A stretch of DNA of 33,454 nucleotides, from positions 1-33,454 of the forward strand of contig JAFQLU010000016.1 in NCBI GenBank assembly GCA_017396465.1, written 5' to 3'. Made by a program: the position numbers and the translations under genes. Within the stretch, counting starts at the first letter, position 1. Each line of letters opens with the position of its first letter. This document shows, piece after piece, positions 1-33,454 of the stretch. The notes beneath the pieces are model-generated. The model did no database searches and was not told the DNA's origin. It worked only from the letters and a program-made list of their open reading frames with translations. Origin of the DNA: Clostridia bacterium. GTDB taxonomy: Bacteria > Bacillota > Clostridia > UBA1381 > UBA9506.

Positions 1-1
1 A

Positions 2-985
2 TTATTCTTCGATTGTGATGGTGTCATACAGACTTACTTTGTAAGTATCTGTGTTGCCATCCAGGTAGTACAGGTAAACGTTGTACGCCAAACCGGGTGT
101 CAGCAGTGCATTCGTATCATCTACTTCTAAGTCCTGCTCGTCGATCAGCTGTACTGCGAAGTAACCATCGTCGTTCTTACCCTTAGCTGCCCATTTGCCG
201 TTACTAGGCATGTCAGCTTTTGCGTACTCAGCGTCTCTGGTATCTTTTGTTACGATGATACCATACTCGTCTGTGTCAACAGCTTTAGCCAGAACTGTGA
301 GAACACGGTTGCCTTCAGCTGCAGCAACCTCTTCAGCACCTTCGTCGATTACGCCTGTGGACACGATACCAGCAGCGTCAACGCCTTCAATGGAAGAATT
401 GCGAACGACTGCGTCCTTTGTGTTCACTGTCAGTGCAACATCGCCTGTAGCGTCTGCTAAAACAACTGTCAGTTCGCCATTTGCATACTCAGAGCTTGTA
501 ACTGTAGCACCTGTAGCGGTAACGTCTACGAAAACTTTACCGTCAGGTAATGTGTAAGCCAGAGTATGTGTGCCGTCAATGTTCTCTGTGGGAACTTTAA
601 CAGCTGTGATGCCTTCACCGGAAATTGTGTAACCGGGAACGTCAGCATCTGTTGCAGCGGTTGCAGCTGTGTAACCAACTTTAACAGCACTGTCTAAGTC
701 TGTTGCGTCTGTTACGTAATTAAATGTAGCTTCGCCTGCTGCGGTTGCAGTTGTCTGGTCAACATAAACCACGTCGGAACCATTGGTTGCGTAGTACGTA
801 ACTTCAACTGCGCCGCCTAACTCGCTAACGTTTGCAATTACGTTTACTTTTGCATTGTTGCTGTCTGCGAGGTACTGTGTTGTTGTTTCAACTTTTACAG
901 CACTTGCGGAAGCAGCGAATGCACCAACCATTGCTACAGCTGCGGTTAAAGCGGCAATCTTCTTGAATACCCCTGTTTTAACCAT
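2..985 (-). CDS. Secreted protein of unknown family
   Basis: The 327-residue product starts with a clear Sec signal peptide: a charged start (MVKTGVFKK), a hydrophobic alanine-rich core and an AxA-type cleavage site near residues 27-29. The mature part is rich in Thr, Val, Ala and Asp, has almost no Cys, and reads like stacked beta-sandwich domains. I recognise no family. There is no LPxTG motif, SLH domain or later membrane segment, so it is probably released or loosely held at the surface. The ATG follows a strong AAGGAGG site. It lies 55 bases after the ABC transporter gene with no clear promoter or terminator between, so it may share that transcript. Codon use is strikingly regular (many GTT, GCT and GCA), which may indicate high expression. 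The stop codon lies at positions 2-4, so the gene is complete. Confidence 0.75.
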   Translation of the reverse strand: MVKTGVFKKIAALTAAVAMVGAFAASASAVKVETTTQYLADSNNAKVNVIANVSELGGAVEVTYYATNGSDVVYVDQTTATAAGEATFNYVTDATDLDSAVKVGYTAATAATDADVPGYTISGEGITAVKVPTENIDGTHTLAYTLPDGKVFVDVTATGATVTSSEYANGELTVVLADATGDVALTVNTKDAVVRNSSIEGVDAAGIVSTGVIDEGAEEVAAAEGNRVLTVLAKAVDTDEYGIIVTKDTRDAEYAKADMPSNGKWAAKGKNDDGYFAVQLIDEQDLEVDDTNALLTPGLAYNVYLYYLDGNTDTYKVSLYDTITIEE

Positions 986-1040
986 TTCTTTTCCTCCTTT
1001 TTATTATTGCTTAAAATTTAAAAAGCCTGGGGATAATCTA

Positions 1041-2693
1041 TTACAGCTCGTGAAGTGAGCCATCCTGCAAATAATAGGTTTTGTCACACGCATCCATCAC
1101 TTCTTTTCTGTGGGATACGATGATGCAGGTTTTATCCGTCATAGAGCGGATATGCTGCAGTAAATTCTTCTCTGTTTCTATGTCCAGTGATGAGGTTGCC
1201 TCATCTAACAGAAGAACGGGAGCATCATGATAAAGTGCTCTTGCAATGGCAATTCTCTGAATCTGCCCTTCGGAAAGTCCGTGTCCTTTTTCACCAAGCA
1301 CGGTGTCCATTCCTTTGGGAAGCTTTTCGATTGCCTCGGTGAGCTGCGCCAATGATATCGCCCGCTCAACTCTGCTTCTGTCCGGCTGTTTGTCGCCAAA
1401 TGCGATATTTTCGCAAATGGTGCCGGATAGAATCATATTCCCTTGCGGAACATAAGAAAACAGATGTCTTGTTGCACTGCTGAAGGGGATTTTTTCACCG
1501 GCTGTTGTCCGGATAAAAACACTTCCCTGTTCCGGTTCCAACACCGAGAGCAAAAGACGCGTCATCGTGCTTTTGCCACCGCCGGAAGGACCACACAGTG
1601 CAATAAATTCGCCTTTCTTTACGGTTAAATTCACGCCGTTTAAAACAGGAACGTCACCATAATGAAAGAATATATCTTCAAAGCAAATTGCTTCAAATTC
1701 GATGGTTTCAGCGCAAACAGCGCCTTTTTCTTTTTCATCTTTGATTTTTTCCAGTTTCATCAGCCGTTGTGCCGATGCAGATACCATATAGCACTGCGGA
1801 AGCACGGATGCCAATTCCCGGAACGGAGACTGCAACTGTCCCACCAAACCAAGCACCGCCGTTACGGTACCAAAGGTGATAAGTCCTAAGCTGAGCCGAT
1901 ACACGCTCCATGCCAACGCCGCATAATACCCTGCGGTTACTGCTACGAAAAACATTACATTGGATAAAATTCCAACTGTGGAACGCTTCACCTGAAGCCG
2001 GAAGTTTTCATACTGCAGTTCTTTGGATTTTTCCCGCATCAGATTTTCTTTGGAAAAGGCTTTCACCACCAGGAAGTTCTGAAGGGTTTCCTGCAGGAAG
2101 GAACGGACTTTTCCGTCACTTTCTCTACACTGCAGATGAAGGGTTTTGATTTTCTTTTTATAAATATATGCCGCTAGCATGACGATTGGCCCGAAAGCCA
2201 AACACGCCAGCGCGAAGTATTTATCTAATGTAAACAATGCGGTGAAGCTGAACACCACCGTGGAAAGCAATGCAAAAACATTTGGAATGATTTCCGTTGT
2301 TTTCTCGCAAACCATGGAAACATCGCTGACCAGACGGCTTAAAATTTCACCGGAGTGGAATGAAGATACACCGACATAATCTTTTTTCATCAGCTGATAA
2401 TAAAGATCTGTCCTGATATCCATAGCAAGCTTTCCGCTGATGTGCACATGCACTCTGATATACACAATCCGCAGAATCAGCTGAACCACCAAAAGAGCTA
2501 CCAAAAAGCATATACTATGTACTAAGTTTCCATCTGTCTGGCCCGTCGCCGTGTCAATCAGCGTTCGGGAGACCAGAGCAAACCGGACACCGATATAGGA
2601 AACACAGGTTGCCATCAAAATCAAAAGAACAAGTCCCGGAATATAGGGACGGATGCGCTTTGCAATCCATGTTATGGAGCCTGTTTTTTTCAT
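1041..2693 (-). CDS. ABC exporter, fused permease and ATPase
   Basis: A 550-residue half-transporter of the ABCB/MsbA-like exporter type. It has an N-terminal membrane domain with about six helices (residues 15-300) and a C-terminal ATPase. Visible motifs are Walker A GPSGGGKST (368-376), signature LSEGQ (473-477), Walker B LLLDEA (494-499) and the H-loop His near 528, so the ATPase should be active. There is no N-terminal C39 peptidase domain, so it would not cleave a leader peptide itself. It follows the PqqD-like gene by 43 bases and precedes the secreted-protein gene. Exporters next to PqqD-like proteins often move ribosomally made, modified peptides, but no precursor or modifying enzyme is seen here, so the substrate is unknown. 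The Shine-Dalgarno site is weak (AAGGCGGGA, well upstream). Confidence 0.9.
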   Translation of the reverse strand: MKKTGSITWIAKRIRPYIPGLVLLILMATCVSYIGVRFALVSRTLIDTATGQTDGNLVHSICFLVALLVVQLILRIVYIRVHVHISGKLAMDIRTDLYYQLMKKDYVGVSSFHSGEILSRLVSDVSMVCEKTTEIIPNVFALLSTVVFSFTALFTLDKYFALACLAFGPIVMLAAYIYKKKIKTLHLQCRESDGKVRSFLQETLQNFLVVKAFSKENLMREKSKELQYENFRLQVKRSTVGILSNVMFFVAVTAGYYAALAWSVYRLSLGLITFGTVTAVLGLVGQLQSPFRELASVLPQCYMVSASAQRLMKLEKIKDEKEKGAVCAETIEFEAICFEDIFFHYGDVPVLNGVNLTVKKGEFIALCGPSGGGKSTMTRLLLSVLEPEQGSVFIRTTAGEKIPFSSATRHLFSYVPQGNMILSGTICENIAFGDKQPDRSRVERAISLAQLTEAIEKLPKGMDTVLGEKGHGLSEGQIQRIAIARALYHDAPVLLLDEATSSLDIETEKNLLQHIRSMTDKTCIIVSHRKEVMDACDKTYYLQDGSLHEL

Positions 2694-2736
2694 CGAACGG
2701 TCCCGCCTTTTTCTCGGATGCCTCTTTTTGCTTTCC

Positions 2737-3006
2737 TCACTCTTCTAAAAATCCGTTTTCCCGAAGAAGTGTTAAGAATTCGGATACATCAGCTTTTGCT
2801 GTTGCTTCGTCCACGCCTTCAAATTCCTTCAGCATGGATTCCACCAGATTTGCTTCTTCCGTTTCCTCCTGAAGAAGCTCCCATAGATACGCGCCGCTTT
2901 CATTTAATGATACGGCAACTGCAAAGTCCACAATATTATCACCCGTGGGAACAACAATATAATCATCAATGATTTTTTGAACGATAAAACCGCTTTTGAT
3001 TTTCAT
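2737..3006 (-). CDS. PqqD-family (RRE-like) protein
   Basis: An 89-residue protein of the PqqD family, the winged-helix fold that binds leader peptides in PQQ and other RiPP pathways. The family pattern is visible: a beta-rich start (YIVVPTGDNIVDF), then the conserved segment SLNESGAYLWELL, then a helical C-terminus ending in LLRENGFLEE. I place the start at the ATG at 3004-3006, next to a G-rich site (GGGGGC), because the upstream in-frame extension overlaps the promoter and is not family-like. It is the first gene of a transcript that continues into the ABC exporter. It may recruit a peptide substrate, or be the remnant of a larger RiPP locus. No radical-SAM, cyclase or asparagine synthetase-like gene is nearby. 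Confidence 0.8.
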   Translation of the reverse strand: MKIKSGFIVQKIIDDYIVVPTGDNIVDFAVAVSLNESGAYLWELLQEETEEANLVESMLKEFEGVDEATAKADVSEFLTLLRENGFLEE

Positions 3007-3058
3007 TTCTGCCCCCAAAAATAGACATATAATTACACTTATACTATGATTATAATAA

Positions 3059-3087
3059 ATTGTAACACACCTAACATAAATTGTCAA
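3059..3087 (-). promoter_or_regulatory. Sigma-A promoter of the PqqD/ABC operon
   Basis: Read on the minus strand: TTGACA, a 17-base spacer ending in TGT, then TACAAT. This is a near-consensus sigma-A promoter with an extended -10. Transcription would start near 3052, leaving a leader of about 45 bases before the PqqD-like ATG. Confidence 0.8.
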
Positions 3088-3116
3088 GTAAGTTTTAGAA
3101 AATTTTGCAATTTTTC

Positions 3117-3156
3117 ACAGACAAAAACAAAAGTCGCACCATTTGGAGCGACTTTT
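3117..3156 (-). terminator. Intrinsic terminator of the metA transcript
   Basis: A 9-base perfect stem (AAAAGTCGC with GCGACTTTT, positions 3129-3137 and 3148-3156) is extended inward by CCA/TGG. On the minus strand it is followed by a T-rich run. It lies just after the metA stop and separates metA from the PqqD operon. Confidence 0.85.
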
Positions 3157-3172
3157 GAATCATTATATTACA

Positions 3173-4090
3173 TCATTTAATTTCGTTAATGTCGTAAGGT
3201 GTTGTCTGATACACAAAATAGTTCAGCCAGTTGGAATAAAACAGGTTTGCACAGGACCGCCAGGTTACCTTCGGTGGCTTGGAAGGATCGTCATTTTCAA
3301 AATAATTATAAGGAATGTCGATTTCTTTTCCTGCGTTTTTATCCCGCAAATATTCCTTCTGCAGTGTATCTGCATCGTATTCCGAGTGACCGGTGACAAA
3401 GATTTGTCTACCCAGGTCTGTCGCGCAAACATAAAGTCCTGCTTCTTCGGAGGAAGACAGAATTTTCAGCTCCGGCACACACTCTACATCTTCTCTGCGC
3501 ACTTCTGTGTGACGGGAATGCGGCACATAAAACTCATCATCAAAGCCGCGGAACAGAATTGCTGTCTTTCTGTCCAGCGTGTGTTTGAACACGCCAAACA
3601 GTTTTTTATCCAGCTGATATTTTTTGATTCCGTAGTGATAATAAAGTCCTGCCTGTGCACCCCAGCAGATGTGAAGCGTACTGGTCACGTTGGTTTTGCT
3701 CCATTCCATGATTTCGCAAAGCTCTTCCCAGTATTCCACCTCTTCGAATTCCATATGCTCCACAGGAGCGCCGGTGATAATCAGTCCGTCAAATTTCTGG
3801 TCTTTCACCTCGTCAAAGGTTTTATAGAAGGTTAAAAGATGTTCTCTTGAGGTGTTTTTGGACTGATGGGTTTTGGTGTGCAGAAGCTCAAGCTCCACCT
3901 GCAGAGGAGAGTTTCCCAAAAGGCGCACAAACTGCGTCTCCGTTGCGATTTTGGTGGGCATTAAGTTCAGAATTGCGATTTTCAGCGGTCGGATGTCCTG
4001 CGTGATAGCGCGTGTTTCGGTTATCACGAAAATATTTTCTTCATTTAATATTGCCGTTGCCGGCAAATCGTTGGGGATTTTAATAGGCAT
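3173..4090 (-). CDS. metA: Homoserine O-acyltransferase (probably acetyl)
   Basis: A 305-residue MetA-family enzyme that activates homoserine with an acyl group in methionine synthesis. The numbering matches the well-studied MetA proteins exactly: catalytic Cys142 in HICWGAQAG, then His235 and Glu237 in TGHSEYD. Residue 111 is Glu ([11 protein letters not shown]). In characterised MetA proteins Glu at this position goes with acetyl-CoA and Gly with succinyl-CoA, so O-acetylhomoserine is the expected product. That fits the nearby MetY, which uses O-acetylhomoserine. The ATG follows AAGGAG and lies 24 bases after tyrS, so it probably depends on the tyrS promoter and on readthrough from further upstream. 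The gene ends in a strong terminator. Confidence 0.95.
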
Positions 4091-4114
4091 GCAACCACTC
4101 CTTATTTCAAACCA

Positions 4115-5335
4115 TTATTTTGCTGTTACTTTATGGAATACTTTCTTACCTTTTTTAATTATGATACCTTCTGCCAGCTTTTCTTTAGATACAGTGTAAG
4201 CCGAGTCAGTAATCTTTTCGTCGTCTACAGAAACACCGCCCTGGGTAATTAAACGTCTTCCCTCACCCTTGGAAGGAATGAGCTTTACTGCCAGCATGAT
4301 ATCTAAAAGCTGTGCTTCATCTGCTAAATCCGCAGCTGCAAGCTCTGTGGAAGGCATATCGCCGCCTGCACCGCCTGCAAAAATGCTTTCTGCAGTTTTC
4401 TTTGCTTTTTCAGCCTCTTCTTCGCCGTGTACCAGCTTGGTAACTTCGTAAGCCAAGCGAACCTTTGCACGGTTTAAGTCTGCGCCTTCCCACTTTTCCA
4501 TCTCACGGATTTCGTCCATGGGAACGAAGGTTACCATCTTCAGCAGACGGCAAACGTCAGCATCGTCCACATTTCTCCAGTACTGGAAGAAATCGTAGGG
4601 AGATACCTTTTCGGGATCCAGCCACAAAGCACCCTTTGCGGTTTTACCCATTTTCTTACCGTCGCTGGTGGTGAGCAGTGTGAAGGTCATACCGTAAACC
4701 TGATCGTTTTCTTTTCTGCGAACCAGGTCGATACCGCCTAAGATATTGCTCCACTGGTCGTCGCCGCCCAGCTCCATCTTACAGCCGTATTCTTTATAAA
4801 GCTGCAGGAAGTCGTAGCTCTGCATGAGCATATAGTTGAATTCGATAAAGGACAAGCCCTTTTCCAGTCTGGTCTGGAAGCATTTTGCACGGAGCATCTC
4901 GTTTACAGAGAAGCAAGAGCCGATGTCTCTTAAGAATTCGATATAATTGAGTCCTCTCAGCCAGTCAGCGTTGTTTACCATGATAGCCTGACCATCGGAA
5001 AAGTCAATCAGAGAAGATAACTGCTTTTTAAATCTTTCGCAGTTATAGTTGATAGTTTCCACCGTCATCATCTGACGCATATCGGTTCTGCCTGTGGGGT
5101 CACCTACCATACCGGTACCGCCGCCAACTAACGCGATGGGACGGTGACCTGCCAGCTGCATATGGCGCATAACAACCATCTGCAGGAAATGTCCTACATG
5201 GAGGCTGTCAGCCGTGGGGTCAAAGCCGATATAAAAGGTTACCTTTTCTTTTCCCAGAAGCTCACGAATTTCTTCCTCGTGAGTTGTCTGTGCAATAAGT
5301 CCTCTTTCTTTCAGTATGTCAAATACGTTTTCCAA
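4115..5335 (-). CDS. tyrS: Tyrosyl-tRNA synthetase
   Basis: Charges tRNA-Tyr. It is class I, with the HIGH-type motif HVGH (46-49), the KMSKS-type motif KMGKT (228-232), the tyrosine-pocket GGDDQWSNI near 190-198, and a C-terminal S4-like RNA-binding domain (about 340-400). I choose the TTG at 5333-5335 as start because AGGAGA lies 8 bases upstream and the product then begins [13 protein letters not shown], as in other TyrRS proteins. The longer reading from the TTG at 5369-5371 has no ribosome site and begins within about 5 bases of the predicted transcription start. The resulting length, 406 residues, is normal. The gene sits between metY and metA but has its own promoter. The leader is only about 40 bases, too short for a T-box. 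Confidence 0.95.
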
Positions 5336-5381
5336 TGTGTTTCTCTCCTGTCTTACCGCTTTTGCGGACAATATTAGTACC

Positions 5382-5410
5382 AGTATAACACAATTCTTTC
5401 AGAATTGCAA
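5382..5410 (-). promoter_or_regulatory. Sigma-A promoter of tyrS (and metA)
   Basis: On the minus strand: TTGCAA, a 17-base spacer ending in TGT, then TATACT. The -35 starts four bases after the metY stop codon. Transcription would begin near 5375, giving a leader of about 40 bases to the TTG start of tyrS. Confidence 0.75.
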
Positions 5411-5413
5411 CCA

Positions 5414-6688
5414 TTATTTTGCGGCTTCTAACGCCTGTTTGATATCTTCAATAATATCCTCGCTGTTTTCGATACCGACTGACATACGAATCATATCGCC
5501 GGGTACGCCTGCTGCCACCAGCTGTTCGTCGGAAAGCTGTCTGTGTGTGGTAGATGCAGGATGCAGAACGCTGGTTCTTGCGTCAGCTACATGCACAACC
5601 ATAGCCGCAAGCTTTAAGCTTTCCATAAATTTCACCACTGCCTCTTTACCACCCTTGATACCGAAGGAGATAACGCCGCAGGTGCCTTTCGGCATATATT
5701 TGTTTGCCAGAGGATACTGGGGATCGGAAGGCAAAGAAGGATAATTTACCCAAGAGATATCGTCTCTTCCTGCTAAAAATTCTGCAACCTTCAGACCGTT
5801 TTCACAATGTCTTGCCATACGCAGGTGCAGAGTTTCCAGGCCCAGGTTTAAGATAAAGGAAGCAATGGGGCTCATCTGGGAGCCTAAGTCACGCATCAGC
5901 TGTGCTCTTGCTTTCACAATGTATGCCATGTTGCCGAAGCTATCGGTGTAAACGGTGCCGTGGTAAGATTCATCGGGTGTGGAAAGCTCGGGGAACTTGC
6001 CGTTTGCCCAGTTGAACTTACCGCCGTCAATCAAAGCGCCGCCCACGCAGGTTGCATGACCGTCCATGTATTTGGTTGTGGAATGGGTTACAATATCTGC
6101 ACCGAACTCAAAAGGACGGCAGTTGATGGGTGTTGCAAAGGTGTTATCAATAATCAACGGAATATCGTGATCATGCGCCAGCTTTGCAAAACGTTCGATA
6201 TCTAAAACATTCAGCGCCGGATTGGAAACGGTTTCACCGAATACGGCACGGGTGCGGTCGTCGAACAGCTTTTCGATTTCTTCATCACTCATTTTGGGGT
6301 CTGCAAAACGCACTTCGATGCCCATTTTCTGCATGGTAACGCCGAACAGATTCACGGTACCGCCGTAGATTTCGGAAGCGCTGATAAAGTTATCGCCGCT
6401 CTTTGCGATATTTAAAATAGCAAACAGGTTTGCCGCCTGACCGGAAGACAGAAGCATTGCGCCTACGCCGCCTTCTAAATCTGCAATTTTCTGTTCCACA
6501 TACTCCAGTGTAGGGTTAGACAGACGGGTGTACATGTGTCCCGGCACCTTAAGGTCAAACAAATCGCCTAAATACTGTGCAGAGTCATACTTATATGTGG
6601 TGCTCTGATAAATGGGAAGAACTCTGGGTTCTCCGTTTTTCGGCTGGTAGCCTGCCTGTACGCATTTTGTCTCAATCTTGTAATCCAT
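5414..6688 (-). CDS. metY: O-acetylhomoserine sulfhydrylase
   Basis: A PLP enzyme (424 residues) of the Cys/Met metabolism family that makes homocysteine from O-acetylhomoserine and sulfide. The PLP-binding lysine is K206 in HSTTKYMDGH, with DNTFATP (181-187) on the cofactor-binding face and the expected SNPT near 57-60. The length matches MetY, which is longer than MetB/MetC (about 380), so I prefer MetY. The ATG follows AAGGAG. That ribosome site lies at the tail of the SbcC/YhaN-like gene (its stop is 4 bases away), so the two are surely cotranscribed. With MetA two genes on, it forms a direct-sulfhydrylation route. No SAM riboswitch can fit upstream. Confidence 0.93.
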   Translation of the reverse strand: MDYKIETKCVQAGYQPKNGEPRVLPIYQSTTYKYDSAQYLGDLFDLKVPGHMYTRLSNPTLEYVEQKIADLEGGVGAMLLSSGQAANLFAILNIAKSGDNFISASEIYGGTVNLFGVTMQKMGIEVRFADPKMSDEEIEKLFDDRTRAVFGETVSNPALNVLDIERFAKLAHDHDIPLIIDNTFATPINCRPFEFGADIVTHSTTKYMDGHATCVGGALIDGGKFNWANGKFPELSTPDESYHGTVYTDSFGNMAYIVKARAQLMRDLGSQMSPIASFILNLGLETLHLRMARHCENGLKVAEFLAGRDDISWVNYPSLPSDPQYPLANKYMPKGTCGVISFGIKGGKEAVVKFMESLKLAAMVVHVADARTSVLHPASTTHRQLSDEQLVAAGVPGDMIRMSVGIENSEDIIEDIKQALEAAK

Positions 6689-6692
6689 GTTT

Positions 6693-8789
6693 TCAAACTC
6701 CTTCTTTATTTAAATCTATCAGATTTATTTTTTCTTTATCTAACATCTCCGCGCTTTCTCTGTGACAGGTGAAGTTCAGCACCTGTCCGAAGAAAGGCGC
6801 TTTTTTAATATAGCTTACAATTTTTTGCAGGCGTTCATCATCCATTTGGGAAAAAGCATCGTCCAAAACCATCGTCGGCACTTTTTCTTCAAACAAAACC
6901 GCCAGTGTTGCCAATCGCAAAGAGATATAAAGCAGATCGTATGTTCCGCGACTCAAAGAGCCGGAATCCGTTATTTCGCCGGTTTCGTTTTTATAGTGCA
7001 GGCAGAACCCTTCACCCACACGAACATCGCCGTACTTTTCTTCTGTTAATTCCGAGAAAATTTCCCCTGTTTTTTTATTAAGACGGGGCGCAAAATTTTC
7101 TTTGATTTCACGGTGCGCTTTTTCAAGCCAACCTTCTGCTAATTCATACGCTGCTTCCTGCTTTTTCAGTTGCGCAATTTCATTTTCCAGAGCAAAGATG
7201 GCTGTGTCCACCTCGGCAACGGTTTTCTCCCCTGCCGTCTCCTGCGTCAGCTTCAGCTTTGCGCTGTGCATTCTTTCTTTATTTGTTTCTATTTTCAAAG
7301 CAACAGACCGAACTGCTTCTGCAACCTCTTCCGTCGCAGCACCGCTATACAGTTTTGCTTCTTCAGAATAATCTCTCGGCTCGGGCAGACGGATTTTGGA
7401 AATACCCGCCAGAATCTGCTCTGTTTCCGTTTCCAGTTGCTTGATTTTTTCCGCCAGCTCCGGAAGCTTTTCTTCCTTTTCCGCAAAGCTGCGTGCCATA
7501 TTTTCCAATTCCTCAAGGGAGATTGCACGATGCATCTTGCAAAGTGCTTCCAACTCTTTCCGAATGCTTTTTGCGTTCTCCTGCGGGGAAACGGCGTCTG
7601 CAAATTCCGTACTTTCCGGCTTATTTCTTGCTGACACTGCAAGCACCGCAAACATAAGGACACCAATCACAATTGCACCGATTCCGATTGCAGGGTGTAT
7701 AAAAATTCCTGCAATACCAAGCACAACGCCTAAAATCAATACCGCTACACCGGCAAACATCAGCTGCTTGCCTTTTTTCGCAAGTTTCTTCTCGCGCTCT
7801 GCCTTTTCCTGTTGCGCCCGATTCCATTCTTCTACTTTGCTTTCCGCAATGATGCATTGTTTTTCCAGTTCCTTTGCCTGCACGAGCACCTGCTCCGGCA
7901 CGCGGTTTTCTGTTTGCTTTTCAAGACTCGCATACTCAGCTTTCATTTCTGCCAGCCTGCCGCATTCTGATTTATATCGCGCAGACATGATGTTTCTTGT
8001 TTCTGTTGCCTGCTTTTCAGCTTCATACGCTTCATGCTCTTGGGCAAGGGAAAGAATCTCTTCCAGTCGTTTTCGTTCTGCCTGCAATTCTGCTTCCTGC
8101 AGAGCCAAGGCTGAAATTTCATTTTCCGTTGTTTTGAGCATTTCTTTTTTCTGAAGCAGAACGGCTTTTTCCGTTTCCAGATTTCGTTTTTCTTCTTCCA
8201 GCGCAGGGCGTTTTCCGCCACGTCCGGTTTTGGTTACAATCTGCGCATGCGCTTTTTCGATAGCCGCTTTGATCTTTTCGTAGGAAACATCTTCATCTGC
8301 ACCGGTTTCCATGTTGGAAAGCTTTGCCATGATTTCCTCGCCGCCAACCGTTCCGTTGGCATCTAAATTTTTCACATACAGCGTCTTTAAAAAGCCTTCT
8401 CTGCCAAGACCAAAAAACCGTTCCCCCACGCCCTCGGCATCGCCGGCAGACTCCCATGTATCTGCATAAAGGAGCTTGCCGCGGTCGGAGGTTTTGGTTT
8501 TGCCGAAGGACTTTTCCAGCACATACTGCGTGCCGCTGTTATCGGTAAAATACACTCTGCCACCGAAAGCCGATCCGTTCCACGGACGGTACATTTTTCT
8601 TGCTTCGTCATATTTTGTGGTTTTCTTCAAAGAATTGGGCAGTTCATAGAACATAGCAAGCAGGAATTCACATAGTGTACTCTTTCCGCTTTCGTTATCT
8701 CCCACAATCAGATTGAAGCCATCCGAAAACGCAAAAGATACCTGATTCAGTTTTCCGAACCCGTCGATTTCAATCTTATCTATTCTCAT
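6693..8789 (-). CDS. SbcC/YhaN-like SMC-type ATPase
   Basis: A 698-residue Rad50/SbcC-like ATPase. Walker A is GDNESGKST (30-38). The middle is long coiled coil rich in Glu, Lys and Ala. The C-terminal lobe has the ABC-type signature (LSRGTYDLLYISLRLA) and a Walker B (VLDDAFSQMDD). Two hydrophobic helices interrupt the coiled coil near residues 340-385 where SbcC would carry its zinc hook. That is a feature of the YhaN group, so this is closer to YhaN than to true SbcC, though shorter than B. subtilis YhaN (roughly 960 residues). Its start overlaps the nuclease gene by 14 bases, implying a two-subunit complex. Likely role: DNA end processing or repair, possibly near the membrane. Confidence 0.82.
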   Translation of the reverse strand: MRIDKIEIDGFGKLNQVSFAFSDGFNLIVGDNESGKSTLCEFLLAMFYELPNSLKKTTKYDEARKMYRPWNGSAFGGRVYFTDNSGTQYVLEKSFGKTKTSDRGKLLYADTWESAGDAEGVGERFFGLGREGFLKTLYVKNLDANGTVGGEEIMAKLSNMETGADEDVSYEKIKAAIEKAHAQIVTKTGRGGKRPALEEEKRNLETEKAVLLQKKEMLKTTENEISALALQEAELQAERKRLEEILSLAQEHEAYEAEKQATETRNIMSARYKSECGRLAEMKAEYASLEKQTENRVPEQVLVQAKELEKQCIIAESKVEEWNRAQQEKAEREKKLAKKGKQLMFAGVAVLILGVVLGIAGIFIHPAIGIGAIVIGVLMFAVLAVSARNKPESTEFADAVSPQENAKSIRKELEALCKMHRAISLEELENMARSFAEKEEKLPELAEKIKQLETETEQILAGISKIRLPEPRDYSEEAKLYSGAATEEVAEAVRSVALKIETNKERMHSAKLKLTQETAGEKTVAEVDTAIFALENEIAQLKKQEAAYELAEGWLEKAHREIKENFAPRLNKKTGEIFSELTEEKYGDVRVGEGFCLHYKNETGEITDSGSLSRGTYDLLYISLRLATLAVLFEEKVPTMVLDDAFSQMDDERLQKIVSYIKKAPFFGQVLNFTCHRESAEMLDKEKINLIDLNKEGV

Positions 8790-9852
8790 TTCGTTCCTCT
8801 TTTTCTATAAAGCTCAATCCGGCTTTTATCGCCGCATCAAACAGCTCCGGCGAAACCGTTTCTTTTTCTTCCAGCGCATATTTAACAAACAGGCCTTTTA
8901 AGGAAAATTCCTGTTTTAGTTGTTCCAAATCAGCGGCAGGTTTTGTTTCATCCCGAACCTCCACAGAAAACGCTTCCACCTTTTCCGCCACGATTTCGGT
9001 TGCAACGGGAAAAGAAGCTTCTCCCGAAAGAATCAGGCGGTAAACATGCTGATTTCCCAGATAAAACGGTCGAATTTTTTCCATAATATCATCGTAACTT
9101 TCTGCTCCGCTGATATCAATATATTCTTCAATATACATCCGTTCCTGCATTGGAACAAAGGATGCCGAAACAATGCCTTTCCCGATTTCAACAGACAAAA
9201 CGCCTTTTTCACCGGTTTCGTCAAAGCCGCGGCCCTCGTGGCATCCGGGGTAAGCATAGTGTGTCATGCCACTTTTTAACAGTCCGCTTCCTTTATGGAT
9301 ATGCCCCAGGGCAATATAGTCCATGCCGCTTTCTGCAATATCGGACGGTTTGATGGGATTATAGCCCTCTCCGGCCAGATTTCCATGCATCACCAAAATA
9401 TTGATTTTTTCCGGGTGTTTTACGGAAAATTCCGGCAAAAGCACACGGTCATCATTTCCCGTTTGGAAGGACACACCATAAAAATCAACATCATCTGTTT
9501 CCACACATTCCGGCTCTGTTCCGAATATGTGCACATTTTCACCGAAATCAAAGGTTCGATATGCACTTTTTTCCGTGAGCGGATCATGGTTTCCGGCACA
9601 GATAAACACTTTTTTGTCCGGAATTTCCGCAAACTGTTTTTTTAAAAACTCCAGCGTAGTGCGGGACACCTGCGCCCCCTCAAACAAATCGCCGGAAATA
9701 ACAAGTGCATCGGCATTTTTGGCGCAGAAAACAATCCGTGCAAAGGAGGTTCTGAGTTCCTCCTGTCGCATGGTTGCTTTCTTTCCGTCCGCCAATCCGG
9801 AAAAAGGTGCATCCAGATGCAAATCTGCTGTGTGAATTATGTGATACATCAT
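8776..9852 (-). CDS. SbcD/YhaO-like metallophosphoesterase nuclease
   Basis: A 358-residue calcineurin-like phosphoesterase of the Mre11/SbcD/YhaO type. The metal-binding motifs appear in order: ADLHLD (9-14), SGDLFEG, CAGNHDP, VMHGN and ALGHIHKG. The family acts as a manganese-dependent nuclease with a Rad50-like ATPase, which is the next gene. It begins ATGATG; the first ATG overlaps the kinase stop as ATGA and an AGAGGA site lies upstream. The tight overlaps on both sides point to one translation-coupled unit with the kinase and ATPase. B. subtilis yhaO-yhaN has the same gene order, but the two-component genes in front are not part of that locus. Confidence 0.88.
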   Translation of the reverse strand: MMYHIIHTADLHLDAPFSGLADGKKATMRQEELRTSFARIVFCAKNADALVISGDLFEGAQVSRTTLEFLKKQFAEIPDKKVFICAGNHDPLTEKSAYRTFDFGENVHIFGTEPECVETDDVDFYGVSFQTGNDDRVLLPEFSVKHPEKINILVMHGNLAGEGYNPIKPSDIAESGMDYIALGHIHKGSGLLKSGMTHYAYPGCHEGRGFDETGEKGVLSVEIGKGIVSASFVPMQERMYIEEYIDISGAESYDDIMEKIRPFYLGNQHVYRLILSGEASFPVATEIVAEKVEAFSVEVRDETKPAADLEQLKQEFSLKGLFVKYALEEKETVSPELFDAAIKAGLSFIEKEERNENR

Positions 9853-11294
9853 ACATTTTCCTCTGCTTGTTTTTTATCCGGTTTCTTTTCCTCTGACTTT
9901 TTCAATGTAAAACTGAACTTCGTGTATTCCCCCGGCACACTTTCTGCACAGATGTTTTCGCCGTGCGCCTGCAAAATGCTTTTTACGATATAAAGCCCCA
10001 GGCCTGCACCGTTTTTGTCCAGACTTCTGGACTTATCCGTTTTATAAAATCGGTCAAAGATATGAAGCAATTCTTTTTTCTCAATGCCCATACCGGAATT
10101 CTGAATACTGATATAGGCTTTACCGTCTTTGTTCCCTGCCTGCACATCGATAAATCCATTTTCCTGCGTAAACTTTATCGCATTGTCAAACAAATTGGTC
10201 AGAACACGCGAAATGGCGTCTCTGTCAGCCAGCACCATGATGTGCTCCGTCAGGAAGCCCACGGTCAGGCGAATATTTTTTTCGGTAATCCGCTTTTCCG
10301 CTTTGATGATGGTAAGACGTATCAGCTCGTTGATATCAAATTCTCTCGGCTCTATTTTAAAGCTTCCCTGCTCTAATTTGCTCAGATCCAAAAGGTCTGT
10401 TACGATTCGGGACAGACGTTTGCTCTCATCCAGAACGATGGAAAGATACCACTTTTGTTTTTCCTCCGGGATAGTGCCGTCTATAATGCCTTCCACGAAA
10501 CCGGTAATGGTTGTCATAGGAGTTCTTAAATCGTGAGACACATTGGCAATAAAGCTGGAACGCATATTCTCCAGTTGGTCAATGGACTCTGCCATATGGT
10601 TGAAGGTTTCCCCCAGCTCCGCCAGCTCATCATCTGCATCAATCTGCACCCTGTGCGTAAAATCTCCGCCGGCAATGATTTTTGCTGCTTCGTTGAGCTG
10701 TGACAAAGGCTTTGTGATTCGTTTGGAATACAGATATATGCAAACCGCCGCAATCAGGCCGACTATCAGCACATTATAAATAAAAATCCGGATAATTTCC
10801 AAACGCATCCTCGTGATTTCCGGCGTAGGGATGCTGACTAAAACTCCGCCTGCAACCTTTTCCATATAAGTAATCGGCTTCGCAACGGTGAGCATGTCAG
10901 TTTTGTATGTACCGCCCAGCGTTCCCCGGTAGGTTGCGCTTTCACCGGACAAAATTTCTTTGGTAAAAATCTGTCGGATGCTATCCGTAAACCCTTCCAC
11001 TGTGGTTAAAATCAAATCTCCCTCAGCGTCAATGACAAATATTTCCGTTCCGGTCGACTGTGCTATGGCATAGATGTTCCGCTGATACACTTCTGCCGGA
11101 ACCTGTCTGTTGGTGCCCACATACAATGTGGTATCAATCACCTGATGGGCAATATTATCCAGTTCATCCTCATATCTTGACGACAGATATCTGCCCATGA
11201 AGCTGAAAAGAAGTGTTCCCGTAATAATAAAGCTCACGGCAAACAATGCCATGGTTACGGTAAACATCCGAAAAAAGATACTCTTACGACGCAA
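9849..11294 (-). CDS. Sensor histidine kinase
   Basis: A 481-residue membrane sensor kinase. It has TM1 (about 9-31), an extracytoplasmic domain of about 130 residues, TM2 (about 168-188), a HAMP linker (190-242), a dimerisation domain with phospho-acceptor His254 in NVSHDLRTPM, and an ATPase with N box (NLFDNAIKFT) and G box (GAGLGLYIVK). All key residues are present. The start is a TTG directly after the regulator's TAA, with GAGGTGA upstream. The C-terminus is a Lys/Glu tail. The outer domain resembles the short mixed alpha/beta sensor domains of PhoR/ResE-like kinases, but the signal cannot be read from sequence. Confidence 0.93.
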   Translation of the reverse strand: MRRKSIFFRMFTVTMALFAVSFIITGTLLFSFMGRYLSSRYEDELDNIAHQVIDTTLYVGTNRQVPAEVYQRNIYAIAQSTGTEIFVIDAEGDLILTTVEGFTDSIRQIFTKEILSGESATYRGTLGGTYKTDMLTVAKPITYMEKVAGGVLVSIPTPEITRMRLEIIRIFIYNVLIVGLIAAVCIYLYSKRITKPLSQLNEAAKIIAGGDFTHRVQIDADDELAELGETFNHMAESIDQLENMRSSFIANVSHDLRTPMTTITGFVEGIIDGTIPEEKQKWYLSIVLDESKRLSRIVTDLLDLSKLEQGSFKIEPREFDINELIRLTIIKAEKRITEKNIRLTVGFLTEHIMVLADRDAISRVLTNLFDNAIKFTQENGFIDVQAGNKDGKAYISIQNSGMGIEKKELLHIFDRFYKTDKSRSLDKNGAGLGLYIVKSILQAHGENICAESVPGEYTKFSFTLKKSEEKKPDKKQAEENV

Positions 11295-11987
11295 TTATTT
11301 CACCTCGAATTTATATCCGACACCCCATACGGTTTTCAGCTGCCAGTTCACATTTTCACCTGCCAGCTCCAGCTTTTCACGCAGACGCTTCACGTGAACG
11401 TCCACTGTTCTGGAATCGCCGAAGTAGTCGAATCCCCAAACGGTTTCCAGAAGCTGTTCTCTGGTGAACACTTTGTTGGGATTGGTTGCCAGAAAGTACA
11501 GCAGTTCCAATTCTTTGGGCGGAATGTCTACTGTATTTCCGTTGATTTTCAGTTCGTAGTTAGAAAGATTGATTACGATGTTGGGGTACACGATTTCTTT
11601 ATCCGAATTATCCTTGGGGTCGTACCGTCTTAAGATTGCCTTGATTCTGGCAACCAGCTCCTTGTTTTCAAAGGGCTTTACCATATAGTCATCCGCGCCC
11701 AGTTCAAGGCCCAAAACCTTATCGAAGGTCTCACCCTTTGCCGTCAGCATAATAATGGGAATGTTGCTGACTCTTCGGATTTCACGGCATACCTGGAAGC
11801 CATCCATTTTCGGTAGCATCACATCCAGCACCACCACAGAAGGTGTTTTTTGCTTAAACAGGTCAATCGCCGCCTGTCCGTCGTTGGCAATGACTACCTC
11901 AAAGCCTTCCTTTTCCAGATACAGGCGAATCAGTTCGCAAATATTTTTATCGTCGTCTACTACTAAAACTCTTTGATTTGTGTTCAT
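11295..11987 (-). CDS. OmpR/PhoB-family response regulator
   Basis: A 230-residue regulator with an N-terminal receiver domain (phospho-acceptor Asp55 in VLDVMLP, acidic pocket DDD at 11-13, Lys in MVKPF) and a C-terminal winged helix (WGFDYFGDSRTVDVHVKRLR). It pairs with the kinase, whose TTG start touches this stop. The ATG follows AAGGAG and lies 13 bases after the methyltransferase stop, so no separate promoter fits and it is transcribed with the upstream gene. Its targets are unknown. Confidence 0.95.
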   Translation of the reverse strand: MNTNQRVLVVDDDKNICELIRLYLEKEGFEVVIANDGQAAIDLFKQKTPSVVVLDVMLPKMDGFQVCREIRRVSNIPIIMLTAKGETFDKVLGLELGADDYMVKPFENKELVARIKAILRRYDPKDNSDKEIVYPNIVINLSNYELKINGNTVDIPPKELELLYFLATNPNKVFTREQLLETVWGFDYFGDSRTVDVHVKRLREKLELAGENVNWQLKTVWGVGYKFEVK

Positions 11988-12000
11988 AATGTTACTCCTT

Positions 12001-12873
12001 TCACACTGCCCACCAACGGCCGGATGCGCCGCAAGGCAGAAGTAAGTCGCTATTTTCCACCGGCAGTCCGATTTCCTCGGAGGCTACCGTTCCTTTATAT
12101 TTCTTTGCCACCTTCAGTTTTAAAATATCTGCCAGCACCATGGGTTGAAGTCCCGTAGTGTAGGAGTTAATCAGGAAGAATAAGGGATTGTCTGAAAAAA
12201 TTTTCATACATCTTTCCACCAGGGGATAGAGCTGCTCTTCCAATTTCCACACTTCTCCTCCGGGGCCTCTGCCGTAAGAGGGCGGATCCATGATGATGCC
12301 GTCATACACATTACCGCGGCGCGCTTCCCGTTCCACAAACTTGATAACATCGTCCACGATAAACCGAACCGGCCTGTCGCCCAGACCTGAAAGATGCAGG
12401 TTCTCCTTTGCCCAGGTTACCATGCCCTTGGAGGAATCCACATGTACCACAGAAGCACCTGCCGATGCCGCCGCAACGGTTGCACCACCGGTGTAGGCAA
12501 ATAAGTTCAGCACCTTAATGGGACGGTTTGCCTTGCGGATTAAATCTGCAAACCAAACCCAGTTGACCGCCTGCTCGGGAAACAAGCCCGTGTGCTTGAA
12601 GCCCATGGGTTTTATGTTGAATGTAAGGTCCAGCGGCTCAAAATGTATGGTCCATTTATCGGGAAGATTTTTTCTCACTTCCCAGCTCCCGCCTCCGGTG
12701 TTTTTCCGATGGTACGCCGCATGTGCCGTTTTCCAAAGAGCCGGGTGCTCTTTTTCATTCCATATCACCTGAGGGTCGGGACGAATCAATCGGTATTCCT
12801 TCCAATCCTCCAGTTTTTCACCACCGGACAAATCCAGCACTTTATAATCTTTCCACTGATCACTGATCCACAT
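12001..12873 (-). CDS. SAM-dependent methyltransferase, RlmI/RlmK-like
   Basis: A 290-residue class I methyltransferase of the group related to the 23S rRNA enzymes RlmI and RlmK. Motif I is VLNLFAYTGGATVAAASAGA, the acidic loop is VHVDSSKG, and the catalytic motif is MDPPSYGRG. There is no N-terminal PUA domain, so it is shorter than RlmI. Substrate is probably rRNA but this is inference. The ATG has an AAAGG site upstream. It is the first gene of the operon that continues through the two-component genes, nuclease, ATPase and metY, and is transcribed away from yabP. Confidence 0.8.
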   Translation of the reverse strand: MWISDQWKDYKVLDLSGGEKLEDWKEYRLIRPDPQVIWNEKEHPALWKTAHAAYHRKNTGGGSWEVRKNLPDKWTIHFEPLDLTFNIKPMGFKHTGLFPEQAVNWVWFADLIRKANRPIKVLNLFAYTGGATVAAASAGASVVHVDSSKGMVTWAKENLHLSGLGDRPVRFIVDDVIKFVEREARRGNVYDGIIMDPPSYGRGPGGEVWKLEEQLYPLVERCMKIFSDNPLFFLINSYTTGLQPMVLADILKLKVAKKYKGTVASEEIGLPVENSDLLLPCGASGRWWAV

Positions 12874-12923
12874 ATCAGACAGCCTTTCTTTTGCAAATAA
12901 GTATAAAACTTGTATCTTATATT

Positions 12924-12952
12924 ATTGTACCACCAAACCGCTGTTTCGTCAA
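12924..12952 (-). promoter_or_regulatory. Sigma-A promoter of the methyltransferase-to-metY operon
   Basis: On the minus strand: TTGACG, a 17-base spacer ending in TGG, then TACAAT. It is back to back with the yabP promoter, which starts 19 bases away on the other strand, so the two units share a compact divergent control region. Confidence 0.75.
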
Positions 12953-12970
12953 TCCAAAATTTGGTTCCTG

Positions 12971-12999
12971 TCATAATATGTTCAGAAAATTCATAAACA
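12971..12999 (+). promoter_or_regulatory. Sigma-E-like promoter of yabP
   Basis: TCATAAT (-35, 12971-12977), a 14-base spacer, then CATAAACA (-10, 12992-12999). This fits the sigma-E pattern (KMATAWW, 14 bases, CATACAHT) with the -35 matching fully and the -10 at six of eight positions. Transcription would begin near 13007, about 25 bases before the yabP ATG. In B. subtilis yabP is also mother-cell, sigma-E controlled. Confidence 0.65.
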
Positions 13000-13031
13000 T
13001 GAAACAGAAAACATACATTCGGGAGGATTTT

Positions 13032-13310
13032 ATGGTTCAAGACACCAAGCTTCTGCACACACTCACCTTAGAAAACAGGGAAAACATGACGGTTTCCGCC
13101 GTATGTGACGTGGATACATTTGATGAAAACAAAATCGTTCTGTTCACAGAGGACGACACCCTTTGTATAGAGGGTGAGAACCTGCATATTCAGAAACTGG
13201 ACGTGGCAAACGGAGAACTTGAGATTACAGGAAATATTTTTTCTCTCACCTACACCGGACGCAGTACCGATTCCCGCGGAAAAGGCTTTTTCCGACGGAT
13301 TATGAAGTAG
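13032..13310 (+). CDS. yabP: Sporulation protein YabP
   Basis: A 92-residue member of the YabP/YqfC family. It shows the family pattern of short beta strands: LENRENMTVSAVCDVDTFD, then LFTEDDTLCIEGENLHI, then LEITGNIFSLTYTG. These small proteins are made in the mother cell during sporulation and are linked to spore envelope assembly. The ATG at 13032 follows GGGAGG at ideal spacing; a longer in-frame reading upstream runs into the promoter and is rejected. It is followed by yabQ and divIC in the order known from Bacillus, but hup and yabO, the usual upstream genes, are missing. Confidence 0.88.
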   Translation: MVQDTKLLHTLTLENRENMTVSAVCDVDTFDENKIVLFTEDDTLCIEGENLHIQKLDVANGELEITGNIFSLTYTGRSTDSRGKGFFRRIMK

Positions 13311-13318
13311 GTGAAACT

Positions 13319-13807
13319 ATGATTTTTTCAATGAAAGAAGAGCTGATGATTTTTCTTTCCGCCATCTTAACCGGCATCGGTATTCCGATGCTTTATGATA
13401 TGATTTTCGTCTGCACCAAGCGAAAGCCATGTCATATTTTTGTGTGCCATATATTAGATGCTGTTACCGTAATTATATCCTGCATCATCCTGTTTTATAT
13501 GACACTTTCCGTCAGCCGGGGGATCGTCAGGTTGTTTGAATTTTTCGGGCTTTTCGTTGGTATCGTTTTATATAAACTGCTCCTCAGCAAGCTTTTTTGC
13601 GCAGTTTTTAACAAGATTACTGATATTTTGTGCACTTTTTTCAAACTTTTTTTCAAAATACTATTGACACCGATTGAATTTATGTATAAAATATTTAATA
13701 AGTGTATAAATGGTTTATTATATCCGTTTCTGTGGCTTATGCGAAGAATAGGAAACGCTTTCAAGCGTTCTGTTCGTCTGTACCACAGGACGCGAAACAA
13801 AACGTAG
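13319..13807 (+). CDS. yabQ: Spore cortex protein YabQ
   Basis: A 162-residue membrane protein with at least three hydrophobic helices (about 8-30, 42-62 and 70-92), further hydrophobic stretches (about 95-145) and a basic C-terminal tail. Topology and position directly after yabP (8 bases) identify it as YabQ, which in B. subtilis sits in the membrane around the forespore and is needed for cortex formation. The start is the ATG at 13319 with GTAGGTG upstream. A second ATG four codons later is also possible. Confidence 0.85.
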   Translation: MIFSMKEELMIFLSAILTGIGIPMLYDMIFVCTKRKPCHIFVCHILDAVTVIISCIILFYMTLSVSRGIVRLFEFFGLFVGIVLYKLLLSKLFCAVFNKITDILCTFFKLFFKILLTPIEFMYKIFNKCINGLLYPFLWLMRRIGNAFKRSVRLYHRTRNKT

Positions 13808-13816
13808 GTGTGAAAA

Positions 13817-14152
13817 ATGGAAAATACGATGAATCGTAACGCAACAAACCGAGGCACCGGCAAGAAAAAGGGGAAAACCATTCATTTCGGTGTTTTCGTG
13901 AAAAGAATATTGTTCTGTCTTCTGTTTGTGTATTTTTCCTGTCAGCTGATTTCACAGCAGTTTAAATTTGCCAAGCTTAAAGAGGAAAACGCGATTGTAG
14001 ATGCGAAAATCGAAGCTGCACAAAAAGAACAGAAGAACCTGCATTCCGAACTGGAATCCATTGACTCTGAGGACTACCTCCGTCGCATCATCCGCGAAAA
14101 GCTTGGATACACCAAGCCCAATGAAAAGGTGTTTGTGGACGATACGAAGTAA
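13817..14152 (+). CDS. divIC: Septum protein DivIC (FtsB/DivIC family)
   Basis: A 111-residue single-pass membrane protein: a basic cytoplasmic N-terminus (residues 1-28, Lys/Arg/Asn rich), one transmembrane helix (29-45), a coiled coil (about 48-82) and the family end motif (YLRRIIREKLGYTKPNEKVF). DivIC acts outside the membrane with FtsL and DivIB (FtsQ) at the division septum. It lies 9 bases after yabQ behind AGGTG. Division needs it in vegetative cells, so a promoter other than the sigma-E one is expected; none is obvious. Confidence 0.9.
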   Translation: MENTMNRNATNRGTGKKKGKTIHFGVFVKRILFCLLFVYFSCQLISQQFKFAKLKEENAIVDAKIEAAQKEQKNLHSELESIDSEDYLRRIIREKLGYTKPNEKVFVDDTK

Positions 14153-14224
14153 TGCGATATCTGCAGTTTATCCGGCAGCATGTCTGCCCTATTTTAGATA
14201 ACAAATGAATGAGGAAGCTTTTTT

Positions 14225-14671
14225 ATGGCTTTGGAACCGGGAACAATCATCGAAGGAAAGGTGACGGGAATCACCCAATTCGGTGCGTTCATTTCATTCG
14301 ACGAGGGAAAAACGGGATTGGTGCACATTTCCGAAATCGCTCCCGAATATGTGAAAAACATTCGTGACCACGTAAAGGAAAATGACGTGGTGAAGGCGAA
14401 AATTTTGTCTGTGGATGCCGGTGGAAAGATCAGTCTGTCTATCAAGCAGGCGATTTTAGAAGAACGCGCAAAAGCCAAAAAAGCACCCCGTAAGCAAGCG
14501 CCGAAGCGTCCCGACGACTTTGACTGGTCAAAAAAAGACAAACCTACAAGCTTCGAAGATATGATGGCGAAATTCAAGCAGGATAGCGACGAAAAGCTTT
14601 CCGACATGAAAAAGGGTTTGGATTCTAAGCGCGGAAGCTCCGGCTATCGCCGTTCCAACGGTTCATTTTAA
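14225..14671 (+). CDS. S1-domain RNA-binding protein (YabR-like)
   Basis: A 148-residue protein with one S1 RNA-binding domain (about 5-75), showing GTIIEGKVTGITQFGAFI, GLVHISEI and KISLSIKQA. A basic linker follows (KAKKAPRKQAPKRPDDF, about 84-100), then a charged Ser/Lys/Arg-rich tail. Position after divIC and the S1-plus-tail architecture match YabR. Related proteins bind ribosomes or RNA, but no precise role is known. The ATG at 14225 follows GAGGAAG. A 72-base gap separates it from divIC and a strong terminator follows it. Confidence 0.85.
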   Translation: MALEPGTIIEGKVTGITQFGAFISFDEGKTGLVHISEIAPEYVKNIRDHVKENDVVKAKILSVDAGGKISLSIKQAILEERAKAKKAPRKQAPKRPDDFDWSKKDKPTSFEDMMAKFKQDSDEKLSDMKKGLDSKRGSSGYRRSNGSF

Positions 14672-14682
14672 TCAGCTCATTT

Positions 14683-14715
14683 GCGGCAGGTTTTGCTCCT
14701 GCCGCTGATTTTTTG
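14683..14715 (+). terminator. Intrinsic terminator of the yabP-S1 operon
   Basis: An 8-base GC-rich stem (GCGGCAGG with CCTGCCGC), a 7-base loop, then TGATTTTTTG. It follows the S1 gene and sits just before the start of the next gene. Confidence 0.8.
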
Positions 14716-14733
14716 TTTAGAAAGGAACAAGTT

Positions 14734-15339
14734 ATGACAACAGAAGAAATCAAAAACACTTATATAGAAAAAGATGAAGAAATTCTCTGGAGCGGTGCTC
14801 CCGAAACCTTAAAATATTTTTCCAGAACCGACCTCTGCCTGGTTCCCATCACGCTGATTATCGGGTGGATTCTTGTTTCCTACGCATATTCATCCTTTAT
14901 GCTGATGATGCAGGGAAAAAGCGTGGCTTTTGCTCTTTCGGGCATCACGGTTCTGCTCATTGCCTTTTATCTGGTATTCGGCAGAATCTGGTACCGTCAT
15001 AAGCGCCTTTCCCGGAATCTGTATTTCGTTACGAACAAACGTGTGCTGGTGTTTAACACCCTGCGCGACATCATGACGGCAGATATTCCCCTGGAGGAAA
15101 CCTCGCCGGAGGCTTTTCAAAACGATGTGTTCTTATCCTACAAGGCTTTGGGCGGTGACATTGTGTACGGCTTGGGGCTGGATATTTTCTTCCGCAACAT
15201 CACGTCCGAAACTCCTGCTTTTTATGCAATTTCCGATGCACAAAAAATCAGCAAGCTGATTACAAAAGCAAAAAAGGCGAAAAAGTCTAATAAGTCAAAC
15301 AACAGAAAGGAAAATACCGATGATTCCGATTTTATCTGA
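14734..15339 (+). CDS. Membrane protein with PH-like domain
   Basis: A 201-residue protein with a short N-terminal segment (DEEILWSGAPE, typical of bacterial PH-domain proteins), two transmembrane helices (about 34-55 and 64-83), and a beta-rich domain opening with NLYFVTNKRVLVF near 95-108. This arrangement resembles bacterial PH-like (DUF304-type) proteins. The tail is very Lys/Ser/Asn rich. The ATG at 14734 follows AAGGAA; the upstream TTG has no site. It overlaps rsmG by 20 bases, so the two are coupled. No function can be assigned; family membership is inferred from topology and one motif. Confidence 0.65.
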   Translation: MTTEEIKNTYIEKDEEILWSGAPETLKYFSRTDLCLVPITLIIGWILVSYAYSSFMLMMQGKSVAFALSGITVLLIAFYLVFGRIWYRHKRLSRNLYFVTNKRVLVFNTLRDIMTADIPLEETSPEAFQNDVFLSYKALGGDIVYGLGLDIFFRNITSETPAFYAISDAQKISKLITKAKKAKKSNKSNNRKENTDDSDFI

Positions 15340-16027
15340 TTGTGCAAAAGCTGCAGGCTTTGAGCTTGCCGCACCCCAACTGGAGCAGTTCCGACAATAT
15401 GCCGATCTGTTGGTGGAGTGGAACAAAAAAATGAACCTTACTGCCATCACCGAACCGGGCGAAATCATAACCAAGCATTTTATCGACAGTTTATACGGTC
15501 TTCCCTACCTTCCCAACGGCGGAACACTGATTGACGTAGGAACCGGCGCCGGTTTTCCCGGTATTCCATTAAAAATTGCCCGTCCCGACTTATCTCTTAC
15601 CCTTCTGGATTCTTTAAATAAGCGCCTCACCTTTTTAAATGAGGTCATCCGCGAGCTGGCTCTGCCCGATGTGAAAACGGTGCACACCCGCGCAGAAGAA
15701 GGCGCTGTCAAAAAGAGTCCCCTTCGGGAAAAATTTGATGTGGCAACTTCCCGCGCTGTGGCTCAGTTGAATGCTTTGGCGGAATATTGTCTTCCGTATG
15801 TGAAGGTGGGCGGCGTATTTTTAGCCTATAAAGGCGGCGATGTGGAAGAAGAGTGCAAGAATGCGAAAAATGCCGTTAAAACCTTAGGCGGCGACATTCG
15901 CGACATTGTGTCCTACACCATTCCCACCACGGATATCACTCACACCTTAGTGGTGATTGAAAAAATCAAAGAAACGGCAGATATCTATCCCCGTCAGCAA
16001 GGAAAAATCAGCAAAAAACCGTTATAA
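15320..16027 (+). CDS. rsmG: 16S rRNA methyltransferase RsmG (GidB)
   Basis: A 235-residue class I methyltransferase that makes the N7-methylguanosine near position 527 of 16S rRNA. The SAM-binding loop is LIDVGTGAGFPGIPLKIA, and TSRAVAQLNALAEYCLPY and GGVFLAYKG are typical of RsmG. The length is normal. The ATG follows AAAGGA within the end of the membrane-protein gene. It ends in a bidirectional terminator shared with the degV unit. RsmG is often near mnmG and the replication origin; those genes are not in this window. Confidence 0.95.
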   Translation: MIPILSDCAKAAGFELAAPQLEQFRQYADLLVEWNKKMNLTAITEPGEIITKHFIDSLYGLPYLPNGGTLIDVGTGAGFPGIPLKIARPDLSLTLLDSLNKRLTFLNEVIRELALPDVKTVHTRAEEGAVKKSPLREKFDVATSRAVAQLNALAEYCLPYVKVGGVFLAYKGGDVEEECKNAKNAVKTLGGDIRDIVSYTIPTTDITHTLVVIEKIKETADIYPRQQGKISKKPL

Positions 16028-16038
16028 AACATAAACAT

Positions 16039-16075
16039 AAAGGACTGTAAACTTTTCGTTTACAGTCCTTTTTTC
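16039..16075. terminator. Bidirectional terminator between rsmG and degV
   Basis: A perfect 14-base stem (AAAGGACTGTAAAC with its complement), a 5-base loop TTTTC, then a T run on the plus strand and a matching A run before it. It can end rsmG from one side and degV from the other. The stem core resembles that at 21432-21467. Confidence 0.88.
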
Positions 16076-16077
16076 AT

Positions 16078-16907
16078 TTATGCTTCTATGGCAACCAGCA
16101 CGCCATGCTCTTCCGCGTAATAGGAGCAAAGCACGCCACACGGTTCTATGAAAACATCCGCTGTGTCAAACTCCGCTGAAATCAAACCTTTCAGTTCTTC
16201 CGCAAATGCTTCGTTGTTATTATGCGCAATCCGTACCTTGCCGCCCGAATATCCGGCAGCTTTGATTTGTTCGTATAAATTCAGCATAGCCTTCTTCTTC
16301 CCCTTCGGCTTCGCTAAAGGCTCCAGCGTTCCCACCTCCGATGCTGTTCCGACAATTCTGATACCCAAAAGACCTACAAGGTGGGCAACCGCCGGGCTTA
16401 CTCTGCCGTTTCTCGCAAAATTCATAAGCGACTCCAAACAGAAAAAAGGCGTGTGTTCTTCTTATATTCTTCTATTTTTTGCACAATTTCATCAAAGGAA
16501 TTTCCTTCCGCACAAAGCGCACCGAGCTTTTCTATCAAAAGACGCAGCTCCGGTCCGGCTGAAAGAGAATCTATCACATGAATGTTTACATGTTTATTCA
16601 TGTTTTCATAAAGCATTTTTGCATTTACGCAAGCATTGTAGCTCCCGGAAAGTCCACTTGTAATGGCAACAGCAAAAATGGTATCTGCGCCGCGAAAGCT
16701 TTTCTGCCAGTCATAGATATTGGGGCAAGAGGTGTGGGTTTCTTCTTTCGTCGTCTTAAGCGCGTCCATCATATCGGAAATATCCGTTTCGGGCGCATCG
16801 ATATATTCTTCATTTCCTATGCGTACCGTAAGCGGCACACAGGCATAATCTGTATGTTCAAAATGATATACATTTGATGATGAATCTGAAACAATTTTAT
16901 ATTTCAT
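16078..16907 (-). pseudogene. DegV-family protein, split by a frameshift
   Basis: DegV/FakB proteins bind fatty acids for phospholipid synthesis. The N-terminal piece (16907 down to 16422, 161 residues) has the DegV start KYKIVSDSSSN, the TSCPN region and TSGLSGSYN. The C-terminal piece (16437 down to 16078) continues in another frame with ESLMNFARNGRVSPAVA, LGIRIVGTASE and GKVRIAHNNN. The whole is 830 bases, one short of 277 codons, about the normal DegV length. Adding one T to the six-T run at the junction (16444-16449 as A on the plus strand) restores RLFFCLESL, the expected family text. It may be a true inactivation, a sequencing error in a homopolymer, or less likely slippage. The ATG follows AAGGAGG and an excellent promoter. 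Confidence 0.85.
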
Positions 16908-16934
16908 AATTACCTCCTTATCATTTACATAACC

Positions 16935-16963
16935 ATTATACATAGTATTCAATACTATGTCAA
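16935..16963 (-). promoter_or_regulatory. Consensus sigma-A promoter of degV
   Basis: On the minus strand: TTGACA, exactly 17 bases, TATAAT, so both hexamers are perfect consensus. Transcription would begin near 16928, about 20 bases before the degV ATG. The spacer is filled by a perfect palindrome listed separately, so a strong promoter appears to be gated by a repressor. Confidence 0.9.
16940..16960. promoter_or_regulatory. Palindromic operator inside the degV promoter
   Basis: A perfect 9-3-9 inverted repeat (ACATAGTAT, TCA, ATACTATGT). It begins inside the -35 element and ends on the first base of the -10, so a bound dimer would block RNA polymerase. Size and symmetry fit a TetR-, GntR- or MarR-type dimer site. 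No candidate regulator is adjacent. Confidence 0.75.
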
Positions 16964-16983
16964 GAGGTAATTTGAAACATGTA

Positions 16984-17025
16984 GCAAAAAAAGATGCTGA
17001 AACCACAACAGTTTCAGCATCTTTT
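16984..17025 (-). terminator. Terminator of the beta-lactamase-fold operon
   Basis: A perfect 15-base stem (AAAAGATGCTGAAAC with its complement at 17011-17025), a 7-base loop, followed on the minus strand by a T run. It lies just after the hydrolase stop and upstream of the degV promoter. Confidence 0.88.
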
Positions 17026-17035
17026 CGTATCTGTT

Positions 17036-18505
17036 TTATTTTTGTTTTCCCTGCGCGTAGCCTACATATTCGTCAAAGAAATCCTCTGCAGATTTGTCCA
17101 TATGGATTCCCACAAGGTTATCACGGAACCCGAAATTAATATAAAGATTTCCGAAATATTCGTCTATGGCCTGCACCTTCAGGCACAGCTTGTTGGGCGT
17201 TACCCAGGCTGCAGAAAATGCGCTTCTGTACCGACGGGTGCCGGTCTTGGTTCCCATCTCGTTGGAATAGCCGTCCTGGGGGAATTCGCCGAACACATTT
17301 TCGCACATACCAAAGGGAATTTCCTTTTCGCCCTGTGCGTTGATGTAGCGAAATACACCTTTGTTCCCTTCAAAGGTTAAGGTAAATTCACGGATGCCGG
17401 AGGGGCTTTCGTCCAGCACATAGGTCACGCCGTTTACTTTTTCTTTCCATTCCGAATCAGTTTCGCCAATGGCGGTCAGCAGTTTTCTGGTTTTGCTGTA
17501 TTCAGCAAGTTCTCTTTGCGCCGCTTCGTTTTCCGGAATTGCGCCATCCTCAACCGTTCTCACAATCAAACGGAAGAAATCGTCAAAGATATATTTTTTT
17601 GCATAATCCTTACCCTGATTATCCCCATTGTAAATCAGAATGATGTCTTTATCCGGCACACATATTGCAAACTGACAGCCCATGCCGTAGAAACAGAAGC
17701 TGTTATCATAAGTTCTCCATATCTGATATCCGTAGCCCTGACAGTCGTGACCGTTTCCGTTCATATGGTCATTGTCAATCTGCCGCGCCGTTGCGGCTCT
17801 GAGGTATGCCTCATTCAGAATCTGCTCGCCGTTCCAGGAGCCGTAATTCATCGTAAATCTTGCAATCTTCAGCATATCGATGGGACGGAACACAGCCGCA
17901 GAATCACCCCAGGTGTGACCGCCGGGACATTTTAAGAAATAGTTTTCCTCGGAAACACCGATTTTGGAAAACAGCTTTTCCGTCAGATATTCCTTTAAGG
18001 TTTTGCCCGTCAGCCGTTCTACCAATGCACCCATAATAAAGGAGCCTTCGCTGTCATACTCATAAATAGTCCCGGAAGGGCGGGTTACCTTGTTATCATT
18101 TTCAAAATAGTGACGCACGCGATCCTCGGGCTTATCCGCAAACCAGTTGCCGGCAGGCTTTGCCGTACTCATCATCAGCATATGGCGAATGGTCTGATTG
18201 TGCATATTTTCATCCGGCTGATTTTTGATTTCCTCGGGAAAATATTTCGCAATCTTATCATCTAAATCAATCATGCCGTCCTGCTCTAAAAAGCCGATGG
18301 CAATGGACACAATGCTCTTCGTAACGGAATACTGTCTGTGACAGAAATCCCGATGGAAAGGCGCCCAGTAATTTTCGTAAAGAATATCGTTGCCGCGGGC
18401 TAAAATAATGTCGTGCGTTGCAAGACGGGCATCCTCTAAAATCTGAATATATTCCAGAATGTTTTCGGAGCGAATGCCTTGCGACTCCGGTGTTGCATAG
18501 TTCAT
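17036..18505 (-). CDS. Serine beta-lactamase-fold hydrolase
   Basis: A 489-residue protein of the beta-lactamase-like (class C/EstB, PF00144-type) family. The catalytic SxxK is SVTK (60-63) and the second motif is YDS (150-152), so the active site looks intact. There is no signal peptide, so it is probably cytoplasmic. About 150 residues after the catalytic domain form a beta-rich extension. True beta-lactamase activity is unlikely; family members are often esterases or peptidases. I start at the ATG at 18505, which follows AGGAGG at ideal spacing; the longer reading runs into the upstream gene. It is 16 bases after the zinc-ribbon gene and shares its promoter. Confidence 0.85.
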   Translation of the reverse strand: MNYATPESQGIRSENILEYIQILEDARLATHDIILARGNDILYENYWAPFHRDFCHRQYSVTKSIVSIAIGFLEQDGMIDLDDKIAKYFPEEIKNQPDENMHNQTIRHMLMMSTAKPAGNWFADKPEDRVRHYFENDNKVTRPSGTIYEYDSEGSFIMGALVERLTGKTLKEYLTEKLFSKIGVSEENYFLKCPGGHTWGDSAAVFRPIDMLKIARFTMNYGSWNGEQILNEAYLRAATARQIDNDHMNGNGHDCQGYGYQIWRTYDNSFCFYGMGCQFAICVPDKDIILIYNGDNQGKDYAKKYIFDDFFRLIVRTVEDGAIPENEAAQRELAEYSKTRKLLTAIGETDSEWKEKVNGVTYVLDESPSGIREFTLTFEGNKGVFRYINAQGEKEIPFGMCENVFGEFPQDGYSNEMGTKTGTRRYRSAFSAAWVTPNKLCLKVQAIDEYFGNLYINFGFRDNLVGIHMDKSAEDFFDEYVGYAQGKQK

Positions 18506-18521
18506 GATTATTCCTCCTGAT

Positions 18522-18857
18522 TTATGTATTCTTTTTATCTGTTTTATTTTTCTTATCATAAGACCGTGCGCAAACAGAAAGTATGATGCTGTTTATCGTC
18601 CCAAGCACAATAATCCATACCACTACAGACGCAACAATCCCAATCCAGTACGCTTTTCCGCTGAACGAAATCAGCATACTATCATGTGCCACGCGCCAGA
18701 GGGCATAGGTCAACAAAAAGCTCATAGCCTGCCAGAATTTCACTTTGCCGGAAAAAGGCTTTATTGGATTTTCGCCACAATGCTCACACGGATATTTTCC
18801 TATTCTGAAAATATTGTACTTTGTTTTCTTGCCGCAAATGCCGCATTTTATTTTCAC
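18522..18857 (-). CDS. Zinc-ribbon membrane protein, unknown function
   Basis: A 111-residue protein with an N-terminal zinc ribbon (Cys5, Cys8, Cys24 and Cys27) and two hydrophobic helices (about 43-60 and 70-95), ending in a Lys/Asp-rich tail. I do not recognise a named family. The start is a GTG at 18857 behind an unusually G-rich site (GGAAGGGGGGG). It is the first gene of a two-gene transcript with the beta-lactamase-fold hydrolase, 16 bases ahead of it. Confidence 0.7.
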   Translation of the reverse strand: MKIKCGICGKKTKYNIFRIGKYPCEHCGENPIKPFSGKVKFWQAMSFLLTYALWRVAHDSMLISFSGKAYWIGIVASVVVWIIVLGTINSIILSVCARSYDKKNKTDKKNT

Positions 18858-18895
18858 GATACCCCCCCTTCCTTTCGCAAATTCTTTATAGTTTC

Positions 18896-18924
18896 ATCAT
18901 AACATCAAAAGGGCGGAATGTCAA
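18896..18924 (-). promoter_or_regulatory. Sigma-A promoter of the zinc-ribbon/hydrolase operon
   Basis: On the minus strand: TTGACA, a 17-base spacer ending in TGT, then TATGAT. It is a near-consensus sigma-A promoter with extended -10. Transcription would begin near 18889, about 30 bases before the GTG start. Confidence 0.82.
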
Positions 18925-18964
18925 TAAAAATGTGCGCTTATCGTAAAATTCAGCGCCCGTTTTT

Positions 18965-18991
18965 TGTCGAAATGTTTTTACTGTTTTGACA
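18965..18991 (+). promoter_or_regulatory. Spo0A boxes upstream of spoIIA
   Basis: TGTCGAA at 18965-18971 matches the 0A-box consensus TGNCGAA. A second, opposite-strand copy at 18985-18991 (TTTGACA, read as TGTCAAA) has one mismatch. The centres are 20 bases apart, two helical turns. They lie upstream of the sigma-H-like promoter, as in B. subtilis spoIIA. Confidence 0.7.
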
Positions 18992-19010
18992 AAACCATAC
19001 ATATTTCATC

Positions 19011-19040
19011 AAAGGAATGGAAAGGATATGGAAAGAATAT
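19011..19040 (+). promoter_or_regulatory. Sigma-H-like promoter of the spoIIA operon
   Basis: AAAGGAATG (-35, 19011-19019) fits RWAGGANNT at eight of nine positions. After 14 bases comes AGAAT (19034-19038), fitting HGAAT, within AAAGAATAT. Spacing is as expected for sigma-H. A second AAAGGATAT lies between them but is too close to the -10. Transcription would start near 19046. Confidence 0.75.
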
Positions 19041-19092
19041 ATAAACTGTAAAATATTTCCATTCACAGGAAGCATACAAAGGAGGAAACGAT

Positions 19093-19443
19093 TTGGATAT
19101 ATCCGTACTCATCCAAAGAAAAACATTGATTGTTACCCTGCGTGGCGAGCTGGATCATCATAGTGCAGGCAACGTGAAAGAATTGTTAGAGGAGCTGATT
19201 AAAAACCGCGGACCGGAAAATCTGATTTTTGATTTCACGAACCTGACCTTTATGGACAGTTCCGGTGTAGGCATGCTGATCGGGCGGTATAAGCTGATTT
19301 CCGCCATTGGAGGAAAGGTTTGCATCTGCGGTGCCTCACGCACGGTGGACAGGCTCCTTACCATGTCCGGTATCAAGAAAATCATCGCAACCTACCAAAC
19401 GGCAGAAGACGCTCTTAATCGGTTAGAGGAGGTGGTATCTTAA
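19093..19443 (+). CDS. spoIIAA: Anti-sigma F factor antagonist SpoIIAA
   Basis: A 116-residue STAS-domain protein. It has the family strands (LIVTLRGELDHHSAG) and the phosphorylation motif FMDSSGVGMLIGRYK, in which the second Ser (Ser57) corresponds to Ser58 of B. subtilis SpoIIAA. Unphosphorylated SpoIIAA frees sigma-F from SpoIIAB in the forespore. The start is a TTG with GGAGG 7 bases upstream. It ends in TAATG, overlapping spoIIAB by one base. Confidence 0.95.
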   Translation: MDISVLIQRKTLIVTLRGELDHHSAGNVKELLEELIKNRGPENLIFDFTNLTFMDSSGVGMLIGRYKLISAIGGKVCICGASRTVDRLLTMSGIKKIIATYQTAEDALNRLEEVVS

Positions 19444-19883
19444 TGAACAACAGCATGCATCTGGAATTTTTGAGCATTTCGGAAAATGAAAGCTTTGCCC
19501 GTGCGGCGGTGGCGGCGTTTGCCGCGCAGTTAGACCCCACCATGGACGAGCTGGACGATATCAAAACCTCCGTATCCGAGGCGGTGACCAATGCCATTGT
19601 GCACGGTTATGGTGATGCCGTTGGCACGGTACATATCTCCTGCGTGCTTTCGGGCAACGTCATCACCGTTACTGTATCCGACCGCGGGCGTGGCATTGAA
19701 GATGTTTCCCTTGCCCGGACTCCGCTTTTCACCGGTGCAAAGGGCAGCGAGCGTTCCGGTCTGGGCTTTACGGTGATGGAGACCTTTATGGACAGCATTG
19801 AAGTATTGAGCACACCGGGAGAAGGCACGATTGTTACCATGTGGAAACGCATTTCTACTCTTCCGCAGGCGGCATGTGTGTGA
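19443..19883 (+). CDS. spoIIAB: Anti-sigma F factor SpoIIAB (kinase)
   Basis: A 146-residue GHKL-fold protein kinase that binds sigma-F and phosphorylates SpoIIAA. Visible are the N box (SVSEAVTNAIVHGY, with Glu46 and Asn50), G1 (SDRGRGI, 79-85) and G2 (GSERSGLGFTVME, from 101). The length is normal. The ATG overlaps the spoIIAA stop and the 3' end overlaps sigF by 10 bases, so the three proteins are translated in coupled fashion. Confidence 0.96.
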   Translation: MNNSMHLEFLSISENESFARAAVAAFAAQLDPTMDELDDIKTSVSEAVTNAIVHGYGDAVGTVHISCVLSGNVITVTVSDRGRGIEDVSLARTPLFTGAKGSERSGLGFTVMETFMDSIEVLSTPGEGTIVTMWKRISTLPQAACV

Positions 19884-20611
19884 GTAGTGCCGTGAAACCG
19901 TTTGACACAGAACGCATTGGCGAACTGATTCTCCGCGCGCAGCAAGGCGATAACGCGGCAAAAGAGCAGCTGATTTCCGAGCATATGGGGCTTGTTTACC
20001 GGATTGCTGCACGCTTTGTCGGTCGTGGTACAGACATAGAGGACTTACACCAGCTAGGTGCAATGGGGCTTCTTGCCGCTATTGAAAACTTTGACTGCTC
20101 CAAAGGCACACGGTTTTCCACATACGCCGTTCCGGTCATCACAGGCGAAATCAAGCGGCATTTCCGTGACCATGGTGCCATCAAGGTCAGCCGCAGCTTA
20201 AAAGCAATTGCCGGCCACGCCGCCCGTGTGACGGAAGAATTTCAGGCACGATGCGGCAGAACGCCCACCATAAGCGAGCTGGCCGGGGAGCTTAAGGTTT
20301 CCAAAGAAGAGCTGGTGCAGGCGGTGGAAGCAAACGCCCCGGTGCGTTCCTTTTCCGAACCTTTGGGGGATGATAACGCCACACTTGCCGAAACCATCCC
20401 CGCACCCGACACTGCACCGCTTCTTTTAGAGCGGTTGGACATTGCCTCCGCCATAAGCAAGCTTTCCGACCGTGAACAAATCATTTTGCATTTGCGGTTT
20501 GATGACGAAAAATCTCAATCATACATTGCAAAAAAACTGGGAATTTCTCAGGTGCAGGTCTCCCGATTGGAAAAGAAAATACTTCTCGCACTAAAAAATC
20601 AGTTAAAATAA
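19874..20611 (+). CDS. sigF: RNA polymerase sigma-F factor
   Basis: A 245-residue sigma factor for the first forespore genes. Region 2 is seen in EHMGLVYRIAARFVG, DLHQLGAMGLLAAIENFD and FSTYAVPVITGEIKR, region 3 around KVSRSLK and region 4 in LSDREQIILHLRF and ISQVQVSRLEKKIL, the last nearly identical to B. subtilis SigF. I take the ATG at 19874, which overlaps the spoIIAB stop; GTG starts at 19841, 19880 or 19892 are also possible. The Shine-Dalgarno site is weak (AGGCGG), suggesting coupling to spoIIAB. A spoVA operon, often next in relatives, does not follow. Confidence 0.95.
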   Translation: MCVSSAVKPFDTERIGELILRAQQGDNAAKEQLISEHMGLVYRIAARFVGRGTDIEDLHQLGAMGLLAAIENFDCSKGTRFSTYAVPVITGEIKRHFRDHGAIKVSRSLKAIAGHAARVTEEFQARCGRTPTISELAGELKVSKEELVQAVEANAPVRSFSEPLGDDNATLAETIPAPDTAPLLLERLDIASAISKLSDREQIILHLRFDDEKSQSYIAKKLGISQVQVSRLEKKILLALKNQLK

Positions 20612-20708
20612 CGGGAAAAGCCCATGTTTTCGGAGAAAACTATTGACAAAAACCTTGCAAATATGATAGGCTTATAATAACGATTTGCAAGAAAGAAGGA
20701 AGAACGTT

Positions 20709-21416
20709 TTGATAAAGGCGTATCTTAATAAAAATCATATCATTTTGAAAACATCGAAAGGAAAGGTCTTTCAGTTTGCCGCAGGCACCGCAATAACCGA
20801 CATGCTGGACGACTCTCCCTATGCGCAATTTCCCAAGGGTAAAACGAAAGCGGCGGCTCTTCTTGAGCAGTTTTACGCGGCTCAGGATTTATCCATTCCG
20901 GAGCAGATGGCTTTATTTGCCGGCATCGGATTTTCTGTGGTAATTGAGGAGTCGGACGGCAAAGCCGTTCCTGTTATCACTGTCAAATCCGCTGAAGAGC
21001 TTTGCGCGTTAGAGCTTATCACGCTGATGAAAAGCCGTAAACCCTTGAAGCGGTGTGAGCATTGCGGCGAATATTTCTTCCCGCAAGGCAGAAGCGATGC
21101 CGTATATTGTGACCGTATCGGTGCGGACGGTTTCTCCTGTAAGAAAATCGGTGCCCACCGTCAGTATCGCAAAAACAGCCGTACAAACGATGTAAAGGCA
21201 ATGTACGATAAAATGACGAAGCACAACCGCTATTTAAAGAACAGTGGCAAAATTTCCGAGCGGGATTACGATCGCTGGATGGCTTCCGTTTCCGAAAGCT
21301 ACGCCGCATACAAAAACGGCGACATCAGCGAGCGTACCTTAATGACCCGTCTTTCCGAAACACTCTCCCCTGCCGGACGAAGTGCAAGAAGAGACATTTC
21401 GGATTATCTTCTGTAA
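20709..21416 (+). CDS. Zinc-finger protein, DUF6076-like
   Basis: A 235-residue protein of unknown function. A central zinc finger is formed by Cys116, Cys119, Cys134 and Cys144 (CEHCGEYFFPQGRSDAVYC...C), followed by a basic segment (HRQYRKNSRTN) and a helical C-terminus. The pattern resembles DUF6076 and other proteins with a finger before a helical tail, some of which occur in mobile elements; this is a tentative match. I choose the TTG at 20709, since AAGGAAG lies 6 bases upstream; a TTG at 20685 would add eight residues. A TTGACA at 20643-20648 may be a -35, but the -10 is weak. It ends before a bidirectional terminator. Confidence 0.6.
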   Translation: MIKAYLNKNHIILKTSKGKVFQFAAGTAITDMLDDSPYAQFPKGKTKAAALLEQFYAAQDLSIPEQMALFAGIGFSVVIEESDGKAVPVITVKSAEELCALELITLMKSRKPLKRCEHCGEYFFPQGRSDAVYCDRIGADGFSCKKIGAHRQYRKNSRTNDVKAMYDKMTKHNRYLKNSGKISERDYDRWMASVSESYAAYKNGDISERTLMTRLSETLSPAGRSARRDISDYLL

Positions 21417-21431
21417 TAAATACCTGCATAC

Positions 21432-21467
21432 AAAAAGAACTGTAAACTTTCGTTTACAGTTCTTTTT
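21432..21467. terminator. Bidirectional terminator between the zinc-finger gene and serS
   Basis: A perfect 16-base stem (21432-21447 with 21452-21467) and a four-base loop TTTC, with A and T runs forming the outer stem. It can end both converging transcripts. The inner stem ACTGTAAAC/GTTTACAGT is shared with the terminator at 16039-16075. Confidence 0.88.
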
Positions 21468-21477
21468 CTTATGTGTT

Positions 21478-22776
21478 TTATTTTACTTCTTTGATTACGC
21501 TCTGACCGCCCATGTAAGGTCTTAAAGCTTCGGGGATTTTCACGCTGTATTCACCGTTTTCATAAACTAAGTTGTTCTCTAAGAACGCAATCAGCATTCT
21601 GGGAGGAGCAACAACGGTGTTATTCAAGGTGTGTGCCAGATATTTCTTACCGTCTTCACCCTTTACACGGATGCCTAAGCGGCGAGCCTGCGCGTCTCCT
21701 AAATTGGAGCAGGAGCAAACCTCGAAATATTTCTGCTGTTTGGGAGACCATGCTTCTACGTCGTAGGATTTTACCTTCAGGTCAGCCAGGTCACCGGAGC
21801 AGCATTCTAAGTTTCTTACGGGGATATCGAGGCTTCTAAACAATTCCACGCTGTAGCTCCACATCTTGTGGAACCATTCCATACTATCTTCCGGTTTGCA
21901 GACAACAATCATTTCCTGCTTTTCGAACTGATGGATTCTGTAGATACCACGTTCTTCAATACCGTGTGCGCCCTTTTCCTTACGGAAACAGGGAGAATAA
22001 CTGGTTAAAGTTAAAGGAAGCTGTTCTTCAGGGGTAATGGTATCGATGAACTTACCAATCATGGAATGCTCACTGGTACCGATTAAGTATAAATCCTCGC
22101 CCTCGATTTTATACATCATGGCATCCATTTCTTCAAAGCTCATAACGCCGGTTACAACAGAAGAACGGATCATGAATGGAGGAATATGATAGTTAAAGCC
22201 TTTGCCGATCATAAAGTCTCTGGCGTATGCTAAAACGGCACTGTGCAGACGTGCAACATCACCCATCAGATAGTAGAAACCTTCGCCGGCAACTCTGCCT
22301 GCGGCGTCTTTGTCGATACCTGCAAACAGCTTCATAATATCGGTGTGGTACGGAATTTCAAAGTCGGGGTTTGTCTTTTCACCAAACTGCTCCACTTCCA
22401 CGTTTTCTTCGTCATTTTTGCCCACAGGAACGGAATCGTCGATGATATTGGGGATTTTCATCATAATATCACGGATTTTCACTTCCAGCTCGGATTCTTC
22501 CTGCGCCAGTTCCTTTAAGCGCTCTGCCTGCTCGGAAACCAACTTTTTCATTTCTTCCGCTTCTTCGCGCTTACCCTGTGCCATTAAGCCGCCGATTTCT
22601 TTACTGATTTTATTTCTGTTCGCACGCAAAGAGTCTGCTTCGCCGGTTACATCTCTTTTTCTGTCGTGAAGAGCAATAACCTCGTCAACCAAAGGCAGCT
22701 TATGGTCTGCAAACTTCTTTCTGATATTTTCTTTTACCAGTTCGGGATTTTCTTTTAAAAATCTGATATCTAACAT
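21478..22776 (-). CDS. serS: Seryl-tRNA synthetase
   Basis: A 432-residue class II synthetase for tRNA-Ser. The N-terminal coiled-coil arm (about 28-105, e.g. ANRNKISKEIGGLMAQG) binds the long variable arm of the tRNA. The catalytic part has motif 2 (CFRKEKGAHGIEERGIYRIHQF) in divided form and motif 3 near RMLIAFLENN. The ATG follows GAGGAG. Its own promoter lies 40-70 bases upstream, leaving a leader too short for a T-box. Confidence 0.96.
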   Translation of the reverse strand: MLDIRFLKENPELVKENIRKKFADHKLPLVDEVIALHDRKRDVTGEADSLRANRNKISKEIGGLMAQGKREEAEEMKKLVSEQAERLKELAQEESELEVKIRDIMMKIPNIIDDSVPVGKNDEENVEVEQFGEKTNPDFEIPYHTDIMKLFAGIDKDAAGRVAGEGFYYLMGDVARLHSAVLAYARDFMIGKGFNYHIPPFMIRSSVVTGVMSFEEMDAMMYKIEGEDLYLIGTSEHSMIGKFIDTITPEEQLPLTLTSYSPCFRKEKGAHGIEERGIYRIHQFEKQEMIVVCKPEDSMEWFHKMWSYSVELFRSLDIPVRNLECCSGDLADLKVKSYDVEAWSPKQQKYFEVCSCSNLGDAQARRLGIRVKGEDGKKYLAHTLNNTVVAPPRMLIAFLENNLVYENGEYSVKIPEALRPYMGGQSVIKEVK

Positions 22777-22816
22777 TTTAGAATCTTCTCCTCTTTTGTA
22801 AAATGCTTTATCTTAT

Positions 22817-22845
22817 ATTTTACCTTAAATTGGTTCTTCTGTCAA
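22817..22845 (-). promoter_or_regulatory. Sigma-A promoter of serS
   Basis: On the minus strand: TTGACA, a 17-base spacer, TAAAAT. It starts just after the CHAP-protein stop and gives a leader of about 35 bases. Unlike most others here it lacks the extended -10 TGn. Confidence 0.8.
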
Positions 22846-22877
22846 GGCTTTTATCTGTAAATAAAAGGCTGTTTCCA

Positions 22878-25037
22878 TCACTTTCTATAATTGATTGTAA
22901 CACATCTGGCAGAGCTGTTCCAGGATACACTTCCACCAAAGTATTCCACAACTGCACGCACCGGAAGCAAGGTTCTTCCGTTTGTGAGGACCGGTGCACT
23001 GTCTAATGCATACGTGTTGTTTTGGTCGAAAGCGTAATTTTCACCAATGCGAAGATATAGCGTTTTTCCATCCAACGTAAGAGTAACCTGACGCAGAGTG
23101 CCGTTCCAACTTACGGTTCCGCCCATTGCCTCAATTAAAGCGCGAATCGGAATCATGGTACGTCCGTTGATGATGCACGGTGCCGTTCCCTGACTGTCAA
23201 TATCCATCGTTGTTCTGTTTACGCGCATTCTGGGGTTGTCAATGTAGAGCTTAATCACAACCTCTTCCTGCTCTTCATACGATTCCTCATACTCTTCCTC
23301 GTACTCTTCTTCCTGTTCTGCATCCTGCCATACTGCAACAAAGTAGAACATGGTTTCTCTGTCACAACCCTCCATAAACTCTTCGTTTACAATAAGGCTT
23401 TCTCCCGGGTCAAAGGCTTCTAAGCCATATTTGTTTTTCTCTAAGACATCAAAGGGATGCCATCCGTTTTTCGGTGTGTAGAACGCCTCGTCCGCACTAC
23501 GATAAAGCACCCATGTATAGAATTCTTTCCCGCTGTTTGTAAACTGACAATCCTCTACGGTCACGGTTTCACCGTATTCATAAACTGTGGTGTTCATTCT
23601 GCCGACACCGCCGTGGGGGTCGTAACCGATTGTGCAGGTTTTCTTTTCTTCTGCTGTCCATCTCGCATAAATCGTAACATCCGAGCTTCCTGAGAAATAC
23701 GTGTTAGCCGTTATCTCCATTCCGTCGTTCTGTTTGGTGTACCAGCCGATAAATTCATACCCTGTTCTGGTAGGTACAGGAAGCTCTCCGTAATATCCGC
23801 CAGACTTAATCTGCATGCTTACGGTGCTGCAACTTCCGCCGTTTGCATTAAAAAACACGTTATAATACGCGTCTCCTTTGGTTACAAAGCTTCGCGTTGC
23901 ACCCTCATAGCGAACACCGTCAACAACTGTGAAAAACTTATATTTGTAGGTCGTACCTTCTTTCAGTGTGTACCCAACCTCTTCGTTGATATCATACCAA
24001 GAATGGAAAAGCGTTGTATTCTTTCCCACATTGGATATATTTTCCGAATAATTTTTAAGAACCGTTCCGTTTGCATCCATCAGTACAATTCCGCACTGCG
24101 AAACAGTAGTGCCTGCAGGTTTTGTAATCTGTGTAACCATGCATGCGTTTGTATAATCCACGAACTCTTTTGCAACATATTCACTCTGCGTAGGCACAGT
24201 AAGTTTTACATTTGCTTCTACAACATCTGATGTGTTACCGCCGGTATTTCCACCGGAAACCAAACTCCAGTTTGGTCTCCAGAATCCCTGAACAACATAG
24301 GAGTACGTTCCTGCAGGAGACTGCTTTCCACAGGTACAGGTTCCGACAGAGCCACGGGTGCTCTTCGTGTTGATTTTATGCGATTCTACCGTATTGTTAT
24401 TGCCTCTTTCAATGGTCGTAAAGGTCCAGCTTCCGTTTGCATTCTGCGTTTCCGCAACCGCGGCAACAATCACAACATGTGCTGAGGGACTCGGTGCATT
24501 ATAATGCTTACGGCATGTTTCGCAATAAGGCATATATAAACAGAAGTCGCCTACCTGTGGCTTATAGGGATTATATGTGGTGTATCCGTTAGACCAGATA
24601 GGGGTATAGGTACCCGTGCCTGCACTTCTCCAATGACCTGCCAATGCAGAACGAGGAATCACGTTTGTAGGAATCCCCGCCGCAGCCGCACACCAGGATA
24701 CAAAGGAGGCACACCAATCCATACCGTTTTTACCCATAAAACGTCCGTACTCGGTTTGTTTTCCTCCACCGCCATTTCCTGCCCAATCACCTGATTTTGT
24801 TCCACCCTTGTAGCCTTTCTGGCTGAGCGCAACCTGAACCATACGTATTCTGGGATCAGAGTATTTACTGTATGCTTCACATGCACGCTGATAATAAACG
24901 CCGCTTTGATAGCTTGCCGAGGTGGTTACACCCAAACCTGCCGCATCAGCTTTCATCGGTGCTATAAACGTGCACATGCCGATTACTAAGATAAAGGCTT
25001 GCAGTACACTAAGCAGTTTTAATGTTTTTGTTTTCAT
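22878..25037 (-). CDS. Secreted CHAP-domain protein with InlB-like repeat
   Basis: A 719-residue exported protein with a signal peptide (about 1-32). A CHAP-type amidase domain follows (about 60-255), with catalytic Cys109 in DWCASFVSWC, His187 in SAHVVIV and a polar residue near 210 (TIERGNN). It carries extra Cys pairs (CETC at 172-175, CTC at 234-236). Next come a linker, a Flg_new/InlB-like repeat (about 388-460: NANGG, TRTGYEFIGWY, YARW) and a less clear second one. An acidic Glu/Tyr linker (about 575-595) leads to a C-terminal copper amine oxidase N-type stalk domain in two halves (GRTMIPIRALIEAMGG and GRTLLPVRAVVEYFGG). It probably cuts or remodels peptidoglycan. The ribosome site is AGGGATG; no clear promoter is seen. 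Confidence 0.85.
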   Translation of the reverse strand: MKTKTLKLLSVLQAFILVIGMCTFIAPMKADAAGLGVTTSASYQSGVYYQRACEAYSKYSDPRIRMVQVALSQKGYKGGTKSGDWAGNGGGGKQTEYGRFMGKNGMDWCASFVSWCAAAAGIPTNVIPRSALAGHWRSAGTGTYTPIWSNGYTTYNPYKPQVGDFCLYMPYCETCRKHYNAPSPSAHVVIVAAVAETQNANGSWTFTTIERGNNNTVESHKINTKSTRGSVGTCTCGKQSPAGTYSYVVQGFWRPNWSLVSGGNTGGNTSDVVEANVKLTVPTQSEYVAKEFVDYTNACMVTQITKPAGTTVSQCGIVLMDANGTVLKNYSENISNVGKNTTLFHSWYDINEEVGYTLKEGTTYKYKFFTVVDGVRYEGATRSFVTKGDAYYNVFFNANGGSCSTVSMQIKSGGYYGELPVPTRTGYEFIGWYTKQNDGMEITANTYFSGSSDVTIYARWTAEEKKTCTIGYDPHGGVGRMNTTVYEYGETVTVEDCQFTNSGKEFYTWVLYRSADEAFYTPKNGWHPFDVLEKNKYGLEAFDPGESLIVNEEFMEGCDRETMFYFVAVWQDAEQEEEYEEEYEESYEEQEEVVIKLYIDNPRMRVNRTTMDIDSQGTAPCIINGRTMIPIRALIEAMGGTVSWNGTLRQVTLTLDGKTLYLRIGENYAFDQNNTYALDSAPVLTNGRTLLPVRAVVEYFGGSVSWNSSARCVTINYRK

Positions 25038-25124
25038 ATTATGTCATCCCTTCAAATTATTATAATTTCTCCATTATATAAACTTCCCTAATGAACTTTG
25101 TTTCTCTGAAGCGAAATTGCAGAA

Positions 25125-25796
25125 TCAAAGCATTTGCAAAATTTTCTCCGCAATTGCCGCCATGCCTTTATCGCCCGGATGGATGGAAACGCCCCGGTGT
25201 TCAAAAAGGCCGATTGCCATCATGGAATCATCCTCGCCCAACTGCTCCAATTCCACCAAAGCATATCCCCTTTCTTTTGCCACAGCGCGAATGTCTTGGT
25301 TTCCGACATGCCTCCAGAAGCCCGTTGTAAGAATAACCTTTGCCTTTCCTTCCGGGTTCAAATAGTCTATCAGTTCCTGATATTTTTGCCGGAACAAAGC
25401 ACCGTTGAAACGCTCATCATGGGGACAGTTTTCCACGCACCGCATAATAATCACATCAGCGCCGAACTCCCTTGCCGGAAGAAAAGCATTGAAAAAGCTT
25501 TCGCCCGTTCGGTAGCCCCGTTCCCAATCGGAAACATGGCAAACCGCGAATCGGCTTTTTGCATCCGTTTCCAGTTGCTTTTCCATCACCATGTGCACAT
25601 AATCCTTTTCCGCACAACTTGCCGCCATACCCCAGCTACCATACCAGCCAATATCAGGCTTGGGCAGATGAAGCGTGATGGAATTCCCAACAAAAAGAAT
25701 CTTTTGCCCCTCTCCTTCCGTCTTCAGGAAGAATACGGGGCCCTTCTTTTCTGTCTGATGCGCGGAGGAAACGGTATTTTCCTCTATTCTGCTCAT
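25125..25796 (-). CDS. SGNH/GDSL hydrolase coupled to metH
   Basis: A 223-residue protein of the SGNH hydrolase type. Block I is FVGNSITLH (catalytic Ser39 candidate) and block V contains His206 in SIHPGDKGM; the usual Asp two or three residues before that His is not clear (VSIHP), so the triad may be atypical. There is no signal peptide. Its ATG overlaps the metH stop as ATGA, so translation is coupled to methionine synthase. I start at that ATG; the longer in-frame reading would lie inside metH. The substrate is unknown; such enzymes are esterases or acyl hydrolases. A link to methionine metabolism is suggested only by position. Confidence 0.8.
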   Translation of the reverse strand: MSRIEENTVSSAHQTEKKGPVFFLKTEGEGQKILFVGNSITLHLPKPDIGWYGSWGMAASCAEKDYVHMVMEKQLETDAKSRFAVCHVSDWERGYRTGESFFNAFLPAREFGADVIIMRCVENCPHDERFNGALFRQKYQELIDYLNPEGKAKVILTTGFWRHVGNQDIRAVAKERGYALVELEQLGEDDSMMAIGLFEHRGVSIHPGDKGMAAIAEKILQML

Positions 25797-28192
25797 AATG
25801 CTTCCTCCAGCTTTTCTGCATAACGCACCGTTTCCATAGCATCCTTTGCATAAAAGTCTGCGCCGATGGCATCTGCATAGGTCTGGGTTAAAACTGCACC
25901 GCCAACCACAGTTTTGGTTTCGGGGCATGTTTCTTTCAAAAGGCGAATGGTTTCTTCCATAGCCGGAACCGTTGTGGTCATTAAAGCACTTAAGCCGCAA
26001 AGCTGTGCGTTTTTATCCTGCACCGCACGGACAATTTCCTCCGGCGGAACATCTTTTCCCAAATCCGTTACGGAAAAACCGTAGTTTTCTAAAAGCACCT
26101 TCACGATGTTTTTGCCGATATCGTGAATATCGCCTTTCACCGTTGCAATCACAACAGAAAGCTTCTTTTCATTCGCCCCTTTTTCCATACGCTGCTTTAA
26201 CACGTCAAAGGCGGCTTTTGCGCTTTCCGCACTCATCAGTAGTTGGGGCAGAAAGGTCGTTTTCTGTTCAAATCCCATTCCCACGGTATCCAGTGCAGGA
26301 ACGATGCAGCTGTTGATAACAGACAAAGCATCCATTGTTTCTAAAGCCGCTTCTGCCGCCTGCGCCGCCCGGTCTTTTAACCCCTTGATGATGGCACTCT
26401 TCAGCCACTCTTCCTTGGAAAGCTCCTGTCTTTCTGTTTTGGGAGCGGTTTCCGTTTCCGATTCTGCCGCATAAGAGATGAACCGCTCACACATGGGGTC
26501 TTTATCCGCCAATGCACAATAGGCAAAATAGGCATCCATCATGCCTTTTGCCTTTGGGTTCATGATTGCCGCATCCAGACCGCTTTCAAGCGCCATGGAG
26601 AAAAATGTGGTGTTTACCATATTGCGTTCGGGAAGACCGAATGACACATTGGAAACGCCCAAAGATGTCAGTCCGCCCAACGCCTTGATACCGCGGATGG
26701 CTTCAAGTGTCACCTTTGCCGAGCGCGTATCTGCGCTGATGGTCATAGCAAGAGGATCAACAATAATATCTTTTTTTGAAATGCCGTATCGGCTCGCTTC
26801 CTCATAAATCCGCGCGGCGATGGCGACTCTGCCCTCTGCCGTGTCGGGGATTCCGTTTTCGTCCAGAGTCAGTGCCACAATCAGACCGCCGTATTTTGCC
26901 GCCAGCGGAAACACAGCATCCATGGATTCTTGTTTTCCGCACACGGAGTTAATCATCGGCTTTCCGTTATAGGCGCGTAAAGCCGCTTCCATGGCTTCGG
27001 GTTTTGTGGTATCTATCTGCAGGGGCAAATCGCACACTGCCTGAAGGGAGGTCACAATCTGCGCCAGCATTTTCGTTTCATCAATCTCGGGAAGTCCGGC
27101 GTTTACATCCAGCACATGAGCACCTGCTGCTTCCTGGTCCAGCCCCTCGTTTAAGATATAATCCATATTATTTTCGCGCAGGGCGACTTTCAGCATTTTT
27201 TTGCCGGTGGGGTTAATGCGTTCCCCGATTAAAACCGGCGTTTTTCCGAATTCCACACTATGGGTATAAGAAGAAATCACGGAGCGGTTTTTCTCTGTTA
27301 AAGGAAGCACCTTGGCGCCTTGCAGGGCAAAGCAAACCGCTTCAATATACTCCGGCGTAGTGCCGCAGCATCCGCCGAAGCCATGCACGCCCATCTGTGC
27401 AAACTCTGCCATTTTGATAGCAAAGTCGTATGGCGGAACATCGTACACCGTTTTCTCACCGTCAAAAGCAGGAAGTCCTGCGTTGGGCATGGCAAAAACG
27501 GGAACAGAAGCCACCTCTGTCAGCCGTTTTACCACCTTCTCAAGCTTATCGGGTCCTAAACCGCAGTTCACGCCCACGGCATCTGCCCGAAGGCCTTCCA
27601 GCATGGCAACCATGGCGTCCACATCGGCTCCCGTCATCAGCTTGCCACGCTCATCATATGTGTTGGAAACAAGCACGGGTAGGTCGCAGTTTTCCTTTGC
27701 CGCAATCACTGCCGCTTTGGTTTCTAAGCTATCGTTCATGGTTTCAATCAAAATCAGATCAACGCCACATGCGGCGCCGATTTTCACAGTTTCTGCAAAA
27801 ATGCGGACCGCTTCTTCAAAGTCCAAGTCGCCCAGAGGCTTTAAAAGCTTTCCCGTGGGGCCGATATCCAGCGCCACATACCGCTTCTTTCCGCCCACCT
27901 TACCCACGGCAACCTGCGCACACATTACGGCATTCTGTACCACAGTGAGCAAATCCGGTGTGCCGTGTGCCTTTCCGGGGAATTTTAAGATATTAGCACC
28001 AAAGGTATTTGCGGCAATCACATCACTTCCGGCACGCAGATAACTTTCGTGCACCGCAATGATTTTATCGGGATGGGTCATACCCCATTGCTCCGGCAGT
28101 TCGCCCGCCGGGAGTCCTGCCGACTGCAGAAGTGTTCCCATTCCGCCGTCAAATATCACTTTATCTGTTATGATTTTTTCCAAAATATTCAT
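25793..28192 (-). CDS. metH: Cobalamin-dependent methionine synthase, lacking activation domain
   Basis: A 799-residue MetH that transfers a methyl group from methyltetrahydrofolate to homocysteine through cobalamin. The homocysteine domain (1-300) has zinc ligands Cys210, Cys275 and Cys276 (GVNCG, GGCCG). The folate domain (about 320-570) opens with LIGERINPTGKK. The helical cap (about 595-670) and B12 domain follow, with the cobalt ligand His690 in GDIHDIGKN. The C-terminal SAM-binding activation domain of E. coli MetH is absent and is encoded by the preceding gene, as in many Clostridia. The ATG at 28192 has GAGAGG 9 bases upstream; the alternative ATG at 28201 directly abuts that site. 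Confidence 0.96.
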   Translation of the reverse strand: MNILEKIITDKVIFDGGMGTLLQSAGLPAGELPEQWGMTHPDKIIAVHESYLRAGSDVIAANTFGANILKFPGKAHGTPDLLTVVQNAVMCAQVAVGKVGGKKRYVALDIGPTGKLLKPLGDLDFEEAVRIFAETVKIGAACGVDLILIETMNDSLETKAAVIAAKENCDLPVLVSNTYDERGKLMTGADVDAMVAMLEGLRADAVGVNCGLGPDKLEKVVKRLTEVASVPVFAMPNAGLPAFDGEKTVYDVPPYDFAIKMAEFAQMGVHGFGGCCGTTPEYIEAVCFALQGAKVLPLTEKNRSVISSYTHSVEFGKTPVLIGERINPTGKKMLKVALRENNMDYILNEGLDQEAAGAHVLDVNAGLPEIDETKMLAQIVTSLQAVCDLPLQIDTTKPEAMEAALRAYNGKPMINSVCGKQESMDAVFPLAAKYGGLIVALTLDENGIPDTAEGRVAIAARIYEEASRYGISKKDIIVDPLAMTISADTRSAKVTLEAIRGIKALGGLTSLGVSNVSFGLPERNMVNTTFFSMALESGLDAAIMNPKAKGMMDAYFAYCALADKDPMCERFISYAAESETETAPKTERQELSKEEWLKSAIIKGLKDRAAQAAEAALETMDALSVINSCIVPALDTVGMGFEQKTTFLPQLLMSAESAKAAFDVLKQRMEKGANEKKLSVVIATVKGDIHDIGKNIVKVLLENYGFSVTDLGKDVPPEEIVRAVQDKNAQLCGLSALMTTTVPAMEETIRLLKETCPETKTVVGGAVLTQTYADAIGADFYAKDAMETVRYAEKLEEAL

Positions 28193-28197
28193 GGTTT

Positions 28198-28875
28198 TCA
28201 TCCTCTCGCATAGAGACATTCTTTTTGCTTGTTACAGGCTTCACAGCCCGTTTGCGCGCACCGTTCATCTGTTTCGCTGATGCCGGCAACCGCCGTGACA
28301 GACTTGGTGGGGGTCATCAGTAAAGAATCCGTCAACGAAACACCGATTTTTCGCGAGGTGTCTAAAAGCTGACAAATCTCTCTTTGGTGCGACAGCGCAA
28401 AATCTCCGTATCCCGGGCTGAACCGTGGCCGAAGATATGCAGGCTCTTTTTGCAGACTCGTTCCGATACTGGACACAAACAAATCGCACCAGCTTTCCAC
28501 CGCCGCCGTTCCCACCGCCTGCGCAATCACCGCAGAGGCCGGTGAAACACGACTGTATTTTTCGATGATACGGTCAACCTGCGCGCCAACCGTTGCAGAA
28601 AATAAAAGCACGCGTTTACACCCGGCAAGATTTTTGGAAAGCTGCCCGGAAGCTGCCCGAAACACACCGAAATCTACCATTCCGGGCGTTACCGCAACGG
28701 GTAGAATCCTGCAACAAGCGCGGGGCGCTACAGAAAGAAGCACCTCGTCGGCAATCTTTTGAATTCTGCCAAGCTCCGTCTCATCCGGCACATGCGTGCC
28801 GTAGCCTGCATAGCGCAGGATTTCCGATTCTTTCAGCAAAAGCTCCGAGCTGTTTGCGGTATGCACATAAATCAT
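28198..28875 (-). CDS. Methionine synthase activation protein
   Basis: A 225-residue stand-alone form of the MetH activation domain, which uses SAM and an electron donor to repair oxidised cobalamin. Typical motifs are RPRFSPGYGDF and LMTPTKSVTAVAGI. The C-terminal end has a Cys cluster (CAQTGCEACNKQKEC) found in the stand-alone family, possibly for metal or electron transfer. It overlaps the metF stop as ATGA and ends 5 bases before metH, so enzyme and reactivator are made together. Confidence 0.92.
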   Translation of the reverse strand: MIYVHTANSSELLLKESEILRYAGYGTHVPDETELGRIQKIADEVLLSVAPRACCRILPVAVTPGMVDFGVFRAASGQLSKNLAGCKRVLLFSATVGAQVDRIIEKYSRVSPASAVIAQAVGTAAVESWCDLFVSSIGTSLQKEPAYLRPRFSPGYGDFALSHQREICQLLDTSRKIGVSLTDSLLMTPTKSVTAVAGISETDERCAQTGCEACNKQKECLYARG

Positions 28876-29732
28876 GCCAGTATCTCCGACAGATTTTCCT
28901 GAATCTTCGCCGCAACATCCGGCTTGTTCATGGTGTAAACATGAATATTGTTTACGCCATTGGCCAAAAGATCAATAATCTGCTCTGTTGCATAGGCGAT
29001 GCCTGCCTGCTTCATGGCGGCAGGGTTTTCGCCGAACCGATCCACTATGGTTTTAAACCGCTGGGGCAGATAGGTTCCCGAAAGCTCACAGCTTCTTTTA
29101 ATCTGCTTTCCGTTGGTTACCGGCATAATGCCTGCCACAACCGGAACCGTGATGCCTGCTTCGCGGATTTTATACAGGAAATTATATAAAATGTTATTGT
29201 CGAAAAACATCTGTGTGGTTAAAAAATCACAGCCCATATCCACCTTTTCCTTCAGGTGCAGAATATCCTCCTTCTGATGGGGAGATTCAGTGTGTCCCTC
29301 GGGGTAACAAGCACCGCCGATGCAAAAATCGCCTGCCTGCTTGATTTCCGCAATCAGCTCCGAGGCATAGCGATAATCCTGCACCGTGAGTCCTTCCTTC
29401 GGAATGTCACCGCGCAGGGCCAGAATATTTTCCACACCGATTTCTTTCAACTCCTGAAGATGCATGCGAACTGCTTCCCTGGTGGAGGACACGCAGGTCA
29501 GATGCGCAAGAACCGTTGTTCCGTAGGTTTTCATGATGTTTTCCGTGATGGACGCGGAGGTTTTGCTGGTGCCACCACCTGCGCCATAGGTCACACTCAT
29601 AAAATCAGGGGAAAGTTTTGCAATCTCCTCCGTGGTGCTTTTCACACTTTCATAAGCATCCCATGTTTTCGGGGGAAACACCTCAAAGGACAAAGTGGTT
29701 TCCTTATTTTTCATAATTTCAGAAATTTTCAT
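28872..29732 (-). CDS. metF: Methylenetetrahydrofolate reductase
   Basis: A 286-residue flavoenzyme that makes 5-methyltetrahydrofolate, the methyl donor for MetH. Family motifs are SFEVFPPKTWDAYE (the catalytic Glu region), FMSVTYGAGGGT, LRGD, GGACYPEGH and FLTTQMFFDN. Length fits the bacterial enzyme. The ATG follows AAGGAAG. It is the first gene of the metF-activation-metH-SGNH unit, which has one strong promoter and no riboswitch in the short leader. Confidence 0.95.
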   Translation of the reverse strand: MKISEIMKNKETTLSFEVFPPKTWDAYESVKSTTEEIAKLSPDFMSVTYGAGGGTSKTSASITENIMKTYGTTVLAHLTCVSSTREAVRMHLQELKEIGVENILALRGDIPKEGLTVQDYRYASELIAEIKQAGDFCIGGACYPEGHTESPHQKEDILHLKEKVDMGCDFLTTQMFFDNNILYNFLYKIREAGITVPVVAGIMPVTNGKQIKRSCELSGTYLPQRFKTIVDRFGENPAAMKQAGIAYATEQIIDLLANGVNNIHVYTMNKPDVAAKIQENLSEILA

Positions 29733-29756
29733 ATTATTTCACTTCCTTATTTTATT

Positions 29757-29785
29757 ATTTTAGCATTTTTTCCGCTTTCTGTCAA
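29757..29785 (-). promoter_or_regulatory. Sigma-A promoter of the metF operon
   Basis: On the minus strand: TTGACA, a 17-base spacer ending in TGC, then TAAAAT. The leader to the metF ATG is only about 20 bases, so no SAM riboswitch can lie on it. The region from 29786 to 29895, between this promoter and the next on the other strand, is AT-rich with several A tracts. Confidence 0.82.
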
Positions 29786-29895
29786 TCTTTCTCCGCCCAA
29801 AGAACCAAAAAAAGGAAAACATCAAAACAAAATCTGGAAAAACATTTATTTTATCATATCTCAAAATATTTTTATTGTTTTTCGATAAATTTATA

Positions 29896-29924
29896 TTGAC
29901 AAACAAAATTTCTTCTGCTATAAT
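29896..29924 (+). promoter_or_regulatory. Sigma-A promoter of the DUF2975 operon
   Basis: TTGACA, a 17-base spacer ending in TGC, then TATAAT: perfect consensus hexamers plus an extended -10. Transcription would start near 29931, about 24 bases before the ATG. Confidence 0.9.
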
Positions 29925-29954
29925 GGAGTCACAAACAACGAAAGGATGATTTTT

Positions 29955-30410
29955 ATGTATCAGAAAAGCATCGTACACTATATCTCTAAAATCGTTATCG
30001 ACATTTTATTCTATGCGGGCATTGCCACAACTTTGGCAGTTCCGTTTCTGTCGTCACGCTTTTATGCCTGCATCGGCTATACAAGCGAGGCATGGAAGAT
30101 TCCTTTTATGCTGGTGCTGTTTTTTTCCGGTGCCTGCTCTGTTTTTATTCTGTTTCATTTAAAGCAGATGTATCGCACCTTGCTCATCGGCAATCCTTTT
30201 ATCCCCGACAATGTGAACCGTCTTCGCATGATAGCCGTGGCTTGTCTTCTGATTGCTGTTATATACATCGGCAAATGCTTTTTCCTGTTTACATTCGGAA
30301 CGGCAATCATTTCATTGGTTTTTATCATCGGCTGTCTGTTCTGCCTCACCCTGAAGGATTTATTCAAGCAAGCGGTAAATTATAAGGCAGAAAACGACCT
30401 GACCATATAG
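29955..30410 (+). CDS. DUF2975-like membrane protein
   Basis: A 151-residue integral membrane protein with four hydrophobic helices (about 10-30, 45-65, 90-112 and 115-133) and a short loop with FIPDNVNRLRMIA. The loop, topology and the following Cro-like gene match DUF2975/YoaS-like pairs. I start at the ATG at 29955, which has AAAGGA 8 bases upstream; the ATG at 29946 abuts that site. Function is unknown, but such pairs often look like a membrane protein with its own regulator. Confidence 0.75.
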   Translation: MYQKSIVHYISKIVIDILFYAGIATTLAVPFLSSRFYACIGYTSEAWKIPFMLVLFFSGACSVFILFHLKQMYRTLLIGNPFIPDNVNRLRMIAVACLLIAVIYIGKCFFLFTFGTAIISLVFIIGCLFCLTLKDLFKQAVNYKAENDLTI

Positions 30411-30421
30411 GAGGGAATCGC

Positions 30422-30628
30422 ATGGCAATTATCGTAAACTTAGATGTGATGATGGCAAAACGCAAAATCGGTTTGATGGAGCTTGCTGAAAAAATCAACA
30501 TCACACCTGCCAATCTATCTATTTTGAAAAATAACAAGGCAAAAGCCATCCGTTTCTCCACGCTGGAGGACATCTGCAAAGCGCTGGATTGCCAGCCTGC
30601 AGACATTTTAGAGTATCGGGAGGACTAA
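30422..30628 (+). CDS. Cro/XRE-type regulator (YozG-like)
   Basis: A 68-residue DNA-binding protein consisting of one helix-turn-helix (about 15-42: GLMELAEKINITPANLSILKN) with a C-terminal dimer part (FSTLEDICKALDCQPADILEY). It is typical of the YozG/Cro-like group that accompanies DUF2975 proteins. The ATG follows GGAGGG and lies 11 bases after the membrane protein. Target is probably its own promoter (inference). Confidence 0.88.
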   Translation: MAIIVNLDVMMAKRKIGLMELAEKINITPANLSILKNNKAKAIRFSTLEDICKALDCQPADILEYRED

Positions 30629-30646
30629 AGGAAGGAGGTCTTTTTT

Positions 30647-32389
30647 ATGAAACCAATCATAAAAGGGTTTCTGCTTGCGCTGGCTCTTATGTATTGCAAC
30701 CGTTTTTTAGGTAGCATATTCCAGTATCCGCATATGCTCATTTGTATTGTATTTTTTTCGGTTACTGCTGCTTTTTTAGTCAGTGAAAAGATTTCTCATC
30801 TGTTTCTTTGCGGCTTCACGGGATTGTTTTCGCTGATTATTCTGGAATTCTCCGTCGCAACTTTCTCGCCACATGTCGAAACTCTGCTGATACATTTGCT
30901 CGGTATGCCCTGCTGCTTTCTGGCGATACCGCCGGCAATTGTTCTCACGGTGAAAAAACCGAAAATACACCTTAGGGAGGAATGCTTTGTGGAACAAACA
31001 TTTAAAATCAAGCTTCTGATATACGCCGCTATTACGGCATGCACCTTCACCCTCTTTGTAATGCCGGAACGCGCAGGCATCAGCGTGCCTTTCTTTGTGT
31101 TAATTCAGGCGATTTGCTTATGGTTTCTTGTACCAAACCGAAAACGGCTCTTTCTGCTTATCCCCGTTGGAATTTTTTCTCTGAATTGCTTTTTCAGCGG
31201 AAGCCACATCTGGCGCATCAGTAATTTCTTCGTTTCGGCAATTCTTTTCAGCTGTATGTTTTTAAACTTTTCCTTTTTTAGTTCTTCGCTGAAATACCTT
31301 ACGGAGGCTATTTGCAGGTTTTTTGCGCCGCTTACGGCTTTTACCCTGCCTTTCCGATGGGTGTCGGAGCTTACCTCCGGAAAAACCGGACTCATCAAAC
31401 GGATTCTTTTGGCGCTTCTTTTAGCCCTACCCTGCGCTTTGATTCTCGTTTTCATTCTTTCTCATGCAGATATGGTATTTTCCATGAAAACCGAAAGTGT
31501 CTTTTCCCGCCTCACCGACGGATTCCGCCTGCATTCTGTATGGCTGATTCTGTGCGGCATTTGCGCAGGGCTCTATGCCTTTGGTTGTCTGTATACCGCT
31601 CATGTGGGTGTCGCTTTGTCGGAGAAAGAGAAAAAAAGCATTCGATGCGATTTGATGATAGTAAACATTTTTCTTGCCGTGATTCTCGCAGTTTACACGC
31701 TGTTTGTTATCATTCAGTTCCGCTATCTGTTTGCCGGAGATACACTTCCCTCGGGACTTTCCTACACAGAATATGCGCGAAAAGGCTTTTTCGAGCTTTT
31801 GGGACTGACGGGTGTGAATATCTTCCTGATTCTTCTCGTGATTCATCTGACGAGGGAGTCAGAAGGCATATGGACAAAAATCACCCGCATGCTTCTCCAT
31901 TATCTTTGCGCTGTAACGGTGGTGCTTTTGATCTCCTCCTTTTACAGAATGTATCTCTACACCGCCGATGACGGTTTAACACGGCTCCGCTTCTTTGTGA
32001 TGGGATTTTTGGTGTTCGAGGCAATCGGACTTCTCTTTACCTTTCTTTACATTGCAAAACCGAAATTCAGCATCACGGGCGTGTATCTTACTTTAGCGCT
32101 CACCTACTATTGCCTGCTGAATCTGGTGCCGACAGACAACATCATCGCGCAAAATCAGATAGATAAATACCTTGTCGGCGAGCGAGAGGGCATCGACTAT
32201 GTGTTTACCCTCTCCACCGATGCGGCACCTGCTATGGAAGCACTTTATGCAAAAACAAACGACACGAATCTTCACGCACAGATTCTCACTTTTTTAAGCA
32301 CAAAAACCGCTTCGGATATCCCAAAGCGGTGGCAGCGGTATAATCTCTCCCACACGCATGCGTCGGAAGTTTTAAATGACCTAAAATAA
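30647..32389 (+). CDS. DUF4173/DUF4153-type membrane protein
   Basis: A 580-residue protein with many hydrophobic helices across residues 1-480 and a soluble C-terminal tail (about 500-580). The segments FRYLFAG and LSYTEYARKGFFELL are typical of DUF4153/DUF4173 membrane proteins. Their function is unknown. It begins behind GGAGG, 18 bases after the Cro-like gene, and is likely part of the same transcript. It ends in a strong terminator. Confidence 0.8.
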   Translation: MKPIIKGFLLALALMYCNRFLGSIFQYPHMLICIVFFSVTAAFLVSEKISHLFLCGFTGLFSLIILEFSVATFSPHVETLLIHLLGMPCCFLAIPPAIVLTVKKPKIHLREECFVEQTFKIKLLIYAAITACTFTLFVMPERAGISVPFFVLIQAICLWFLVPNRKRLFLLIPVGIFSLNCFFSGSHIWRISNFFVSAILFSCMFLNFSFFSSSLKYLTEAICRFFAPLTAFTLPFRWVSELTSGKTGLIKRILLALLLALPCALILVFILSHADMVFSMKTESVFSRLTDGFRLHSVWLILCGICAGLYAFGCLYTAHVGVALSEKEKKSIRCDLMIVNIFLAVILAVYTLFVIIQFRYLFAGDTLPSGLSYTEYARKGFFELLGLTGVNIFLILLVIHLTRESEGIWTKITRMLLHYLCAVTVVLLISSFYRMYLYTADDGLTRLRFFVMGFLVFEAIGLLFTFLYIAKPKFSITGVYLTLALTYYCLLNLVPTDNIIAQNQIDKYLVGEREGIDYVFTLSTDAAPAMEALYAKTNDTNLHAQILTFLSTKTASDIPKRWQRYNLSHTHASEVLNDLK

Positions 32390-32402
32390 CCTAAAACAAC
32401 AA

Positions 32403-32432
32403 AAAAGCTCCTGCCGAATGACAGGAGCTTTT
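32403..32432. terminator. Bidirectional terminator between the DUF4173 gene and the transporter
   Basis: A perfect 11-base stem (AAAAGCTCCTG with CAGGAGCTTTT) and an 8-base loop, with A and T runs on both sides. It can end both converging transcripts. Confidence 0.88.
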
Positions 32433-32444
32433 CTATTTTTTACA

Positions 32445-33454
32445 TCAGATAGATATAAATCCCATTGCGCTCAGTACCGAAGATACTAAAATCAGAACGA
32501 TACAGATAGGAGCAATGTATTTAATAACAACGGTAAACAGGGCTTTTCTCTTGAATTTACCGGACAGTTCCACTTCGTCGGCAATTGCCTGAGGCTTGAT
32601 AATATAGCCGATGAAGATACAGGTCAGAAGTGCCACGATGGGCATTAAAACGCTGTTACTGATAAAGTCAAAGAAATCGAGGAACGCCATGCCGATTACG
32701 GTTACATCTGCCAGCGCACCATAGCCCAATGCGGAGGGAATACCGATGAGAACCGACACGATGAACACGATTAAGCAGGATACTTTTCTGCCTACCTTAA
32801 ACTTATCGCACACGATGGATACCACAGTTTCCATCAGAGAGATAGAAGATGTCAGCGCTGCAAAGAGAACCAACAGGAAGAACAGAATGCCGATAACAGT
32901 TCCGCCGAACATGGTTTCAAAAACCTTGGGAAGTGTTGCAAACATCAGTCCGGGACCTGCGCCCAATGCTTCAGGAGAACCGCCGGAGAATGTGAACACG
33001 GCAGGAATAATCATCAGACCTGCGATAAATGCAATACCGGTATCAAAAATTTCAATCTGTGTAACAGAGGATTCTAAGTTTACTTCCTTCTTCATGTAGG
33101 AACCGTATGTAATCATGATACCCATAGCAAGAGACATGGAGTAGAAAAGCTGTCCCATAGCCGCAAGCACGGTGGTTACGGAGAACTTGGAAAAGTCCGG
33201 TGTAATGTAATACAGAACACCCTGCATTGCACCCGGCATGAACATAGCATAAATTGCGATAAACACAGAGAGCACTGCCAAAATCGGCATCAAGAACTTA
33301 CTTACTTTTTCAATACCCTTTTCTACGCCAAACAGAACAACCAAAGCTGTTAAGCCGATGTAGAGCAGGAACCAGCCGATGGGCTCCACAGGCTGAGAGA
33401 TAAACGTGCTGAAGAACGTATCCCCTGCCGCTTCATGAGCGCCGCCGCTGATAA
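32445..33454 (-). CDS. Sodium-dependent transporter (SNF family), partial
   Basis: The C-terminal 335 residues of a neurotransmitter:sodium symporter-family protein; the 5' end lies beyond the window. Hydrophobic helices recur throughout, and motifs typical of bacterial SNF members include FYSMSLAMGIMITYGSYMKK, AFIAGLMIIPAVF, GPGLMFATLPKVF and LFFLLVLFAALTSSISLMET. Such proteins import amino acids or similar compounds with sodium. An internal GTG at 33387-33389 is not the start, since the frame continues without a stop to the window edge (ISGGAHEAAGDTFF...). Confidence 0.9.
   Translation of the reverse strand, partial: ISGGAHEAAGDTFFSTFISQPVEPIGWFLLYIGLTALVVLFGVEKGIEKVSKFLMPILAVLSVFIAIYAMFMPGAMQGVLYYITPDFSKFSVTTVLAAMGQLFYSMSLAMGIMITYGSYMKKEVNLESSVTQIEIFDTGIAFIAGLMIIPAVFTFSGGSPEALGAGPGLMFATLPKVFETMFGGTVIGILFFLLVLFAALTSSISLMETVVSIVCDKFKVGRKVSCLIVFIVSVLIGIPSALGYGALADVTVIGMAFLDFFDFISNSVLMPIVALLTCIFIGYIIKPQAIADEVELSGKFKRKALFTVVIKYIAPICIVLILVSSVLSAMGFISI

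What the first reader, a model, noticed from the sequence alone, without database searches (positions are those of the whole stretch)
16935..16963. Perfect sigma-A promoter with a perfect palindrome in its spacer
The degV promoter is consensus at both hexamers with 17-base spacing, yet a 9-3-9 palindrome fills the spacer and touches both elements. This is the geometry of a tight repressor switch. Fatty-acid-binding DegV/FakB genes can be controlled by lipid-responsive repressors, but no regulator is adjacent and I cannot match this operator to a known one.
Basis: partly seen in the sequence, partly recalled or inferred. Interest (0 to 1): 0.55.

Follow-up and report, generated by a model that had tools for sequence, protein, structure and literature searches.

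The report
Operator of an unstudied DUF1836 regulator
The palindrome in this promoter is very probably the docking site of an unstudied family of bacterial regulator proteins (DUF1836) that appears to control fatty-acid-binding (DegV) and membrane (hemolysin-III-like) genes in many bacteria.

Summary
In detail: a perfect 9-3-9 palindrome (16940-16960) fills the spacer of TTGACA-17-TATAAT before degV (minus strand). Both other genomes of the genus held keep this promoter at the orthologous degV: hexamers and 17 of 18 arm positions are identical, the 3-nt centre and flanks differ. The window's genome has one further copy within 3 mismatches, before a second degV and beside a divergent DUF1836 (PF08876) gene. 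DUF1836 is probably the missing regulator. In 94 non-redundant DUF1836 loci, 46 carry the window's core upstream (shuffle mean 2.25; control patterns 2-8). In 49 held-out loci a refined site occurs in 19 (shuffle mean 0.05). Exact sites precede degV or hlyIII in 13 of 17 examined loci from DUF1836-bearing relatives and 0 of 15 from relatives without. Of 79 sites, 42 have TTGACA exactly 35 nt from the centre in the direction away from DUF1836, so the site overlaps the -10 and start. DUF1836 is modelled with a MerR-like domain. Binding, repression and any lipid signal are inferred. One paper suggested that DUF1836 regulates hemolysin III; I found no described operator.

The parts
16940..16960 (.). 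Operator: 21-bp dyad ACATAGTAT-TCA-ATACTATGT, proposed DUF1836 binding site
   Evidence: conserved in G001 and G002; same core beside DUF1836 genes
16958..16963 (-). -35 hexamer TTGACA, last three bases shared with the operator
16935..16940 (-). -10 hexamer TATAAT, first base shared with the operator
16913..16919 (-). Ribosome binding site AAGGAGG
   Evidence: Sequence
16078..16907 (-). degV (called degV-B here), the controlled gene; reading frame broken near 16440 in this assembly
   Evidence: PF02645 in two pieces; ORFs; intact 280-aa orthologues in G001 and G002
16992..17022 (.). Hairpin with flanking A and T runs, likely terminator between the beta-lactamase-family gene (17036-18559) and degV, so degV has its own promoter
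   Evidence: Read from the sequence; not scored with a tool

Best explanation
The palindrome is the operator of a DUF1836 (PF08876) transcription factor. A DUF1836 dimer with a MerR/GlnR-like winged-helix domain binds ATCTAGTwT-nnn-AwACTAGAT; the window's site is the variant ACATAGTAT-nnn-ATACTATGT. Binding would shut off sigma-A promoters of degV (FakB-type) genes and of hlyIII. There are two promoter layouts. In the common one the operator centre lies 35 nt from the start of the -35, so it overlaps the -10 and covers the expected start site. At the window's degV-B the operator fills the 17-nt spacer and its ends double as parts of the -35 and -10. The only DUF1836 gene found in this incomplete genome lies on another contig (C1), divergent from a second degV. 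Shown by sequence: the site, its conservation, its association with DUF1836, the target genes, the fixed geometry. Predicted: the fold. Inferred: binding, repression, and a fatty-acid or membrane-state signal.
For: Conserved arms with drifting centre and flanks in three species. Own genome: two places within 3 mismatches, both before degV genes, one in the DUF1836-degV intergenic region. 94 DUF1836 loci: core in 46, coding 0, shuffle mean 2.25 (max 5), eight control patterns 2-8. Held out, 49 loci: refined site at <=3 mismatches in 19 (shuffle mean 0.05), at <=4 in 22 (0.5), spacing and order controls 0-2. Exact sites before degV/hlyIII: 13 of 17 examined in DUF1836+ relatives, 0 of 15 in DUF1836- relatives. 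Sites in trans where DUF1836 is not linked: degV-A of G011, G013, G015, G017, G018, G019 and the DUF1292-hlyIII unit of G013, G015, G018. Operator type follows regulator type: ATCGGTTTTT-type dyad beside the clade-B DUF1836 in 3 of 4 such loci, A-type at degV-B of G011, which has one DUF1836 match. Geometry: TTGACA at exactly -35 in 42 of 79 sites, the other 99 offsets together 56, largest 8; 12 of 16 drawn promoters. Fold: pLDDT 92, VIA-align rows 1-22 all MerR family.
Against: No binding or expression data. 48 of 94 and 30 of 49 DUF1836 loci lack the site at the thresholds used; some control genes in trans, others are unexplained. G005 and G014 have DUF1836 but no convincing site at degV or hlyIII, and G019 none at hlyIII. 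The window's spacer layout occurs in 0 of 79 sites, only at the three genus degV-B promoters. The 94-locus set includes the loci where I first saw the link. DUF1836- relatives also hold fewer targets (2 of 19 lack degV; 4 of 6 lack hlyIII), which lowers the weight of 0 of 15. The window degV's frame is broken in this assembly. Foldseek alone gave no match at E <= 0.001.
Confidence: 0.8

Rival explanations
1. DUF1836 binds the site but activates, as classical MerR proteins do by twisting a promoter with an over-long spacer.
For: MerR-like modelled fold and, in the window, a dyad lying in the spacer.
Against: Spacers are 17 nt in the 16 promoters drawn, though the script's scoring favoured 17. 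TTGACA/TATAAT in the window needs no help by sequence. The common layout covers the -10 and start site.
Confidence: 0.1
2. Another regulator owns the site: FapR, whose operator fapO (TTAGTATCAGGTACTAA) matches the core with one mismatch, or the TetR-like gene next to degV-B in G002.
For: fapO sequence as quoted in PMC5788913 and PMC7372789. A TetR-like gene (my reading, not scanned) lies just upstream of degV-B in G002.
Against: A full-length FapR-like protein was found in 1 of 18 DUF1836-bearing relatives (G055, below the curated cut-off); five others match only an N-terminal HTH stretch, 12 nothing. The TetR-like gene is not at this place in the window (beta-lactamase family) or in G001 (an argB-like gene by my reading).
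Confidence: 0.06
3. Chance palindrome in a strong promoter.
For: A perfect 9-3-9 dyad is expected about 0.1 times per window; reversed-pattern counts are as high genome-wide.
Against: Conserved arms in three species, and the same dyad beside DUF1836 across the phylum.
Confidence: 0.01

Closest known systems
DUF1836 (PF08876) as a suggested regulator of hemolysin III (PMC3146951, passages read)
   Same: Same protein family, and the same neighbours: that paper reports STRING links of hemolysin III with DUF1836 and with DegV and suggests that DUF1836 may regulate hemolysin III.
   Different: The passages give no operator, no degV target of DUF1836, no promoter geometry and no regulon.
FapR/fapO
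   Same: Lipid-gene repressor (recalled); fapO matches the core with one mismatch.
   Different: Different protein family; FapR is not found in 17 of 18 DUF1836-bearing relatives as a full-length match; the site here is longer, with other ends.
MerR/GlnR family regulators
   Same: Modelled winged-helix domain superposes on GlnR, CueR, SoxR and others.
   Different: 17-nt spacers and an operator over the -10/start or filling an optimal spacer, rather than a 19-20-nt spacer with activation (the classical mode, recalled).
FabT control of S. pyogenes fakB4 (PMC10138225, abstract and section list)
   Same: A lipid-gene regulator controlling a DegV/FakB gene.
   Different: FabT is a MarR protein (recalled); regulator and operator here are different.

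Membership tests
DUF1836 regulator | PF08876 match of the proposed regulator in the window's own genome | tested here: met
   L003:4243-4821, 100.7 bits, cut-off 27; single match in this 54.6% complete genome
DUF1836 regulator | The window's dyad recurs at DUF1836 loci more than chance | tested here: met
   46 of 94; held-out 19 of 49
DUF1836 regulator | Direct binding to the dyad | not testable with these tools
   Needs EMSA or footprinting
MerR family | MerR-type winged-helix fold | tested here: met
   AlphaFold2 pLDDT 92; VIA-align rows 1-22 all MerR family, best GlnR-DNA Z 8.7, 2.6 A over 68 residues; row 23 (unrelated) Z 5.5. Prediction only, and the tool warns that middling Z can be a common arrangement
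MerR family | Operator in a 19-20-nt spacer (recalled definition of the classical activating mode) | tested here: not met
   17-nt spacers in the 16 promoters drawn
MerR family | C-terminal dimerisation helix | tested here: inconclusive
   Long helices 116-149 and 156-181 in the monomer model; no dimer modelled
FapR regulon | FapR gene in the genomes that carry the site | tested here: not met
   NF003359: no match in own genome (54.6% complete); full-length in 1 of 18 DUF1836-bearing relatives, below cut-off
FakB (fatty-acid-binding DegV) | DegV domain | tested here: met
   PF02645 in two pieces in the window; degV-A 262.8 bits
FakB (fatty-acid-binding DegV) | A FakA-type kinase in the genome | tested here: met
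   PF02734 (Dak2) in 7 of 7 genomes searched, own included; FakA rather than another Dak2 protein is inferred from length
FakB (fatty-acid-binding DegV) | Binds fatty acid and hands it to FakA | not testable with these tools
   Needs biochemistry

The most novel reading that the evidence does not exclude
DUF1836 is a widespread, unrecognised repressor that senses fatty acids or membrane state and defines a conserved lipid regulon (FakB-type DegV proteins plus the hemolysin III/PAQR membrane protein) in Bacillota. It reads a fapO-like dyad with a MerR-like fold, and duplicated DUF1836 copies have evolved a separate operator code (TAGT against GGTT), so paralogous degV genes are rewired by swapping operators.
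Probability: 0.5. Interest if true: 0.75.

Novelty: new variant of a known kind. Interest (0 to 1): 0.62.

Why it matters
It gives a domain of unknown function, found in 59 of 398 sampled genomes of the phylum, a predicted role, a DNA code and a compact regulon, all directly testable. It suggests a transcriptional layer over FakB-type DegV proteins besides FabT, and ties the poorly understood hemolysin III/PAQR proteins to DegV, a clue that both serve one membrane-lipid task.

Tried and rejected
FapR as owner of the site: the core resembles fapO, but a full-length FapR-like protein is found in 1 of 18 genomes. TetR-like neighbour in G002: not at this place in the other two genomes. Chance. Classical MerR activation: 17-nt spacers. 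The first relatives scan at <=3 mismatches was swamped by chance hits (the reversed control was often as frequent, and the listing was cut), so I used positions, not counts. Foldseek alone gave nothing at E <= 0.001; no PDB relative of DUF1836 by sequence (best E 0.83). Loci without the site showed no single alternative dyad apart from the B-type of clade B. The B-type pattern gave 0 of 49 in the held-out set. The hlyIII genes of G000, G001 and G002 have 2-mismatch core matches upstream; they are lopsided and hold a TATACT that looks like a -10, so I did not count them as sites. The 2-mismatch match at one degV of G009 (L184) also looks like a -10. Papers: DUF1836 occurs in 5 papers of the library; I read passages of four (PMC3146951, PMC12688256, PMC9143085, PMC10684713) and saw the fifth (PMC6164354) only in the listing. 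Other searches showed no DUF1836 operator in their listings.

Full report
Observation. The minus strand reads TTGACA-TAGTATTGAATACTATG-TATAAT, then AAGGAGG and ATG (first base 16907). The 21-bp dyad 16940-16960 overlaps the last three bases of the -35 and the first base of the -10. It is unique in the window at <=3 mismatches. As a bare dyad it is only mildly unlikely: 1 against a shuffle mean of 0.1.

Conservation. Two other genomes of the genus are held. Both carry the same promoter with the dyad in the spacer at the degV orthologue (G001:C20, G002:C110). In the three-way alignment both hexamers and 17 of 18 arm positions are identical; the exception is one base near the end of the second arm in G001. 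The three central bases and the flanks differ. The window's first degV piece is 68% and 65% identical to the two orthologues over 155 residues. This is the pattern expected of a two-armed protein-binding site.

Second site and candidate regulator. The genome (1.96 Mb, 140 contigs, 54.6% complete) has one further place at <=3 mismatches, G000:C1:23919. Its centre lies 30 bp before the ATG of another degV, in the intergenic region shared with a divergent gene for DUF1836, PF08876, 100.7 bits. The same arrangement is present in G001 and G002. In G035, G040 and G055, of other genera, the site lies between DUF1836 and a divergent hlyIII (PF03006 scanned for G035 and G055 and found for all three).

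Statistics. DUF1836 loci were taken without regard to the motif: 22 from relatives and the best 80 from genome contigs (query A1). That is 102, or 94 without near-duplicates. The set includes the few loci where I first saw the link. The window's core TAGTATnnnATACTA at <=2 mismatches lies in -250..+20 of 46 of 94. The coding control is 0 of 94, dinucleotide shuffles average 2.25 (max 5), and eight control patterns (other spacings, reversed, swapped arms, other dyads) give 2-8. The consensus of the sites is ATCTAGTwT-nnn-AwACTAGAT. For a held-out test I drew 398 genomes of the phylum, 59 with a DUF1836 match; 56 loci were used, 49 after removing near-duplicates of each other and of the first set. 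The refined site at <=3 mismatches is in 19 of 49 (shuffle mean 0.05), at <=4 in 22 of 49 (0.5); its spacing, reversed and swapped controls at <=4 give 0-2. By a looser rule (refined <=4 or core <=2) 26 loci have a site: a degV or hlyIII neighbour was found at 17 of these 26 and at 3 of the 23 others.

Regulon. In 18 relatives with DUF1836 (own genome included) the exact pattern TAGTWTnnnAWACTA occurs 22 times, no oftener than the reversed control; position is what matters. Sixteen lie upstream of degV, hlyIII or a DUF1292-hlyIII unit; 13 of these are among the 17 examined, and the other three are the window, G002:C110 and G011:C21. One precedes prfA in G040. Three lie inside reading frames, and two appear by eye to lie at the end of one. 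In 25 of the 43 relatives without DUF1836 it occurs 16 times; none of the 15 examined precedes degV or hlyIII. A caution: some of these genomes lack degV or hlyIII. In 21 degV upstream regions of 17 genomes without DUF1836, one core match at <=2 mismatches was seen, a -10-like stretch in G009. In genus g4 the clade-A DUF1836 is not next to degV, yet degV-A of G011, G013, G015, G017, G018 and G019 carries the site, and so does the DUF1292-hlyIII unit of G013, G015 and G018 (weaker in G011, G016 and G017). G009, of the same genus but without a DUF1836 match, has no convincing site at degV or hlyIII. Exceptions: G005 and G014 have DUF1836 but no convincing site at these genes, and G019 has none at hlyIII.

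Operator code. G013, G016, G019 and G005 have a second, clade-B DUF1836 next to degV-B. In three of these four (not G005) the dyad there is of the type ATCGGTTTTTnAAAAACCGAT, perfect in G013 and G016, imperfect in G019. G011 has a single DUF1836 match and its degV-B carries an A-type dyad. So operator type follows regulator type. In the window's genus one DUF1836 was found per genome, and degV-B has the A-type site.

Promoter geometry. In 12 of 16 promoters drawn, the operator centre is 35 nt from the start of TTGACA (or TTGACT), the -10 being formed partly by the operator's end. The three degV-B promoters of the window's genus have the operator in the spacer (13 nt). G011 degV-B differs. Over 79 sites in 143 loci, the direction away from DUF1836 shows TTGACA (>=5 of 6) at exactly -35 in 42; the other 99 offsets hold 56 together, 8 at most. 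The spacer layout occurs in 0 of 79. Both layouts would block polymerase on promoters with optimal spacing, which argues for repression.

Protein. DUF1836 of L099, with 61 unchanged homologues, was modelled at mean pLDDT 92. Foldseek gave no match at E <= 0.001. VIA-align, re-ranking Foldseek's candidates, puts MerR-family structures in rows 1-22, led by GlnR-DNA (Z 8.7, 2.6 A, 68 residues); the first unrelated row has Z 5.5. By my reading helix 63-71 would be the recognition helix and KKKY the wing. No PDB relative by sequence.

Literature. PMC3146951 (passages) reports links of hemolysin III with DUF1836 and with DegV and suggests DUF1836 as its regulator. PMC12688256 (passage) lists DegV next to DUF1836 in L. 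ruminis. PMC9143085 and PMC10684713 (passages) only mention a DUF1836 gene. PMC10138225 (abstract and section list) says that S. pyogenes fakB4, a degV gene, is controlled by FabT. PMC5788913 and PMC7372789 (passages) quote fapO. PMC5958418 (passages) reports that a pneumococcal degV gene falls 3.7-fold under arachidonic acid.

Verdict. My estimates: a DUF1836 operator about 0.9; repression, given that, about 0.85-0.9; a lipid or membrane signal about 0.5. The general kind, a repressor-operator switch, is known. The role, operator and regulon of this family appear undescribed in the library searched.

Noticed in passing
window 16078-16907 (-): The degV frame is broken near a T-run around 16440: the DegV profile matches in two pieces in two frames, while G001 and G002 have intact 280-aa orthologues. 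Assembly error, decayed gene or phase variation cannot be told apart.
   Followed up: partly
L209 1508 (G040:C76:3804): An exact site with the common -35 geometry precedes prfA (peptide release factor 1) in one genome, a target outside degV/hlyIII.
   Followed up: partly
L218 1347-2319 (G013:C60): A DUF1292 gene and a hemolysin-III-like gene follow one site in tandem, with an M23-peptidase-like gene (my reading) and DUF1836 further down.
   Followed up: partly
L095 1846-1986; L098 1828-1970: Clade-B DUF1836 and divergent degV share an intergenic region with a perfect ATCGGTTTTT-type dyad, and L098 has a second near copy: a possible second operator code.
   Followed up: partly
L131, L138 (Paenibacillus): Near-dyads of the type ATrTAGTTA-TTA-TAACyAkAT lie some 210-240 bp upstream of DUF1836, in the region shared with a divergent degV about 380-400 bp away: perhaps a variant of the site.
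   Followed up: no
L216 1560; L217 1533: Exact core matches at what looks by eye like the same gene end in two genomes, probably from conserved coding sequence.
   Followed up: no
window 19443-20611 (+): A histidine-kinase-like ATPase gene followed by a sigma-70-type factor gene, SpoIIAB/sigma-F-like by my reading, suggesting a sporulating lineage.
   Followed up: no
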